Origin: Acetobacter cerevisiae
GTDB lineage: Bacteria; Pseudomonadota; Alphaproteobacteria; Acetobacterales; Acetobacteraceae
Assembly: GCF_001580535.1 (NCBI RefSeq)
Contig: NZ_LHZA01000157.1
Location: 62,001-126,000, forward strand
DNA: 64,000 bases
Direction of reading: 5' to 3'
Shown: one piece after another, positions 1 to 64,000 of the stretch
Layout of the letters: the number at the start of each line of letters is the position of its first letter
How positions within the stretch are numbered: the stretch's first letter is position 1
Made by a program: the position numbers and the translations under genes
The notes under the pieces: model-generated
Databases searched by the model: none
Told to the model about the DNA's origin: nothing
What the model saw: the letters and a program-made list of their open reading frames with translations, nothing else

Positions 1-654
1 GAAGCCTGGGTGGTGGTGCAGGTGATGGATCGCGGTGTGGGCATGACGGAAGAAATGCAGGCCCGCATTTTTGATCCGTTCTTTACCACCAAGGGGATCG
101 GGCAGGGCACAGGGCTGGGCCTGTCCATGATCTACGGCTTTATCAGCCATTGCGGAGGGGAAGTGCGGGTGGAAAGCGTGCCCGGTGGCGGCACGTCCAT
201 TGAGCTCTGGCTGCCTGCCATGGTGGAAGAGCGTGCACCGGTCACGCCGGTTCGGTCTGTTCGCAGCGGGCAGGTCACACCACAGGCCTTGCCGCCGGTT
301 CAGCACGGGGAAACCATTCTGGTGGTGGATGATGAGCCGGGTGTTCGGGCTGTTACGGCAGGCTTCCTGCGCCGGGCCGGGTATGACGTGCTGGAATCCG
401 CCAGTGGTGCCGAGGCGCTGAGTGTAATTGGCGATAAGCCGGGGATTGCACTGGTGGTGATGGACGTCATGATGCCGGGCATGAACGGGGATGAAGTGGC
501 TCGCCGCCTGCATGAGGTGCGGCCAGAACTGCCCGTCCTGTTTGTAACCGGCTATGCCGACCTCGCCTTGCTGCCGGAAGGCGTGACGGTTTTGCACAAA
601 CCCTACACGCGGGATGCCTTGCTGGGGGATGTCAGGGCCATGCTGGCCGCATAA
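1..654 (+). CDS. Hybrid sensor histidine kinase/response regulator, C-terminal part (5' truncated by window)
   Basis: The reading frame is open from base 1, so the start and sensor region lie outside the window. What remains is the end of a GHKL ATPase domain, with the G1-type motif DRGVGM, the F-box FDPFFTTK and the G2 motif GTGLGLSM. A linker of about 40 residues leads to a complete receiver domain, with the acidic pair in VVDDEPG, the phospho-acceptor Asp in VVMDVMMPG, the Thr in VTGYA and the Lys in LHKPY. By family knowledge it autophosphorylates on His and relays phosphate to its own receiver. The signal and output cannot be told from this fragment. The gene ends 62 bases before the hslV ATG. 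Confidence 0.9.
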
Positions 655-716
655 CGAGCGGTTTCCTGCCTGCTGGCCTCTTGTGCTGGCGGCAGGAAGG
701 CTTATCTCCTTATACC

Positions 717-1322
717 ATGCAAAGCTTTCAGACAGCCTCCTCCTCGCATGATCCCGTCGGATGGCACGGGACAACCATCCTCTGTGTCCGGCGTGGCCCG
801 ACTGTGGCTATGGCCGGGGACGGGCAGGTGACGCTCGGTCAGACCGTCATCAAGGGCAACGCCCGCAAGGTGCGGCGTATCGGGCCTTCTGGCTCCATTC
901 TGGCCGGGTTTGCCGGGGCAACGGCGGATGCCTTCACCCTGCTGGAGCGGCTGGAAGGCAAGCTGGAACGCTACCCCAACCAGCTTGAACGCGCCTGTGT
1001 GGAACTGGCCAAAGACTGGCGGACAGACCGCTACCTCCGGCGGCTGGAAGCTATGATGGCCGTGGCGGATGCGGAGCATTCCTTCACGCTGACAGGGAAC
1101 GGCGACGTGCTGGAACCGGAAGACGGCATTATCGCCATTGGCTCAGGCGGGAATTTTGCCCTCTCAGCAGCCCGTGCGCTGCTGACGGTCGAGGATCTGG
1201 ACGCTGAGGAAATTGTGCGTCGTTCCATGAAAATTGCCGGGGATATCTGCGTTTATACCAACCACTCTGTGCGGGTTGAAACGCTGACAGCTTCTCCTTC
1301 AACCGATAAGGCTTCTTCCTGA
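717..1322 (+). CDS. hslV: ATP-dependent protease HslVU, peptidase subunit HslV
   Basis: This is the threonine peptidase of the HslVU (ClpQY) complex, which degrades unfolded proteins in the cytoplasm. The propeptide ends WHG and is followed by the catalytic Thr of TTILCVRRG (residue 19 from this start). The GDGQVTLGQ and [14 protein letters not shown] stretches are typical of HslV. I chose the ATG at 717, giving 201 residues; an in-frame TTG at 681 would add an unlikely 12-residue extension, although the GGAAGG at 695-700 is rather far upstream of 717. Its stop codon overlaps the hslU start by one base (TGATG), which implies translational coupling. Confidence 0.95.
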
Positions 1323-2635
1323 TGGATGCACCGACATTTTCTCCGAGGGAAATTGTCTCGGAGCTTGATCGCTTTATTATCGGGCAGGCTGACGCCAAGC
1401 GTGCCGTTGCCATCGCGTTGCGCAACCGCTGGCGGCGCGCGCAGTTGCCGGAAGCGCTGCGTGAAGAAGTGGTGCCCAAGAATATCCTGATGATTGGCCC
1501 GACCGGGTGCGGTAAAACCGAGATTGCCCGCAGGCTGGCCAAACTGGCGCAGGCCCCGTTCCTGAAAGTGGAAGCCACCAAGTTTACGGAAGTGGGCTAT
1601 GTGGGGCGCGATGTGGAAAGCATTGTGCGCGACCTCGTCGAGGCCTCCATCACCATGCTGCGGGAGGTCAAACGCAAAGACGTTGCTGCCCGCGCCGCGC
1701 AGGCCGCGGAAGATCGGCTGGTCGATGCGCTGGTCGGTGCGAGTGCGTCGGCTGAGACCAAAAACAAGTTCCGCAGTATGCTGCGGGATGGCCAGCTGGA
1801 AGATAAAGAGGTTGAGGTGGCTGTTGTGGAAGCCGCCCCCGCGGGTGGCGGTGACATGCCGGGGATGATGCCCGGTCAGGTCATCAACTTCAGCGAGATG
1901 ATGAAGAATTTCATAAACAAGGCCCCTCAGCAGCGCCGCCTGAAAGTGGCTGCTGCGCGGGAGTATCTTGAGCGTGAAGAAGCTGACAAGATGCTGGATA
2001 ATGAAGCCCTGACGCGGGAAGCCGTGGCGCATGCGCAGGAGAACGGCATTGTTTTTCTGGATGAGATCGACAAGGTCTGCGGGCGCGCGGCTGATGGCGG
2101 CGGGCGCAGTGGCGATGTCTCGCGTGAAGGTGTGCAGCGTGACCTGCTGCCGCTGATTGAAGGCACAACCGTTTCTACCAAATATGGTGCGGTGAAAACG
2201 GACCATATTCTGTTTATCGCGTCTGGTGCCTTTCATCTGGCCAAACCGTCTGATCTGCTGCCGGAATTGCAGGGGCGTCTGCCGATCCGTGTTGAGCTTC
2301 AGCCGCTCTCCCGTGAGGATCTGCGTCGTATTTTGACGGACCCTGAGCATTCTTTGCTCAAGCAGTATATCGCGCTGCTCAGCACGGAAGATGTGACGCT
2401 GACTTTCTCGGATGGTGCAGTAGAAGCGCTGGCCGAGCTGGCCGCCGACATCAACGAGCGCGTGGAAAATATTGGTGCCCGGCGTCTTGCCACGGTGCTG
2501 GAAAAGCTGCTGGAGGAAATCTCCTTCACAGCGTCTGACCGGAAAGGCGAAGTCATTCACGTCGAAGCCTCTCTGGTTCAGGAAAAAGTTGCTCCTCTGG
2601 CCCGCAAGGGCGATCTCAGCCGGTTTATTCTGTAA
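1322..2635 (+). CDS. hslU: ATP-dependent protease HslVU, ATPase subunit HslU
   Basis: This AAA+ unfoldase feeds substrates into the HslV chamber. The 437-residue protein has Walker A GPTGCGKT at 59-66, the pore loop GYVG at 92-95, an inserted I-domain at roughly 110-230, Walker B VFLDEID at 244-250, and the C-terminal tail ending DLSRFIL that docks into HslV. Length is normal for the family. It overlaps hslV by one base upstream and sufE by one base downstream (TAATG), so the three genes are one coupled operon. Protease genes of this kind are often heat-induced; I see no clear heat-shock promoter here. Confidence 0.97.
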
Positions 2636-3078
2636 TGAACGCACCCTTTTTACTGCCCGAAGAAGACACCGCCGCTGAGGCGATTGACGCGATCCGCGAT
2701 GAACTCGAAGTCTTTGATGACTGGATGGAACGCTACCAGTACATCATTGAGATGGGCCGCAAGCTGCCGCCATTCCCGCCGGAATGGTGCAATGACGAGC
2801 ACCGGGTTCCGGGCTGCCAGAGCCAGGTGTGGCTGGAAGCACGGGAGGAGGGCGGCAAGCTCTACTTCGCCGGGTTGTCCGACGCCGCCATTGTCTGCGG
2901 TCTGGTAGCGCTGCTTCTGCGGGTTTATTCTGGGCGCACCTGTGAGGAAATCATGGCGACAGATCCGCACTTCCTGCGCGATCTCGGGCTGGTGCAGGCG
3001 CTTTCCACCAACCGTGGTAACGGGGTGGAAGCCATGGCGCGGGCGATCCGCTCCGCTGCGGCATCTTTGAAAGTCTAA
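2635..3078 (+). CDS. sufE: SufE-family cysteine desulfuration protein
   Basis: SufE accepts persulfide sulfur from the cysteine desulfurase SufS for Fe-S cluster assembly. The 147-residue protein has the family core: DDWMERYQYIIEMGRKLPP, then the conserved Cys61 in VPGCQSQVW, and the C-terminal helices around FLRDLGL. The start codon sits inside the hslU stop (TAATG), so translation is probably coupled to hslU. No other suf gene is in the window, so its SufS partner must be encoded elsewhere. A U-rich terminator follows at 3132-3171. Confidence 0.92.
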   Translation: MNAPFLLPEEDTAAEAIDAIRDELEVFDDWMERYQYIIEMGRKLPPFPPEWCNDEHRVPGCQSQVWLEAREEGGKLYFAGLSDAAIVCGLVALLLRVYSGRTCEEIMATDPHFLRDLGLVQALSTNRGNGVEAMARAIRSAAASLKV

Positions 3079-3131
3079 GACAGCATTTCCAGTTTTTGGA
3101 TTTTTTCTGGTTGATTGTGCCAGATAAATAG

Positions 3132-3171
3132 AAAGCCCTTCAGTCCTTAAACGGTCTGGAGGGCTTTTTTT
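3132..3171 (+). terminator. Rho-independent terminator of the hslVU-sufE operon
   Basis: A 12-base-pair stem (AAAGCCCTTCAG at 3132-3143 against CTGGAGGGCTTT at 3156-3167, one G-T wobble) with a 12-base loop runs into a T tract ending at 3171. Confidence 0.85.
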
Positions 3172-3221
3172 ATGGGCGCATCGTTGTCTTTCACAGGAGT
3201 CTTTTAAAGCGTTGCGCATAA

Positions 3222-3256
3222 AAAAACCGGCGGCTGAAAACAGCGCGCCGGTTTTT
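3222..3256 (-). terminator. Terminator of the aldehyde dehydrogenase operon
   Basis: A perfect 11-base-pair inverted repeat, AAAAACCGGCG (3222-3232) and CGCCGGTTTTT (3246-3256), lies 35 bases past the stop of the minus-strand operon. A runs and T runs on both sides make it potentially bidirectional. Confidence 0.8.
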
Positions 3257-3291
3257 CGTAACCGTTTTATCCGTTCAGGAAAAAGCCTGCG

Positions 3292-5616
3292 TTAGGCTGA
3301 CTTTTTCTCAGAAAGGCCTTTCAGAACATCCGCCGGGCGGATGGGCTGGTGGCGCAGGCGGACACCCACGGCATTAAACACGCCGTTGGCAATGGCTGCA
3401 CCAATGGTGGTCACACCCGGTTCACCAAGGCCCATGGGCTTTTCGGTGCTGTCCACAAACTCGATATCCATTTCCGGGATGTCGGTAATGCGGAGCGGGG
3501 TGTAGGTGTTCAGGTTGCGGTCCCGCACGTTGCCGTTTTCGATTTCGGTGTTCTCAAACAGCGCCATGCTCAGGCCCCACAGAGCACCACCTTCCGTCTG
3601 GGCCATAGCGCCATCGGGATCAACAATCGTGCCGGCATCCAGAACCAGCCAGATTTTCTGGCAGGTTACAGCGCCGGTTTTGCGGTCCACATGCACCTGC
3701 ACAGCGCCTGCGGTCCAGGTCGGCATGGCGCGTTCCTGACCGAAGGTGGTGGCAATGCCAATGGCCGTGTCTTTAGGCAGCTGAACTTTGCCATAACCGC
3801 ATTTTTCAACCAGACGCTTGAGCACGTTGGCCTGACGGGTGGCACCACCGACAGAGTCCGGTGCCTTACCTGCATTGCGGCCTTTGGCCGTCAGCAGGGA
3901 GAGGCGGAACTCAACCGGGTCATGCCCGAGTTCGTGGGCCAGTTCATCCAGAAACGCTTCATGCGCCCATGGCGTCCAGCCGGAACTCACGGAACGCAGC
4001 CAGCCCGGACGGAAGGTGGCGTCTGCCAGATCGTTATCCAGCGCACGCACGCGCATCGGCCCAACGTCATACCAGTGGTCAGCGCCAGCAATGGCGAACT
4101 GATCGTACGGTTTGCCGTCTGCACCTTTTTCCATGAAGGCCGCAGCCATCACGCCAGTCGGCCAGCCTGCGGAAGCATGGTGCTGCCAGCCTTTGAGGGC
4201 TTTCTGGTCATCCATAGCCACGCGCACCGTCTGGATGGACGGGGAGCGGAAGGAGTCAAACTGCATATCGTCAGAGCGGGTCAGGATCAGCTTGACCGGC
4301 TTGCCGCCGAGTTCCTTGGAGATCAGCGCGGCAGGAACAGCATAATCGCCGTTCAGGCGGCGGCCAAAGCCACCACCCAGCAGGTAGCTGCGCATAACAA
4401 CGTCGGACTCTTTAACCTGCAGCGCCTTGGCGATAACCGGCAGGAACAGAGACTGCCACTGATTACCACAATGGATTTCCCATTTGCCGTCCTGCAGGCG
4501 GGCCAGAGCATTCATGGGCTCAAGCTGATAATGCAGCACGGACGCACAGGTGTAGGTGCGTTCAAACACGTGTTTGGCAGAGGCGAAGGCTTCATCCACG
4601 CCGTCATCATTGAACACGCAGGAGCCGCCGGTTTTCTCGGCAATCTGCTTGCGGCCGTGTTCGATAATGTCTTTTTCCGAGACATTGGCCGTCTTGCCCG
4701 GCGTCCAGGTGACCTTCAGCGCATCGGTTGCGCGGATGGCGGCCGGATAGCTGGAGGCCAGAACGGCAACCCAACCGGGCACCGTGTCGGACGGGTCGTT
4801 CAGAACGATGTAGCGGATATAGCCTTTGATCTTTTTGGCTTCGCTATCATCAACCGAGACAACCCTGGAGCCGTAGCGCGTGGGCGGCAGTTTGGGCCGC
4901 GCATACACCATGCCTTCCAGCTTGGCGTCGATGCCGTAAATGGCGGTGCCGTCGGTTTTGGACGGAATGTCCAGCGCCTTGACTTCTTTCCCAATCAGGC
5001 GGCGTTCAGCTGCGGGCTTGAGCGGCAGCTTGGCCATCTCATCCGGGCTGAAGGAGCGCGTGGGGCGGGCATGGCTGACAATGTCCCCAAAGGAGACAGA
5101 GCGGTTGCCGGCAATCACGCGGCCATTGCGCGCAACGCAGTTAGCGGGGGAGGTGCCGAGCAGTTTGGCGCCTTCTTCCACCAGCACGGTGCGGGCTGCG
5201 GCACCGGCCTGACGGAAGACATCCCATGTCATCCACACAGACCATGACCCACCGGTGACCATCAGGCCCCATTTGGGGTCTGTATCCACATAGGTAATGC
5301 GGACCTTGTCCCAGTCGGCTTCCATTTCGTCCGCAATGATACGGGCGAGGGCGGTGCCGATATGCTGGCCCATTTCTGCGCGGATGATGTTGACGTTCAC
5401 CACGCCATCCGTGCCGACAGAGCACCAGACAGTCGGTTCAAACGCGCCGTTGCCGGGCAGGCTGGCATTCTGCGGGTAGGTCTGCGCGGCAGAAGCCTCC
5501 CGCGCGAACCCGAACATGAACGCCGAGCCAAGGCCTGTCAGCAGCACACCACGGCGGGTCGGGCCACGCCCGGCCGCACGGTCCTGCCGGGCTGCAATGC
5601 GTTCCAGTTTACCCAT
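3292..5616 (-). CDS. Membrane-bound aldehyde dehydrogenase, molybdopterin large subunit
   Basis: This xanthine-oxidase-superfamily catalytic subunit would oxidise aldehydes (acetaldehyde to acetate) in the periplasm. It starts at the ATG at 5616 (774 residues), preceded by GGAG; an upstream extension to 5676 has no signal. The N-terminus carries a twin-arginine signal (RR at 21-22 before GVLLTGLGSAF, Ala-rich end near residue 43). Further on are the MoCo-domain motifs GGGFGRR and, near the C-terminus, GLGEPG, with the likely catalytic Glu at about residue 732. The start overlaps the stop of the 2Fe-2S subunit by 8 bases. The three-gene order cytochrome, 2Fe-2S, large subunit matches the aldehyde dehydrogenases of Gluconobacter and Acetobacter. 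The substrate is inferred from family; isoquinoline 1-oxidoreductase-type enzymes share this architecture. Confidence 0.88.
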   Translation of the reverse strand: MGKLERIAARQDRAAGRGPTRRGVLLTGLGSAFMFGFAREASAAQTYPQNASLPGNGAFEPTVWCSVGTDGVVNVNIIRAEMGQHIGTALARIIADEMEADWDKVRITYVDTDPKWGLMVTGGSWSVWMTWDVFRQAGAAARTVLVEEGAKLLGTSPANCVARNGRVIAGNRSVSFGDIVSHARPTRSFSPDEMAKLPLKPAAERRLIGKEVKALDIPSKTDGTAIYGIDAKLEGMVYARPKLPPTRYGSRVVSVDDSEAKKIKGYIRYIVLNDPSDTVPGWVAVLASSYPAAIRATDALKVTWTPGKTANVSEKDIIEHGRKQIAEKTGGSCVFNDDGVDEAFASAKHVFERTYTCASVLHYQLEPMNALARLQDGKWEIHCGNQWQSLFLPVIAKALQVKESDVVMRSYLLGGGFGRRLNGDYAVPAALISKELGGKPVKLILTRSDDMQFDSFRSPSIQTVRVAMDDQKALKGWQHHASAGWPTGVMAAAFMEKGADGKPYDQFAIAGADHWYDVGPMRVRALDNDLADATFRPGWLRSVSSGWTPWAHEAFLDELAHELGHDPVEFRLSLLTAKGRNAGKAPDSVGGATRQANVLKRLVEKCGYGKVQLPKDTAIGIATTFGQERAMPTWTAGAVQVHVDRKTGAVTCQKIWLVLDAGTIVDPDGAMAQTEGGALWGLSMALFENTEIENGNVRDRNLNTYTPLRITDIPEMDIEFVDSTEKPMGLGEPGVTTIGAAIANGVFNAVGVRLRHQPIRPADVLKGLSEKKSA

Positions 5617-6082
5617 TAGATTTCTCCTCACGCATGGCGGCCGCGGCTTTCTTGATAGCCTTGCGGATGCGGACATAGGTCATGCAGCGGCACAGGCTGC
5701 CGCCCATCACGCCGTCAATTTCCTCATCCGTCGGGTCCGGGTAGTCCTTCAGCAGGCTGACAGCCTGCATGATCTGACCGGACTGACAGTAACCGCACTG
5801 CGGAACCTGAATGTCCCGCCATGCCTGCTGCACAGGGTGTTCACCCTCAGGGTGCAGCCCTTCAATTGTGGTGATCTCAGCGCCTTCTACAGAGCTGATC
5901 GGCGTGATGCAGGAGCGGGTGGCGCGGCCACCCACATGCACGGTGCAGGCACCGCACTGGCCAACACCACAGCCAAATTTTGTGCCTGTCTGGTCCAGCT
6001 CGTCACGCAGGGCCCAGAGCAGGGGGGTATCTTCTGGCACATCGACGGAAACGTCACGGCCATTGAGTTTGAACTTAATCAT
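5609..6082 (-). CDS. Membrane-bound aldehyde dehydrogenase, 2Fe-2S small subunit
   Basis: This electron-transfer subunit carries two [2Fe-2S] clusters. The 157-residue protein has a plant-ferredoxin-type cluster site with Cys38, Cys43, Cys46 and Cys58, and a second four-Cys site with Cys96, Cys99, Cys131 and Cys133 in the CGYC and CRC motifs. It has no signal peptide. By analogy with related enzymes it is probably exported folded, hitchhiking on the Tat signal of the large subunit. It lies 20 bases after the cytochrome gene and overlaps the large-subunit gene by 8 bases. Confidence 0.92.
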   Translation of the reverse strand: MIKFKLNGRDVSVDVPEDTPLLWALRDELDQTGTKFGCGVGQCGACTVHVGGRATRSCITPISSVEGAEITTIEGLHPEGEHPVQQAWRDIQVPQCGYCQSGQIMQAVSLLKDYPDPTDEEIDGVMGGSLCRCMTYVRIRKAIKKAAAAMREEKSNG

Positions 6083-6102
6083 GAGTGGCTCCGTGTGCCG
6101 CC

Positions 6103-7455
6103 TTAGTGAGAAGAGTTAACGGGAGGGGTTTTAACGGTCTTGCGAATTTCCGCGGCTTTCTTCTCAAGGTCTGTCCAGGGCGGCAGCGTGGTGCGTGTGC
6201 GGCGCAGATAGGCAGCAATGCGGGCCATGTCTGCATCGGACAGAGCGTTATAGAAGCTGGGCATGGCGACGCCGGACTGGCCTTCTTCAGCCGTCAGGCC
6301 GTGCAGCATGACCTGATAGAGGTTGGTCGGTTCATCCAGCCACAGCGCGTTGTTCAGAGCCAGATCCGGGCGGCCGAGGACGGGCATGGGGGCTGCATTG
6401 TAATGGCAGGCTCCACAGGCGCCCTGATACAGGCGTGCATCCGGGTCCAGCGTGTTCGGGCCGATCAGATCCTTCTTGGACTGTTCCATGGCGCGGGCAA
6501 GAGCGGCTTTGTCATGACCCTGACGTTCCGCAGCGTGGTCCACGTCCGCATAGTAATGCGCAATGGCATGCACATCATATTCCGGCACCTGAGAGAGGAA
6601 GCGGTGCGGAACGGGGGACATCGGGCCGCCAGCCGGGCCGTGCAGCGGGGCTACGCCAAAGCGCAGATACTGGTACAGCTCGTCTTCCGTCCACGTGGTC
6701 GGGGTCGGGTTCTTGTCGTTCAGCGGCGGTGCAATCCACGCATCCACAACAGCGCCGTCATACATGGAGCCCTTCTTTTCAGCGCCCATCAGGTTACGCG
6801 GCGTATGGCATGCGCCACAGTGAGCGTTGCCTTCGGCCAGATACGCGCCACGGTTCCACAGCGCATCATGGCTGGGATCGGGCTTGTAGACGCCGGGGGT
6901 GAAGAACAGCAGCTTCCATGCAGCCTGACCAATGCGGAGGCTGAGGGGGAAGGGGAGTTCATTCGGGCGGCGGGACATATGCACGGCAGGCCGTGTCATC
7001 AGATAGGCATAAAGATCAGAAATGTCCTGATCCGTCATTTTGGTGAAGTGATCGTACGGGAAAGCCGGGATCAGATGCATGCCCTTGCGGGACACGCCAT
7101 AGTGCAGGGAGCGGCGCAGGGCCTCTTCCGACCATGCGCCAATGCCCATTTCCACATCGGGGGTAATGTTGGAGGAATAGATGGCCCCGAACGGGGTTTC
7201 CATCTTGTAGTCACCGGCAAGCTCAGGGCCGCCGCCGTTATCTGTGCGGGTATGGCACTCCGCGCAATAGCCTTCAGCCGCAACAATGCGCCCGCGCTCA
7301 ATCTGCTCGGCAGAGAAGCTGCTGGCCGCAGGCCGCTCTATCGGGGCAATTGGCGGATACCATGCATAATACAGAAACCCGAGCCCACCCAGGACACCAG
7401 CCCCGACAGCTCCTGCTAAGAGACGTTTGATCACTCTACCCCCAATCCTGTGCAT
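6103..7455 (-). CDS. Membrane-bound aldehyde dehydrogenase, three-haem cytochrome c subunit
   Basis: This membrane-anchored cytochrome passes electrons from the dehydrogenase to ubiquinone. It is 450 residues long, with an N-terminal hydrophobic anchor (about residues 11-31) and three c-type haem sites: CAECH at 64-68, CGACH at 213-217 and CGACH at 347-351. Spacing and length match the cytochrome subunits of acetic acid bacterial alcohol and aldehyde dehydrogenases. The start is uncertain: the ATG at 7455 has no clear ribosome site, while an in-frame GTG at 7434, preceded by GGGGGTAGA, would give MIKRLLAGAV, a more usual beginning. It is the first gene of the operon. Confidence 0.9.
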   Translation of the reverse strand: MHRIGGRVIKRLLAGAVGAGVLGGLGFLYYAWYPPIAPIERPAASSFSAEQIERGRIVAAEGYCAECHTRTDNGGGPELAGDYKMETPFGAIYSSNITPDVEMGIGAWSEEALRRSLHYGVSRKGMHLIPAFPYDHFTKMTDQDISDLYAYLMTRPAVHMSRRPNELPFPLSLRIGQAAWKLLFFTPGVYKPDPSHDALWNRGAYLAEGNAHCGACHTPRNLMGAEKKGSMYDGAVVDAWIAPPLNDKNPTPTTWTEDELYQYLRFGVAPLHGPAGGPMSPVPHRFLSQVPEYDVHAIAHYYADVDHAAERQGHDKAALARAMEQSKKDLIGPNTLDPDARLYQGACGACHYNAAPMPVLGRPDLALNNALWLDEPTNLYQVMLHGLTAEEGQSGVAMPSFYNALSDADMARIAAYLRRTRTTLPPWTDLEKKAAEIRKTVKTPPVNSSH

Positions 7456-7794
7456 ACGACAGCCAGCCGAAGCTGAAAGACTGAAAACATCCAGTCCCTC
7501 CTCTTCGGGAGGTCCGGGAACCTGCCGTCTGAAGGTCTGTTATTTAATAGTGGACAAAACTTATCTGGATTTGGCTTGCAAATAAACGCATAGGTTTCTG
7601 CGTGAAGCAGTGAAATCTGAATAAGATTTATTTGAAACACGAGAATGTTATGGAAATCAGCCAGTTTCTCTCTTGACTATATTTTCATGTATATGGACAG
7701 AGGCTCTTTTGCATGCAAGGCATGCGTCTGTCGCGTAATAAAAAGCCTGATTTCGTGGGTGTTCTTGCAGGTTTGCGCTGTGTCTTAAGTTACC
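7456..7794. other. Gene-free stretch upstream of the aldehyde dehydrogenase operon
   Basis: About 340 bases, AT-richer than the flanks, must hold the promoter and leader of the minus-strand aldehyde dehydrogenase operon. I see no convincing open frame, RNA gene or strong promoter match. The distal end runs into the terminator of the mannitol dehydrogenase-family gene. Confidence 0.5.
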
Positions 7795-7830
7795 AAAAGG
7801 GTTCCGCTCCCAAAAAAGCGAGCAGAACCC
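7795..7830 (-). terminator. Terminator of the mannitol dehydrogenase-family gene
   Basis: Arms GGGTTCCGCTC (7799-7809) and GAGCAGAACCC (7820-7830) pair with one mismatch. On the minus strand the hairpin is followed by four T residues. It lies 16 bases beyond the stop at 7847. Confidence 0.7.
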
Positions 7831-7846
7831 AGATGTTATAACAGAT

Positions 7847-9319
7847 TTACAGGCCGAGTTGTTTAAGTGTCTGGCGTGCACCCTGTGTGCGGATGCTGCT
7901 ACGCAGTTTGGTGACATCCTCAACAAACGCCGGATACTGATCCAGACCCCAGCCGGAGAAGACCGGCATGGTCAGGCCAGCAGCCAGATCGTCTTTCAGC
8001 GCCAGTTCTCTGGCTGCATCAGGCAGGCCGGGTTCAGAAATTTTGTAGGTTTTGTGGCTTTCTGTCTCGCCGCGTAGATATTCCAGGAAGCAGGCGACAC
8101 CAAAGGCAACGCGCCGATGGTCCTTGCCGCCTTTCAGAACGCCCTTGACGGTGTCGGTCCAGAAAACCGGCAGCTTGGAGGCGCTGTCTGAGGCGATGCG
8201 CAGAAGCTGGTCACCCACAGCGGGATTGCGGAAACGGTGCAGAACCTGACGCGCATACTCGCTCAGGGACACACCTTTCGGCGGGGTGATGAGCGGACTG
8301 GCATCATTGGCCAGAAACTGCTCAAGCAGAGTGACAAGCCCGTCGTCAGCCATGGCGTGCGGCACGGTGTCGTAATTCATCAGCACGCCGGGCAGGGCGA
8401 GCATGGAGTGGGAGGCGTTGAGCATGCGCAGTTTGACCTGCTCATACGGGCCGACGTCATCCGTAAATTCCACGCCAACCGCTTCCAGTTCCGGGCGGCC
8501 TGCGCAGAATTTGTCCTCAATGACCCACTGGGTGAAGTCTTCCGCAAACAGCGGCATCTGGTCCGCGATGCCGCTCATGTCGTCCAGCCGGGTAATGTCG
8601 GCTTCGGAAACGGACGGGGTGATGCGGTCCACCATGGTGGAGGGGAAGGTCACGTTTTCTTTGATCCACGCGCCCAGAGCCGGGTCCCGCGCTTCTGCAA
8701 AGGAGCAGAAGGCCGTGCGGGCGACGGTGCCGTTGTCGCGCAGATTGTCGCACGTCATGACGGTGAAGGGGCCGACGCCACTATCACGCCGCAGGCGCAG
8801 GGCTTCCGTCACCAGCCCGAAAGCGGTTTCCGGCACGTCGCGCTTGAGGTCTGCTGCGATGGCGGGATCATCCAGCATGAATTTGCCACTGGCATCCACA
8901 TAATAGCCGCCTTCTGTAATGGTCAGGCTGACAATTTTAATGGCAGGGTCGGCCAGCCGTTTGATGGCGGCGGCGCGATCCTTCGCGGCCTGCACATATT
9001 CGGTAATGGCGCCCAGAACGCGGATGGTGTGCGTGTTGTCCGGGGCAAATTCCGTCAGTGTATACAGGCCGTCCTGTTCCGCCATGATTGCGGCGCGGCG
9101 TGTTTCCCGCGCATTGTCACGCAGCCCGACGCCCACAATGGCCCAGTCCTGCTGGCCGGGGCGCGCCAATACCCGATCAACATACATCGCCTGATGCGCC
9201 CGGTGGAAGTTGCCGACGGCCAGATGGGCAATGCCCGGTGTGGTCTTCTGGCGGTCATAGGCGGGGGTGAGAACCTGCGGCGGAAGCTGTTTGAGGGTGG
9301 TATTGGAAAGGGCAATCAT
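7847..9319 (-). CDS. Mannitol 2-dehydrogenase/fructuronate reductase family oxidoreductase
   Basis: This long-chain polyol dehydrogenase probably interconverts mannitol and fructose (or a related polyol/ketose pair) with NAD(P). The 490-residue protein has the N-terminal nucleotide-binding half, with HLAVGNFHRAHQ and AIVGVGLRDN, the family signature around TFPSTMVDRITP, and the C-terminal half with VKLRMLNASHSMLA, which includes the catalytic Lys and the Asn/His of the family. It stands alone on the minus strand with its own terminator. Fructuronate or tagaturonate reductases belong to the same fold, but the lack of neighbouring uronate genes and the organism type favour mannitol dehydrogenase. 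Confidence 0.85.
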   Translation of the reverse strand: MIALSNTTLKQLPPQVLTPAYDRQKTTPGIAHLAVGNFHRAHQAMYVDRVLARPGQQDWAIVGVGLRDNARETRRAAIMAEQDGLYTLTEFAPDNTHTIRVLGAITEYVQAAKDRAAAIKRLADPAIKIVSLTITEGGYYVDASGKFMLDDPAIAADLKRDVPETAFGLVTEALRLRRDSGVGPFTVMTCDNLRDNGTVARTAFCSFAEARDPALGAWIKENVTFPSTMVDRITPSVSEADITRLDDMSGIADQMPLFAEDFTQWVIEDKFCAGRPELEAVGVEFTDDVGPYEQVKLRMLNASHSMLALPGVLMNYDTVPHAMADDGLVTLLEQFLANDASPLITPPKGVSLSEYARQVLHRFRNPAVGDQLLRIASDSASKLPVFWTDTVKGVLKGGKDHRRVAFGVACFLEYLRGETESHKTYKISEPGLPDAARELALKDDLAAGLTMPVFSGWGLDQYPAFVEDVTKLRSSIRTQGARQTLKQLGL

Positions 9320-9627
9320 GAAATCGGCGTACCTCGTTCTGTTTTCAGACAGATCTGGCGCAGGCTAAAAATCTTTCAATCACAGCGCACTGGATGGCTG
9401 TGCTGCACAGGGTGCGGTGCCCGGTTTGCGGGCGGGAAAGGCCAGACCATGGGAGACTATACCATGGTTGCGCAGAAAAATCCCGGTGAGATGCCGCTTG
9501 AAACTCTCCGCACTTTCCGTTATGTCAGCGCCTTCGTTACACGCGTCCGGGCTTGTGGGGCATGCCCGGCCGTGTTTTGCCGCTCTGGCAACAGAGAGGC
9601 GCGGTTCGAGCTTTCAGGAGTAAAGAA
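9320..9627. other. Divergent intergenic region between the polyol dehydrogenase gene and rpmI
   Basis: About 300 bases must carry both the minus-strand dehydrogenase promoter and the leader of rpmI-rplT. infC, the usual neighbour upstream of rpmI, is absent. I see no clear L20-binding pseudoknot or other structured leader by eye; the open frames here look accidental. Confidence 0.45.
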
Positions 9628-9831
9628 ATGCCCAAGATGAAGACCAAGTCGTCGGTCAAAAAGCGGTTCAAAATCACCGCAACCGGCAAGGTGCTCTCAG
9701 GTCCGTGCGGTAAACGTCACGGCATGATCAAGCGTCCGCAGAAAATGAAGCGCACCAACCGTGGCGCACAGGTGATGACACCGCAGGACGGTCGTACCGT
9801 CAAGCAGTGGGCACCCTACGGGCTGGTTTGA
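9628..9831 (+). CDS. rpmI: 50S ribosomal protein bL35
   Basis: A 67-residue basic protein beginning [15 protein letters not shown] and containing GKRHGMIKR, typical of bL35 in the large ribosomal subunit. The ATG at 9628 follows CAGGAG at a good distance; longer in-frame extensions have no family support. It is 14 bases upstream of rplT, in the usual rpmI-rplT pair. Confidence 0.96.
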
Positions 9832-9845
9832 GGAGCATCTGAGAT

Positions 9846-10205
9846 ATGGCACGTGTAAAACGCGGTGTAACAACCCACGCTCGTCACAAAAAAGTCCTGG
9901 ACATGTCCAAGGGCTTTCGTGGCCGGTCTTCTACAAACTATCGCATTGCTCTGGAACGGCTTGAAAAGTCTCTCCAGTATGCATACCGCGATCGCCGGAA
10001 CAAGAAGCGCGAATTCCGCGCTCTGTGGATCCAGCGTATCAATGCTGCTGTGCGTGAGCACGGCCTGACCTACAGCCGTTTCATCAACGGTCTGGACAAG
10101 GCTGGCATTGAAATCGACCGTAAAGTTCTGGCCGCCATCGCTTTTGATGACGCCGCAACGTTTGCGGAAATCGTGAAGAAAGCTCAGGCCGCTCTGGCTG
10201 CCTGA
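9846..10205 (+). CDS. rplT: 50S ribosomal protein bL20
   Basis: A 119-residue protein beginning [16 protein letters not shown], with the conserved [13 protein letters not shown] and [19 protein letters not shown] segments of bL20. bL20 is needed early in large-subunit assembly and in many bacteria represses its own operon. A strong terminator follows, so pheS is probably transcribed separately. Confidence 0.97.
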
Positions 10206-10230
10206 GGCTTCTGGCCGATTTGTCCTGAAA

Positions 10231-10258
10231 AAGGCCGTCCGCAAGGGCGGCCTTTTTT
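10231..10258 (+). terminator. Terminator of rpmI-rplT
   Basis: A 10-base-pair stem (AAGGCCGTCC at 10231-10240 with GGGCGGCCTT at 10245-10254, one wobble) closes a GCAA tetraloop and runs into six T residues. Confidence 0.9.
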
Positions 10259-10351
10259 GTTCCGGCGGCTGTTTTTCTGGCTAAGGGGTTTTCTCTGCGC
10301 GGCTGAGCGGCTATCCGCCTCCTAGCATTTTCCCCTCTCGTGTGAGGTTTC

Positions 10352-11422
10352 ATGAGCGACGATCTTGAGATTCTCCGGCAGGACGTCCTGTCGGAACTGG
10401 CCGGTGCGGCCGATATGCGGGCATGGGATGCCGTGCGTGTTGGTACACTGGGTAAATCAGGCCGCCTGACGGCGTTGCTCAAGGCACTGGGGAAAATGGC
10501 CCCGGACGAGCGCAAGGCGCGTGGCGTGGCGCTGAACCGCCTGCGCGATGACCTGACGCGGGCCATTGAGGACCGTGGGCGTGAGCTGGAAGCCGCTGCG
10601 CTGGAAGCCCGTCTGGTTGCCGAGCGTGTGGATGTCAGCCTGCCGCCACCAGCAACGGCACAGGGGTCTATTCACCCCATCAGCCGCGCTGTGGAAGAAA
10701 TGACCGCCATTTTCGGGGCCATGGGCTTCAGCGTGGCGGAAGGGCCGGATATCGAGACGGACTGGCATAACTTCTCCGCCCTGAACACGCCGGACCACCA
10801 CCCAGCCCGGACTGACCATGATACGTTCTATCTGCCGCCCGTGCCGGGGTTGGATGTTGCGCGCGTGCTGCGCACCCAGACCTCTGGCGTGCAGATCCGC
10901 ACCATGCTCAGCCAGAAGCCGCCGATCCGCGTGATCTGCCCCGGCCGGACCTATCGTGCTGACCATGACGCGACCCATTCCCCCATGTTCCACCAGTGCG
11001 AAGGTCTGGTGGTCGGGCAGGGCATTACGCTGGGGCACCTCAAGGGCTGCCTGATTGAGTTTCTGCGGGTGTTTTTTGACAAGCCGGATCTGCCGGTGCG
11101 TTTCCGCTCCTCCTACTTCCCGTTTACCGAACCCTCCATGGAGGTCGATATCGGCTGGTCTCGCCGCACGGGTGAGATTGGTGGCGGGGAAGACTGGCTG
11201 GAAGTGCTGGGCTCCGGCATGATTCATGCCCGCGTGCTGGCCAACTGTGGTCTGGACCCGCGTGAATGGCAGGGCTTTGCCTTCGGGATGGGCGTTGAAC
11301 GCCTGACCATGCTGAAGAACGGTATTCCCGATCTGCGTTCGTTCTATGAGAGTGATATTCGCTGGCTGCGTCATTACGGGTCTGACCCGCTTGCGCCCGC
11401 AATGCTGCACGAAGGGGTGTAA
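10352..11422 (+). CDS. pheS: Phenylalanine--tRNA ligase alpha subunit
   Basis: This class II aminoacyl-tRNA synthetase subunit charges tRNA-Phe as an alpha2-beta2 tetramer. The 356-residue protein has an N-terminal coiled-coil tRNA-binding region (residues 1-90), motif 2 around VICPGRTYRADHDATHSPMFHQ, and motif 3 in FAFGMGVERLTML. GAGG precedes the ATG. pheT starts 3 bases after its stop, so the subunits are made in equal amounts. Confidence 0.97.
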   Translation: MSDDLEILRQDVLSELAGAADMRAWDAVRVGTLGKSGRLTALLKALGKMAPDERKARGVALNRLRDDLTRAIEDRGRELEAAALEARLVAERVDVSLPPPATAQGSIHPISRAVEEMTAIFGAMGFSVAEGPDIETDWHNFSALNTPDHHPARTDHDTFYLPPVPGLDVARVLRTQTSGVQIRTMLSQKPPIRVICPGRTYRADHDATHSPMFHQCEGLVVGQGITLGHLKGCLIEFLRVFFDKPDLPVRFRSSYFPFTEPSMEVDIGWSRRTGEIGGGEDWLEVLGSGMIHARVLANCGLDPREWQGFAFGMGVERLTMLKNGIPDLRSFYESDIRWLRHYGSDPLAPAMLHEGV

Positions 11423-11425
11423 GAC

Positions 11426-13885
11426 ATGAAATTTACGCTTTCATGGCTGTATGACCATCTTGAAACCTCAGCCACGGTTGAGGAAATCTGCGTCAAGCTG
11501 AACCAGATTGGCCTTGAGGTTGAAGGGGTGGAAAACCCCGGTGCGGCGCTGGAACCGTTCCTGACCGCCCGTATTCTTGAAGCCACCCAGCACCCGAATG
11601 CCGACCGTCTGCAGGTCTGCCGTGTGGATGCCGGGCCGGGCATGAATGATGTGCAGGTTGTGTGCGGTGCGCCGAACGCGCGCGCCGGTCTGGCGGTCAT
11701 TTTTGCAAAGCCGGGTACGTATGTGCCGGGGCTGGATATCACCATTAAGGCGGGCAAGATCCGTGGTGAAGCCAGCGGCGGTATGCTGTGCTCCCTGCGT
11801 GAGCTGGGTATGGGTGAAGATACTGGCGGCATTGCGGAACTGCCTGAGGATACGCTCCCCGGTCAGTCCTATGCCGATTTTGCCGGTCTGGACGATGTGG
11901 TGATTGAAATTGCCATTACCCCCAACCGGGGTGATGCGCTGAGCGTGCGCGGGATTGCGCGTGATCTTGCTGCTGCTGGTCTGGGCACGCTGCGTCCGTG
12001 GATGGCCGAGGCTGTTGAAGGGACGTTTGAGTCCCCCATCACGTGGGAAAATTCCTATCCGGAAGCCTGCCCGTGGGTGCTGGGGCGCACCATTCGTGGT
12101 GTGAAGAATGGTCCCAGCCCGGAATGGCTGCGTCGCAAGCTGGAAACCATTGGTCTGCGGTCCATTTCCACGCTGGTGGATATTACCAATTACTTCTGTT
12201 TTGATCTTGGTCGCCCGCTGCATGTCTTTGATGTTAAAAAACTTTCAGGCAGCCGTCTGACACTGTGTCATGGTGCCGGAGAGACCTTCAAAGCGCTGGA
12301 CGGGCAGGACTATACGGTCACGCCGGATGACTGCGTGATTACCGATGCCAACGGTGTGCAGTCCGTTGCAGGCATTATGGGCGGGGACGCCTCCGGTGCG
12401 GATGAAGGCACGACAGACGTGTTCGTGGAATGTGCACTGTTTGACCCCGTGCATATTGCGCTGAGCTGCCGCCGTCTGGGTCTGTCTTCTGATTCCAGCT
12501 ATCGCTTTGAGCGCGGTGTAGACCCGGCTCTGCCTGTGGCGGCTATGGAAGCCGCAACCCGCATGATTATTGAGCTGTGCGGCGGTGAGGCCAGTGAGGT
12601 TGTCTCTGCTGGTGAGCAGCCCAAATGGCAACGGGACGCCACGCTGCGGTTTAATCGCGTGCGGGATCTGGGTGGGCTGGATGTGCCTGCCGAGGAAAGT
12701 GTCGCCCTGCTCGAAAAGCTGGGCTTTGAGGTTCAGGAAAAGACCGACACCCACGTTCGGGCCAGCGTGCCGTCCTGGCGCAATGATATTGCCCAGAAGC
12801 CGGTTCTGGCTCAGGGCCGTGATCTGCCGGCTGATCAGGCCGCGCGCGCTGCCGAAGGTGTGGAACTGATTGAAGCCGAGAGCGATCTGGTGGAAGAAGT
12901 GCTGCGCCTGAAAGGGCTGGACGCTGTGCCGCCGGTGCCGCTGCCGTCTGTCAGCGTGGTGCCGGCTGTTGCTCTCACACCTCGTCAGGTGCGGGCTGCG
13001 CGGGCTCGTCGGGTTCTGGCAGCTCGCGGGCTGGTGGAAACTGTCGGTTTCTCCTTTGTCTCGCATGAGGATGCGCTGCGCTTTGGTGGCGCGCCGGACA
13101 CCCTGCGTCTGCTGAACCCCATTGCGTCTGATCTGGACCAGATGCGCCCCACGCCCATGGTCAACCTGGTTGCGGCCAGCCAGCGCAATGCCGCGCGGGG
13201 CTGGGCGGATATCGGCCTGTTTGAAATCGGGGCCGGGTTCTCGGAAGACGGGCAGCAGCAGATTGCCGCGGGCCTCCGCGCGGGCCATACGCCGCGCTAT
13301 CCGGGGCAGGTCAGCACGGCTGTGTCTCTGTGGACCGCCAAGGCGGATGCGCTGGAACTGCTCACGCAGCTTGGTGTCTCGGTTGAAGGCTTGAGTGCGA
13401 CGCCGGATGCGCCGTCCTGGTATCATCCGGGCCGGTCTGGCGTGCTGCGTCAGGGGCCGAAAATGGTGCTGGGCTACTTTGGTGAACTGCACCCGTCTCT
13501 GTTGCAGGCGGAAGGCATTGATGTGCCGGTGGTGGGTTTTGAAATCCTGCTGGATGCCGTGCCGGAGCCGAAGCGCCGCCGAAAGGCCGCGCCGAAACTC
13601 TCAGCCTTCCAGCCAGTGCGGCGTGACTTTGCCTTTGTGGTGGCGCGCGACGTGCCGGGTGAAAAACTGCTGAAAGCCGTGAAAGGTGCGGACCGCAATC
13701 TTGTGTCCGATGTCAGCCTGTTTGACCTGTATGAAGGCGAGCATGTGCCGGAAGGTCATCGTTCCATGGGGGTGGAAGTCACCTTGCAGCCCGTGGACAA
13801 AAGCCTGACGGATGCGGAACTGGAAGCTGTTTCCGAGCGTATTGTGGCAGCTGTCGCCAAAGCAACAGGGGCAACCCTGCGCTAA
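11426..13885 (+). CDS. pheT: Phenylalanine--tRNA ligase beta subunit
   Basis: The 819-residue beta subunit carries the editing (B3/B4), tRNA-binding-like EMAP (about 40-150), B5 and C-terminal anticodon-binding (FDX-ACB, last ~95 residues, starting near SAFQPVRRDFAF) domains. Typical stretches include ITPNRGDALSVRGIARDLAA and the FERGVDP motif. One oddity is in the B5 region: between WRNDI and ESDLVEEVLRLKG, residues 456-484 form an Ala/Gln-rich insertion that common bacterial PheT lacks. The frame stays intact across it, so it looks like a lineage-specific loop, not damage. Confidence 0.96.
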   Translation: MKFTLSWLYDHLETSATVEEICVKLNQIGLEVEGVENPGAALEPFLTARILEATQHPNADRLQVCRVDAGPGMNDVQVVCGAPNARAGLAVIFAKPGTYVPGLDITIKAGKIRGEASGGMLCSLRELGMGEDTGGIAELPEDTLPGQSYADFAGLDDVVIEIAITPNRGDALSVRGIARDLAAAGLGTLRPWMAEAVEGTFESPITWENSYPEACPWVLGRTIRGVKNGPSPEWLRRKLETIGLRSISTLVDITNYFCFDLGRPLHVFDVKKLSGSRLTLCHGAGETFKALDGQDYTVTPDDCVITDANGVQSVAGIMGGDASGADEGTTDVFVECALFDPVHIALSCRRLGLSSDSSYRFERGVDPALPVAAMEAATRMIIELCGGEASEVVSAGEQPKWQRDATLRFNRVRDLGGLDVPAEESVALLEKLGFEVQEKTDTHVRASVPSWRNDIAQKPVLAQGRDLPADQAARAAEGVELIEAESDLVEEVLRLKGLDAVPPVPLPSVSVVPAVALTPRQVRAARARRVLAARGLVETVGFSFVSHEDALRFGGAPDTLRLLNPIASDLDQMRPTPMVNLVAASQRNAARGWADIGLFEIGAGFSEDGQQQIAAGLRAGHTPRYPGQVSTAVSLWTAKADALELLTQLGVSVEGLSATPDAPSWYHPGRSGVLRQGPKMVLGYFGELHPSLLQAEGIDVPVVGFEILLDAVPEPKRRRKAAPKLSAFQPVRRDFAFVVARDVPGEKLLKAVKGADRNLVSDVSLFDLYEGEHVPEGHRSMGVEVTLQPVDKSLTDAELEAVSERIVAAVAKATGATLR

Positions 13886-13927
13886 GCAGGGCAGCATGAC
13901 AGAAACCGGAAGCGGAGAGCCGCAGGC

Positions 13928-14980
13928 ATGACATACCGGACGACACTCCTGAAACATGGAGCAAAGCTGGCGCTGCTTTCTGCCACGGTGCTTCTGTGCG
14001 GCACGCAGAGCCTGCGGGCGGAAGAGATTACCGGGGCAGGGTCCAGCTTTGCGGCCCCGCTTTATCAGGCATGGTCTGCGGCTTCGTCTGAAAGCACCGG
14101 AGTGAGGGTCAATTACCAGACCATCGGCTCCGGGGCGGGGCAGAACATGGTGCTGGCTGGTACGGTGGATTTTGGGGCGTCTGATGCGCCGATGGCACCG
14201 GAAAAGCTGGAGACCGGGCATCTGATGCAATTTCCCACCGGTATTGGCGGCATTGTGGTGATTGTGAATGTGCCCGGCGTGCCTGATGGGGCATTACGCC
14301 TGACAGGCCCTGTGCTGGCTGGTCTGTATGATGGCAGTATCAGCACGTGGAATGATCCGCGCATTGTGGTACTGAACCCGAACCTCAAGCTGCCTGATCT
14401 GCCGGTGGCCCCGCTGCACCGGGCGGATGGGTCTGGCACGACCTTTGTGTTTACGGATTACCTTGGCCGGGTGTCTCCCGAATGGAGCACGTCTGTCGGG
14501 CGTGGGACATCGGTTGACTGGCCAGTCGGGTCTGGCACGCGTGGGAATGACGGCATTGCGTCCTACGTGGCCAATACGGAAGGCAGCATTGGCTACGTGG
14601 AGTATGCCTACGCTGAGCGCAATCACCTGCCGATGGTGCAGTTGCAAAACAAGGCGGGCGGCTTTGTGACAGCCTCGGCAGAGAGTTTTGCTAAAGCTGC
14701 AGACTCTGCTGTGTGGGACGATAAGACTCTCACGGCACCCTTGTCTGACACTCAGGGCGAGGGGGCGTGGCCCATTGTGACCACAACCTATGTTCTGGTA
14801 CCGCAGCGTCTGGCCGGCACCGCGCATGGGCAGGCAGTCCAGACGTTCTTCCGCTGGGGACTGACACATGGTGAGGAGGCCAGCCGCAAGCTGGATTACG
14901 TGCCTATCCCGGAGCGGGTGAAAACCATGGCGCTCGGGCTGTTGGATCAGCTTGTGCATCCGGGAACGCCTGCGGAATAG
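13928..14980 (+). CDS. pstS: Phosphate ABC transporter substrate-binding protein, PstS type
   Basis: This periplasmic protein would bind inorganic phosphate for a PstSCAB importer. The 350-residue product has a signal peptide (hydrophobic core near LALLSATVLLC, likely cleavage after residue 31). It then shows the family pattern: ITGAGSSFAAPLYQ, NYQTIGSGAG, VDFGASDAP, the phosphate-contact region RADGSGTTFVFTDYL, and GSIGYVEYAYA. pstC, pstA and pstB are not adjacent; the gene stands alone between pheT and a convergent gene, so the permease must lie elsewhere. Pho-box control is likely for the family, but I could not identify a box in the 42-base gap. Confidence 0.88.
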   Translation: MTYRTTLLKHGAKLALLSATVLLCGTQSLRAEEITGAGSSFAAPLYQAWSAASSESTGVRVNYQTIGSGAGQNMVLAGTVDFGASDAPMAPEKLETGHLMQFPTGIGGIVVIVNVPGVPDGALRLTGPVLAGLYDGSISTWNDPRIVVLNPNLKLPDLPVAPLHRADGSGTTFVFTDYLGRVSPEWSTSVGRGTSVDWPVGSGTRGNDGIASYVANTEGSIGYVEYAYAERNHLPMVQLQNKAGGFVTASAESFAKAADSAVWDDKTLTAPLSDTQGEGAWPIVTTTYVLVPQRLAGTAHGQAVQTFFRWGLTHGEEASRKLDYVPIPERVKTMALGLLDQLVHPGTPAE

Positions 14981-15026
14981 CATCCCGAGGCTTTTGACGG
15001 CTTAAGTGTCGAGAGATTGGGATAGA

Positions 15027-15059
15027 AAAGGGCGGACACATCATGTGCCCGCCCTTTTT
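15027..15059. terminator. Shared terminator between convergent genes
   Basis: AAAGGGCGG (15027-15035) pairs with CCGCCCTTT (15049-15057). An inner CACA/TGTG extension and a T run follow on the plus strand; on the minus strand the mirror T run is shorter. It serves the pstS-like gene and possibly the opposing Hint-protein gene. Confidence 0.8.
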
Positions 15060-15105
15060 GTTGTATATCGGCCCGGCCCGGCAGGCCGGCGTCAGTGCGG
15101 TGTAT

Positions 15106-17739
15106 TCAGGCGCAGGCTGTTGCCGGCGAAAGAGAGGCTGCCTCTTTGGCGTCCTCTGCCTTAGTGTCCAGCAGATAGGGGGCTGCGGCCAGAATTTCCA
15201 CAGCGAGCAACCGGCTTGTGGAAGATGCTGCCGGAAGCAGCGGAAGCGTTGCGCACCCATTGGTCCAGCGGCCTGCTGCGTTCTCTGGTGCATGCCAGCC
15301 GGGGAGTGTGCTGTCGGTCAGGTACGTGGTCAGCGTGTGTGGGGTGCCTGCCTGCACACACGTCACGTTGCCGACCAGCACGCCGAGCGTCCGGCGGTCA
15401 TCTACAAAGGGTCCGATGCTGTCAGAGGGACGGCTTGCGCGTGAAACCAGAGAAACCTCAGTCACGTTTGGTGGGAGAAGGAAAATGGAGCGGCTCTGTT
15501 CGGTGCGCAGAGGGCGGAGGTGTGTGCCGGTTGAGGTGCGCAGATGCAGGTTCGCATCCTGCGTGGTCTGGTGCGGGAGCGTGGAGGCCAACAGACCAAG
15601 GGTCTGAGCGCGGGCCCTGAAGGTGTTAAACAGCGGTTCGACATCCTGCCGGGCAACGGTCAGGGTGGCGACGCTATCCTGCGCCCATGTTTTGGGAGCA
15701 GAGGGGAAGCACGTCAGCGGCCCCGGCTGGGTGAAGCTGCGGCGGTTGCCTGTATCCAGATAGCTTTCCGTCAGGGCTCCGTTTGCACGGATGACGGCAT
15801 GCTGCGCTGTTTCAATATGAAAGCAGTCATACTGGCTGATTGTGGTGTCGTAGAGAATGGACGCACCATTCACCAGCATACGCACGGGCACAAAACAGCC
15901 ATCAAAATAGAAGCAATGTTCGGGGGTTACGAGCAGATCTTCAAACGGCACATTATCGGCAAAGGCGTTTTTCAGGATACGGACCGGGCAGCCCGCGTCA
16001 TCCGGGGTCAGGCCGGGTTGCACCGTGACAGGGCGTTTGCCGACCCAGATGATCTCCCTCAGTTCGGCATGGCCTTTGTCATAGGTCATGACCTCATCCC
16101 CAATGCGGAGATCTTCCACGCGTTTCAGAGCGCCTTCGGCTTCTATCAGCGTGCCGGGCAGGAAGCAGACCACGGCTTCGAGCTGGACTGTGCCATCATC
16201 CGTTTTGTCCAGTGTGAGGTGGGCGAGGTCGGACGAACTGAAGGTCAGGGTGTAGCTGGTCTGGCCATCGGTCACTGTTGCGGTGTTGCCGAAAACACTG
16301 AGCGTGGCAGTCCCGTCATCGGTGAGGGATGACAGGTTCAGCGTGTTACCGATTGTGAAATTGGCAAGCGTGGCGGAAAACGTGGAGGGGGACTGAAGGG
16401 TCAGCTTGCCGGTGTTGTCACTGAAGGTGATGGTCTCTGTGGAGGGGGCGGCCCCGTCCAGCACCAGAGAGGCACCGCTTGTAATGGTGACGTTCTGGTA
16501 GGACTGGTTGCCGGAAAGCGTCCACGCGCCGGCGACTGTCATGGTCTGGAAATTTTGTGCGCCGTCAAACGTGCCGGAACCGGAGAGATTGACCGTATTC
16601 GTGCCGCCGCCACCATCCACCGTGCCCGTGATGACCGAGCTGGTCTGGATGTTCAGCGTGTCATTCCCATCCCCGAACAGAATGGCGTCTGTGGTGCCGG
16701 AAATGGTGCCGGAGTTGGTAATGGTGTCATCCTTATCGTCATTGATATGGATGCCGTAGCCGTCCAGTCCCTGAATGGTGCCATCATTGACCAGCGTTGT
16801 GGCGTAAGGGGCATAGCCCTGACTGCTGTTGTCAATCAGGATCCCGTTCTGTGCACCGCTGATGGTTGCACCCGCATGGTTGGTAATGCTGCCACCGCCC
16901 AGCGCCAGACCTTCGCTGGTGTTTGGGTAACCATCGCTCCCGTTGCCGCCAGCGCCGGTGCCCTGAATAGTGCCGTAATTGTCGATAACGGAGTAGCCGT
17001 CGATATCCACGCCATCACCATCACCCGTGCCGGACCCATCGTAAGCGCCGGTGATCGTGCCGTAATTGGTGACTGTGCCTGTGCCGTCCGAGCCAACGCC
17101 GGAGCCATCTCGTCCGGTAATTTCGCCGCCAGCTTCATTCACCACCACAACATCCGTGCTGCTGGTAATGCCGTGCCGCGCAGCGGAAATGGTGCCGGAA
17201 TTGTTGACGGTTCCGGAATGGTCCTGAAAATCGATGCCGTCATTCTTGGTGGCGCCGTTTGCGCCATCTGCGTAAATCTCACCGGCGTTGTTGATAACGG
17301 CGTTTTCACCGGGGCGGACGGCATCTGCATCCGTCGATTTGAGCACGCCGGTTGCGGTGTTGGTGATGGTGATGCTGGAAGCAGTTGCCAGTGAGTCAAA
17401 GTCGATCGCCTGCCCATCGGTTGTGGACTCAATCGTGCCACTATTGGTCAGGGCAATGGTGGCGGAGGGCATATCCGCATCAATCCGCACGCCATCATCC
17501 GAGCCTTCGATGGTGCCGGTATTGTTGATGGTCAGGTTTGCCCCGGAGACGGTTGCTGCCGTGCCGCTGGCTGTCGCGTCAATCCCGCGTTTGCCGGTGG
17601 ACTGAAGGGTGCCGCTGTTTTCAATATCGAGGGTTTCGACGGAATCCAGATCAACAGACACCGTGGTTTTGCTGGTGCTGAGGGTGTTTGCGTTGGAATA
17701 GGTCTGGTCAGAATTCAGGGTAACCGTGTTGCTGCTCAC
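15106..17739 (-). CDS. Large beta-helix repeat protein with C-terminal Hint autoprocessing domain
   Basis: A probable surface or secreted protein of about 877 residues. From the N-terminus it has a long Ser/Thr/Gly/Asn-rich region with about ten repeats of the type N-x-G-T-I-x-G, which predict a right-handed beta-helix. One RTX-like GDGNDTLNI and a further beta-rich stretch follow. Then comes a Hint_2-type domain that begins at a Cys (codon at 16165-16167, in VCFLPGTLIE) and has the TPEH motif about 80 residues later. The last ~210 residues form a domain ending with a GWHAPE segment. Hint domains cleave or splice the chain at the leading Cys, so the helix part may be released or attached. There is no signal peptide. 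I prefer the GTG at 17739, preceded by GAGG, over the GTG at 17754. Function is unknown. Confidence 0.75.
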   Translation of the reverse strand: MSSNTVTLNSDQTYSNANTLSTSKTTVSVDLDSVETLDIENSGTLQSTGKRGIDATASGTAATVSGANLTINNTGTIEGSDDGVRIDADMPSATIALTNSGTIESTTDGQAIDFDSLATASSITITNTATGVLKSTDADAVRPGENAVINNAGEIYADGANGATKNDGIDFQDHSGTVNNSGTISAARHGITSSTDVVVVNEAGGEITGRDGSGVGSDGTGTVTNYGTITGAYDGSGTGDGDGVDIDGYSVIDNYGTIQGTGAGGNGSDGYPNTSEGLALGGGSITNHAGATISGAQNGILIDNSSQGYAPYATTLVNDGTIQGLDGYGIHINDDKDDTITNSGTISGTTDAILFGDGNDTLNIQTSSVITGTVDGGGGTNTVNLSGSGTFDGAQNFQTMTVAGAWTLSGNQSYQNVTITSGASLVLDGAAPSTETITFSDNTGKLTLQSPSTFSATLANFTIGNTLNLSSLTDDGTATLSVFGNTATVTDGQTSYTLTFSSSDLAHLTLDKTDDGTVQLEAVVCFLPGTLIEAEGALKRVEDLRIGDEVMTYDKGHAELREIIWVGKRPVTVQPGLTPDDAGCPVRILKNAFADNVPFEDLLVTPEHCFYFDGCFVPVRMLVNGASILYDTTISQYDCFHIETAQHAVIRANGALTESYLDTGNRRSFTQPGPLTCFPSAPKTWAQDSVATLTVARQDVEPLFNTFRARAQTLGLLASTLPHQTTQDANLHLRTSTGTHLRPLRTEQSRSIFLLPPNVTEVSLVSRASRPSDSIGPFVDDRRTLGVLVGNVTCVQAGTPHTLTTYLTDSTLPGWHAPENAAGRWTNGCATLPLLPAASSTSRLLAVEILAAAPYLLDTKAEDAKEAASLSPATACA
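16696..17526 (-). repeat. Beta-helix repeat region of the Hint protein
   Basis: The encoded protein has about ten degenerate repeats centred on N-S/N/T/Y-G-T-I, such as NNTGTIEG, TNSGTIES, NNSGTISA, TNYGTITG, DNYGTIQG and TNSGTISG, spaced 20-40 residues apart. Such repeats stack into solenoids in autotransporter passengers and haemagglutinin-like adhesins. Confidence 0.7.
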
Positions 17740-17937
17740 GTCAGGCGTCCTCACTGGCTGGAGAAGCGTCCTGTAGCAAGTCTGATTGTCCCGAATAGAG
17801 GCTCGGAAGGCGATGTGTTAATATTTAACAAAACCTTCACTGGCGCTGTATGGGGTGGGGTTTTGTCCTCCTGCAAGATGCGTCTTGCGGGGGATATATG
17901 CAGTCATCCAGTACTCATCCCATTGTTGTCCCGACTT

Positions 17938-17960
17938 TCATCCACAGATTCTGTGGATAA
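17938..17960. promoter_or_regulatory. Inverted pair of DnaA-box-like sequences
   Basis: TCATCCACA (17938-17946, 8 of 9 matches) and TGTGGATAA (17952-17960, the exact complement of the consensus TTATCCACA) face each other across 5 bases. The same bases form a perfect 8-base-pair inverted repeat. They lie in the 237-base gap between the Hint gene and the oligopeptide-binding gene. That gap also holds GTTAATATTTAAC (17817-17829) and a GCAAGA/TCTTGC inverted repeat. Whether DnaA binds here is unknown. Confidence 0.4.
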
Positions 17961-17976
17961 AGCGGGGTGGGAAGGG

Positions 17977-19710
17977 CTACTGGAGCCAGATCTGTGAGAA
18001 AAAGAGCTTATTGACCTGAGTGTAAAAGAAATTCTTCAGGCGCGGCGAGGTGATGATGACATCATCTTTCTCAATCGCCGGGGCGATGGGAGCCTGTTCC
18101 ATGACCAGATGGTCTACTTCCCGCCAGAGCTCATCCGTCTGGTGCTGGGTGAGGGAGACATCCGTTTTGGCACGGTCCATGAGCGCCTGAATGCGTTTGT
18201 CACAAAAGCCGGGGATGTTGATGGAGCTGTCCGAATTGGGGTGGAAGTTCTCACACCCCAGCAGGTCATCCAGAAAGTTGGAGGGGGACGGATAGTCCGC
18301 TGACCAGTCCTTCAGGGCAATCTGCACATGATTGCCGGAGTTCTGCATGTAATTGAACGCCATGGAACTGCTGAGCGGGCGGAGCGTGGCCTGATAGCCA
18401 ATGTTTTGCAGCATGTCGCGCAGCCATGTGCCCATGGCGTAATCGATGCTCGTATTGGCTGTTACCAGCGTGACGTGCTGCCCGGCGGTCCCGCTTTCCC
18501 GCACCAGAGCGCGAGCCTTTTCCAGATCCGGCGCAGACCATTGTGCGGCAGGCGCGGCGGGTGAGGCGCCGCGGGTGTAGAAGCACTGGTCCGACGCGAC
18601 GGGGAAGGACGAGGGCAACATGCCGCACAGAGGCCGGGCAATGCCGGGGCCGCCATACAGAATGACCATCGCCTTGCGGTTGAGCGCGTAATTAACGGCC
18701 TGCCGTGCCTTAAGCTGGTTGAAGGGCGGCAAATTGACGTTCATCGGGATGAAATACATGGCCGGATGGGGTGCGACATGGGTTTGCGCCGTAAAGCGGC
18801 TGCCCAGTTCGCCCAGCCTGTCCATGGGGACTGTGTCAGCCAGCCAGTCATACTGACCATTTTCAACAGCAGTCACGGCGGCCTCATCCGGAATGCCGAA
18901 GCTATATTCTATGCGGTCCGGGTATCCTTCGGGCTGGGCTTGGGCATCCCACACCCGGAAATACGGGTTACGGTCCAGATGCAGGAATTTGTTCGGGTCA
19001 TAGGTGGTGATCCGATATGGCCCTGTGCTGGGGGCGGCCACATTGCCCAGATCGTGGTCCGGGGTTTCGGCAGGCAGAATGACGGCATGCGTGAAGGCCA
19101 GCTTTTGCAGAAATTCCGTATCGGGCCGGGCAAGGTGGAAGGTGACGGTGCGGTGGGCCGGGTCTTCCGTAATGCCGTCCTTGAGTGTGCAGGTCGCGGG
19201 GCTGCGCAGGCAGGCATCGGCTCCGGCAATAGCGGAATAGAAGGAGCCTGCCGTTGGAGAGCCAACCCGGAAAATGCGCCGGAAGGAGGCTGCAACATCT
19301 GCCGTGGTCAGGGGCTGACCATTGGAAAAACGGATGTTCGGGCGGAGGGTGAAGACATAGGTCAGGCCGCCATCCTGCGGGGCAGGGAGCGTTTCGGCCA
19401 GATCGGCCACAACATCATTGCCACGGGGGCCTGTCACTTTGCGGAAGGTCGTCAGACCGTCATACACGACCGCATAGAGATTGATGTATTTGCTGGTGTA
19501 ATTGATCTGCGGGTCCAGCGTGCCGCCGGACGCTGCGGCGACCAGCCTGAGCGTGCCACCCCGATGGGCCGCCAGCGTTTCAGGCGTTTGGTCAACGGCT
19601 GTTTGGGCTATGGCCGTTGCCATGCTGGCGGCTGTTGTCAGGCCAGCCAGCAGGACGGCGGAACAGGAACGGTGCACGCCCCGGTGCATGAGGGTGCGGA
19701 AGGCGCGCAT
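17977..19710 (-). CDS. Oligopeptide/dipeptide ABC transporter substrate-binding protein (SBP_bac_5 family)
   Basis: This is a periplasmic solute-binding protein of the DppA/OppA type. The 577-residue product has a signal peptide ending in an Ala-rich stretch near residue 35, then the family pattern: GGTLRL, YVFTLRPNIRFSNGQPLTTADV, GPYRI, and the C-terminal lobe with QAVNYALNRKAMV. Permease and ATPase genes are not next to it, so it is an orphan binding protein or shares a remote permease. Upstream on the same strand, 13 bases before its ATG, is a 53-residue membrane protein gene, preceded by a small lipoprotein gene and fumC. AGGA just before the ATG at 19710 supports the start. Ligand unknown. 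Confidence 0.85.
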   Translation of the reverse strand: MRAFRTLMHRGVHRSCSAVLLAGLTTAASMATAIAQTAVDQTPETLAAHRGGTLRLVAAASGGTLDPQINYTSKYINLYAVVYDGLTTFRKVTGPRGNDVVADLAETLPAPQDGGLTYVFTLRPNIRFSNGQPLTTADVAASFRRIFRVGSPTAGSFYSAIAGADACLRSPATCTLKDGITEDPAHRTVTFHLARPDTEFLQKLAFTHAVILPAETPDHDLGNVAAPSTGPYRITTYDPNKFLHLDRNPYFRVWDAQAQPEGYPDRIEYSFGIPDEAAVTAVENGQYDWLADTVPMDRLGELGSRFTAQTHVAPHPAMYFIPMNVNLPPFNQLKARQAVNYALNRKAMVILYGGPGIARPLCGMLPSSFPVASDQCFYTRGASPAAPAAQWSAPDLEKARALVRESGTAGQHVTLVTANTSIDYAMGTWLRDMLQNIGYQATLRPLSSSMAFNYMQNSGNHVQIALKDWSADYPSPSNFLDDLLGCENFHPNSDSSINIPGFCDKRIQALMDRAKTDVSLTQHQTDELWREVDHLVMEQAPIAPAIEKDDVIITSPRLKNFFYTQVNKLFFSQIWLQ

Positions 19711-19723
19711 TCCTGTTCCTCTT

Positions 19724-19885
19724 TTAAGGCTTGTCGGCCGGGGCTTCGTTAACCGCAGGCTGATCAGTCTGCCCCGGAGGCGGGTCCATAAGGTGAGAGA
19801 AGTTCCTGTAGAGGGAACTGACCAGAAAAATGCCCAGAATCAGCGTGGCGATGACAATGCCAAGCCGCACGAGTTTGCCTTGCAT
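19724..19885 (-). CDS. Small single-span membrane protein (53 residues)
   Basis: A 53-codon frame on the minus strand begins MQGKLVRLGIVIATLILGIF and ends with a Pro/Ala-rich soluble tail (ending APADKP). One transmembrane segment is clear at about residues 7-24, with basic residues before it, predicting a cytoplasmic N-terminus. AAGGAACC lies about 10 bases before the ATG. The gene sits 14 bases after the lipoprotein gene and 13 bases before the binding-protein gene, as in an operon. I do not recognise a family. The tight spacing, ribosome site and membrane signal argue that it is real. Confidence 0.6.
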   Translation of the reverse strand: MQGKLVRLGIVIATLILGIFLVSSLYRNFSHLMDPPPGQTDQPAVNEAPADKP

Positions 19886-19899
19886 AAGCCTGCGGTTCC

Positions 19900-20079
19900 T
19901 TAGCGCTGTGTCGTGGGATTGGTGGGAGGGCGGTACCAGCTCGGCCCGCGTTCCCCATGATGCGTTCTGGGGTGGTAGTAGTGATGATCATGATCATCCG
20001 CGCAAGCGCCAAGCCCCAGCAAGCCCAGCAGGAACAGGCCGGGCATCATCAACCGTGCAGAAATAGGAAAACGTTTCAT
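19900..20079 (-). CDS. Small histidine-rich lipoprotein (59 residues)
   Basis: A 59-codon minus-strand frame begins MKRFPISARL, followed by a hydrophobic stretch and the lipobox LGAC with the lipidated Cys at residue 26. The mature part is only about 34 residues and starts ACADDHDHHYYHPRTHH: seven His and three Asp within 16 residues, then a Pro/Arg-rich end. This suggests metal binding (Zn, Ni, Co or Cu) or acid buffering at the membrane, but that is inference. It lies 45 bases after fumC and 14 bases before the small membrane protein gene, all on the same strand. No family recognised. Confidence 0.65.
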   Translation of the reverse strand: MKRFPISARLMMPGLFLLGLLGLGACADDHDHHYYHPRTHHGERGPSWYRPPTNPTTQR

Positions 20080-20124
20080 CAGGCAACCATACCGGGATTT
20101 GAAGTGGGACGAAAGGGATGTGTG

Positions 20125-21582
20125 TCAGGCCCCGGCCACGCCGTTGCCCACCATATCCAGCGGGTTAACCAGCCTGTCAAAGGCCTCGCCGTCCAGATAG
20201 CCTGACTGCACGGCAGCCTCCCGCAGGCTGAGGTTCTGCTCCATGGCCCGATGCGCAATGTCCGCCGCTTTATCATACCCGATAGCGGGGCTGAGAGCGG
20301 TGACGAGCATGACGGAGCCATTCACATACTGAGCAAGACGCGGCTCATTCAATTCCGTTCCTTCCACGGAGAAAACTCTGAAATTCCGGCAGCCATCCGC
20401 CAGAATACGGATGCTGTGCAGACAGTTGGCCAGAATGACCGGGCGCATCACATTCAGGTCCAGCTGGCCCTGGCTGGCGGCAAAGCCCACGGTGGCATCA
20501 TTGCCCAGAACCTGTGAGGCGATCATCACCATGGCTTCACACTGGGTCGGGTTAACCTTGCCGGGCATGATGGAAGAGCCGGGTTCATTTTCCGGCAGAT
20601 GCAGTTCTCCCAGTCCGCAGCGCGGGCCGGAGGCCAGCAGGCGCATATCATTGGCAATTTTCAGGAGGGGGACCGCCAGCCCGCGTAAGCCCGCAGAGGC
20701 CCGGACCATGGCGTCCAGCCCGCCCAGAGCGGCAAACTTGTTGGGCGCGGTGACAAACGGGCGGCCTGTCAACTCGGCGATCTTGCTGGCAATGGCCTTG
20801 CTGAAACCTGCCGGGGCGTTCAGGCCGGTGCCGACGGCCGTGCCACCGGCGGCAAGCTGAAACAGACCCTCGCGCGCGGTGCGGAGATTGCCCAGAGCAT
20901 CTTCCAGCATACAGGCCCAACCGGACCATTCCTGCCCGACGGTGAGCGGCACGGCGTCCTGCAGATGGGTGCGGCCAATTTTGACAACATTCATCCACTG
21001 GTCCGCTTTGCTCTGGATACTGTCGCTCAGGGCTTCCACAGCGGGGATCAGTCGGTCTTCTATTTCCAGCAGCGTGACGACGTGCATGGCAGTGGGGAAG
21101 GAGTCATTGCTCGACTGCCCCATATTAACGTCATCATTCGGATGCACCGGCGTCTTGGAGCCGACTTCACCTCCCGCAAGCTGAATGGCGCGATTGGCGA
21201 TGACTTCATTCAGATTCATGTTGGTCTGGGTGCCGGAGCCTGTCTGCCAGACATAGAGCGGGAAATGGGCGTCCAGCTTACCGGCACAGATTTCATCCGC
21301 CACGCGGGCAATCAGATCAGCCTTCCATTGTGGCATCCGCCCGTCTGCCGCGTTGACCAGAGCGGCTGCTTTTTTCACCACCGCATAGGCATGGCAGAGG
21401 GGCAGGGGCATGTGGTCTTCCCCAATGGAAAAATGCACGAGGCTGCGCTGCGTCTGTGCCCCCCAGTATTTGTCTGCGGGCACTTTGATTTCGCCCATAG
21501 AGTCCCGCTCCATGCGGAACCCCGTTGCAGTCAGGCCTACTGGGCAGTCTGTGGTTTTGGGTGATGAGTTCATGATACGCAT
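20125..21582 (-). CDS. fumC: Fumarate hydratase, class II
   Basis: This TCA-cycle enzyme interconverts fumarate and malate without an Fe-S cluster. The 485-residue protein carries the superfamily signature GSSIMPGKVNPTQCEA with its catalytic Ser loop, the TGSGTQTNMNLNEVIANRA segment, and the HPNDDVNMGQSSND and GRTHLQDAVPLTVGQE stretches. The start at 21582 could instead be the ATG at 21573. It is followed on the same strand by the lipoprotein, membrane-protein and binding-protein genes without an obvious terminator, so read-through is possible. Confidence 0.95.
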   Translation of the reverse strand: MRIMNSSPKTTDCPVGLTATGFRMERDSMGEIKVPADKYWGAQTQRSLVHFSIGEDHMPLPLCHAYAVVKKAAALVNAADGRMPQWKADLIARVADEICAGKLDAHFPLYVWQTGSGTQTNMNLNEVIANRAIQLAGGEVGSKTPVHPNDDVNMGQSSNDSFPTAMHVVTLLEIEDRLIPAVEALSDSIQSKADQWMNVVKIGRTHLQDAVPLTVGQEWSGWACMLEDALGNLRTAREGLFQLAAGGTAVGTGLNAPAGFSKAIASKIAELTGRPFVTAPNKFAALGGLDAMVRASAGLRGLAVPLLKIANDMRLLASGPRCGLGELHLPENEPGSSIMPGKVNPTQCEAMVMIASQVLGNDATVGFAASQGQLDLNVMRPVILANCLHSIRILADGCRNFRVFSVEGTELNEPRLAQYVNGSVMLVTALSPAIGYDKAADIAHRAMEQNLSLREAAVQSGYLDGEAFDRLVNPLDMVGNGVAGA

Positions 21583-21873
21583 CCCGATTGTTCATGCCGG
21601 CCTCATGCCGTGGTGCGGAGGTCTGGCGTCCTTTTTCCAATATGGGGTGTGGCATAGCTGCCGCATGTCAGAATAAAGTCACATTGCAGCGAGGCTTCCT
21701 TCGCGCCAGAGCCCTTCTGCAAGGCAGGAAACGCGCCGGGGGCGGTAGGTTTTCGTCAAAGGAGTGTGTTAAAAGACACTCACATTCTGGAACGTCTGCC
21801 TTTCTGGTGCCTTATCACCGTGTAACAGGAAGATCTGATTGCAGAATAATCTGGCTGGAGGAGCAAAGAGGGT
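21583..21873. other. Divergent intergenic region between fumC and the antiporter gene
   Basis: About 290 bases hold the promoters of two divergent genes. A 6-base-pair inverted repeat, GAGTGT and ACACTC around an 8-base spacer (21762-21781), is the only notable structure. It could be an operator, but nothing identifies a regulator. Confidence 0.3.
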
Positions 21874-24540
21874 ATGGCGGTAACGGGTTTGGCTGCGGTA
21901 CTGCTTGCCATTGCGCTTCTTCTTGTCATTGTCAGCACGGTGCAGCCTATTGCCCGCAGGCTGGAGCTGTCTGAAACCGTGCTGCTGGCTATTGTCGGCA
22001 TTATTATCGGGAGTCTGGCGGACCTCGCCCTGCGCACCACGCATACGTCGGCGCTGAACGGCATTGCGGAAACGCTGCTCGATTTTCCCATCAATAGTGA
22101 AGCGTTCCTGCTGATCTTCCTGCCTGTGCTGGTCTTTCAGGGCGCGCTGGCCATTGATGTGCGGCGTCTGGCGCATGAGGCCGCGACGGTGCTGCTGCTG
22201 GCTGTGGTGGCCGTTGTGGTCTCCACGGGTGCGATCGGGCTGGCGCTGTATCCGTTTGCAGAAATGCCGCTGGTGGTCTGCCTGCTGCTGGGTTCCATTG
22301 TGGCGACGACCGATCCTTCCGCTGTGGCCGGGATTTTCCGTGACATCGGGGCCGCAACGCGGCTGACGCGTCTGGTGGAAGGCGAGGCGCTGCTGAATGA
22401 CGCGGCGGCGATTTCCATCTTCTCCATCCTGCTGCCGTCCGTCACGTTGCACCACGCCATTCATCCGGGCGAGGCGGTGATCTCGTTCGTGATCTCCTTT
22501 GTTGGCGCACTGATTGTGGGTGTGGTGTTCGGGCAGCTGACCCTGATGATGATTACGGCCCTCGGTGGCTCGGCAGCGGCGGAAATTACGCTGACCGTGG
22601 CACTCCCTTATGTGGCCTATATTGTTTCTGACGAATTTCTGGGCGTATCCGGCGTGGTTGCCACGGCGGCTGCCGGGCTGACGCTGTCGGTCTACGGGCC
22701 ATCCACGGTCCGACCGCAAACATGGCTTTTCCTCAACCAGCTCTGGCAACAGCTTGTGTTCTGGGCGGGGTCTCTGGTGTTTGTGCTGGCCTCCATGCTG
22801 GTGCCGCATCTGCTGGTGGGTATGACCCGCTGGGACTGCGTACTGATCCTGATTGCCAGCGTCGCCGGACTAGCCGCGCGTGGGGCGGTGGTGTTTGGTC
22901 TGCTGCCTTTCCTCGCCATGACCAAGCTGGCGCCCCCTGTGCCGACACCATTCAAGGTTACCATGGTCTGGGGCGGTCTGCGCGGGGCCATTACGCTGGC
23001 GCTGGCGCTGGCTGTGACGGAGAACGAGCGCGTCTCCACGCCAGTGGCCCATTTTATCGGTATTCTCGCAACCGGCTTCGTGCTGATTACGCTGCTGCTG
23101 AATGGCACGACGCTGCGGTCTCTGGTGCTGTTCCTCAAGCTCGACAAACTCTCACCCATTGATGAAGCCATGCGGCATCAGGTGCTGAGCATTGGTCTGG
23201 AAAATGTGAAGGACCGGGCTGAAAAGCTGGCGGACGGCCTTGGCTTTTCCACCGATGCGACCGGCACCGTCATTGAGCAGGTGGACCGCCGCGCGCATGA
23301 AGAGCAGGCGGCCAACTCCTTTGATACCGCGCTGGGGGACACGCAGCGCGTGAACCTGGCGTTGATCACCATTGCCAGTCAGGAACGGTCTGTTCTGCTG
23401 GATCTGTTCCGTATTCAGGGCCTGTCCCGCCGGGTGATGGAAACCTTGCTCCGGTCTTCCGAAGCCGCGATTGACGGCGCACGGCTGGAAGGGCGCTTGG
23501 GGTATGTGCGGGCGCTCCGTAAGCGGCTGAGCCCGTCTCTGCGCTTTAAGGCAGCGCAGTGGATTCATAAAAACCTGCGCATCGACCGGCCTCTGATGCT
23601 GTGCATGGCCGAGCGTTTTGAAATGCTGATGGTGGCGCATTTCGTCTCCATTTCGCTCACGCGCTTTATGAGTGAGCGGCTGGAGCCGACGCTGGGCAGC
23701 CGTATTGGTGAGGTTGTGGCGGAGGTGCTGCAACGGCAGCGGAAGCTGCTGGATGAGGCGCTGGAAACCCTGCGTCTGCATTATCATGGCTATTCGGAAG
23801 CACTGGAAAACCGGATTTTCCGGCAGATTGTCCTGCGGCTGGAAGGGGAGGAATATGACTCCCTGCTGGCGGAATCTCTGATTAGTGACGAACTGAACCG
23901 TGAGCTGTTGAAAGAGCTGGAACGCCGCCGCCACCGGCTGGACAAGCCGCTGAGCTTTGATCTGCGCAGCGGGATTGAAAGCCGCTTGAAACATGCTGCC
24001 GTGTTCCGGGGGCTGCCCAATGCGGAACTGCATGATCTGGCAACCACCACGTCTCTGCGTTTTGTGGCCCCGCAGGAGCTGATCTGCCGCCGTGGGCGCA
24101 AGATCCGCAATATCTACTTCATCAGCGCGGGGCTGGCGGAATCGCATGTGGCGGAACGAGATGTTCTCTACGGCGCGGGTGACCTGATTGGCGCGCTCTC
24201 CACCATCAATAACGAGCGGTGCCCGGCCAATATCCGTGCCGTGCAGTTTGGGCATTTCATGGTTATCAGTGCCTCTCGCTTCCGGCGGCTGGTCGAAGAA
24301 TACCCGCTGGTGCTGGAAAATATTGAACGGCTGCGGCGCAAGCGTGAAGAGGGCGAACGGGCCATCAAGCTGGTGCCCGGGGCCGCTCCGGGCGAGAAGG
24401 GCAGTGAACGCCCCGGTGTGGCCGCCAAAGCGTTGCTGAGGCTGGATGGCAAGATGCCGCCGTCTGTCTCTGCGAAGCCTGCGGATGATGCGGCGACGGG
24501 TGATGAGAAGTCAGAGCCGCCGTCTTCCTCCTCCAACTGA
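21874..24540 (+). CDS. CPA1-type Na+/H+ antiporter with C-terminal cyclic-nucleotide-binding-like domain
   Basis: An inner-membrane cation/proton exchanger of 888 residues. Residues 1 to about 420 form the antiporter, with the core motif ATTDPSAV (Asp147) and the ion-binding pair NDAAA (Asn175-Asp176). A soluble linker of about 280 residues follows, then a cyclic-nucleotide-binding fold at roughly 703-815, and a Pro/Ser-rich end. The layout recalls plant SOS1 and related bacterial proteins. In the nucleotide pocket the usual Gly-Glu is Gly773-Ala774 while Arg782 is kept, so ligand binding may be lost or changed. GGAGG precedes the ATG. It probably handles Na+, K+ or pH homeostasis under acid stress; ion choice cannot be read from sequence. 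Confidence 0.88.
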   Translation: MAVTGLAAVLLAIALLLVIVSTVQPIARRLELSETVLLAIVGIIIGSLADLALRTTHTSALNGIAETLLDFPINSEAFLLIFLPVLVFQGALAIDVRRLAHEAATVLLLAVVAVVVSTGAIGLALYPFAEMPLVVCLLLGSIVATTDPSAVAGIFRDIGAATRLTRLVEGEALLNDAAAISIFSILLPSVTLHHAIHPGEAVISFVISFVGALIVGVVFGQLTLMMITALGGSAAAEITLTVALPYVAYIVSDEFLGVSGVVATAAAGLTLSVYGPSTVRPQTWLFLNQLWQQLVFWAGSLVFVLASMLVPHLLVGMTRWDCVLILIASVAGLAARGAVVFGLLPFLAMTKLAPPVPTPFKVTMVWGGLRGAITLALALAVTENERVSTPVAHFIGILATGFVLITLLLNGTTLRSLVLFLKLDKLSPIDEAMRHQVLSIGLENVKDRAEKLADGLGFSTDATGTVIEQVDRRAHEEQAANSFDTALGDTQRVNLALITIASQERSVLLDLFRIQGLSRRVMETLLRSSEAAIDGARLEGRLGYVRALRKRLSPSLRFKAAQWIHKNLRIDRPLMLCMAERFEMLMVAHFVSISLTRFMSERLEPTLGSRIGEVVAEVLQRQRKLLDEALETLRLHYHGYSEALENRIFRQIVLRLEGEEYDSLLAESLISDELNRELLKELERRRHRLDKPLSFDLRSGIESRLKHAAVFRGLPNAELHDLATTTSLRFVAPQELICRRGRKIRNIYFISAGLAESHVAERDVLYGAGDLIGALSTINNERCPANIRAVQFGHFMVISASRFRRLVEEYPLVLENIERLRRKREEGERAIKLVPGAAPGEKGSERPGVAAKALLRLDGKMPPSVSAKPADDAATGDEKSEPPSSSSN

Positions 24541-24544
24541 GGCA

Positions 24545-24579
24545 AAGGCCAGAGCATTCAGGTGCTCTGGCCTTTTTTT
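24545..24579. terminator. Terminator between the antiporter and the convergent aldehyde dehydrogenase gene
   Basis: A perfect 12-base-pair stem, AAGGCCAGAGCA (24545-24556) and TGCTCTGGCCTT (24563-24574), with a 6-base loop and a run of seven T. It overlaps the last two bases of the opposing gene. Confidence 0.92.
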
Positions 24580-25999
24580 AGTGCAGAATAAAGTTTGTGA
24601 TGATGTCCGTGAGCTTTCCAAACGGAGGCTTGAGGAGTGTTGCGGCGTTGAACCGCCCCTGCTTATAAATCCCGCGTGGATGGGTGAGGGTGATGAACCC
24701 TTCCTTGCCGTGGTAGGCTCCCATGCCACTGTCTCCCACCCCGCCAAAGGGCAGATCATCCTGAGCGTAGTGCAGCAATGTCCCGTTGAGCGTGACGTTG
24801 CCTGACACTGTGCGCTTCAGCAGTTTGTTCCGTTCAGCGCGCTTGTCTCCAAAGTAATACAGGGCCAGCGGTCGGGGGCGGGCGTTGATGAAGGCAATCG
24901 CTTCATCAAGGTGGCGATAGGTCAGCACAGGCAGGACGGGGCCGAAAATTTCTTCCTGCATGACCGCCATGTCTGGCGTAACATTCAGCAGCAGAACAGG
25001 GGCAAGGAGATGCTCGGCAGGTGCGTCCTGCCCCAGCCGAATGACCTGTGCTCCTTGTGCCTCAGCATCATGGACCAGACCGCTGAGCCGCTCGTAATGA
25101 TGCGTATTGAGGATGGCTGTGTAATCGGGTGAGCCGGCATATCCGTTGGGGTGGAGTGTGTGTGCGGCCTCCTGATAGGCTTGTGCAAAACTGTCCTGAT
25201 CCTGTTCGTGCAGCAGGACATAATCCGGGGCGATGCAGGTTTGGCCGGCGTTGGTCAGTTTGCCGTAGGCTACCCGCTCTGCCGCCTGCGTCATGGAAAA
25301 ACCGGGTTCAATCACAACGGGAGACTTGCCGCCCAGTTCGAGCGTGACCGGTGTCAGGTTGCGGGCAGCGGCGACAGCTACTTTCTTTCCGACCGCTGTG
25401 CCGCCTGTAAACAGCAGATGGTCGAACGGCAGGGCTGAGAAGGCCGCCCCGACGTCAGCATCTCCCAAAACAACGGAAACCTGCTCAGGCGGAAACACAG
25501 CCTGAACAATTTTTGCGATGACGGCCGAGGTCGCGGGCGTGAGTTCCGAGGGTTTGAGCATGGCGCGGTTGCCTGCCGCAATGGCTGTGGCCAGCGGAAC
25601 AAGAGCAAGGGAGACCGGGTAATTCCACGGGGCGATAATGCCCACGACGCCGACCGGCTGACGGATAACCCATGCGCGCCCAAACTGGAAATATGCAGAA
25701 ACGTGGCGACGTTCCGGCTGCATCCAATGCCCCACATGCCGGATGAGATAGGTGATGGACTGCACCAGCGGGATCAGTTCCACAATGGCGCTTTCCCGCT
25801 CCGAGCGTTGGCCGAAATCTGTGTTCAGGGCGCGGGTGATTTCTGTGCGTCGCCTTAGAATTTCAGCTTTCAGGCGGCGGAGGGTAGCCCGACGCTGAGC
25901 CAGTTCGGGTGGGCCATCCCGCAGGAAGGCGGCGCGCTGTTGGTCGAGAAGGCGGGACAATTCAGAAGAGTGTGTGGGGGCGGGAACAGTGTCGGACAT
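24578..25999 (-). CDS. NAD(P)-dependent aldehyde dehydrogenase, coniferyl-aldehyde-dehydrogenase type
   Basis: A cytoplasmic ALDH-superfamily enzyme of 473 residues, closest in pattern to the class 3/coniferyl aldehyde dehydrogenase group: a short N-terminus without the ALDH1 oligomerisation extension, and PVGVVGIIAPWNYPVSLAL. The active-site Glu221 is in TLELGGKSP and the catalytic Cys255 in NAGQTCIAPDY. I chose the ATG at 25999 because GGAGG lies 5 bases upstream; the ATG at 26011 would use that same GGAGG as codons. It is divergent from a TetR-family gene with two operator-like boxes between them, so it is probably induced by an aldehyde or toxic effector. Natural substrate unknown. Confidence 0.88.
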   Translation of the reverse strand: MSDTVPAPTHSSELSRLLDQQRAAFLRDGPPELAQRRATLRRLKAEILRRRTEITRALNTDFGQRSERESAIVELIPLVQSITYLIRHVGHWMQPERRHVSAYFQFGRAWVIRQPVGVVGIIAPWNYPVSLALVPLATAIAAGNRAMLKPSELTPATSAVIAKIVQAVFPPEQVSVVLGDADVGAAFSALPFDHLLFTGGTAVGKKVAVAAARNLTPVTLELGGKSPVVIEPGFSMTQAAERVAYGKLTNAGQTCIAPDYVLLHEQDQDSFAQAYQEAAHTLHPNGYAGSPDYTAILNTHHYERLSGLVHDAEAQGAQVIRLGQDAPAEHLLAPVLLLNVTPDMAVMQEEIFGPVLPVLTYRHLDEAIAFINARPRPLALYYFGDKRAERNKLLKRTVSGNVTLNGTLLHYAQDDLPFGGVGDSGMGAYHGKEGFITLTHPRGIYKQGRFNAATLLKPPFGKLTDIITNFILH

Positions 26000-26008
26000 T
26001 GCGTCCTC

Positions 26009-26088
26009 CATGTTTACAGGGAAAACTTTTCTGGACAGGCTATGGAGGAAAACAAGTCCGCGTCAATAAAGTTTCTCTTGTAAACATA
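26009..26088. promoter_or_regulatory. Paired operator-like inverted repeats between ALDH and TetR genes
   Basis: Two 20-base sequences (26009-26028 and 26069-26088) are inverted copies matching at 17 of 20 positions. Each holds a 15-base box of the form GTTT-N7-AAAC (26012-26026 and 26071-26085). Each lies next to one of the divergent genes. On the minus strand TTGACG (complement of 26061-26066), 17 bases from a weak CATAGC, could be the ALDH promoter, between the two boxes. This is the pattern expected when a TetR repressor controls both itself and its neighbour. Confidence 0.6.
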
Positions 26089-26098
26089 GGCCTCACGA

Positions 26099-26719
26099 AT
26101 GAGTGATACTAAACAGCGGCCCTATCATCATGGGGATCTGCATCGCGCTCTGATCGACACAGCTCTTGCCATGTTGGCTGCCGATCAGACCTGGGCTTTT
26201 ACGCTGCGGGAAGTGGCACGGCGTACCGGCGTCAGTCACGCTGCGCCCTATAAGCACTTTCGGGATAAAGAGGCACTTTTGCGGGAGCTGGCTCGTATTG
26301 GCTTTGTCCGGCTTGGGCAGGCGATGGAGACAGCACTGTTTCCAGGTCTGCCTTCTTCTCGCGAGAAATTTGTCGCTGCAGCTCAGGCCTGTATTGCCTT
26401 TGCATGTCATAGCCCCGGCTTGTATCGGCTGATGTTTAGTGCTGATGCGGATAAGGCGGCGGACCCACGCTTACATGAGGCCGCTATGGCGACGTTCGGG
26501 GTCCTGTTGCGCCTTCTGCAAGAGGGGCAACAGGATGGCCGTTTCCGCGCTGTTTCCATCACGGCACAGGCGGCAGCCAGCTGGGCGCAGGTGCATGGTC
26601 TGGCTATGCTGGCGATGAACGGTCAGCTTCTTGAAGAAAAAGTCGGGCCAGATCCGGTCCGGGCCGCTCTGGATGTGCTGATGGATGGGCTGTCTCAGAG
26701 CTCCCGTAAGGGACACTGA
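26099..26719 (+). CDS. TetR/AcrR-family transcriptional regulator
   Basis: A 206-residue repressor with the N-terminal helix-turn-helix of the family (FTLREVARRTGVSHAAPYKHFRDKEALL, about residues 35-62) and a C-terminal ligand-binding half resembling the WHG/TetR_C domains. It is transcribed away from the aldehyde dehydrogenase gene. The 99-base gap between them carries two matching inverted boxes, so the neighbour is the likely target. The effector is unknown; an aldehyde substrate of the dehydrogenase is a reasonable guess. Confidence 0.88.
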   Translation: MSDTKQRPYHHGDLHRALIDTALAMLAADQTWAFTLREVARRTGVSHAAPYKHFRDKEALLRELARIGFVRLGQAMETALFPGLPSSREKFVAAAQACIAFACHSPGLYRLMFSADADKAADPRLHEAAMATFGVLLRLLQEGQQDGRFRAVSITAQAAASWAQVHGLAMLAMNGQLLEEKVGPDPVRAALDVLMDGLSQSSRKGH

Positions 26720-26849
26720 AACCTTTATGGCCTCAATCTGGTGATCGGCTAGAGTCTGACATCCGACAGAAAAGCAGTTTAGGGCGGCGTTTGCCGGAAT
26801 TGGGCGGATGGTCGGGCAGATTTAAACGACCTCTGCACGTATCGCATAA

Positions 26850-26883
26850 AAAAGGCGCTCTGCATGAAAGCAAAGCGCCTTTT
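26850..26883. terminator. Terminator between TetR and HdeD genes
   Basis: AAAAGGCGCT (26850-26859) pairs with AGCGCCTTTT (26874-26883), with an inner TGC/GCA extension across single-base mismatches. T runs on both strands suit the convergent flanking genes. Confidence 0.8.
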
Positions 26884-26907
26884 CTGGCCATGGACGGCCG
26901 GTTGCTT

Positions 26908-27456
26908 TTACAGTCGGCTGATGGGCGGGCGAACGTCGCTCTGGCGTAGGGCCAGACCGAACTGGAGCCAGCCGATACCGCTGGTAATCAGTTCAACCCC
27001 AACGAAAGTGCCAATCAGCCACAGGCCGGACCAGGGCAGGGTGAAATACAGGGACAGGCCGACCAAAAGGCTGATCAGCCCGCCAGCCAGCACAATGCCC
27101 CAGCCGGGCAGGCTGCGATACTGGATGGCCATAAGGCTGCGCATCACACCCACTACAATAAAGCAGGCGGCGGCAAACAGGGTGATCATCACAGAGCCGG
27201 TGGCGGGTTCTTCAATAATCATGCCGCCAGCCACGATATAAAGCAGGCCGAACAGCGCGGAGAACAGGACGCCACCCCATTCCCGCACAGCAAAGGCATG
27301 GGCAACCTGAAATGCGCCGGCAATAATCAGCAGAATGCCAATAAAAATTGTACTGGCCAGCGTGACGGAAATGGCATCGACGCAGGCAATAAATCCCAGC
27401 GCAATCAGCACCGCGCCCAGAGCGACAAACATCGCCCATTTTTTAGCGAACGGCAT
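26908..27456 (-). CDS. HdeD-family (DUF308) membrane protein
   Basis: A 182-residue inner-membrane protein with about six predicted transmembrane segments, arranged as the short two-helix repeats of the DUF308/HdeD family (for instance GAVLIALGFIACVDAI and GILLIIAGAFQVAHAF). In Escherichia coli HdeD contributes to acid resistance at high cell density, which suits an acetic acid bacterium, but the molecular role is not settled. AAGGA precedes the ATG at 27456. It is transcribed divergently from rpsD. Confidence 0.82.
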   Translation of the reverse strand: MPFAKKWAMFVALGAVLIALGFIACVDAISVTLASTIFIGILLIIAGAFQVAHAFAVREWGGVLFSALFGLLYIVAGGMIIEEPATGSVMITLFAAACFIVVGVMRSLMAIQYRSLPGWGIVLAGGLISLLVGLSLYFTLPWSGLWLIGTFVGVELITSGIGWLQFGLALRQSDVRPPISRL

Positions 27457-27814
27457 GGTGGTTTTTCCTTATTCTTTAGAGGTGTTTCTGAAAATCATGG
27501 AACAATCTAAGGCACGCACGGCGGAAATACTATCTGTAAAGGCACGCTTTTCCGGCTCTGAGCGGGGTTGCATGCCGTTATCTGGTATGAGCAGGCAGAA
27601 GGCGATGAGTTGACAGAAAGCCCCGCTTTCCGTAATGGCTGCTCCCATTGCCGGGAATGTGGACAGGACGGCCGATGCAGGTGGACAGATGCTCCCACCC
27701 GCCGGTGATACGGACTGCGCCCGCTCTGATCCACGGGGGACGGAGACTACCGGCACCATGATGAGACACAGATAACAGTGTGACTCACGCAGACAGAGAA
27801 GAGAAGAGCGCCCT
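27457..27814. other. Divergent intergenic region between the HdeD and rpsD genes
   Basis: About 360 bases without a convincing gene. TTGACA at 27609-27614 is a perfect -35 match, but the sequence 17 bases on (TAATGG) is a weak -10. The rest of the rpsD leader shows no recognisable S4-binding structure by eye. Confidence 0.35.
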
Positions 27815-28432
27815 ATGAGCAAGCGCCTCGAGAGCAAATATAAGATTAACCGTCGTCTTGGCGTTAACCTGTGGGGCCGTGCGAAGTCCCCGGTTAACCG
27901 TCGTGAATACGGCCCGGGTCAGCATGGTCAGCGCCGTAAAGGCAAGCCGTCTGACTACTCTGTCCAGCTGATGGCAAAGCAGAAGCTGAAGGGTTACTAC
28001 GGTAACATCAGCGAAAAGCAGTTCCGTCGCTACTATCAGGAAGCCGTGCGTCGTAAGGGCGATACGTCTGAAAACCTGATCAACCTGCTCGAGCGTCGTC
28101 TGGATGCGGTCATCTACCGCATGAAATTCGCCATCACGCCGTTCGCTGCGCGTCAGTTCATCAGCCATGGCCACATCACGGTCAACGGCCGCAAGGTGAA
28201 CATCCCCTCCTATCTGGTGCGGGACGGGGACGTGATCGAAATCCGTGAAAAGTCCAAGCAGCTGGCTATCGTGCTGGATGCCACCCAGACGGGTGAACGC
28301 GACGTTCCGGAATACATGGACGTTGATCACCGTCAGATGAAGGGCACGTTCGTCCGTGGTCCGAAGTTCGCTGATGTGCCGTATCCGGTGCAGATGGAAC
28401 CGAACCTGGTGGTCGAATACTACTCTCGTTAA
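27815..28432 (+). CDS. rpsD: 30S ribosomal protein uS4
   Basis: A 205-residue primary 16S rRNA-binding protein, starting [16 protein letters not shown]. The S4 RNA-binding domain covers about residues 94-155 ([22 protein letters not shown], then [15 protein letters not shown]). It is a single-gene unit here, away from the alpha operon, as is usual in Alphaproteobacteria. prfC follows about 100 bases downstream behind a hairpin. Confidence 0.97.
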
Positions 28433-28458
28433 TCGGCGCTTCGGCCCGATTTGTGCTG

Positions 28459-28491
28459 CGCCGGGTGGAGGGTTTTTCTCTCCATCCGGCG
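28459..28491 (+). terminator. Hairpin between rpsD and prfC, weak terminator or attenuator
   Basis: CGCCGGGTGGAG (28459-28470) pairs with CTCCATCCGGCG (28480-28491) with one wobble and a 9-base loop. Only short T stretches follow (TTT, then TTTT after five bases), so termination may be partial. Confidence 0.5.
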
Positions 28492-28534
28492 TTTGCCGTT
28501 TTACCCCGTATCTTTTCCAGCCGGATTGTCTGTC

Positions 28535-30082
28535 ATGTCTGAAACGCTCGCACCTGACCTCAGCACGGAAATTGCCCGCCGCCGTACGTTTGCGATTATC
28601 TCGCACCCGGATGCTGGTAAAACCACGCTGACGGAACGCATTCTGCGGGCAGGTGGCGCTATTCAGCTGGCCGGGAACGTGCGGGCCAAGGGTGAGCGGC
28701 GGCGCACCCGGTCTGACTGGATGTCCATTGAGCGTGACCGCGGGATTTCCGTCGTCAGCTCTGTGATGACCTTTGAATATGGCGGGTGCATTTTCAACCT
28801 GCTGGATACACCGGGTCATGAAGACTTCTCGGAAGATACCTACCGCACGCTGACGGCGGTGGACTCTGCCGTGATGGTGATTGACGCCGCCAAAGGTATT
28901 GAGGACCGGACGCGCAAGCTGTTCGAAATCTGCCGTCTGCGTGATATTCCGATTGTCACCTTCATCAACAAGATGGACCGTGAAGCGCAGGACCCGTTTG
29001 CGCTGCTGGATGAAATTGCCTCTGCTCTTGCGCTGGATACGGCACCCGCCACATGGCCGATTGGCCGCGCCGCCGGGTTTGTTGGGACTTATGACCTGCG
29101 CACTAAAGAAGTGCATACGCAGGAAACGCTGGCCCAGTCCGACCCGCGCATGATGCAGCTTTCAGAAGAGCTGGAGCTGGCGGAAGCGGCTCTGCCTGAG
29201 TTTGACCGCGAGTCCTTTGACGCCGGGCATCTGACGCCGGTTTTCTTCGGGAGCGCCATGAAGGAAATTGGCGTGACGGACCTTTTGAATGCGCTGGTCG
29301 CGTTTGGGCCGTCCCCGCGAGATCAGGTTGCGGAAAGCCGGACGGTCAAGGCCGATGAAGAAGGCATGACCGCGCTGGTCTTTAAAATTCAGGCCAATAT
29401 GGACCCCAACCACCGGGACCGTATTGCCTTCGCCCGGATTTGTTCCGGTAAGCTGACGCGCGGCATGCGCCTGCGCCACAGCCGCACCGGCAAGAATTTT
29501 GCCGTGCATACCCCGCAGTTCTTTTTTGCGCGGGACCGGCAGCTGGCGGAAGAAGCCTTTGCGGGCGATGTGGTGGGGATTCCCAACCACGGTACGCTGC
29601 GCATTGGCGATACGCTGACGGAGAGTGAAGACCTGAAATTTACCGGTGTGCCGCACTTTGCCCCGGAAATTCTGCGTCGCGTGCGGCTGGATGACGCCAT
29701 GAAGGCGAAGAAGCTGAAGCAGGCGCTCACCCAGCTTGCGGAAGAAGGCGTGGTGCAGCTCTTCAAACCGCAGGATGGCGCACAGCCGATTGTGGGTGTG
29801 GTTGGCACACTTCAGTTCGACGTGCTTCAGGCGCGGTTGAGGGCGGAATATGGTGTGGCGATCGGGTTCGATAGCATCCCATTTTCTCTGGCCCGCTGGG
29901 TGACTGGCCCGCGCGAGAAGATTGAAGCCTTTGCCATGGCAAATCGGTCTTCCATGGCGGATGATCTGGATGATGATCCGGTGTTCCTGGCCACATCAGC
30001 CTTCATGATGCGTCGCACGCAGGAACAGAACCCGGATATCACCTTCCACGATATCAAGCAGATCGGGATTGAAATTAAATAA
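28535..30082 (+). CDS. prfC: Peptide chain release factor 3
   Basis: This translational GTPase recycles RF1/RF2 from the ribosome after termination. The 515-residue product has the G1 loop SHPDAGKTT, the G3 loop DTPGHEDFSEDTYRTL, the G4 motif NKMD, and RF3-typical EDRTRKLFEICRLRDIP. I chose the ATG at 28535, giving the family start MSETLAPDLSTEIARRRTF; an in-frame extension back to 28451 runs through the intergenic hairpin and is not credible. Confidence 0.95.
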   Translation: MSETLAPDLSTEIARRRTFAIISHPDAGKTTLTERILRAGGAIQLAGNVRAKGERRRTRSDWMSIERDRGISVVSSVMTFEYGGCIFNLLDTPGHEDFSEDTYRTLTAVDSAVMVIDAAKGIEDRTRKLFEICRLRDIPIVTFINKMDREAQDPFALLDEIASALALDTAPATWPIGRAAGFVGTYDLRTKEVHTQETLAQSDPRMMQLSEELELAEAALPEFDRESFDAGHLTPVFFGSAMKEIGVTDLLNALVAFGPSPRDQVAESRTVKADEEGMTALVFKIQANMDPNHRDRIAFARICSGKLTRGMRLRHSRTGKNFAVHTPQFFFARDRQLAEEAFAGDVVGIPNHGTLRIGDTLTESEDLKFTGVPHFAPEILRRVRLDDAMKAKKLKQALTQLAEEGVVQLFKPQDGAQPIVGVVGTLQFDVLQARLRAEYGVAIGFDSIPFSLARWVTGPREKIEAFAMANRSSMADDLDDDPVFLATSAFMMRRTQEQNPDITFHDIKQIGIEIK

Positions 30083-30088
30083 TCCCGC

Positions 30089-31294
30089 CTAGCGCCGCTT
30101 TTCCGTCAGGCAGACGGCAAAAGCGAGCGCTGGCAAGGCGGCTCCCAGAGCAGAGGCCAGCGGCCAGCCGCCATAGGCGTAAGCCCAGCTGCCAAGGGCT
30201 GAGCCAGCCGCACCGCCCATGAAGAAAATCGCCATATAAAGCCCATTCAGGCGGGCGCGGTTTTCTGCGGGCAGCACAAACAAAGCGCGCTGCCCCAGCA
30301 CCAGATTGGCGGTAACGCCGAAATCAATCACAATTCCCGCCAGTGCCAGCACACCGATAAAAATGGATTGCGGCATAACGACACTTGTCAGAAAGGCGAG
30401 GGAAACCAGCGCCATGGCGGCAAGCGTTGCAGGCCATGTCCAGCCTCTGTCGGCAATGCGTCCGGCAATAGGGGCTGCAATAGCCCCGGCAACACCCACA
30501 AAAGCAAAAAGAGCAATCTGCCCCTGAGAAAACAGGAATGGGGGAGCGGCCAGAAGCAGGGGCGTTACCGTCCAGAACAGGCTAAATGCGCCAAACAGAC
30601 AGGCGTGATAAAACGCTCGCCGTTGCAGAATTCTTGTGGTGAGCAGGAGGGTGCCCATAGAGCGGAGCAGGGCCCCATAAGGGCTGCGGGTTGTAGGCCT
30701 GCGTTCCGGCAGGACGCGCTGGAGCAGGATGGACAGGGCCAGCATGATCCCGGCAGAGATCAGGAAAATGGTGTGCCAGGATGAAAATTCCGTCACAAAA
30801 CTGGAGACGGGGCGCGCCAGCATAATGCCCAGCATCAGGCCGCTCATGACATTGCCCACCACGCGCCCGCGTATGGCTTCCGGCGCCAGACTGGCGGCAA
30901 ACGGCACCAGAATTTGCACCGCGACAGACAGAATGCCGACCAGCCCAATGGCCAGCAGGAAGGGCAGCGGGTGGTGTGAAAAGGGCAACGCCAGCAGTGC
31001 GAGCATGACAAGCCGCGTCATCCACACAATCAGGCTGCGGTTTTCCAGCAAATCGGCCAGCGGGACAATCAGCAGCAGGCCGAGGCAGTAGCCAATCTGG
31101 GTGATAGTGACAATTAAGCCGGACTGGCTTTCCGGCATGGCAAGTGTTGCGCTGATAGGACCAGCCAGAGGCTGTGCATAATAAAGGTTGGCGACAATCA
31201 GACCGCACGCGGCCGCAATGACTCGGATCAGGTTCGGGCTGGGGCCAGCCTGTTGTGTGGGGTCTTGGGCTACAGGCGGAGGCTGATCGGTCAT
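30089..31294 (-). CDS. Major facilitator superfamily transporter
   Basis: A 401-residue inner-membrane protein with about 12 predicted helices. It resembles the drug/sugar-efflux branch of the superfamily: after a short Pro-rich N-terminus, GLIVANLYYAQPLAGPI, then the loop 2-3 segment PLADLLENRSLIVW and the later IAGRIADRGW. The substrate is not predictable. Its ATG overlaps the stop of the Nudix-like gene by 4 bases (ATGA), so the two are co-translated. Confidence 0.85.
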   Translation of the reverse strand: MTDQPPPVAQDPTQQAGPSPNLIRVIAAACGLIVANLYYAQPLAGPISATLAMPESQSGLIVTITQIGYCLGLLLIVPLADLLENRSLIVWMTRLVMLALLALPFSHHPLPFLLAIGLVGILSVAVQILVPFAASLAPEAIRGRVVGNVMSGLMLGIMLARPVSSFVTEFSSWHTIFLISAGIMLALSILLQRVLPERRPTTRSPYGALLRSMGTLLLTTRILQRRAFYHACLFGAFSLFWTVTPLLLAAPPFLFSQGQIALFAFVGVAGAIAAPIAGRIADRGWTWPATLAAMALVSLAFLTSVVMPQSIFIGVLALAGIVIDFGVTANLVLGQRALFVLPAENRARLNGLYMAIFFMGGAAGSALGSWAYAYGGWPLASALGAALPALAFAVCLTEKRR

Positions 31295-32007
31295 GAACGG
31301 GCGGCTGCCAGCAGCGCGCGGGAGGTCGGGAGCAGGTCAGGGCGGCTTAGCCAGGTATCAATGTCCGCATGCGGGACAAGGGCGAGCTGGTCATATTCCT
31401 GATTGGCCCCGTTTTTCCAGTGCGCCTCGACGGCGCTGAAAGACAACGGAGTGCGCATGGGAATGCCGATATCCAGAATGCGGGTGCCCGGATGGCGGGC
31501 GATAAGCTGGGGTGCGCCGATTGCCAGGTTTTCGCCTGTCAGCCCGAGCTCTTCCTCGGCTTCAGCCAGAAGCTGTTCGTCCAGATGGACGGCTGTGCTG
31601 TCTCCGCGTCGTTCAATGCTACCGGCTGGCGGACTTTGCCAGAAATTGCCCTGATACAGAGAAGATGGGTTGCGCCGACCCAGAACATAACCTTCCGGCG
31701 TTTCCAGCAGGCCGATGACGGCGAGCGGTTGCAGCCGAAGGTGAGTGAACAAAGCCGGGTTTTTCATTTGCGCGAGAACTGAACGATAGTCCGTCCAGTG
31801 GCCGGAAATTTCGGTGCGGGTCACGCGGTCTGCTGAGAAAACGCAGCCGTTAAAAAGAGCAGGAGTTTTGTGGCAGGCTTCTGCCCAGATGCGCGTAATT
31901 TCGGCCTCTGTTTCCGCCGTATGCCGGGGCACATGCGGGGTGACCGTAATGGTGCAGGAGGGGGAAAGCCGCAGGATGGGCCATTGACCGGGAAAGCTGG
32001 GTATCAT
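31291..32007 (-). CDS. Nudix-hydrolase-like protein
   Basis: A protein of about 238 residues with the layout of a Nudix fold: a PLAVIGLLETPEGYVLGRRNP strand-loop start, then LLAEAEEELGLTGE, which resembles the catalytic helix. The box is not canonical: in the REUXEEXGU core the Arg is Ala, and the preceding Gly-to-Glu spacing is stretched by an insertion (ERRGDSTAVHLDEQ). Substrate and even hydrolase activity are uncertain. The ATG at 32007 is preferred to an upstream GTG at 32037, though neither has a good ribosome site. It overlaps the MFS gene by 4 bases, so the two may share a detoxification or export role. Confidence 0.6.
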   Translation of the reverse strand: MIPSFPGQWPILRLSPSCTITVTPHVPRHTAETEAEITRIWAEACHKTPALFNGCVFSADRVTRTEISGHWTDYRSVLAQMKNPALFTHLRLQPLAVIGLLETPEGYVLGRRNPSSLYQGNFWQSPPAGSIERRGDSTAVHLDEQLLAEAEEELGLTGENLAIGAPQLIARHPGTRILDIGIPMRTPLSFSAVEAHWKNGANQEYDQLALVPHADIDTWLSRPDLLPTSRALLAAARS

Positions 32008-32076
32008 GCGGTGATGATACGCATGACAGCGAAACACGTGTCAAAAAACTGTCGATGAACACTGAGAAATGTTCAG

Positions 32077-32115
32077 AAAAAACAGGAGGCGGACAAAGCC
32101 GCACTCCCGTTTTTC
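32077..32115 (-). terminator. Terminator of the isocitrate dehydrogenase gene
   Basis: On the minus strand, arms with GGAG/CTCC and CGG/CCG cores form an interrupted hairpin between A-rich and T-rich flanks, ending in TTTTTT. It starts 8 bases after the stop at 32123. Confidence 0.7.
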
Positions 32116-32122
32116 AGGGTGA

Positions 32123-33154
32123 TCAGACGAGCTGCTGTTTAAGAGCGGCTGTGAGATCTTTCGTCGTCGCGTTACCGCCCAGATCCTTCGTGCGGACGGG
32201 GCCTTCCGTAATGACCTTCTTGATAGCGTGGTCAATACGGTCTGCCAGATCCTGACGGCCCACATGCTGGAGCATCATGACGGCAGCCAGCAGCAGAGCC
32301 AGCGGGTTGGCAATGCCCTGTCCGGCAATGTCAGGCGCAGAGCCGTGCACGGCTTCAAACACCGCAGCTTTTTCACCAATGTTTGCACCCGGAGCCATGC
32401 CCAGACCGCCAACAAGGCCCGCCGTCAGATCGGACAGGATGTCACCAAACAGGTTGGTGGTGACAATCACGTCGAACTGCCAGGGGTTGAGGACCAGCTG
32501 CATGGCGCAGGCATCCACAATCCGCTCGTTAAAGGCGATGCGGCCTTTATATTCCTCAGCAACCTTGCGGCCTTCTTCAAGGAACAGGCCGGTCAGCAGT
32601 TTGAGGATGTTGGCTTTGTGGACGAGGGTTACCGTCTTGCGGTTGTTTTTGAACGCATACTCAAAAGCAAATTTCACAATGCGGCGGCACTCAACACGGG
32701 AGTTGAAGCCGGTGCTCAGGGCAATGCCCTTCGGGTCGTCACCAACCGGAACGTAATGTTCCATGGCGGCGTAGTAGCCTTCAAGATTTTCACGGAACAG
32801 GACCAGATCAATCTTGTCGAACTTGCCACCGGGAACAATCGTCTTGGTCGGGCGCAGGTTGGCGAACAGCCCGAACTCCTGACGCAGTGTGACGTTGATG
32901 GATTTGAAGCCGCCCCCAACCGGCGTGGTCAGCGGGCCTTTCAGAGCAAGGCCGGTGCGGCGGATGCTCTCGATGGTCTGTTTGGGCAGCGGGTCATTGA
33001 CCGCATCCACCCCGGCCATCCCGGCAAGCTGGCGGTCCCACACAAACGGGGCACCGACGGCGTCAAGAAGTTCGGTAACCGATTCAACAATCTCAGGGCC
33101 GATCCCATCACCGGCAATAAGAGTAGCGGGGATGGTTTTGCTGTCTGTCGTCAT
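32123..33154 (-). CDS. icd: Isocitrate dehydrogenase, probably NAD-dependent
   Basis: This TCA-cycle enzyme converts isocitrate to 2-oxoglutarate. The 343-residue chain begins with LIAGDGIGPEIV and has the substrate segment RENLEGYYAAMEHY, TTNLFGDILSDLTAGLVGGLG, and the cofactor loop EAVHGSAPDIAGQGIANPLAL. The Asp-Ile after APD and the short length match the NAD-linked homodimeric type related to isopropylmalate dehydrogenase, not the ~420-residue NADP enzyme. I chose the ATG at 33154, behind GAAGGGAGC. Homoisocitrate or isopropylmalate dehydrogenase are less likely given the ENLEGYY motif. Confidence 0.88.
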   Translation of the reverse strand: MTTDSKTIPATLIAGDGIGPEIVESVTELLDAVGAPFVWDRQLAGMAGVDAVNDPLPKQTIESIRRTGLALKGPLTTPVGGGFKSINVTLRQEFGLFANLRPTKTIVPGGKFDKIDLVLFRENLEGYYAAMEHYVPVGDDPKGIALSTGFNSRVECRRIVKFAFEYAFKNNRKTVTLVHKANILKLLTGLFLEEGRKVAEEYKGRIAFNERIVDACAMQLVLNPWQFDVIVTTNLFGDILSDLTAGLVGGLGMAPGANIGEKAAVFEAVHGSAPDIAGQGIANPLALLLAAVMMLQHVGRQDLADRIDHAIKKVITEGPVRTKDLGGNATTKDLTAALKQQLV

Positions 33155-33248
33155 TCTGGAAGCTCCCTTCACTTCGCAGCTTTTCTGCTCTTCTTCGGTC
33201 CGGCAGGCGATTCCCAATTGCGTGACCAGTTGCGAAAAACCCGTTCTC

Positions 33249-35027
33249 TCACGCCCTCTTGAGGGGGGCGCAAGCCGTTTTCAGCCAGTTTTTGGCCTCA
33301 TCTGGCAGGTGAGGGCCAATCTGGGTCATGATTTGCGCATGGTAGGCATCCAGAATCTGGCAGTCTTCTTCCCCTAAAAGCGCTGTGTCGATCAGGCGGC
33401 GGTCAAACGGCGCGAGGGTCAGCGTCTCAAACGCGTAGCCGGGGCGGTTCTCCCCGGCTTTCTCACGCACCAGCACCAGTGTTTCCAAGCGGATGCCGTA
33501 GGCGCCCGGCTCGTAATAACCGGGTTCGTTGGAGAGAATCATGCCCTCCTGCAGCGTGATGGGGGAGGGATTTTTGGAAATCCGTGCCGGACCTTCATGC
33601 ACGGAGAGGAAGCTGCCCACGCCGTGGCCGGTGCCGTGGTCATAATCCAGACCGGCCTGCCACAGGTCATACCGCGCCAGTGCATCCAGCGCGTGGCCGG
33701 TGGTGCCTGCGGGGAAGCGGGCGCGGCCAAGGCGCAGATTGCCGCGCAGCACACGGGTAAAGGTTTCCATCAGGCGGGCAGGTGGGGCGTCCGGGCCAGT
33801 CCAGACTGTGCGGGTGACGTCCGTCGTGCCTTCCGGATACTGGCCGCCGCTATCAATCAGATAGACTTCATTCGCGTTCAGGGCGCGGTCACTCTCGGGC
33901 GTCACACGGTAATGGATGACGGCCCCGTTCGGCCCTGCGCCGGAAATGGCGGGAAAGGATTCGCCCCGGTAATCCGCGCCTTCTGCCCGGAAGGCATCCA
34001 GCTTGTTAGCGGCCTGAAGTTCCGTAGTGCCGCGGGCCTCTTCCGTATCCAGCCAGTGCAGGAAGCGGCACAGAGCGACGCCGTCTTTCAGATGCGCCTT
34101 GCGGGTACCGGCCTGTTCCGTCGCATTTTTTCGGGCTTTGGGCAGCACACACGGGTCCGGGCTTTCCTGCACGGTAACTCCGTGGCGTGTCAGTGTTTCT
34201 GCAAACCAGACGGCATTGCTGGCGGGGTCAACGCCCACGGTCTTGCCGCTGAGGGTGGCCAGAACGCTTTCCAGAGCCTCAGGCTCGTGCACGCGCACAT
34301 CTGCGCCCAGCCATTCGTGCACATCTGCCGGGAGCTTGCTGGCCTGAAGGAACAGATCCACCGAGGCATCGGCGTGCAGCACCGCGAAGGCCAGAACAAC
34401 CGGGGTGCAGGGGATGTCTGTGCCGCGGATATTCAGCAGCCACGCGATAGAGGCCGAATCGCTCAGCACAGCGGCGGCCTGTCCGGCTTCTGCCAGAGCC
34501 TTGCCAAGACGGGTGCGTTTGTCCTGAGAGGACTCGCCTGCATAAACCAGCGGATGGATGGTAGCGGGGGCTGCGGGGAAGGCCGGACGATCCGTCCACA
34601 GCGTATCGGTCAGATTGCCGTTGGTGGAAACCAGTGTGATGCCGGAAAGTGTTGTGAAGGGCCGCAGTTCCGCGCTGCTCATAATGCGGGCGTCATACCC
34701 GATGCGGGCATTCTTCGGGGCTTTCTGCGCCAGCCATGCGGGGGGCGGGGTCTGATAGATATGCTGGCGTTCCCAGCAGGAGCCATCCACCTGCTGGTCC
34801 ATCTGGGTGATGTAGCGGCCATCCGAGAACACGGCGGCGGAGTCTGCCAGCACTAAAGCCATGCCAGCGCTGCCGCTAAAGCCTGTCAGCCATTCCAGAC
34901 GTTCCGCGCAGGCGGGCGTGTATTCCCCGAGAAATTCGTCGCTGTGGGGGATAATCAGGCCATCAAGCTCATTCTGTTTCAGGAGGGTGCGCAGAGCGGC
35001 GAGGCGGGAGGCGGAAGCGGACGGCAT
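33249..35027 (-). CDS. Aminopeptidase P family metallopeptidase (M24B)
   Basis: A 592-residue Xaa-Pro aminopeptidase of the long, eukaryote-like three-domain form: two creatinase-like N-terminal domains (about 1-300) and a pita-bread catalytic domain. The dinuclear metal ligands are visible: Asp in YLIDSGGQY, Asp in GTTDVTRT, His in HGTGHGVG, Glu in LSNEPGYY and Glu in IRLETLV. The ATG at 35027 has GAGG seven bases upstream; the TTG at 35039 is less likely. It would release N-terminal residues before proline in the cytoplasm. It follows the prmA terminator, so it probably has its own promoter. Confidence 0.92.
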   Translation of the reverse strand: MPSASASRLAALRTLLKQNELDGLIIPHSDEFLGEYTPACAERLEWLTGFSGSAGMALVLADSAAVFSDGRYITQMDQQVDGSCWERQHIYQTPPPAWLAQKAPKNARIGYDARIMSSAELRPFTTLSGITLVSTNGNLTDTLWTDRPAFPAAPATIHPLVYAGESSQDKRTRLGKALAEAGQAAAVLSDSASIAWLLNIRGTDIPCTPVVLAFAVLHADASVDLFLQASKLPADVHEWLGADVRVHEPEALESVLATLSGKTVGVDPASNAVWFAETLTRHGVTVQESPDPCVLPKARKNATEQAGTRKAHLKDGVALCRFLHWLDTEEARGTTELQAANKLDAFRAEGADYRGESFPAISGAGPNGAVIHYRVTPESDRALNANEVYLIDSGGQYPEGTTDVTRTVWTGPDAPPARLMETFTRVLRGNLRLGRARFPAGTTGHALDALARYDLWQAGLDYDHGTGHGVGSFLSVHEGPARISKNPSPITLQEGMILSNEPGYYEPGAYGIRLETLVLVREKAGENRPGYAFETLTLAPFDRRLIDTALLGEEDCQILDAYHAQIMTQIGPHLPDEAKNWLKTACAPLKRA

Positions 35028-35065
35028 GACAGACCTCAAAATGATGTCTCAAAAGAACGGACGAA

Positions 35066-35105
35066 ATAAAAAAGCCTGCATGGGAGGGCCATGCAGGCGC
35101 GTTTT
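35066..35105 (-). terminator. Terminator of the pcrA-prmA operon
   Basis: GCCTGCATGG (35074-35083) and CCATGCAGGC (35089-35098) form a perfect 10-base-pair stem with a 5-base loop. On the minus strand it is followed by TTTTTTATTT, just past the prmA stop. Confidence 0.9.
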
Positions 35106-36016
35106 TCAGGCCTTGGGGCCGTAAGGGCGACGCAGGACCAGCGTGGCCCAGTCACCCTCTGTAAAGGTGTGTTCCAGCACCAGCCCAAGCCTGCGATGCG
35201 CAGCCAGCACCATGCGGATCTGGGTGCGGAGCAGGCCTGCCAGAATGACCGTGCCGCCGGGGGCCAGATTATGGGCCAGATCCTTGGCCATCAGGCACAG
35301 CGGGCGGGCGAGAATATTGGCGAACACCAGATCATACGGGGCGTTATGGCGGATTTCCGGGGTTTTCCAGCCATTGCCCAGACGGCAGGTGAGCGCGCGG
35401 CCCAGCCCGTTGCGTTCCGCATTCTGTGCCGCGACACGGACGGACCAGGGCTCGATATCAACGGCCAGAACCTTTTTGCGCAGCAGGGCCGCCGCTGCCA
35501 TGGCCAGAATGCCGGACCCGCAGCCGAGATCCAGAATTTTGCGGGGCTTGCGGTAGGCAATGCGCTCCAGTGCCCGCAGGCAGCCACGGGTGGAACCATG
35601 CTCGCCAGAGCCAAAGGCCACACCGGCATCCAGCGTCAGGGCAATACGCGTCGGGTGCTTTACGTCTGGCAGATGGGTGCCACGGATGACAAAACGCTGC
35701 CCGACATCCTGCTCAGGGAAGGATTCATAGGTGCGGGCCAGCCAGCCTTCGGCCTCTGTGGCGTCGCGTTCCAGCGGGGCGTCCACACCGCTGGTCAGTT
35801 GGGCCAGCATGAGGGCGACTGTCAGTTCATCTTCCCGATGTCCGGCGTCTTTCACGCCTTCCACGCGCCAGAGCGTGCCTTCCGGGTTGGCTTCAAAAAT
35901 ACCAACCGTGGTGCAGACGCTGCCGATGGCGTTTTCATAAGCTTCGACAGCAGGTTCCGGAACGGTGACCGCAACCGTTTCCAGAGCGGTGGCGTGACGA
36001 CGGGGAGCAACGGCCA

Positions 36017-36017
<1 letters not shown>
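35106..36017 (-). CDS. prmA: Ribosomal protein L11 methyltransferase
   Basis: This SAM-dependent enzyme trimethylates ribosomal protein bL11. The 303-residue protein has the PrmA linker motif AFGSGEHGSTRGCLRALE, the SAM-binding motif DLGCGSGILAMAAA and VFANILARPL in place of the usual NPPY-like motif. Its ATG overlaps the stop of the upstream helicase gene by one base (TAATG), and it ends in a strong terminator, so it is the second gene of a two-gene operon. Confidence 0.93.
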
Positions 36018-38239
<2,222 letters not shown>

Positions 38240-38293
38240 ATTCACTTTACCCTTATATCGTCTTGAAAGCCTGAGGCCAATCGGAGCAGTGGC

Positions 38294-39070
38294 ATGGTGT
38301 CCTCCGAAAATGGAGAAAAACAGAGCAGTTTTGGACGAAGGGAGGGGAGTGCCCCTTTTTCTTCCACAGGCCCGGCAGGGCACCGGCAGCGCATGCGCGC
38401 GCGGGTTTTAAGCGCGGGGGCTGCGTCTCTGGCGGATTATGAGCTGTTGGAAATGCTGCTTTTTCCGGGTGTGCCCCGGCGGGACACCAAGCCGTTGGCC
38501 AAGGCGTTGATCAACCAGTTCGGATCTTTGGCGGATGTGCTGGAAGCTGCGCCAGAAGCCCTGAAAGAAGCGGGAGCAACGCGTGGGAACGTGGCGTTGC
38601 TGGGACTGGTGCCGCTGGCGGCGGACCGGCTGGGCGCACCGGATGAGCCTGTGCGCGTTGACCTTGGGAGTTGGGACAAGCTGCTGGCGTATTGCGCAAC
38701 GCATCTGGTGACGGCTGTGGCGGGGGCGCTCCATGTTTTGTTTCTGGATAGCCGCAATCAATTGCTGGCGGATGAAGTTGTGGAGACGCAGGAAAGGGCG
38801 ACGCCGGGAGAAGAAGGCGTTCCCATTCCTGTGCCGCAGGTGGTCTCCGCCGTTATGCAGAGGGCACTGGCGCTGCACGCCTGTTCTCTGATTACGGTCA
38901 GGCTGGCGGCAGACGATGTGCAGCCGGACCGCCAGCTTTTGCATGATGGGCCACTGGTGCAGGCGCTTTTGCAGGCCGCCCCTTTGCTGGCGGTGACCAT
39001 GCATGACCATGTGGTGCTGAAAGGGCGCCGCTGGCGCAGTTTTCGGCATCTGGAGCAGCAGGCATGGTGA
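38294..39070 (+). CDS. RadC-like protein with degenerate JAMM site (first of a tandem pair)
   Basis: A 258-residue RadC/UPF0758 relative. The N-terminal helix-hairpin-helix part is well kept (HRQRMRARVLSAGAASLADY, then ELLEMLLFPGVPRRDTKPLA and INQFGSLADVL). The C-terminal half aligns with the MPN/JAMM core (VLFLDSRNQLLADE), but where active RadC has HNHPSGDP-x-PS-x-xD this protein has TVRLAADDVQPDRQ. All metal ligands are gone, so it should be enzymatically dead. GGAG precedes the ATG. It overlaps the intact radC by 7 bases, which suggests the two proteins are made together and may form a pair. It is intact, not a pseudogene. Confidence 0.82.
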   Translation: MVSSENGEKQSSFGRREGSAPFSSTGPAGHRQRMRARVLSAGAASLADYELLEMLLFPGVPRRDTKPLAKALINQFGSLADVLEAAPEALKEAGATRGNVALLGLVPLAADRLGAPDEPVRVDLGSWDKLLAYCATHLVTAVAGALHVLFLDSRNQLLADEVVETQERATPGEEGVPIPVPQVVSAVMQRALALHACSLITVRLAADDVQPDRQLLHDGPLVQALLQAAPLLAVTMHDHVVLKGRRWRSFRHLEQQAW

Positions 39071-39834
39071 CGCGACTGCCAAAAGGCAAAGGCAGGCGCT
39101 CTAAATCGGAACTGGCGGATATTGCAGGGTTCAAGCTTCAGGCCGACGCGGTGCAAACCGGGCCGCCTCTGCCAGATTTGCCATTTTTGTCAGAATTGGC
39201 CGAAGCAAGGACTTTAGTTAAGGTTCCTGATGACCATAAGGTTCTGACTCAGCTGATTACGCTTATTACGCCCCGGCATCCTGCGCCGGACATGTGGGCG
39301 ACGTCTCTGCTGAATCAGTTCGGGTCTCTGGCCGCTCTCCTGTCCGCTCCCGATCAGGTCATGCTGGGGATTTCCGGCCAGACCCCGGCGTTCCGGGTAA
39401 CGTTGCGGCTGGTTCAGGAGGCGGCTGTGCGGTTGCATAAAGCGCGGTTGAAACGAGTGGGTGTTCTGGCGGACAGGGCGCAGCTCAAAGCCTATCTTAG
39501 CGCCATGCTGGCGCATGAGCGGGTAGAACAGGTGCGGGTGCTCTTTCTGGATAAGGGGCACCGTCTGCTTGCCGATGAAATGCTGGGGCGCGGCACTGTG
39601 GACCACACGCCCATTTACCCCAGAGAAGTAATGCGGCGCGCGCTGGAGCTTCAGGCCAGTATTCTGGTGGTGGTGCATAACCATCCCAGTGGAGACCCGT
39701 CTCCTTCGCAGGATGATATCTTCATGACCCAGCGGATTGCGCAGGCGGCCACGTTGCTGGGCATCACGGTCTGGGACCATGTGATTGTTGGCAGTGGTCG
39801 CCTGTTAAGCCTGAAAGAAGAAGGGGTCTTTTAG
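39064..39834 (+). CDS. radC: RadC/UPF0758 family JAMM-domain protein (intact)
   Basis: A 256-residue protein with the complete JAMM metal site HNHPSGDPSPSQDD in its C-terminal MPN domain and the preceding LFLDKGHRLLADEMLGRGTVD strands. The N-terminal part keeps LLNQFGSLAALL but lacks the usual RMRxRLL...DYELLE start, which the upstream partner has instead. RadC was once linked to recombinational repair, but its true role is unsettled. Its start is 7 bases inside the upstream gene, with GGAG 8 bases before the ATG. It ends 4 bases from the convergent purK stop, with no terminator between. Confidence 0.9.
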   Translation: MVTRLPKGKGRRSKSELADIAGFKLQADAVQTGPPLPDLPFLSELAEARTLVKVPDDHKVLTQLITLITPRHPAPDMWATSLLNQFGSLAALLSAPDQVMLGISGQTPAFRVTLRLVQEAAVRLHKARLKRVGVLADRAQLKAYLSAMLAHERVEQVRVLFLDKGHRLLADEMLGRGTVDHTPIYPREVMRRALELQASILVVVHNHPSGDPSPSQDDIFMTQRIAQAATLLGITVWDHVIVGSGRLLSLKEEGVF

Positions 39835-39838
39835 GCCT

Positions 39839-41020
39839 TTAGGCGTCGTCGTTCCCGGCGTCCGGCTTTTCCGCCAGCGGGCCAAGGGCATCCCGAATGC
39901 CCAGTGCGCCGGGCAGACTGCCATAGGGGAACAGGATGTTTACGTGGCCCATCTTGCGGCCCACGCGCGCTTCGGCTTTGCCATAAAGATGCGGGATATG
40001 TCCCGGCGTGGCGAGAATGTCAGGCCACAACGCCATATCATCCGGCCCGACGAGATTTTTCATCACAGCATCAGAATGGCGCAGCGTGGGAGGTAAAGGC
40101 AGGCCCGCGACGGCGCGGATATGCATATCGAACTGGTCCGCCGGGCAGGCGTCCATGGTCCAGTGGCCGGAATTATGCGGGCGCGGCGCGATTTCATTCA
40201 CCAGCAGATTGCCGGTGCTGTCGATAAACATTTCCACGCCCAGAATACCGATAAGATCCAGTTTTTCTGCAATAACGACCGCCAGAGCCTGAGCGCGCTG
40301 TGCGGTTTCTTCCGGCACGGGGGCGGGGGCCAGTGTGAGGTCCAGAATACCATCCCGATGGTAATTGAGGCCGGGCGCAAAGCAGCGTGTTGTGCCGTCT
40401 GTGCCACGCACGACCATCACACTGATTTCACAGGCAAAATCCACCATCCCTTCCGCGACCAGCGGGTGGGGAGCGAGAGAGGCAAAGGCCTCTTCCAGTT
40501 GGGAGGCCTCATAAACGCGGGCCTGCCCCTTGCCGTCATACCCGTTGCGCGTGGTTTTCAGGATGAACGGGAAACCGAGCTTTTCCGCCGCAGCGTGCAG
40601 AGTGGGGTGATCGGTAACGGCCATCCAGGGGGCGAGGGGAATCTCCGCCTCTGAGAGAAAAATCTTTTCTGCCAGTCTGTCCTGACTGATGCGCAGGATC
40701 GCGCCGGAGGGGCGCACAGGACAGTGCTGAGCCAGACAATCCAGCGCGTCGGCACTGATATTTTCAAACTCAAAGGTGACGACATCCACGGCGCGGGCAA
40801 AGGCTTCCAGCGCCTTGTGATCATCATATGCGCCAAGCGTGACCTGATGGGCGACCTGTGCCGCCGGGCCATTGGCGTCCTGCGTGAGAATATGCGCGCG
40901 AAAGCCGAGCTTAGCGGCCGCGACAGCGGACATGCGGCCCAGCTGGCCGCCGCCCACAATGCCGATGACAGAATTGGGAGCAAGTGCGGGCGAAGAAGAC
41001 CGGGAAGAAGAAGCTGACAT
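39839..41020 (-). CDS. purK: 5-(carboxyamino)imidazole ribonucleotide synthase
   Basis: This ATP-grasp enzyme carboxylates AIR in purine synthesis. The 393-residue protein opens with a Ser-rich leader, then IGIVGGGQLGRM. It goes on to TTRNGYDGKGQA (ATP-grasp glycine loop), the metal-binding VNEIAPRPHNSGHWT, and the C-terminal GKAEARVGRKMGHVN. Its ATG overlaps the purE stop by one base (TAATG). Confidence 0.95.
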   Translation of the reverse strand: MSASSSRSSSPALAPNSVIGIVGGGQLGRMSAVAAAKLGFRAHILTQDANGPAAQVAHQVTLGAYDDHKALEAFARAVDVVTFEFENISADALDCLAQHCPVRPSGAILRISQDRLAEKIFLSEAEIPLAPWMAVTDHPTLHAAAEKLGFPFILKTTRNGYDGKGQARVYEASQLEEAFASLAPHPLVAEGMVDFACEISVMVVRGTDGTTRCFAPGLNYHRDGILDLTLAPAPVPEETAQRAQALAVVIAEKLDLIGILGVEMFIDSTGNLLVNEIAPRPHNSGHWTMDACPADQFDMHIRAVAGLPLPPTLRHSDAVMKNLVGPDDMALWPDILATPGHIPHLYGKAEARVGRKMGHVNILFPYGSLPGALGIRDALGPLAEKPDAGNDDA

Positions 41021-41595
41021 TATTCGTTTTCAGAAATCGGAGCGTTAGCGACGGAGGCTGTTTGCAGGGCGCGCCATGCGTCCAGCTTTGCGGCGAGCTC
41101 CGGGTCTTGCAGGGCCAGAATGGAGGTTGCCAGAAGGGCGGCATTTTTGGCTCCGGAGGCTCCAATAGCGAGTGTGCCGACGGGCACACCACCGGGCATC
41201 TGAACGATGGAGAGCAGGCTGTCCATGCCTTTCAGGGCGCGGGATTCCACTGGCACCCCCAGCACGGGCAGGCGGGTCCATGCCGCACACATACCGGGCA
41301 GATGGGCTGCCCCGCCAGCACCGGCAATAATAACAGAGAGGCCACGATCCGCTGCGGTTTTGGCATACTCAGCAAGCCGGTCCGGCGTGCGGTGGGCCGA
41401 GACAATCAGCGTTTCATGGGCAATGCCCATGTCTGTCAGAATGGCATCTGCATGGCGCATGGTCTCCCAGTCCGACTGGCTACCCATGATAATGCCAACC
41501 TTAGGAGCAAGGTCGGCGTTCTGAGATGGGGCGGTGGGCAGGGGGGCAGTTTCGCTCACGATAAGGCACGATCCGGTTGGTGGGGAAATGGTCAC
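41020..41595 (-). CDS. purE: 5-(carboxyamino)imidazole ribonucleotide mutase
   Basis: This class I PurE converts N5-CAIR to CAIR. It has the signatures [40 protein letters not shown] and [20 protein letters not shown]. The start is a GTG at 41595 that overlaps the stop of the upstream DUF465 gene by 4 bases (GTGA), so translation is coupled; an inner GTG at 41559 is an alternative. A leader of about 30 residues precedes the conserved core. Confidence 0.94.
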
Positions 41596-41798
41596 GCAAT
41601 ATCGTCGGGGATCAGTTCGCTTTCAAGCCGTGTTATCCGGTCCCGGAGTAGTAATTTGCGTTTTTTCAGCCTTTGGAGCTGCAACTGGTCGGTCAGGATC
41701 GTCCCATCGGTCAGGCGACTGATGATGGTATCAAGATCACGATGTTCACTGCGGAGTTCATGGAGCTGGCCGAGGAGTGAATCGCGGTCTTTCAGCAT
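41592..41798 (-). CDS. DUF465/YdcH-like small coiled-coil protein
   Basis: A 68-residue, highly charged alpha-helical protein with Leu/Arg-rich heptads ([18 protein letters not shown], then [16 protein letters not shown]), the pattern of DUF465. Function is unknown; in Alphaproteobacteria these genes often come in pairs. The ATG at 41798 has GGAGAGGGA upstream and is preferred to an extension to 41822. It is the first gene of a coupled unit with purE and purK (4-base and 1-base overlaps). Confidence 0.82.
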
Positions 41799-42033
41799 TT
41801 TAGTCCCTCTCCTGCATGGCATGAGGACTCTGTGTGAACGGGATTTTTCAGAGTCTGCCAGAGTTTTCAGCGCCTAGTTTTGCGCAAGCATGCAGCGGAG
41901 ACCAGCAGCAAAAGAAGAAAAAGTAGATATGCATTTTGCGCATACCTAAAATGCCTGAAATGTGAAAAAAACATGAAAAAACACGCAAAGACTGCGTTAC
42001 CGTGAGGTGTCATCAACCGAATGGAGGCAGTCA

Positions 42034-42198
42034 ATGTCCTACCAGTCCAGGATTGAGAGTCTTAAATCCCGCCACTCACGGATCGATAAACAGATCTCAT
42101 CAGAAGGCGGCCGACCCAGACCGGATGAGCGTGTTTTGATGTGTCTCAAATTGCAGAAGCTGCGGCTCAAGGAAGAAATTGAGCGCCTGTCTGCGTGA
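42034..42198 (+). CDS. Second DUF465-like small protein
   Basis: A 54-residue charged helical protein beginning MSYQSRIESLKSRHSRIDKQ and ending in the same KLQKLRLKEEIERL heptad pattern as its divergent neighbour at 41592-41798. GGAGG lies 6 bases before the ATG at 42034. The two DUF465 genes face away from each other across about 235 bases, which suggests ancient duplication and shared control. Confidence 0.75.
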   Translation: MSYQSRIESLKSRHSRIDKQISSEGGRPRPDERVLMCLKLQKLRLKEEIERLSA

Positions 42199-42308
42199 TG
42201 ACAGCCCTTGGTCCCTCTGTATCCCGGCGATTGTGCGGGCAGATTGGACTAAAGCGTTTCTCTTAAGCAGAGAAATTATCTGAAAACTGCCAGAAACTGG
42301 CTGGAAAA

Positions 42309-42340
42309 GGCACTGGCGGGCGTAAAGCCCAGCCAGTGCC
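42309..42340 (-). terminator. Terminator of the TrcR-like gene
   Basis: GGCACTGGC (42309-42317) and GCCAGTGCC (42332-42340), with an inner GGGC/GCCC extension, form a stem of 13 pairs with one bulged base. On the minus strand TTTT follows. Confidence 0.8.
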
Positions 42341-42349
42341 GCGGAGAAA

Positions 42350-42943
42350 TTACTCTCCGCTCCCTTCGTGATCCACCATATCCATCGGCGGCGGCTGCGG
42401 AATTTCGTGCCCTTCGCGCTCAAGGCGCGTGGTGGCGGCATTCACAGCAGCATTCAGGTCCATCTGGCTGCACAGGCCAATGGTCACCGGGTCACGCGGT
42501 TTGATGTTGGGCGTGTTCCAGTGCTGCTTGTCACGCACTTTGGCAATGGTGTCCTTGGTGGTGCCCAGCAGTTTGACAATCTGCAGATCATTCAGCTGCG
42601 GGAAGTTACGCAGCAGGAAGGCAATACCATCCGGACGGTCATGGCGTTTGGCCACAGGCGTATAGCGTGCACCCTTGGAGCGGCGTTTGACCGGGTTGTT
42701 GGTAGCCAGAATTTTCAGCCGTGCATCAGGGTTTGCTTCGCAACGGTGAATTTCTTCCAGTTTGAGCTGGTGGTTGGCAACGGGGTCATACCCGACAATT
42801 CCCTGAGCAACCTCACCATCGGCAATAGCCTGCACTTCCAGCGGGTGCATGCCGCAGAACTCAGCAATCTGAGTAAAGCTCAGGGCGGTTTTTTCAATCA
42901 GCCACACTGCGGTGGCCTTGGGCATCAGCGGTAAGGTCGTCAT
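42350..42943 (-). CDS. DUF1013 protein, TrcR-type cell-cycle transcriptional regulator
   Basis: A protein of about 197 residues conserved across Alphaproteobacteria. Its N-terminal half looks like a helix-turn-helix (LIEKTALSFTQIAEFCGMHPLEVQAIADG) and a second similar segment occurs near FPQLNDLQIVKLLGTTKDTIAKV. DUF1013 proteins have been linked to cell-cycle transcription in Alphaproteobacteria. I chose the ATG at 42943 (MTTLPLMP); 42952 or an upstream start at 43009 are possible. It stands alone, with its own terminator. Confidence 0.8.
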   Translation of the reverse strand: MTTLPLMPKATAVWLIEKTALSFTQIAEFCGMHPLEVQAIADGEVAQGIVGYDPVANHQLKLEEIHRCEANPDARLKILATNNPVKRRSKGARYTPVAKRHDRPDGIAFLLRNFPQLNDLQIVKLLGTTKDTIAKVRDKQHWNTPNIKPRDPVTIGLCSQMDLNAAVNAATTRLEREGHEIPQPPPMDMVDHEGSGE

Positions 42944-43101
42944 TGCTTCCATCCTGTCGTCGGGCGGCGCTTGCGCAGGCACCGGAGAAACTGACGGTCC
43001 GGAAACCAATCCGAAGGCCCGCGGGCCTGCCGGCGCGCATCTGTGGCGACGATATGGGGGGAGCGTCCCTCACAGGTCAAGCGACAAATGCGCTCTGACA
43101 A

Positions 43102-43129
43102 AAAAGGAGGAACCTGAGTTCCTCCTTTT
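43102..43129 (-). terminator. Terminator of the Hsp20 gene
   Basis: A perfect 12-base-pair stem, AAAAGGAGGAAC (43102-43113) and GTTCCTCCTTTT (43118-43129), with a 4-base loop; a T run follows on the minus strand. Confidence 0.88.
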
Positions 43130-43153
43130 CCACACGCTTTGAGTGGTGTGCGC

Positions 43154-43669
43154 TTATGCTGCGGCGGCAGTGGGCTGAGGGTTTGCCTGTGCCTGCGGGG
43201 TGGTCTGGGCTGGCGCAGGGGCCTCGGTTTTCGTCACCAGTTCGGTCTGGTTACCCGACTGCACGGGAATACGGCGCGGCTTGAGGGCTTCAGGCACAAT
43301 CTGGCGTACAGAAATACGTAACAGGCCGTTATTCATATCGGCACCGGTGACCTCCACATGGTCCGCCAGTGCAAAGCGACGCTCAAAAGCCCGGCGGGCA
43401 ATGCCGCGATGCAGAATCTCGCCTTCATTCTGCGGGTCACTCACACGACCGGAGACAATCAGCGTGTTGTCCTGCACAACCAGTTCAATGTCGTCCGGGC
43501 CAAAGCCAGCGACTGCCATAGTCAGGGCGTAGCTGTCATTCCCGGTCTTGGCGATGTCATACGGGGGGTAGCTCGGGGTGGCAGCACTACGGGACGCGGT
43601 GTCCATCACCTGTGCCAGACGGTCAAAGCCAATGGCGGTGCGGAAAAGCGGTGCAAAATCGTAACTCAT
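43154..43669 (-). CDS. Small heat-shock protein, Hsp20/IbpA family
   Basis: A 171-residue holdase chaperone. The alpha-crystallin domain spans about residues 37-140, with YPPYDIAKTGNDSYALTMAVAG at its start, the strand VQDNTLIVSGR, and FERRFALADHVEVTGADMNNGLL. The C-terminal I-x-V anchor is present as RIPVQ, followed by a low-complexity Pro/Ala/Gln tail. The 5' leader carries what looks like a ROSE RNA thermometer, so translation should rise with temperature. Confidence 0.92.
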   Translation of the reverse strand: MSYDFAPLFRTAIGFDRLAQVMDTASRSAATPSYPPYDIAKTGNDSYALTMAVAGFGPDDIELVVQDNTLIVSGRVSDPQNEGEILHRGIARRAFERRFALADHVEVTGADMNNGLLRISVRQIVPEALKPRRIPVQSGNQTELVTKTEAPAPAQTTPQAQANPQPTAAAA

Positions 43670-43745
43670 GGTTAAAAAACCTCCTCGTTCAGCAAGGTCT
43701 TGCCGTGCAACAGCCCCCAGTGTCTGGCGGGCTTGCTACGGCAGG
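43670..43745 (-). promoter_or_regulatory. Probable ROSE-type RNA thermometer in the hsp20 leader
   Basis: On the minus strand the Shine-Dalgarno AGGAGG (43680-43685, 10 bases before the ATG) is faced by ACCUUGCU (43691-43698) across a short loop. The imperfect pairing, with a G opposite G and U-rich contacts, is the hallmark of ROSE elements (U-U/C-G-C-U opposite the SD). Just upstream, GCCGT and ACGGC, with inner GCAA/TTGC and CCAG/CTGG pairs, form a stable stem, as in known ROSE leaders of rhizobial and enterobacterial small heat-shock genes. Confidence 0.65.
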
Positions 43746-43797
43746 TAACAATCAGAGAAGAACCCCGTCTTCGGGCATTCTTCCTGAAACTAAACGT

Positions 43798-43832
43798 GGA
43801 AAACCCCGCCTCCTGATTCAAGAGGCGGGGTT
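43798..43832 (-). terminator. Terminator of rpmE
   Basis: AACCCCGCCTC (43802-43812) pairs perfectly with GAGGCGGGGTT (43822-43832); TTTT follows on the minus strand. It lies 37 bases past the rpmE stop. Confidence 0.82.
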
Positions 43833-43869
43833 CCCGATTTTTTAACTGATCTGATAAAGGGGAGGCTGA

Positions 43870-44100
43870 TCAGGCCTTGGAGCGCGTACCGATACCAGCA
43901 AAGCGCTTGTTGAACTTCGCAACCTGGCCCCCGGTGTCCATCATGCGCTGCACGCCGGTCCATGCCGGGTGAGACTTCGTGTCCACGTCCAGACGGAGCG
44001 TGTCACCAGCTTTACCTGCGCAGGAGCGGGTTTTGTATTCGGTGCCATCGGTCATGATGACGGTGATTTCGTGGTAGTCAGGGTGAATGCCGGATTTCAT
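43870..44100 (-). CDS. rpmE: 50S ribosomal protein bL31, zinc-free form
   Basis: A 76-residue protein starting [19 protein letters not shown], typical of bL31. The CxC and CxxC zinc ligands of the Zn-binding form are absent (only one Cys, in TRSCAGK), so this is the C-minus form. I chose the ATG at 44100 because the family start is MKxxIHP; the upstream TTG at 44121 is unlikely. No second bL31 gene is in the window. Confidence 0.92.
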
Positions 44101-44373
44101 GTGTTGCGTCTTTCTGTTCAAAAGGCTGTCCCGATACCGACCGGGCTATGCGTGCGAGTGCGTATAGCCGTCTGTGCAGGGGGGATCAATAACTCATGCG
44201 GCCTTCCTGATTGGTTTTTACCGGGTAAGGGGCGGAAAAATGTGTCGGTGTTGCCGTAAAAGCCACGTCCGGAGAGGAAAGTCGGCGAATCGGGGTGGTT
44301 TAGACTTGTTAAAAAGGGTTCATACTGGATACAGACAGCAGGATATTCTGCCTTCAAAAGGATAAAGTGGCTT

Positions 44374-44832
44374 ATGGCTGACATTAAATCTCATGTGCAC
44401 ACCCCGGGTTGGGTGGGCGAATTCCGCGCCTTTATTATGCGTGGCAATGTTATCGATCTGGCCGTTGGTGTCATCATCGGTGCGGCGTTCACCGCCATTG
44501 TGAACAGCCTGGTGAAAGACATTTTCAACCCGGTGCTGGGTCTGGTGATTGGTGGGATTGATTTCTCCAACCTCTTCATCACGCTGAAAGGCCCGCATCT
44601 GGCAACGCTGGCGGACGCACAGAAAGCGGGCGCGGTTACGCTGAATGTCGGCCTGTTCCTGAATGCTGTCATTCAGTTCCTGATCATGGCTCTGGTCATC
44701 TTCTGGTTTGTTAAAGTGCTGAGCCGCCTGCATGGGCAGGAAGCCGCTAAACCGGCGGCACCCCCGGCACCGACCAAAACGGAAGTTCTGCTTGAGCAGA
44801 TCCGTGACGAACTGGCAGCCCGCAAGGTCTGA
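44374..44832 (+). CDS. mscL: Large-conductance mechanosensitive channel
   Basis: This pentameric inner-membrane safety valve opens under osmotic downshock. The 152-residue protein has the N-terminal amphipathic helix (EFRAFIMRGNVIDLAVGVIIG) leading into TM1, a periplasmic loop, TM2 around FLIMALVIFWFVKVL, and a C-terminal helical bundle, TEVLLEQIRDEL, after a Pro/Ala linker. Length is normal. It is divergent from rpmE. Confidence 0.95.
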   Translation: MADIKSHVHTPGWVGEFRAFIMRGNVIDLAVGVIIGAAFTAIVNSLVKDIFNPVLGLVIGGIDFSNLFITLKGPHLATLADAQKAGAVTLNVGLFLNAVIQFLIMALVIFWFVKVLSRLHGQEAAKPAAPPAPTKTEVLLEQIRDELAARKV

Positions 44833-44913
44833 GGCTCATTCGTCTGATCTGAGGCGTCCTGCGGGGCGCTGAGGAGATTTACCGGAAAGACAGATATGGA
44901 GTAGGTTCGTCGC

Positions 44914-45279
44914 ATGACGCGCTCCGTATCTGGATTTCCGGTTTTTTTTTGCCTGATGGCTGGCCTTGCAGGCCTTACGGTGCTGGCAGGCTGCCAGTCT
45001 TCCGCTGGTCGGGTGGCGATAAATCCCACACCCCGCACATTGATATATAGCTACGTGATTGCCAGCGGCATGGCCCGTGGGCAGGTGATGTCCGGCCTCG
45101 TCTCACCAGAACGCCTTGTGCAGATTGTGAATGCGGACCGGGCTGCGCTGGCTGCCATTCTCAACGCAGAATACAGCCCATCCGGCGCGGGCATCAAAAA
45201 TGCCGGGCAGGCGATGGAGAATTTTCTGGCAGTGATTGAGCCGGCTGATCCCACGCCACCCTCTGTGGTGCGGCGTTAA
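44914..45279 (+). CDS. Small predicted lipoprotein of unknown function
   Basis: A 121-residue protein with a signal sequence ending in the lipobox LAGC (Cys27). The mature part of about 95 residues is probably helical (IYSYVIASGMARGQVMSGLV, RLVQIVNADRAALAAIL) and ends Pro-rich. No family recognised. It follows mscL by 81 bases on the same strand, with GGAG 12 bases before the ATG, and ends in front of a bidirectional terminator. Confidence 0.7.
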   Translation: MTRSVSGFPVFFCLMAGLAGLTVLAGCQSSAGRVAINPTPRTLIYSYVIASGMARGQVMSGLVSPERLVQIVNADRAALAAILNAEYSPSGAGIKNAGQAMENFLAVIEPADPTPPSVVRR

Positions 45280-45333
45280 GGGCGCGGATTTTTAAAGAAT
45301 ATGGGCAGGGGGGATGCCTGGCGCCCCTTATAA

Positions 45334-45370
45334 AAAAAGCGTTCCGACCGAAAGGAGCGGAACGCTTTTT
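45334..45370. terminator. Bidirectional terminator between the lipoprotein gene and secF
   Basis: AAAAAGCGTTCCG (45334-45346) and CGGAACGCTTTTT (45358-45370) form a perfect 13-base-pair stem with an 11-base loop. A/T ends suit both convergent units. Confidence 0.92.
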
Positions 45371-45376
45371 GCGTTT

Positions 45377-46321
45377 TCAGGCGCTTTTGCGCGGGGCGGG
45401 AGGCTTGGCGTCCCGCTTCAGGCGACCCTCGCCCATAAAGAGGAGGAGCGGGGCGGCGATGAAGATGGAAGAGGACGTGCCGACCACAATCCCGAACAGC
45501 ATGGTCCAGGCAAAGCCGGACAGCGTTGTGCCCCCAAACAGAGCCAGCGGCAGAGACGCCAGAAAGACGGTGGAGGAGGTGCCGAGTGTACGGTTCAGGG
45601 TCTCATTGATCGAGAGATCAATCAGTTCCCGTAGCGGCATGGTGCGATATTTGCGGAGATTTTCACGCACACGGTCATACACCACCACCTTATCGTTGGT
45701 GGAGTAGCCCAGAATGGTGAGAATGGCAGCGACCATCACCAGATCGAACTCAAAGCCGGTGATGACCAGAAAGCCCATGGTCTTGGTCAGATCCAGCACC
45801 AGCGTGATGACGGCGCTGAGGGCGAACTCCCATTCAAACCGGAACCAGATATAGCCCAGAATCATCGCAAGGCTGAGACCGAGGGCCAGCATGCCGTTGC
45901 GGAACAGTTCTGAGGACACAGACGCGCCGACAGCGTCAGCCCGCAGGACGGTCGTCCCCGGCTGTGCTTCCGCCACCGCGTGGCGCACGGTGTCTACAAT
46001 GGCGTTGGTCTGCTGCTCATCGCCAGCATCCAGACGGATCAGCACGTCATCCGGCGCGCCGAAAGCCTGAATGGAGGCATGCGTGACATTATGCGCAGCC
46101 AGAGCATTGCGCAGCTTGGCAAAGTCAGCCGGGCCAGAGGTTTTGGCCTCCACCACAATGCCGCCCCGGAAATCCAGCCCCAGTGTCAGGCCCGGATGCA
46201 TGAACAGCACGATGGAGAGCAGAGACAGCGCAGCCGAGACAATCAGGCCCGCATAGCGCCCGCGCATGAAGTTGATGTGGGTATCCTTGCGCACAAAACG
46301 CAGGAGAGGACGTCCAAACAT
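45377..46321 (-). CDS. secF: Protein translocase subunit SecF
   Basis: This RND-like inner-membrane protein works with SecD to pull exported proteins into the periplasm using the proton gradient. The 314-residue chain begins with a first membrane helix, then GLTLGLDFRGGIVVEA. It has a small periplasmic domain and five further helices, including the conserved ILGYSTNDKVVVYDRVREN and NETLNRTLGTSSTVFLA. It starts 12 bases after secD. yajC is not in the cluster. Confidence 0.95.
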   Translation of the reverse strand: MFGRPLLRFVRKDTHINFMRGRYAGLIVSAALSLLSIVLFMHPGLTLGLDFRGGIVVEAKTSGPADFAKLRNALAAHNVTHASIQAFGAPDDVLIRLDAGDEQQTNAIVDTVRHAVAEAQPGTTVLRADAVGASVSSELFRNGMLALGLSLAMILGYIWFRFEWEFALSAVITLVLDLTKTMGFLVITGFEFDLVMVAAILTILGYSTNDKVVVYDRVRENLRKYRTMPLRELIDLSINETLNRTLGTSSTVFLASLPLALFGGTTLSGFAWTMLFGIVVGTSSSIFIAAPLLLFMGEGRLKRDAKPPAPRKSA

Positions 46322-46333
46322 AAGCGCCTCGTC

Positions 46334-47893
46334 TCAGACCGGCAGGCTGGTCGGGCGCGTGAGCGCATACCAGCGGACCATAAGCAGTCGGGAAAGCAGG
46401 AGGGTCGTGAACAGGGTGGTCACGATACCGATGGTGATGGTCAGCGCGAAGCCACGCACAGGGCCTGTGCCAAACACAAACAGCATGACGTGGGCCAGCA
46501 GGGCCGTGGCGTTACTATCCACAATGGTGGAGGTGGCGCGTTCAAAACCGGCCTGCATGGCTGCGAGCGGGGTGCGGCCCCGAGCGACTTCTTCCCGGAT
46601 GCGTTCATTGATCAGGATGTTGGCATCCACCGCCATCCCGAGCGTCAGCAACATCCCGGCCATACCCGGCAGGGTCAGGGTGGCTTCAAACAGGGAAAGA
46701 ATGGCGACCATCAGCACAAGGTTGGCCAGCAGGGCGACGTTCGCATACCAGCCAAAGCGGCCATAAAACAGCGCCATAAACAGGATAACGAACACAAAGC
46801 CCGCCGCCAGACTGAGCATGCCTGCCCGGATGGAATCGGCACCAAGAGACGGGCCGATGGTGCGCTGTTCCATGACGCTCAGCGGGGCCGGGAGGGCACC
46901 AGCACGGAGCATCAGAGCCAGATCAGTTGCTTTCTGAGCATCAAAACCGCCAGTGATCTGGCCGCTGCCGCCCGTAATGGGGGAGCGGATGACCGGGGCT
47001 TCAATCACCTTGTTATCCAGCACAATGGCAAAGCGACGGCCGACATTGGCCTGCGTGACCGTGGAGAACGCGTGCGTGCCGACAGAATCGAACGTGAAGG
47101 TCACCGCCCATTCGCCGCTCTGGGAATCAATCACAGCGCCGGCGTTGGTCAGGTCCGTGCCGTCCACGTCCACGTGGTCATAAACCGGCAGCGGCGGGCC
47201 TTCACCTTCAGTGGACATCGGCAGCAGGCTTACGCCGGGAGGCGCTGCCGTTGCGTGCATGGGGTTGGGGTCCACCAGACGGAACGTCATTTTTGCGGTG
47301 GTGCCCAGCAGCGCCTTGATGCGTTCCGGGTCACTCACACCGGGCAGTTCGACCACAATGCGGTCATCGCCCTGACGGGTGATTTCCGGGTCAACCGCGC
47401 CGGTGGCGTCAATACGGCGGCGAACAATCTCGATGGACTGCGTCACAGCTTCCCGCGCACGGGCTTTCAGTGCTTCCGGAGAGAGGGTGAGGACAATGCT
47501 GCCATTATCCTGCTTCTTCACGCTGAATTCGTTGGGGACGACGCGCGGCAGCTTGTTGAGGGCTGCGAGGTCAGCTTCCGTTTCCGATGCATCACGCGGC
47601 ATGAAGGTCACCGTGCTGGCGTCCGCATTGGTGGTGATGTTGCGGTAGCCGAGCTGGGACTTCAGCAGCGTCTCACGCGTGCTGTCCGCCAGGGTTTGCA
47701 GCCTGTCATGCGTCAGGCTTTTGAGGTCCACCTGCATGAGCAGATAGGACCCGCCGCGCAGATCCAGCCCCAGATGAATCTGGCGCCAGGGCATGGAAGG
47801 GAAGGGATTGCGCAGACCATTGGGCAGGCAGAGCAGCAGCCCTAAAAGGCACACACCCAGTACCGAGGCCAACTTGAGGCGGCTGTAATACAT
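46334..47893 (-). CDS. secD: Protein translocase subunit SecD
   Basis: The 519-residue partner of SecF has a first helix, the GLDLRGGSYLLMQVD motif, and a large periplasmic region (P1 base and head, with IVRRRIDATGAVDPEI and DDRIVVELPGVSD). The C-terminal five-helix bundle includes ITGGFDAQKATDLALMLRAG and GMAVDANILINERIREE. I chose the ATG at 47893, preceded by GGTGAGA; upstream frame extensions lack support. Confidence 0.95.
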   Translation of the reverse strand: MYYSRLKLASVLGVCLLGLLLCLPNGLRNPFPSMPWRQIHLGLDLRGGSYLLMQVDLKSLTHDRLQTLADSTRETLLKSQLGYRNITTNADASTVTFMPRDASETEADLAALNKLPRVVPNEFSVKKQDNGSIVLTLSPEALKARAREAVTQSIEIVRRRIDATGAVDPEITRQGDDRIVVELPGVSDPERIKALLGTTAKMTFRLVDPNPMHATAAPPGVSLLPMSTEGEGPPLPVYDHVDVDGTDLTNAGAVIDSQSGEWAVTFTFDSVGTHAFSTVTQANVGRRFAIVLDNKVIEAPVIRSPITGGSGQITGGFDAQKATDLALMLRAGALPAPLSVMEQRTIGPSLGADSIRAGMLSLAAGFVFVILFMALFYGRFGWYANVALLANLVLMVAILSLFEATLTLPGMAGMLLTLGMAVDANILINERIREEVARGRTPLAAMQAGFERATSTIVDSNATALLAHVMLFVFGTGPVRGFALTITIGIVTTLFTTLLLSRLLMVRWYALTRPTSLPV

Positions 47894-48263
47894 TCTCACC
47901 TGATCAATCGATTTTTGTCGCCCGGAACATGCCGCTCCCTTGCGTGCGATGCAACACTCCACAGACATTTGCAGACCTGTGTGGCGGGATTCGGCGGGCG
48001 GCAGTGGCGGGGTTGCATCACATTTCCGAGGCACACCCGGCTTTGAAGCGGGGCGGAAGAGCCACAAATCACTAACTGTCTCCGAAACGACCGGATTCGG
48101 TCGGGGCGGAAAAATTTATGGTTTTTTTACGGACTGCCGGACATCCGGGGCTTTTGGGGGCGGTGTGCTTTTTGCAGGACGCACGTGATTTTGGGATTTT
48201 GGTCGGAGGCTGCTACCGCTGACGGCAACGCCATGAGGCACAGGGTCGGGAAGGTCAGGAAAG
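47894..48263. other. Divergent intergenic region between secD and the Gfo/Idh gene
   Basis: About 370 bases with no convincing gene. It holds several G-rich runs and a GACCG/CGGTC hairpin with a 4-base loop, but no clear promoter match. The secDF and oxidoreductase promoters must be here. Confidence 0.4.
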
Positions 48264-49244
48264 ATGGACAAAACGCTGCGGGTTGGGGTGATTGGGGCCG
48301 GGCATTTTGGACGGTACCATACCCTGAAGGTCAAAGAGGTGCCCCGCGAGACGCTTGTCGGTCTGTTTGACCCGGATGCAAAGCGGGCGGCCGTGGTTGC
48401 GAAGGAAGCCGGTTGCCCCGTCATGGGGTCAGTCGAAGAGCTGCTGGCCGCGTGTGATGCCGTGGTGGTGGCGGCTCCTGCGGAATATCATTTTGACCTG
48501 GCGACCGAGGCCTTGCGGGCCGGCAAGCATGTTCTGGTGGAAAAGCCGGTGGCGGCGACGCTGGAGCAGGCGGACTTCCTCATCACGCTCGCCGAGCAGA
48601 GCGGGCTGGTGTGTCAGGTCGGGCATCTGCTGCGCTATTCCGCCGAGCATGAGGCCATTACCAAACGAATCACCCGGCCTCTCTATATTGAGGCGACGCG
48701 CATTGCGCCCTTCAAGCCACGTGGCACGGATGTGTCCGTTATTCTGGACCTGATGATTCATGATCTGGATCTGGTTCTGGCGATTGTGGACAGCCCCATT
48801 GAGCAGGTGGATGCGCTGGGGGCGGCGGTCAGTTCGGAATACGAAGACATCGCCAATGCCCGCGTGCGCTTTGAAAATGGCTGTGTGGCGACCATTACCG
48901 CCAGTCGTATTTCCCTCAAGACAGAGCGCCGGATGCGGCTGTTTTCTGAGGAAGGCTATCTGTCGGCAGATTTCGGGAAGCGTGAGCTGACCATGATTGG
49001 CCGGGAGAAAGGTCTGCCGCTGCCCGGCACGGGCGGATTCCGTCGGGAAGCGATTTCATGGAAAGATCATGATTCGCTGTTTGCGGAGCATGAGGCTTTT
49101 GTGGCCTCTTGTCTTGACGGCGCGCCCGTTAAGGTGGATGCCCGGGCCGGACGACGCGCTCTGGCTGCAGCTCTGGCTGTGGCAGACGGGATTACAGAGT
49201 CACGACGCCGGATGGAGATGTCGGGGCTGATCAACGCGGGCTAA
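48264..49244 (+). CDS. Gfo/Idh/MocA family NAD(P)-dependent oxidoreductase
   Basis: A 326-residue sugar-type dehydrogenase with an N-terminal Rossmann domain (VGVIGAGHFGRYHT), the EKP motif in VLVEKPVAAT, and the catalytic segment around DLMIHDLDLVLAI. AGGAAAG precedes the ATG. Relatives include UDP-N-acetylglucosamine 3-dehydrogenase of the GnnA type, used for amide-linked lipid A, but no gnnB or lpx gene is adjacent, so the substrate stays open. Confidence 0.82.
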   Translation: MDKTLRVGVIGAGHFGRYHTLKVKEVPRETLVGLFDPDAKRAAVVAKEAGCPVMGSVEELLAACDAVVVAAPAEYHFDLATEALRAGKHVLVEKPVAATLEQADFLITLAEQSGLVCQVGHLLRYSAEHEAITKRITRPLYIEATRIAPFKPRGTDVSVILDLMIHDLDLVLAIVDSPIEQVDALGAAVSSEYEDIANARVRFENGCVATITASRISLKTERRMRLFSEEGYLSADFGKRELTMIGREKGLPLPGTGGFRREAISWKDHDSLFAEHEAFVASCLDGAPVKVDARAGRRALAAALAVADGITESRRRMEMSGLINAG

Positions 49245-49338
49245 AAAAACTTTGGCCGGCTGAAATAATTTATGATCAGCCAGAAACTGCCATCTTTTCA
49301 AACACAAGCCTTTTTTGGGTCTGTGAGCGTAAAAAAAT

Positions 49339-49384
49339 CACTAGATATAGGGGCGCATATGTCGCATGAACGCGACATATGGTG
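49339..49384 (+). promoter_or_regulatory. Tandem NrdR-box-like sites upstream of nrdAB
   Basis: CACTAGATATAGGG (49339-49352) matches 12 of 14 positions of the symmetric NrdR-type box CACTATATATAGTG, and CGCGACATATGGTG (49371-49384) matches 10 of 14. Their centres are 32 bases apart, about three helical turns, as for known NrdR box pairs. The second box overlaps a perfect 10-base inverted repeat, CATATGTCGC (49356-49365) and GCGACATATG (49372-49381). They lie 90-130 bases before the nrdA ATG. Confidence 0.6.
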
Positions 49385-49472
49385 AGGCACGAGAGCGCGG
49401 GGCATGACTCCTGTGTGTCTTAGCGCCTCTCAAGCCAGATCACGCAAATGCAAAAAACCGGAGCACGCCACC

Positions 49473-51410
49473 ATGAGTCTGATCGACGTTCAGGAAAATG
49501 AAAGCCGTCGTTCCATGTCCGGCTCCGGGGAAGAAGCAGACCTGTTTGAACCCGGTAAGCTGGAAGACATGGTGCAGCTGCCCGGCCACCATCAGGTGCG
49601 CGTGGATCGCTCTCGCGATGCCCTGCTGACGCCGTTTGGCAAGGCAACGCTGGATAACCGCTATCTGCTGCCGGATGAGGGCTATCAGGATCTCTTTGGG
49701 CGTGTTGCGTCCTATTACGGGGCCGACGCAGGGCACGCACAGCGTATCTATGACTATATGAGCCAGCATTGGTTCATGCCTGCAACGCCGGTTCTGTCCA
49801 ATGGCGGCACCACCCGTGGTCTGCCGATTTCCTGCTTCCTGAATGAAGCTAGTGACAGCCTCGACGGTATCGTCGGCCTGTGGAACGAGAATGTCTGGTT
49901 GGCCAGCAAGGGCGGCGGCATTGGGTCCTATTGGGGCAACCTGCGCTCTATTGGTGAAAATGTTGGCCGCAACGGCAAGACGTCCGGTGTGATTCCGTTC
50001 ATCCGCGTGATGGACAGCCTGACGCTGGCCATTAGTCAGGGGTCTCTGCGTCGCGGGTCTGCTGCCGTGTATCTGCCGGTCTGGCACCCTGAAATTGAAG
50101 AATTTGTAGAAATCCGCCGCCCGACCGGGGGTGACCCCAACCGTAAGGCGCTGAACCTGCACCATGGCGTGCTGGTGTCTGACGCCTTTATGCGGGCTGT
50201 GGAAGCGGACGAGGAATGGGGCCTGCTTTCCCCGCGCGATAATTCCGTGATCCGTAAGGTTTCGGCCCGCGCGCTGTGGATTCGTATCCTGACGGCCCGC
50301 ATGGAGCAGGGCGAGCCGTACATCGTCTATTCCGACCATGTGAACAACGCCCGGCCTGAGCACCACAAGCTGGCAGGGCTTGAGGTCAAGACCTCCAATC
50401 TATGCTCGGAAATTACGCTGCCGACCGGGATTGATCACCACGGCAAACAGCGGACGGCTGTGTGCTGCCTGTCCTCCCTGAACCTGGAAACATGGGATCA
50501 GTGGAACGAAAATCCGCAGTTCATTGAAGACGTCATGCTGTTCCTGGATAACGTGCTGCAGGACTTTATTGACCGCGCCCCCCCGGAAATGAAGAAGGCC
50601 GCCTATGCGGCCTCGCGTGAGCGGTCAGTCGGGCTTGGCGTTATGGGTTTCCATTCCTTCCTGCAGGCCAAGAATGTGCCGTTTGAAGGCGTTGTGGCCA
50701 AAGTCTGGAACCGTAAGGTGTTCAAGCACATTCGTGAGCAGGCTGACGCGGCTTCCCGCAAGCTGGCGGACCTGCGCGGGGCCTGCCCGGATGCAGCGGA
50801 GTATGGCATTCAGGAACGCTTCTCCAACAAGATGGCCATTGCCCCGACGGCCTCCATCTCCATCATTGCTGGCAATGCCAGCCCGGGGATCGAGCCGATT
50901 GCGGCAAACGTCTTCCTGCAGAAAACGCTCTCCGGCTCCTTCACGGTGCGCAACCGCCACCTGCAGAAACTGTTGAAAGAGAAGGGGAAGGATACGGAGG
51001 AAATCTGGTCCTTCATCACCCTGAACAAAGGCAGCGTGCAGGAGCTGGACTTCCTGACCCAGCAGGAAAAGGATGTCTTCAAGACCGCCTTTGAACTGGA
51101 TCAGCGCTGGATTGTGGAACATGCGGCAGACCGCCAGCCGTATGTGTGTCAGGCGCAGTCAGTAAACCTGTTCCTGCCCGCCAACGTGCATAAGCGTGAC
51201 CTGCACCAGATCCACCACATGGCCTGGAAGAAGGGCCTGAAGTCTCTGTATTACTGCCGGTCCCTGTCTATCCAGCGGGCAGACACGGTGAGTAACGTGC
51301 TGACCAAGGAAGGCGTTCTGGCGGCCGAGGCCGCCCAGCGTGCAGGTGTCGCACCCGAAGCCCCGACGTCTAACGGGAGCAACTATGATGAATGTCTGGC
51401 CTGTCAGTAA
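49473..51410 (+). CDS. nrdA: Ribonucleoside-diphosphate reductase, alpha subunit (class Ia type)
   Basis: This catalytic subunit reduces NDPs to dNDPs. The 645-residue chain has the active-site region GLPISCFLNEASDSLDGI, the second redox Cys in TSNLCSEI, the barrel motifs NLHHGVLVSDAFMRAV and MAIAPTASISIIAGNASPG, the radical-transfer Tyr pair in KKGLKSLYYCRS, and the C-terminal CLACQ thiols. It lacks an N-terminal ATP-cone: the barrel starts within about 45 residues. The ATG at 49473 is preferred to a longer frame from 49404. nrdB follows after 59 bases. Confidence 0.95.
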   Translation: MSLIDVQENESRRSMSGSGEEADLFEPGKLEDMVQLPGHHQVRVDRSRDALLTPFGKATLDNRYLLPDEGYQDLFGRVASYYGADAGHAQRIYDYMSQHWFMPATPVLSNGGTTRGLPISCFLNEASDSLDGIVGLWNENVWLASKGGGIGSYWGNLRSIGENVGRNGKTSGVIPFIRVMDSLTLAISQGSLRRGSAAVYLPVWHPEIEEFVEIRRPTGGDPNRKALNLHHGVLVSDAFMRAVEADEEWGLLSPRDNSVIRKVSARALWIRILTARMEQGEPYIVYSDHVNNARPEHHKLAGLEVKTSNLCSEITLPTGIDHHGKQRTAVCCLSSLNLETWDQWNENPQFIEDVMLFLDNVLQDFIDRAPPEMKKAAYAASRERSVGLGVMGFHSFLQAKNVPFEGVVAKVWNRKVFKHIREQADAASRKLADLRGACPDAAEYGIQERFSNKMAIAPTASISIIAGNASPGIEPIAANVFLQKTLSGSFTVRNRHLQKLLKEKGKDTEEIWSFITLNKGSVQELDFLTQQEKDVFKTAFELDQRWIVEHAADRQPYVCQAQSVNLFLPANVHKRDLHQIHHMAWKKGLKSLYYCRSLSIQRADTVSNVLTKEGVLAAEAAQRAGVAPEAPTSNGSNYDECLACQ

Positions 51411-51469
51411 ATCTTCATAACCTCTTGTAACCAGATGATTTTAAAACTTTCCGTTGTAAGGATAGTCTC

Positions 51470-52486
51470 ATGAGCGAAAAACCTGCCGGAACGGGCGAAC
51501 AGGAACAGCATTTCGACCTGCTGACCGCAAACCCCGTCTACAAGCCCTTTCGCTATCCGTGGGCTTATGATGCCTGGCTGACGCAGCAGCGCGTGCACTG
51601 GCTGCCGGAAGAAGTGCCGCTGGCTGATGACGTGAAAGACTGGCACCGCGTGCTGAATGACAGCGAGCGGAACCTTGTGACGCAGATTTTCCGGTTCTTC
51701 ACCCAGTCTGACGTCGAGGTGAACAACTGCTACATGAAGCATTACAGCCGGGTGTTCAAACCGACTGAAGTGCTGATGATGCTCTCAGCGTTCTCCAACA
51801 TTGAGACCATCCATATCGCGGCCTACAGCTATCTGCTTGATACGCTGGGGATGCCGGAGACGGAATATTCTGCATTCCTTAAGTATAAGGAAATGAAGGA
51901 TAAATATGATTACATGCAGGCGTTCTCTGTGGACAGCAAGCATGAAATCGCCAAGACGCTGGCAGCGTTCGGGGCCTTTACCGAAGGGCTTCAGCTGTTC
52001 GCCTCCTTCGCCATTCTGCTGAACTTCCCCCGCTTCAACAAGCTGAAGGGGATGGGGCAGATTGTCTCCTGGTCCGTGCGTGATGAAACGCTGCACTGCC
52101 TGTCCGTGATCCGCCTGTTCCGTGAGTTTATCCATGAAAACCCGGAAATCTGGACGGATGCATTTCAGCAGGAACTGCGTGAAATCTGCGCCACCATTGT
52201 TGAGCATGAAGAGGCCTTTATTGACCTCGCGTTTGAAATGGGTGCGGTCGAGGGGCTGAATGCGGAGCAGGTGAAAACCTACATCCACTTCATTGCTGAT
52301 CGCCGTCTGATCCAGCTCGGTCTGGACCCGCTCTACAACACGACGACCAATCCGCTGCCCTGGCTGGATGACATGCTGAACGCGGTGGAACACACCAACT
52401 TCTTTGAAAACCGGGCTACGGAATATAGCCGTGCCTCTACCACGGGGACGTGGGAAGAAGCCTTTGAGGCGTCTGTTTTCGAATAA
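51470..52486 (+). CDS. nrdB: Ribonucleoside-diphosphate reductase, beta subunit
   Basis: The 338-residue radical-generating subunit has the di-iron ligands Asp81, Glu112, His115, Glu172, Glu206 and His209 and the likely radical Tyr119 (IETIHIAAYSYLL). The C-terminal tail ends EEAFEASVFE, the peptide that docks into NrdA. TAAGGA precedes the ATG. No ATP-cone is present, so neither subunit carries the usual activity switch. Confidence 0.95.
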   Translation: MSEKPAGTGEQEQHFDLLTANPVYKPFRYPWAYDAWLTQQRVHWLPEEVPLADDVKDWHRVLNDSERNLVTQIFRFFTQSDVEVNNCYMKHYSRVFKPTEVLMMLSAFSNIETIHIAAYSYLLDTLGMPETEYSAFLKYKEMKDKYDYMQAFSVDSKHEIAKTLAAFGAFTEGLQLFASFAILLNFPRFNKLKGMGQIVSWSVRDETLHCLSVIRLFREFIHENPEIWTDAFQQELREICATIVEHEEAFIDLAFEMGAVEGLNAEQVKTYIHFIADRRLIQLGLDPLYNTTTNPLPWLDDMLNAVEHTNFFENRATEYSRASTTGTWEEAFEASVFE

Positions 52487-52522
52487 GTCGACCGGGTTCT
52501 GAAAATCGGGTTCTGAATTTTT

Positions 52523-52555
52523 GTCTGGCGTAGTCCCCTAAAGGCTACGCCAGAC
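52523..52555. terminator. Hairpin between nrdB and the convergent methyltransferase gene
   Basis: A perfect 11-base-pair inverted repeat, GTCTGGCGTAG (52523-52533) and CTACGCCAGAC (52545-52555). Neither side has a good T run, so it may end or stabilise transcripts without being a textbook terminator. Confidence 0.5.
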
Positions 52556-52582
52556 GTGTTTGGAAGCCTCAGAGAGAGCCGT

Positions 52583-53368
52583 TTACGTTGCGTTGCGCCC
52601 TCGGCGTGGCTCCAGAGGGACTCGTGCCTCTTGCAGACCGGGCAGTGCTGCTCCGTCTTCCAGCACAGCACGTGCCTGCGCTGTGAAGCTGCCATCCTCT
52701 TCATGCAAAATCATACCCGGCAGCAGGCGGGCGGGGCTGCGCACGCCGTAACGGGCTTGCAGCAGGAGAATGCGCGCCTCTCGTCCGGCCTTGGGCCAGA
52801 AGGGGTAGGTGGTCACGCCGCCAAAGCCGCTTTCCGTCAGTTGGGCAATGGCGGCGGCCATCAGGCTCACGGGGAGTGCCAGCGTCAGGCTGCCTTTATG
52901 CCGGAGCAGGCGTGCGCTGCCGCGTATCCAGAGTTTCAGGGTGTCCCGTTGGGCTCTGCGGGCGAGGTCGCGCCGTTCAATGACGGAGGCCGTACCGTCC
53001 GGGTCATGCCAGGGTGGATTCGCAAAACAATGATCGAACAGCCCGTCCGGCAGCATCTCCGGAAAGCGGGCATTGAGAATAGTGAGTCCCTCTCGCGCAT
53101 TCGCGCTGAGGTTCTGGCGGGCGAGGGTGGCTGTCTCCGCGTTCTGCTCCACGCCTGTGCCTGTCAGCCCTGCTATGCGCTGGCTCAGGCAAAGAAGGCC
53201 AGCGCCCGCGCCACAGCCGATTTCCGCCACGCGCTGCGGGGCGCGGGCAGGAACGGCAGCAGCCATAAGCACTGGTTCCAGGCCGGTTCTGTAACCAATG
53301 CGGAACTGGGAGTAGGCAATCCGGCCCCCCAGTAAGGTGTCATGAGAAAGGTCTGAAGGATGGGCCAT
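52583..53368 (-). CDS. tRNA1(Val) (adenine-N6)-methyltransferase-like protein (TrmN6/YfiC family)
   Basis: A 261-residue class I SAM-dependent methyltransferase. The start LLGGRIAYSQFRIGYRTGLEPVLMAA matches the TrmN6 N-terminal signature (a GYRxGxDxxLLAA-like motif). The SAM loop is EIGCGAGAGLLCLS and the base-flipping motif NPPW sits at 117-120. Members methylate A37 of tRNA-Val; this target is inferred from family. It is divergent from the polyprenyl synthase gene. Confidence 0.82.
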   Translation of the reverse strand: MAHPSDLSHDTLLGGRIAYSQFRIGYRTGLEPVLMAAAVPARAPQRVAEIGCGAGAGLLCLSQRIAGLTGTGVEQNAETATLARQNLSANAREGLTILNARFPEMLPDGLFDHCFANPPWHDPDGTASVIERRDLARRAQRDTLKLWIRGSARLLRHKGSLTLALPVSLMAAAIAQLTESGFGGVTTYPFWPKAGREARILLLQARYGVRSPARLLPGMILHEEDGSFTAQARAVLEDGAALPGLQEARVPLEPRRGRNAT

Positions 53369-53416
53369 AAACGGGTCTTAACTAAAAGTGTCTGGCAGTC
53401 TTGAAGCGGTTGGAGC

Positions 53417-53445
53417 TTGACCGTTTTTCTGGTGCCCCGCATATG
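53417..53445 (+). promoter_or_regulatory. Possible sigma-70 promoter of the polyprenyl synthase gene
   Basis: TTGACC (53417-53422, 5 of 6 matches) and CATATG (53440-53445, 3 of 6) are separated by 17 bases, about 100 bases before the likely GTG start. The -10 match is weak. Confidence 0.3.
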
Positions 53446-53551
53446 GTTGGGCGTCAACTCATCCCATGGCTGGGGGATATAGCGTTTGGGTGTTGCAGTT
53501 AGTCTGCCAGAATCTGGTAGGGCCACAAGCCAGGATGGATCTAGTGTTTCT

Positions 53552-54556
53552 GTGAGTAAGCCAGGAGAAGCGGGCTTAAAAGCCCTGGCCGATTACCTCG
53601 CGCAGGATATGCGCGCCTGTAATCAGGTTATTGTTGCGCGAATGCAAAGCCCGGTTGCGCTTATCCCGCAGCTCGCCGCGCATCTTGTTGCCGCTGGGGG
53701 CAAGCGCCTGCGTCCGTTGCTGACGCTGGCTGCGGCCCGGCTCTGCGGGTACGATAATCAGGACGGCAAGCTGCGGCATGTCGAAATTGCGGCCTGCGTC
53801 GAGTTTATTCATACCGCCACGCTGCTGCATGATGATGTGGTGGATGAAAGCCAGCTCCGCCGTGGGCTCGCCAGCGCCAATGCCATTTTTGGCAATAAGG
53901 CGTCCGTGCTGGTGGGTGATTTCCTGTTCGCCCGGGCGTTCCAGATTCTCACAGCCGATGCCTCGCTGGATGTGATGGCGATTCTCTCTGCGGCCTCCGC
54001 CACGCTGGCGGAAGGCGAGGTCATGCAGATGACCACGCAGAATGATCTCTCCACCTCAGTCGATCAGTATTTGCAGGTGATCTATGGCAAAACCGCGGCA
54101 CTGTTTGCTGCCGCGTGTGAAGCCGGGGCCGTGATTGGCGAGGCCACACCGGAACAGCGCGAGGCCCTGCGGGTCTATGGCGCTAATCTGGGCATGGCCT
54201 TCCAGCTGGTGGACGATGCGCTGGATTACGCTGCGGATCAGGCTGTGCTGGGCAAGGAAGTGGGTGATGATTTCCGTGAAGGAAAAGTCACCCTGCCGGT
54301 TCTGGCAGCCTATGAAGCGGGCAGCGAGGAAGACCGGGTTTTCTGGCGTCGCGTGATTGAAGACTCCGAGCAGAAGCCGGAAGATCTGGACGCAGCGTTG
54401 GCGCTGATTGCCCGAACCGATGCCATTGGTGCAACACTGCGCAAAGCGGAAGAATATGCAGCTAAGGCCCGTGAAGCACTGGCGCTGTTCCCGGAATGTG
54501 AAATTCATTCTCTGCTGATTGAAACCGCCAGCTATTCAGCGAGCCGGGAACGCTAA
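53552..54556 (+). CDS. ispB: Long-chain polyprenyl diphosphate synthase
   Basis: This trans-prenyltransferase makes the isoprenoid side chain of ubiquinone. The product has the first Asp-rich motif LLHDDVVDES, GGKRLRPLLTLAAA, the second Asp-rich region QLVDDALDYAAD, and KEVGDDFREGKVTLP. The start is uncertain: the GTG at 53552 gives a 334-residue protein beginning MSKPGEAGLKALADYLAQDM, while a TTG at 53486 would add 22 unconserved residues. Chain length (often decaprenyl in acetic acid bacteria) cannot be read directly. A strong terminator follows. Confidence 0.9.
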   Translation: MSKPGEAGLKALADYLAQDMRACNQVIVARMQSPVALIPQLAAHLVAAGGKRLRPLLTLAAARLCGYDNQDGKLRHVEIAACVEFIHTATLLHDDVVDESQLRRGLASANAIFGNKASVLVGDFLFARAFQILTADASLDVMAILSAASATLAEGEVMQMTTQNDLSTSVDQYLQVIYGKTAALFAAACEAGAVIGEATPEQREALRVYGANLGMAFQLVDDALDYAADQAVLGKEVGDDFREGKVTLPVLAAYEAGSEEDRVFWRRVIEDSEQKPEDLDAALALIARTDAIGATLRKAEEYAAKAREALALFPECEIHSLLIETASYSASRER

Positions 54557-54588
54557 ACCGCGTTTTGACAGCAGCTGTATGAAATTGG

Positions 54589-54619
54589 AAAGGGTGGCCG
54601 GATGGGCCACCCTTTTTTT
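54589..54619 (+). terminator. Terminator of the polyprenyl synthase gene
   Basis: A perfect 11-base-pair stem, AAAGGGTGGCC (54589-54599) and GGCCACCCTTT (54605-54615), with a 5-base loop and a T run to 54619. The convergent gene ends at 54639. Confidence 0.92.
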
Positions 54620-54638
54620 ATGGACAGAGTGGGTGTCC

Positions 54639-55628
54639 CTATTTTTCGCTATCAAGGACGGCCATTTGTTTTGAGTTGTAGCGCTCTCCAGCCGCGGCAT
54701 CTCTGGGAACGGCCTGTTCAATCAGAGCTAAATCGTCGGGTGTCAGGTTGAAATCAAGCGCACCAACAGCTTCAGAAAGCCTGTCACGCCTGCGAGCGCC
54801 CACAAGCGGTATGATGTCATCACCCTGAGTTGCGACCCATGCAATGGCGAGCTGGGCTACTGTTGTCCCTTTGCGGTGTGCAATGTCTCGCAACGCTTCG
54901 ACAAGGGCGAGATTTCTCTCGACATTTCCTTCCTGAAAGCGGGGGCTATGGACACGGAAATCTCCCGGCCCCGTGGCACCCTGCCAATGTCCGCTAATCA
55001 AACCGCGTGCAAGCACCCCGTATGCGGTAATACCGATCCCAAGCTCTCGGCAGACTGGAAGAATTGCGTCCTCAATGCCACGCGAGATGAGCGAATACTC
55101 AATTTGAAGATCGCTGATCGGGTGGACGGAAGCAGCGCGTCGAATGGTTTCCGGACCGACTTCTGAGAGGCCGATATGCCGAACATAGCCAGCCTGAACC
55201 ATGTCTGCGATGGCACCGATTGTCTCTTCAATAGGGACAGCCGGGTCTAATCTGGCTGGCCGGTAGATATCGATATGGTCAAGCCCCAGCCGTTGCAGAG
55301 TGTAGGCCAGGAAGTTCTTTACGGCTGCGGGGCGTGCGTCGTACGAGCCCCAGTTGCCGGCCGGATCCCTCATCGCACCAAACTTGACGCTGACAAGAAA
55401 GCGGTCGCGCGGGATCTCTTTGAGGGCTTCACCAATCAGCATTTCATTATGGCCCATGCCATAGAAATCACCAGTATCGAGAAGCGTGATGCCGGCTTCG
55501 AGCGCGGCATGGATGGTGGCGATACTCTCATGGCGGTCTGTCGGCCCATACATACCGGACATGCTCATGCAGCCAAGGCCAAGTTCCGAGACATACGGGC
55601 CGTTCACACCAAGTTTTCGCAAATGCAT
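54639..55628 (-). CDS. Aldo/keto reductase with altered catalytic tetrad
   Basis: A 329-residue (beta/alpha)8 NADPH-type oxidoreductase. Asp51, Tyr56 and Lys82 of the tetrad are present (LLDTGDFYG, VSVKFG). The fourth residue, normally His in a YxxHRxD segment, is Ala125 (IYRPARLDP). The NADPH-binding end is present as IPLVGARRRDRLSEAV. Loss of the His occurs in a subgroup of aldo/keto reductases and may change activity. It is a single gene; codon use looks slightly less GC-rich than its neighbours, which might reflect transfer, but this is only an impression. Confidence 0.85.
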   Translation of the reverse strand: MHLRKLGVNGPYVSELGLGCMSMSGMYGPTDRHESIATIHAALEAGITLLDTGDFYGMGHNEMLIGEALKEIPRDRFLVSVKFGAMRDPAGNWGSYDARPAAVKNFLAYTLQRLGLDHIDIYRPARLDPAVPIEETIGAIADMVQAGYVRHIGLSEVGPETIRRAASVHPISDLQIEYSLISRGIEDAILPVCRELGIGITAYGVLARGLISGHWQGATGPGDFRVHSPRFQEGNVERNLALVEALRDIAHRKGTTVAQLAIAWVATQGDDIIPLVGARRRDRLSEAVGALDFNLTPDDLALIEQAVPRDAAAGERYNSKQMAVLDSEK

Positions 55629-55817
55629 AATCGGAAAAATTCCTCTGTTTAAAGGCGCGTCATACAGAAGTGGTTCATTTCTGTGGGCGCTGAGTTTGTA
55701 ATGGGGTGTGTGCTGCTCGTTTCAAGCACTGGTGGTCGATTCTGTGTGGTAGTGCGCTATTGCCGTGACTTGTAGCTGTCGGGACGGGCAGCGTCGGGAG
55801 GAAGGTGTTCCCCGTGC

Positions 55818-56645
55818 TCAGAGAGCCTTCCACAAAGCAATATTATCAAAGCCGTAAGCGGGCAGGGCTTTGATGAGGGCCGCGCTGTCTGGTGGTTCGG
55901 CCGTGAACCATGCGCGGGTGGCTTCCGGTAGGGGCGTGCAGTCAGGCAGGGGGCTGAGAATGGTTGCAGTGTGGCGGGCGACTGCCTCTGCCGGGTCCAG
56001 CCATGTAATGCCGGGGGGGGAAACGGCCCGGAGTTGGTCCAGCACGAAGGTATAATGCGTGCAGCCGAGACCGACCGTATCAAGCTCAGCGGAGCAGTCA
56101 CGGGTGAACAGGCCGTTGATTTCGGCTCTGATGTCGTCATCCGGCACAGCATAGCCTCGAAAAACCCGCTCCGCGCAGGCAGCAAGCCCCGGCGCGGCAT
56201 GGGCAATCAGCGTGCAGTCAGGCGCGTAGAGCGCCTGCAACGTGCTCAGGTATGGGCGCTTGGTGGTGGCACGTGTGGCCAGCAGGCCGATGACGTGGGT
56301 TTTTGTTGTGCGGGCGGCCCAGCGAATGGGGGGCACGCAGCCGATAAACGGCACATCGGGACAGGCGATGCGCAGCGCATCCAGCGCCAGTGTGCTGGCG
56401 GTGTTGCAGGCCACAACAACAGCTTGCGGGCGCAGGCGTTGAATGGCGTCGGAAAGCAGGGAGACGATGCGGTTCGTCAGGAAGGCATCATCCTGCTCGC
56501 CGTACGGAAAAACCGCCGTATCTGCCAGATAGCTGACGGAGACGGCGGGGCAGAGTGTGCGAATCGCCCTGACAATCCCCAGCCCCCCAATTCCGGAATC
56601 AAATGCCAGAATATGCCGGGGGCTGGAAAAAGCAGGGGTGGTCAT
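55818..56645 (-). CDS. murI: Glutamate racemase
   Basis: This enzyme makes D-glutamate for peptidoglycan. The 275-residue protein has the FDSGIGGLGI start (Asp16, Ser17), the first catalytic Cys80 in VVACNTAST and the second, Cys195, in GLGCTHYTF. It lies 12 bases downstream of pyrE on the same strand, so the two are probably one operon although their pathways differ. Confidence 0.93.
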   Translation of the reverse strand: MTTPAFSSPRHILAFDSGIGGLGIVRAIRTLCPAVSVSYLADTAVFPYGEQDDAFLTNRIVSLLSDAIQRLRPQAVVVACNTASTLALDALRIACPDVPFIGCVPPIRWAARTTKTHVIGLLATRATTKRPYLSTLQALYAPDCTLIAHAAPGLAACAERVFRGYAVPDDDIRAEINGLFTRDCSAELDTVGLGCTHYTFVLDQLRAVSPPGITWLDPAEAVARHTATILSPLPDCTPLPEATRAWFTAEPPDSAALIKALPAYGFDNIALWKAL

Positions 56646-56657
56646 GGAACGCTGAAC

Positions 56658-57419
56658 TCAGGCAGGCTTGTCTTTGTTCGCCTTGAAGGCTGCGGCTTCT
56701 TCCAGACTGCCCACGCCACCGTGGCGAGCAGACCATGCAGCCGGGTTTTCAAGAAAGCGCCGCACTTCTGCCGCAGCTTCTTCCGAGAAGTAAGGACGCG
56801 TTGAACAGGCTTCCAGCACATCCCACCATGTGCACAGGGCGTGCAGGGAGATGTTCATGTTCGTCAGAGACTGATGAGCCCCCGGGAAGACCCCGTAATA
56901 GAAGATGACAAAAGCATGATTGATCAGCGCACCAGCATTCCGCAGCGCATTGGCAAAAGCAACCTTGGAGGCGCCATCCGTGGTGAGATCTTCCACCAGC
57001 AGGGTGCGCATGTTTTCCGGCACATCGCCTTCAATCTGGGCGTTGCGGCCAAAGCCTTTGGGCTTTTTGCGGACATAGGCCATGGGCAGCATCATGCGGT
57101 CAGCCATCCATGCCGCGAAGGGAATGCCTGCGGTTTCCCCGCCCACAACGGCGTCGATGCTTTCATACCCCACATGACGGCCGATTTTTTCCACACCCAG
57201 TTCCATGATCTTGGCGCGGGCGCGGGGGAAGAAGATGATGCGGCGGCAGTCGATATAAACAGGGGACTTCCAGCCTGAGGTCAGCGTGTAAGGCTCTTCC
57301 GGGCGAAAGTTGATGGCTTTGATTTCCAGCAGCAGACGTGCCGTGCACAGGGCCGCATCGCGATCCCAGTCGCTGGTCTCGCCAGAATGAGGGGCGACCA
57401 GGTTTGCGGGTGACGTCAT
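56658..57419 (-). CDS. pyrE: Orotate phosphoribosyltransferase
   Basis: This enzyme of pyrimidine synthesis joins orotate to PRPP to give OMP. The 253-residue protein has TLTSGWKSPVYIDCR, VVGGETAGIPFAAW, VRKKPKGFGRNAQIEG and the PRPP loop TLLVEDLTTDGASK. It has a longer C-terminus than the ~213-residue enterobacterial form, ending in a Lys/Ala-rich tail. It is divergent from the ELM1-type gene. Confidence 0.93.
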   Translation of the reverse strand: MTSPANLVAPHSGETSDWDRDAALCTARLLLEIKAINFRPEEPYTLTSGWKSPVYIDCRRIIFFPRARAKIMELGVEKIGRHVGYESIDAVVGGETAGIPFAAWMADRMMLPMAYVRKKPKGFGRNAQIEGDVPENMRTLLVEDLTTDGASKVAFANALRNAGALINHAFVIFYYGVFPGAHQSLTNMNISLHALCTWWDVLEACSTRPYFSEEAAAEVRRFLENPAAWSARHGGVGSLEEAAAFKANKDKPA

Positions 57420-57521
57420 GAAGCGCTTCCTTGATTATGGCGGTTGGAATTTGCTTTGGCATAGCCCCCGGCGCTGTGAAAATCTATGCTTCATCTCAGT
57501 CTTGCGTGCCGGAATGAGAAA

Positions 57522-58445
57522 ATGACCTTCTCTGTAACAAAGTTGGCGCCTGTCTGGGTGGTAGAGACTACCGTTGGGTCCGAGCCGGGACCGGCCTATG
57601 TGCTGGCCTCCCGCTTGGGCTGCCTGTTCCGGCGGGTGCGGATGGAAATGCTCGCACTCGATTCGTTTCTGGAAGGACGGCGAGAGCCGGGGCTGATCCT
57701 CACGTCCGGCTGGCGCTCGGGCTATGCGGCCCTCAAAGCCGCGCGTCGGGCCGGGTGCCCCGTGGTGTGGTGTGTGCGGCATGAAGGCCGGTCTGCGCCC
57801 ATGCTGCGCTCCATGCCGTTTGATCTGGTGGTTGCGCCATCTCCCGCCGCCCCCACGGCCAAATTCTGCCCAACGCTCGGGCCAATGACGATTGTCTCAC
57901 CCGCTCTGCTGGCCCGTGCAGGCAAGGCCTGGCAGGAGCGGCTGGAGCATCTGCCGCATCCGCGCATGACGGTTCTTGTGGGGGCACAGGCCTACCGCAC
58001 GCAGGAAGAGGCTTTGTTGCATGGCAAAAAGCTGGCGGGGCTGGTTAACCGACAAGGGGGCTCTGTGCTGCTGGTGGTGCGCGATGACAGCAAACCGGAC
58101 CTGACGGACGCTTTTATCACCGGGCTGTCCGACACCTTCCTGCTCGTCTGGCGGCAGGGGGAGCCGGATGAAGATCCGCTTCTTGGCTTTATGGCCTGCT
58201 CAGACTGTGTGGTGGTGGGCGGTGGCGATGTGGCCATGCTGGCGGAAGTCTGTGTGGCGGATCGGCCGGTTTTCCTGATGGAGCGTGAGCAGGATTTGCG
58301 CGGTGTGCGCGGACGTGTGGCGCGCCGTTTAATAGAAGACGGGCATGTGCGCGTTTTGACCGACAGTCTTTCACCCTGGCCCCGGCAGGTGCTGGATGAA
58401 GCAGGCCGTGTGGCGGCTATTTTAAGAAGTCGATGGGCCTTATAG
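57522..58445 (+). CDS. ELM1/GtrOC1 family protein (mitochondrial fission ELM1-like)
   Basis: A protein of about 307 residues of the ELM1 (DUF1022) family, which has a glycosyltransferase-B-like fold: EPGPAYVLASRLGC near the start, LILTSGWRSGYAALKAAR, and the later VVVGGGDVAMLAEVCVADRPVFL, where a sugar-nucleotide would bind. Bacterial members are usually near lipid A or cell-envelope genes; their reaction is not settled. The ATG at 57522 follows GGAATGAG; an extension to 57486 is unlikely. Confidence 0.82.
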   Translation: MTFSVTKLAPVWVVETTVGSEPGPAYVLASRLGCLFRRVRMEMLALDSFLEGRREPGLILTSGWRSGYAALKAARRAGCPVVWCVRHEGRSAPMLRSMPFDLVVAPSPAAPTAKFCPTLGPMTIVSPALLARAGKAWQERLEHLPHPRMTVLVGAQAYRTQEEALLHGKKLAGLVNRQGGSVLLVVRDDSKPDLTDAFITGLSDTFLLVWRQGEPDEDPLLGFMACSDCVVVGGGDVAMLAEVCVADRPVFLMEREQDLRGVRGRVARRLIEDGHVRVLTDSLSPWPRQVLDEAGRVAAILRSRWAL

Positions 58446-58518
58446 CAGCGCGAAGGCTGTATTATGAGGCATGTAAAAACTTGTGATCAGAATAAGGGCT
58501 CTGGAGACGCATTGTGCC

Positions 58519-58547
58519 TTGCATATTGAGTGGAATTGGCGTCTAAT
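58519..58547 (+). promoter_or_regulatory. Likely promoter of the 79-residue protein gene
   Basis: TTGCAT (58519-58524) and TCTAAT (58542-58547, 5 of 6 matches to the -10) are 17 bases apart, placing a start site about 33 bases before the GTG at 58587. Confidence 0.4.
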
Positions 58548-58586
58548 CTGAGTTGTTGAGAGTGATTATTAATTAAGGATAGTGCT

Positions 58587-58826
58587 GTGGCTGTTGAACT
58601 AAGTCGGATCGCGCGTAAATGCGAGCGAGCTGTCGTCACGGCGTATCAGGAGTTACGCGAAGTCGGCACTGAGGATGTGACCGCTTTCCATGCCTGCACA
58701 ACTCTGTATCGCATTCATCATCCTGAAGCGTCTTTGAATGAAGCCCGTCGTCTGGTCTCTGAATGGATTGATCATCACGTCGTGCGTGAGTCGAAGGCCC
58801 CCACCAAAGGGTGTGACTGCGACTAA
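58587..58826 (+). CDS. Conserved-looking hypothetical protein (79 residues)
   Basis: A 79-residue soluble protein beginning MAVELSRIARKCERAVVTAY, probably helical through the middle (ASLNEARRLVSEWIDHHVV), with a C-terminal KGCDCD that places two Cys and two Asp at the very end. The GTG start has AAGGA 7 bases upstream, a promoter match before it, and a good terminator after it, so it looks like a real single-gene unit. No family recognised. Confidence 0.65.
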   Translation: MAVELSRIARKCERAVVTAYQELREVGTEDVTAFHACTTLYRIHHPEASLNEARRLVSEWIDHHVVRESKAPTKGCDCD

Positions 58827-58868
58827 TCCACTCAGCCGATAAGGCAGAGTGTTGCGCGTTTAGGAGAG

Positions 58869-58900
58869 GTCAGATCGGGGTGCCCGGTCTGGCTTTTTTT
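58869..58900 (+). terminator. Terminator of the 79-residue protein gene
   Basis: GTCAGATCGGG and CCCGGTCTGGC pair over 11 positions (two wobbles) within 58869-58893, followed by seven T residues. Confidence 0.85.
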
Positions 58901-58984
58901 ATTGGCGCATGACTAAAGGGTTTCAGACTATTTCTGAAAAATGCTCTTTAGATTTTTGTTTTTAAATAAAAAATTGAGAAATGA

Positions 58985-59161
58985 CAGGGGGCTAATGCTG
59001 AGGGACGTCTCCCTTTGGTAGAGAGGTGCGCTCAGGCTTTGGCTGCTGGTGCTGTCTGGAAAGATGCGCGTGGGAAGCCGTTTGAGCCTGTCGGCGTGCA
59101 TCTCACTCAGGCATGGCTATGGAGCCGCCATGCTCTTTACTTGGGTGTTCCTGAAGTGTGA
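58985..59161 (+). pseudogene. Coding-like remnant without a start codon
   Basis: An open stretch of about 58 codons ends at a TGA (59159-59161). It reads like real protein (AAGAVWKDARGKPFEPVGVH, then LTQAWLWSRHALYLGVPEV), with codon use like the neighbouring genes. The upstream side is very AT-rich, contains a TTTCAGA/TCTGAAA inverted repeat (58921-58939), and offers no ATG or ribosome site. It looks like the 3' end of a gene whose front was lost. I do not recognise the family. Confidence 0.35.
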
Positions 59162-59212
59162 GAAACCACTGGCACGCAGTGCGCTCGGATTGGTCTTAGG
59201 GACTTTAAAGGC

Positions 59213-59251
59213 ATTTTGCGCCTGAATGCTTTCGCATTGCAGGCGCAAAAT
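59213..59251 (-). terminator. Long hairpin after the citrate synthase gene
   Basis: On the minus strand a 12-base-pair stem (ATTTTGCGCCTG with its complement) is extended by AATGC/GCATT after one bulged base and capped by a GAAA tetraloop. It begins 38 bases past the stop. The T-rich part is short and lies partly inside the stem, so it may act as terminator or 3' stabiliser. Confidence 0.65.
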
Positions 59252-59288
59252 CCGTCGATCGTTTTAAACGGTGAGGCTCGGAAGAGCC

Positions 59289-60599
59289 TTAGCGTTTGTC
59301 GAGTGCTACAAAGTCTCTCTGGGGTGAGCCGGTATAGAGCTGGCGGGGGCGGCAGATGCGCTGGCCCGGCTCTTCGATCATTTCCTTCCACTGGCTGACC
59401 CAGCCGGTGGTACGAGCCACGGCAAACAGTACGGTGAACATGCTGGTGGGAATGCCCATGGCTTTCAGGATAATGCCTGAATAGAAATCGACATTCGGAT
59501 AGAGTTTCCGCTGGACGAAATAGTCGTCATTGATCGCAATTTTCTCAAGCTCGATCGCCAGATCCAGCAGCGGGTCATCCTTAATGCCGAGTTCACCCAG
59601 CACTTCGTGACAGGTCTGCTGCATGATCTTCGCGCGCGGGTCGAAGTTCTTGTATACGCGGTGGCCAAAGCCCATCAGCTTCACGCCGCTGGATTTGTCT
59701 TTCACCTTGGCGATGAAGTCGGGGATGTTTTCCTTGCTGCCAATGCTGGCCAGCATTTTCAGAACAGCCTCGTTCGCGCCGCCATGCGCAGGCCCCCACA
59801 GGGCGGCAATGCCTGCGGAAATACAGGCAAACGGGTTAGCGCCGGTGGAGCCGGCCATCCGCACGGTGGATGTGGAAGCATTCTGCTCATGGTCTGCATG
59901 CAGGATCAGGATCCGGTTCATGGCGCGGGCCAGAACGGGGTTGATCTTGTAGGGTTCGGACACGCGCGCGAACATCATGGAGAGGAAATTCTCCGCGTAG
60001 TTCAGATCATTACGCGGATAAATGAAGGCCTCACCCTGCGTGTATTTATAAGCCCATGCCGCGATGGTCGGGATTTTGGCGATCAGCCGCATGGCCGCGA
60101 GGTCACGGTTGGACTTGATCGCAATATCACTGGCGTCTGGGTAGAACGCGGAGAGCGCGCCAACCGTGCCACACAGGATGGCCATGGGGTGGGCATCGCG
60201 CCGGAAACCGTTGAAGAAATTCCGGATCTGCTCATGCAGCAGAGTGTGATTGGTCAGGGTTTTGGAGAATTTCTGGAAGTCGCCTTCGTTCGGCAGTTCA
60301 CCATTCAGAAGCAGGTAGATGACTTCCTCATAGGAGGCATTTTCCGCAAGCTGGGCAATGGGATAGCCGCGATGCAGGAGAACGCCCTTGTCCCCGTCGA
60401 TAAACGTGATTTTGCTGGAACAGGATGCTGTTTCGCCATAGCCGGGGTCGTAGGTGAAAACGCCCATCTCGGCCGGGAGCTTGCGGATATCGACAACATC
60501 CGGTCCGATTGTGCCGGAAAGGACCGGGAGTTCAGCCGTCCGCCCACCGAGTGACAGGGTTGCGTTAGACCGCTGACCTTCATTCTGCGATGCGCTCAT
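59289..60599 (-). CDS. gltA: Citrate synthase (AarA-like)
   Basis: This enzyme condenses acetyl-CoA and oxaloacetate. The 436-residue hexameric-type chain has the active-site His regions [20 protein letters not shown] and [17 protein letters not shown], the [15 protein letters not shown] segment, and the catalytic Asp near [13 protein letters not shown]. In Acetobacter aceti the equivalent gene (aarA) is needed for acetate resistance. Here aarC lies about 2 kb away on the other strand, with three unrelated genes between. Confidence 0.95.
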
Positions 60600-60750
60600 G
60601 ATCTTTCCTTCTGCATTGTAGAGCCGCTGCCAGACTGGCGGCCTGCTGTCTGATTCTTGTCCCCGATCCAGAAAGAAACAGGAAGCAGGTGGGCGATAAA
60701 CCGCGCGTTATCAAAAAGGATCATGCTCAGAAAACTGCGCTTTCTGCGCC

Positions 60751-61278
60751 TTAGGGTCGCGCGAATGTGTCCAAAGTCAGGCTTTTCTCATCGCACTGAT
60801 CCCAGCGCGACGCGTCGTCTGCAATTTCAGAGCCCCACATATGGAAGACGGCCAGTGAGGCTGTTGCGAATCCCTGATCCAGCACGTCCGCCTGATCATC
60901 CAGCCAGCGGGCGAGGGCGGAAATGCCGGGGTTATGCCCAATCAGCAGCACAGTGCGGGCTTCAGCCGGCGCTTGCCGGATGCGCTCCAGCAGAGCGGAC
61001 GGTGGGGCTTCATAAATATCGGGGCAGAACTGGGTGGGCAGTGCGGGCGGCGGCTGGAAAGGCTCCAGCCCGGCCAGTGTCTCCCGCGTGCGGCGGGCGG
61101 GGCTGCACAGAATAAGGTCCGGGGCCAGAGCGTTCGCCCGGAGCCATGCGCCGCATCGGCTGGCGGCAAGCCGTCCTTCGGCTGTCAGCGGGCGGGCCAG
61201 ATCGGCCTGTTCGCTAAAATCGCCCCCGGGAGGGCTGGCAGCTTCCGCATGCCGCAGCAGAAGGAGGCGGCGCGTCAC
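60751..61278 (-). CDS. SixA-type phosphohistidine phosphatase
   Basis: A 175-residue member of the histidine phosphatase superfamily, with the catalytic LLLLRHAEA motif at the N-terminus, CSPARRTRETL and the second His in LIGHNPGISALARWL. SixA enzymes dephosphorylate His on phosphotransfer proteins; the target here is unknown. The start is a GTG that overlaps the chorismate mutase stop by 4 bases (GTGA). Confidence 0.85.
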   Translation of the reverse strand: MTRRLLLLRHAEAASPPGGDFSEQADLARPLTAEGRLAASRCGAWLRANALAPDLILCSPARRTRETLAGLEPFQPPPALPTQFCPDIYEAPPSALLERIRQAPAEARTVLLIGHNPGISALARWLDDQADVLDQGFATASLAVFHMWGSEIADDASRWDQCDEKSLTLDTFARP

Positions 61279-61601
61279 TTTGTAGTCGATTCGGAAGACT
61301 GTTTTGCAATCGCCTCGTGATGGCGAATGACTTCATGGATAATGAAGTTCAGAAACTTCTCGGCAAAATCGGGGTCCAGATGGGCCTCTTCCGCCAGCGT
61401 GCGCAGGCGGGTGATCTGGCGGGATTCTCTGGCCGGGTCGGCCGGCGGCATCCCATAGCGGGCTTTGAGCGCGCCGACGGCTTTGGTGCAGCGGAAGCGT
61501 TCTGCCAGCATGGCAACAAGGGCAGCGTCGATATTGTCGATGCTGCGACGGAGGTCCAGCAGGGCATCAGTCGGGGTGGGCTGGTCGGTCACGGTTTGCA
61601 C
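61275..61601 (-). CDS. Chorismate mutase (AroQ class)
   Basis: A 108-residue all-helical protein with the pattern of monofunctional AroQ mutases: DLRRSIDNIDAALVAMLAER at the start, the Lys of CTKAVGALKARYGMP, DPARESRQITRLR, and the C-terminal FLNFIIHEVIRHHEAIA. It turns chorismate into prephenate for Phe and Tyr synthesis. No fused dehydratase is present. It is translationally coupled to the downstream SixA gene. Confidence 0.88.
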   Translation of the reverse strand: MQTVTDQPTPTDALLDLRRSIDNIDAALVAMLAERFRCTKAVGALKARYGMPPADPARESRQITRLRTLAEEAHLDPDFAEKFLNFIIHEVIRHHEAIAKQSSESTTK

Positions 61602-61657
61602 GGTTCTTCGTTTCTGTTTCTATTTCGTAATATACAAGACTGGTTCGCGCAAGACTA

Positions 61658-62401
61658 TTACACTGCGGAGCCAGAATCTTCCATAAAGTTAGCTGGTACA
61701 TCCAGCCAGGCGAGGTGGCCGCCTTTTCCCGCACCCGTATCCGTAAAGATAGCCTGCCCCCCGGCACGGCCGGGGATAGTCAGCGGGCAGCCGTTGGTGG
61801 AGCGTTGGTCATGCCCGCAATATACGGTGTAGCCGGTGGGGATGTGGTTGACCCAGTTCAGGCAACGTTCGGGAAAGCCGTCTTTCTGCACTCTGCTGGT
61901 AGTTTCCCCAAACAAGGCGCGGGAGAGCAGAAAGGTCACGCGGCCTAATGCGGGGGGAGGCGGTTCCATCAGCATGCGCACATCAAAGGCCCCATGCACA
62001 AACAGCATCCGGCCCAGAACCAGCCAGGCCGGGGCTGGTTCCAGCATATCCAGCGCGAACTCCAGCACATCCGCGTTTTCTGGCTGGTGGAGCTGCGCCA
62101 TTGTGGCTTCCAGCGGCGGGTCGGGCCGCAGCTTTTTGCCCAGCAGCGCGCGGCCCAGCTTGCGGTCATGGTTGCCTATCAGAAACAGGCCGCGTCCTTC
62201 GCGCATCACGTCATGCATCAGGCGCAGTACGCCGGCACTGTCCGGCCCGTAATCTACAAGATCACCAAGCTGGATAATAAAGCGGTCCGTGGCAACGGCG
62301 TGGCGGAAGGCCTGTAAATCTCCATGCACGTCTCCCACAATGCGGAGTCCTTTCCGCATTGCCGCTTTCACGTTTTCGTCAAGGAAGAGGCTCGTGTGCA
62401 T
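61658..62401 (-). CDS. PPP-family metallophosphoesterase
   Basis: A 247-residue protein with the four dinuclear-metal motifs of PPP phosphatases: GDVHGD, GDLVDYGPDS, GNHDRK and the later Hs in VHGAFD and CGHDQRS. It could be a protein phosphatase or a diadenosine tetraphosphatase-like enzyme; sequence alone does not decide. It is divergent from aarC, sharing a 265-base promoter region. Confidence 0.85.
   Translation of the reverse strand: MHTSLFLDENVKAAMRKGLRIVGDVHGDLQAFRHAVATDRFIIQLGDLVDYGPDSAGVLRLMHDVMREGRGLFLIGNHDRKLGRALLGKKLRPDPPLEATMAQLHQPENADVLEFALDMLEPAPAWLVLGRMLFVHGAFDVRMLMEPPPPALGRVTFLLSRALFGETTSRVQKDGFPERCLNWVNHIPTGYTVYCGHDQRSTNGCPLTIPGRAGGQAIFTDTGAGKGGHLAWLDVPANFMEDSGSAV

Positions 62402-64000
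<1,599 letters not shown>

Follow-up and report, generated by a model that had tools for sequence, protein, structure and literature searches.

Two RadC paralogues of acetic acid bacteria with reciprocal loss of the metal site and the N-terminal signature

In the eukaryotic complexes Rpn11-Rpn8, BRCC36-KIAA0157/Abraxas and CSN5-CSN6, an MPN chain that bears the JAMM motif is paired with a homologous chain that lacks it. In bacteria, canonical RadC (UPF0758/COG2003) is composed of a UPF0758_N part and a RadC JAMM MPN domain, and for this RadC branch we know of no ubiquitin-type substrate. A review that deals with RadC-like DinG states that RadC seems to have no connection with DNA repair and that the function of the domain still has to be studied (PMC11981726). 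A literature search, with most subscription papers outside its scope, returned no report of a split or paired RadC.

The genes described here lie in a stretch of 64,000 nucleotides from Acetobacter cerevisiae (contig NZ_LHZA01000157.1, positions 62,001 to 126,000), hereafter the window. An earlier note on this stretch had described two overlapping RadC-like genes, and both were recovered. Gene A (38294..39070, + strand, 258 aa) is a RadC paralogue with the N-terminal signature and the MPN fold, lacking the JAMM metal ligands; gene B (39064..39834, + strand, 256 aa) is a RadC paralogue with an intact JAMM motif, lacking the GHRxRMR...DYELLE signature. They share the 7 bases ATGGTGA (39064..39070, + strand), the start of B lying within the end of A, an arrangement that would fit translational coupling of the two genes. 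The full JAMM motif claimed for B is present, with the ligands HxH...D found as VHNHPSGDPSPSQDD, and at the same site A reads TVRLAADDVQ. The Pfam RadC MPN domain is matched by B with 138.7 bits and by A with 33.1 bits (cut-off 22.1). The UPF0758_N domain is matched by A with 30.5 bits (cut-off 27.1); in B it gave no Pfam match up to an E-value of 1, and the RMRxR...DYELLE start is indeed gone from this copy. By NCBIfam models, B passes TIGR00608 (175.7 bits, cut-off 133.85) and falls narrowly below the cut-off of 180 for PRK00024 (176.7 bits), and A fails both, with 80.7 and 80 bits, respectively.

The surroundings of the pair provide context. A UvrD/PcrA-type helicase (36017..38383, - strand) is the divergent neighbour, outside the pair, and PurK (39839..41020, - strand) is the convergent one, followed by PurE (41020-41595). 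In the source genome, which comprises 3.09 Mb in 157 contigs, A and B are the sole two RadC-domain matches. Among named genomes, the closest match is that of Acetobacter malorum LMG 1746, in which A is 94% identical. No sigma-70-like promoter or terminator pattern was found at 38100-40000. A LexA pattern was matched twice in the window, with 1.72 matches expected by chance and none near A or B. The plasmid search returned three records with short matches, all of them under helicase genes.

On the evidence of their sequences, A and B have lost opposite parts of canonical RadC: A is deprived of the JAMM site and retains the basic N-terminal helix, the DYELLE signature and the MPN scaffold, and B retains the JAMM site without that signature. 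This two-way pattern recurs across the group, so that it is not a matter of chance. The JAMM pattern H.H.x10.D occurs in none of 50 A frames and in 55 of 56 B-like frames, the single miss being a fragment; among the 56, the gene of G086 is counted twice, that of G093 is canonical, that of G132 is an additional, divergent copy, that of G013 is a fragment and that of G126 is broken. All 49 aligned A sequences retain the His and the three Arg of GHRxRxR and, in DYELLE, the Asp, the Tyr and both Glu; the last Glu of DYELLE is E in 49/49 A versus 5/53 B. The JAMM Glu discriminates less well, being E in 42/53 B and still in 41/49 A. A strict N-terminal pattern was matched by 45/50 A, the misses being G009 (a fragment), G040, G061, G122 and G173; this pattern would overlook some canonical genes, and looser ones were used in other comparisons. 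The description of A as a copy with a helix-hairpin-helix start and MPN strands was borne out for the UPF0758_N start, the MPN fold and the TVRLAADDVQ replacement of the ligands, but the second helix-hairpin-helix glycine is poorly kept, being G in 11/49 A, 23/53 B and 10/10 canonical sequences.

Predicted structures are in agreement with a preserved fold. In the AlphaFold2 model of A, the MPN domain is mostly above pLDDT 90, with strands at residues 146-151, 156-163, 198-204 and 235-243, and the N-terminal part consists of helices within residues 27-114; the pTM of the whole chain is 0.57, which leaves the domain arrangement of A unsure. The best structural match of the model is RadC 2qlc, on which the MPN domain of A superposes (Z 16.1, rmsd 2.5, 124 residues). 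With confidence, the metal-less domain of A is predicted to have retained the MPN fold. For residues 34-115, weak matches to XPF/Hef-type helix-hairpin-helix domains were obtained (Z 5.7-6.5), and fold matches besides 2qlc (Z up to 7.4) were not taken as functional evidence. In the AlphaFold2 model of B, residues 1-50 are poorly predicted, and a helical region at 57-132 comprises helices 57-68, 75-86 and 108-132. The claim that each copy lacks the half kept by the other thus holds for the JAMM site of A and the signature of B, but not for the helical domain, which B is predicted to retain; what B has lost is the initial basic helix together with the invariant signature, not the entire front half.

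Among 200 genomes of the Acetobacteraceae, a RadC-domain match was obtained in 191, A in 57, and the B partner in 56 of these 57. The sole holder of A without B, G163, is 73% complete and has only a divergent JAMM copy. The family scan was carried out in two parts, the first with 57 genomes chosen for small size or weak scores and the second with 57 others that had at least two RadC matches in the first search. An A profile was run on the 57 genomes of the second part and four of the first, on 80 of the remaining 86 and on four more; G139 and G145 were covered by the first family searches, with no match there. In the scan of the 80, 77 genomes had one match, taken as canonical by its place and length, and short second matches in G078, G108 (C208), G110, G147 and G163 (C564) were left aside. 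The 57 A genomes comprise 52 from the first part of the scan and, in addition, G017, G043, G080, G108 and G163; in G043, A is too weak for a listed Pfam match, and both A and B are present. Four genomes of two genera, G029, G116, G077 and G144, gave no RadC match, and three of them are at least 98% complete.

Loci of named species gave a similar account, with A in 36 of 80 and B within the fetched stretch in 29 of these 36. The seven A loci without B in the stretch are those of A. fallax, A. sacchari, A. estunensis, A. conturbans, Acetobacter sp. AN02 and Lichenicoccus roseus, and one at a contig end; for two of the seven, B lies further off, about 5 kb on in G086 and on another contig in G117. 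Both genes were found in Acetobacter, Gluconobacter, Gluconacetobacter, Asaia, Acidomonas, Tanticharoenia and Roseomonas mucosa, among others. Absence or frame-shift of the degenerate copy in close relatives had been named by the earlier note as an argument against its reading; this check gave no refutation, with A found in 57 genomes. An apparent frame-shift of A in G030, of the same genus, was rejected, as its two matches sit in one open frame. It is B that is broken in two genomes, by an in-frame TGA in G126 (L099) and by a division into two frames in G017 (L212), and A is open in both. In a wider survey of the Alphaproteobacteria, RadC was matched in 82 of 96 sampled genomes, and a strong-plus-weak RadC pair was listed in two, G000 and G040, both Acetobacteraceae; this survey would overlook an A as weak as in G043 or G070, and it left aside second matches in G211, G249, G264 and G293. 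A candidate distant A/B pair in G218 was rejected because its weak match lies in a frame without RadC signatures, which we take to be phage-like.

The reading preferred here, which is regarded as probable with modest confidence, is that A and B are an enzyme and pseudo-enzyme MPN pair that arose by reciprocal loss, works as a complex and together amounts to one canonical RadC. A and B would form a hetero-oligomer via their MPN domains. A would hold the target, be it DNA itself, a protein bound to DNA or some other partner, and would position or activate B; B would act as a zinc-dependent hydrolase, the bond cut being probably a peptide or isopeptide one, and the two would jointly do the job of the single canonical RadC found elsewhere. 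Binding, activity, substrate, mutual dependence and a role on DNA are what we infer for the pair. The proposal that the two act together as MPN+/MPN- partners had been made from the window; it gains from the co-occurrence in 56 of 57 genomes, the constraint on the MPN domain and two natural fusions, and it loses from an overlap that is not conserved and a linkage that is loose. The alternative that survives best is subfunctionalisation without a complex, in which A is a stand-alone binder and B a stand-alone JAMM enzyme, both of which matter and do not touch. This alternative is considered rather unlikely.

An unrooted tree built from 139 rows separates 53 of the 54 A rows from the rest by a branch (SH-aLRT 99) and unites 49 of the 53 B rows in one set (SH-aLRT 98); it fixes neither a sisterhood of A and B nor the order of the split. 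Rows L196, L157, L186, L188 and L200 are odd because motif labels misfiled these genes; L196, with its lone His-to-Pro change, is an otherwise canonical RadC labelled A by pattern only. Cut or broken drafts (L124, L132, L147, L151) were excluded from the tree; the co-variation test excluded these four and L139. The same genus groups, Acetobacter with Gluconacetobacter, Gluconobacter, and Asaia, recur in A and in B, which fits joint inheritance. In many sister genera, two RadC copies lie apart in the genome. Most simply, A and B would stem from one RadC duplication, and their source may be separate copies of the sister-genus type or a tandem duplication. The Elioraea-type RadC tandem (L157:3970-5678, L219:2778-4550) was set aside as a different one, both genes of which keep the JAMM motif and the RadC front end.

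A JAMM-bearing RadC without the N-terminal signature was also found beside canonical RadC in G143, G154 and G197, three genomes in which the searches gave no A. Two of these copies, together with three extras from G059, G132 and G163, share one set with all 24 B rows in a small tree (95), and the front-end loss of the B type may be older than the pairing. Signature-less copies in genomes where no A was found speak for subfunctionalisation: front-end loss alone is no proof of dependence on A, and the support for the pair is slightly lowered. Concerning these additional genes, L220 of G197 (the copies of G143 and G154 being L232 and L233) has a long N-terminal extension, at a guess a response-regulator part. 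The divergent JAMM-positive extras L120, L216 and L226 (G132, G163 and G059, respectively) group together (99) and are perhaps, again as a guess, of mobile origin.

The common gene order is PrmA, UvrD (divergent), A, B, PurK and PurE. Where A and B adjoin, they overlap, counted from the first usable start codon, by 7 bases in G030, 4 in G169, G059 and G101, and 8 in G034. An opposite-strand HAD phosphatase gene lies between them in 10/29 named-species loci and 23/45 family-survey loci with both genes. A and B are unlinked, with both kept, in G013, G040, G117, G122 and G173, and on opposite strands, divergently, in G043 and G080. The family-wide check of pair, order and overlap thus upheld the pair, with B accompanying A as reported above, but overlap and adjacency vary and the HAD gene often intervenes; this frequent separation, together with the unlinked and divergent cases, speaks for proteins that act apart. 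As a side observation, the intervening gene is a HAD_2 phosphatase in many genera (e.g., L104:3265-4002). UvrD is near A in 43/50 family-survey loci (window included) and 28/36 named-species loci, and it was not within the examined stretch of the Roseomonas-type loci. Its position had been read as a pointer to a DNA-related role; being divergent, accompanied by PrmA, PurK and PurE, and missing from the Roseomonas-type stretch, UvrD carries little weight as a hint of function.

Against subfunctionalisation without contact stand two separate A-B fusions. In G066 (2.0 Mb, 3 contigs, 100% complete), a single frame of 626 aa beside UvrD (L087:3318-5195) comprises an A half at residues 34-261 and a B half at 472-608. 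Its N half scored 126.9 bits with the A model, 67.1 with the canonical and 9.6 with the B model, and its C half scored 159.3 bits with the B model, 109.9 with the canonical and 39.1 with the A model. In G108, which also has an ordinary separate A/B pair, a single frame of 523 aa (L214:2816-4384) comprises an A half at residues 13-228 and a B half at 288-507, with 113.0 (A), 101.6 (canonical) and 69.8 bits (B) for the N half and 257.4 (B), 247.8 (canonical) and 96.2 bits (A) for the C half. The model of its own family is therefore the best for each half, by a wide margin in G066 and by a narrow one over the canonical model in G108. In the tree, the halves are placed within the sets of A and B, respectively; the fusions are not sisters of each other, and their N halves are long-branched. 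Two fusions, both in the order A-B, indirectly suggest joint action of A and B.

Selection on A was evaluated in four close pairs, with NG86 dN/dS values of 0.114, 0.106, 0.064 and 0.082 for A, and 0.129, 0.115, 0.076 and 0.128 for B. For the MPN half of A the four pairs gave values of 0.116, 0.081, 0.096 and 0.078; a further pair, window-orientalis, is saturated in this half. By YN00, dN/dS of A ranges from 0.06 to 0.18. Values for UvrD and PurK are mostly lower (0.025-0.080), with the exception of PurK in Gluconobacter (0.162), and the UvrD value of the Gluconobacter pair (7.4), which came from a cut in the wrong frame, was left out of the controls. Judged by these substitution rates, A is under purifying selection, the metal-less MPN domain included, and this constraint points to a domain in use. 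A stand-alone binder would not obviously need a constrained metal-less MPN domain, which argues further against subfunctionalisation. In its favour, the distance correlation between A and B over 47 genomes (0.84, partial 0.61) is hardly above that of the UvrD-PurK control (0.79, partial 0.56), and the tree co-variation is not specific to the pair.

A could also regulate B or canonical RadC, either by competition or by damping, in that it would bind the same targets and leave them uncut. Its N-terminal signature without ligands would suit such a role, and a canonical-type RadC is present beside A and B in six genomes (G012, G017, G043, G080, G102 and G159). However, B has no signature with which A would compete, and the fusions put A and B in one chain; this explanation is held to be improbable. 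That A is a decaying duplicate, a pseudogene in progress, as its vanished metal site and variable replacement stretch might hint, is scarcely credible and is contradicted by the selection result, with dN/dS of about 0.1 in both halves of A, by N-terminal residues invariant in 49/49 aligned A, and by the single set of 53 A rows across many genera.

In comparison with described systems, canonical RadC is homologous to A and B in both parts, and in sister genera it carries both in one chain, whereas here the signature and the JAMM motif stand on two genes; in consequence, each of the two conserved parts can be deleted or purified alone. The RadC-like DinG likewise has a RadC-type JAMM domain in a nucleic-acid protein, but there the domain is joined to a helicase and not to a second, metal-less RadC as here (PMC11981726). 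The RadC split over two genes occurs in acetic acid bacteria and some Roseomonas-type relatives. Taken as a whole, the evidence suggests that A and B act as complementary halves of a single machine. Like the eukaryotic MPN+/MPN- pairs, A and B are homologous MPN chains of which just one, B, bears JAMM ligands, but they belong to the bacterial RadC branch and are known from sequences and single-chain models; weak fold matches of A to chains of the eukaryotic complexes (Z 5.6-7.1) reflect the shared fold only. We give an even chance to the reading that the RadC family has, throughout this clade, produced a bacterial MPN+/MPN- heterodimer of independent origin from those of eukaryotes, in which one chain supplies targeting and scaffold and the other the zinc active site, and which became a single chain in two lineages. 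Should the complex prove true, it would clearly illustrate how reciprocal loss can convert a single protein into two that depend on each other, and it would be a bacterial parallel to Rpn11-Rpn8.
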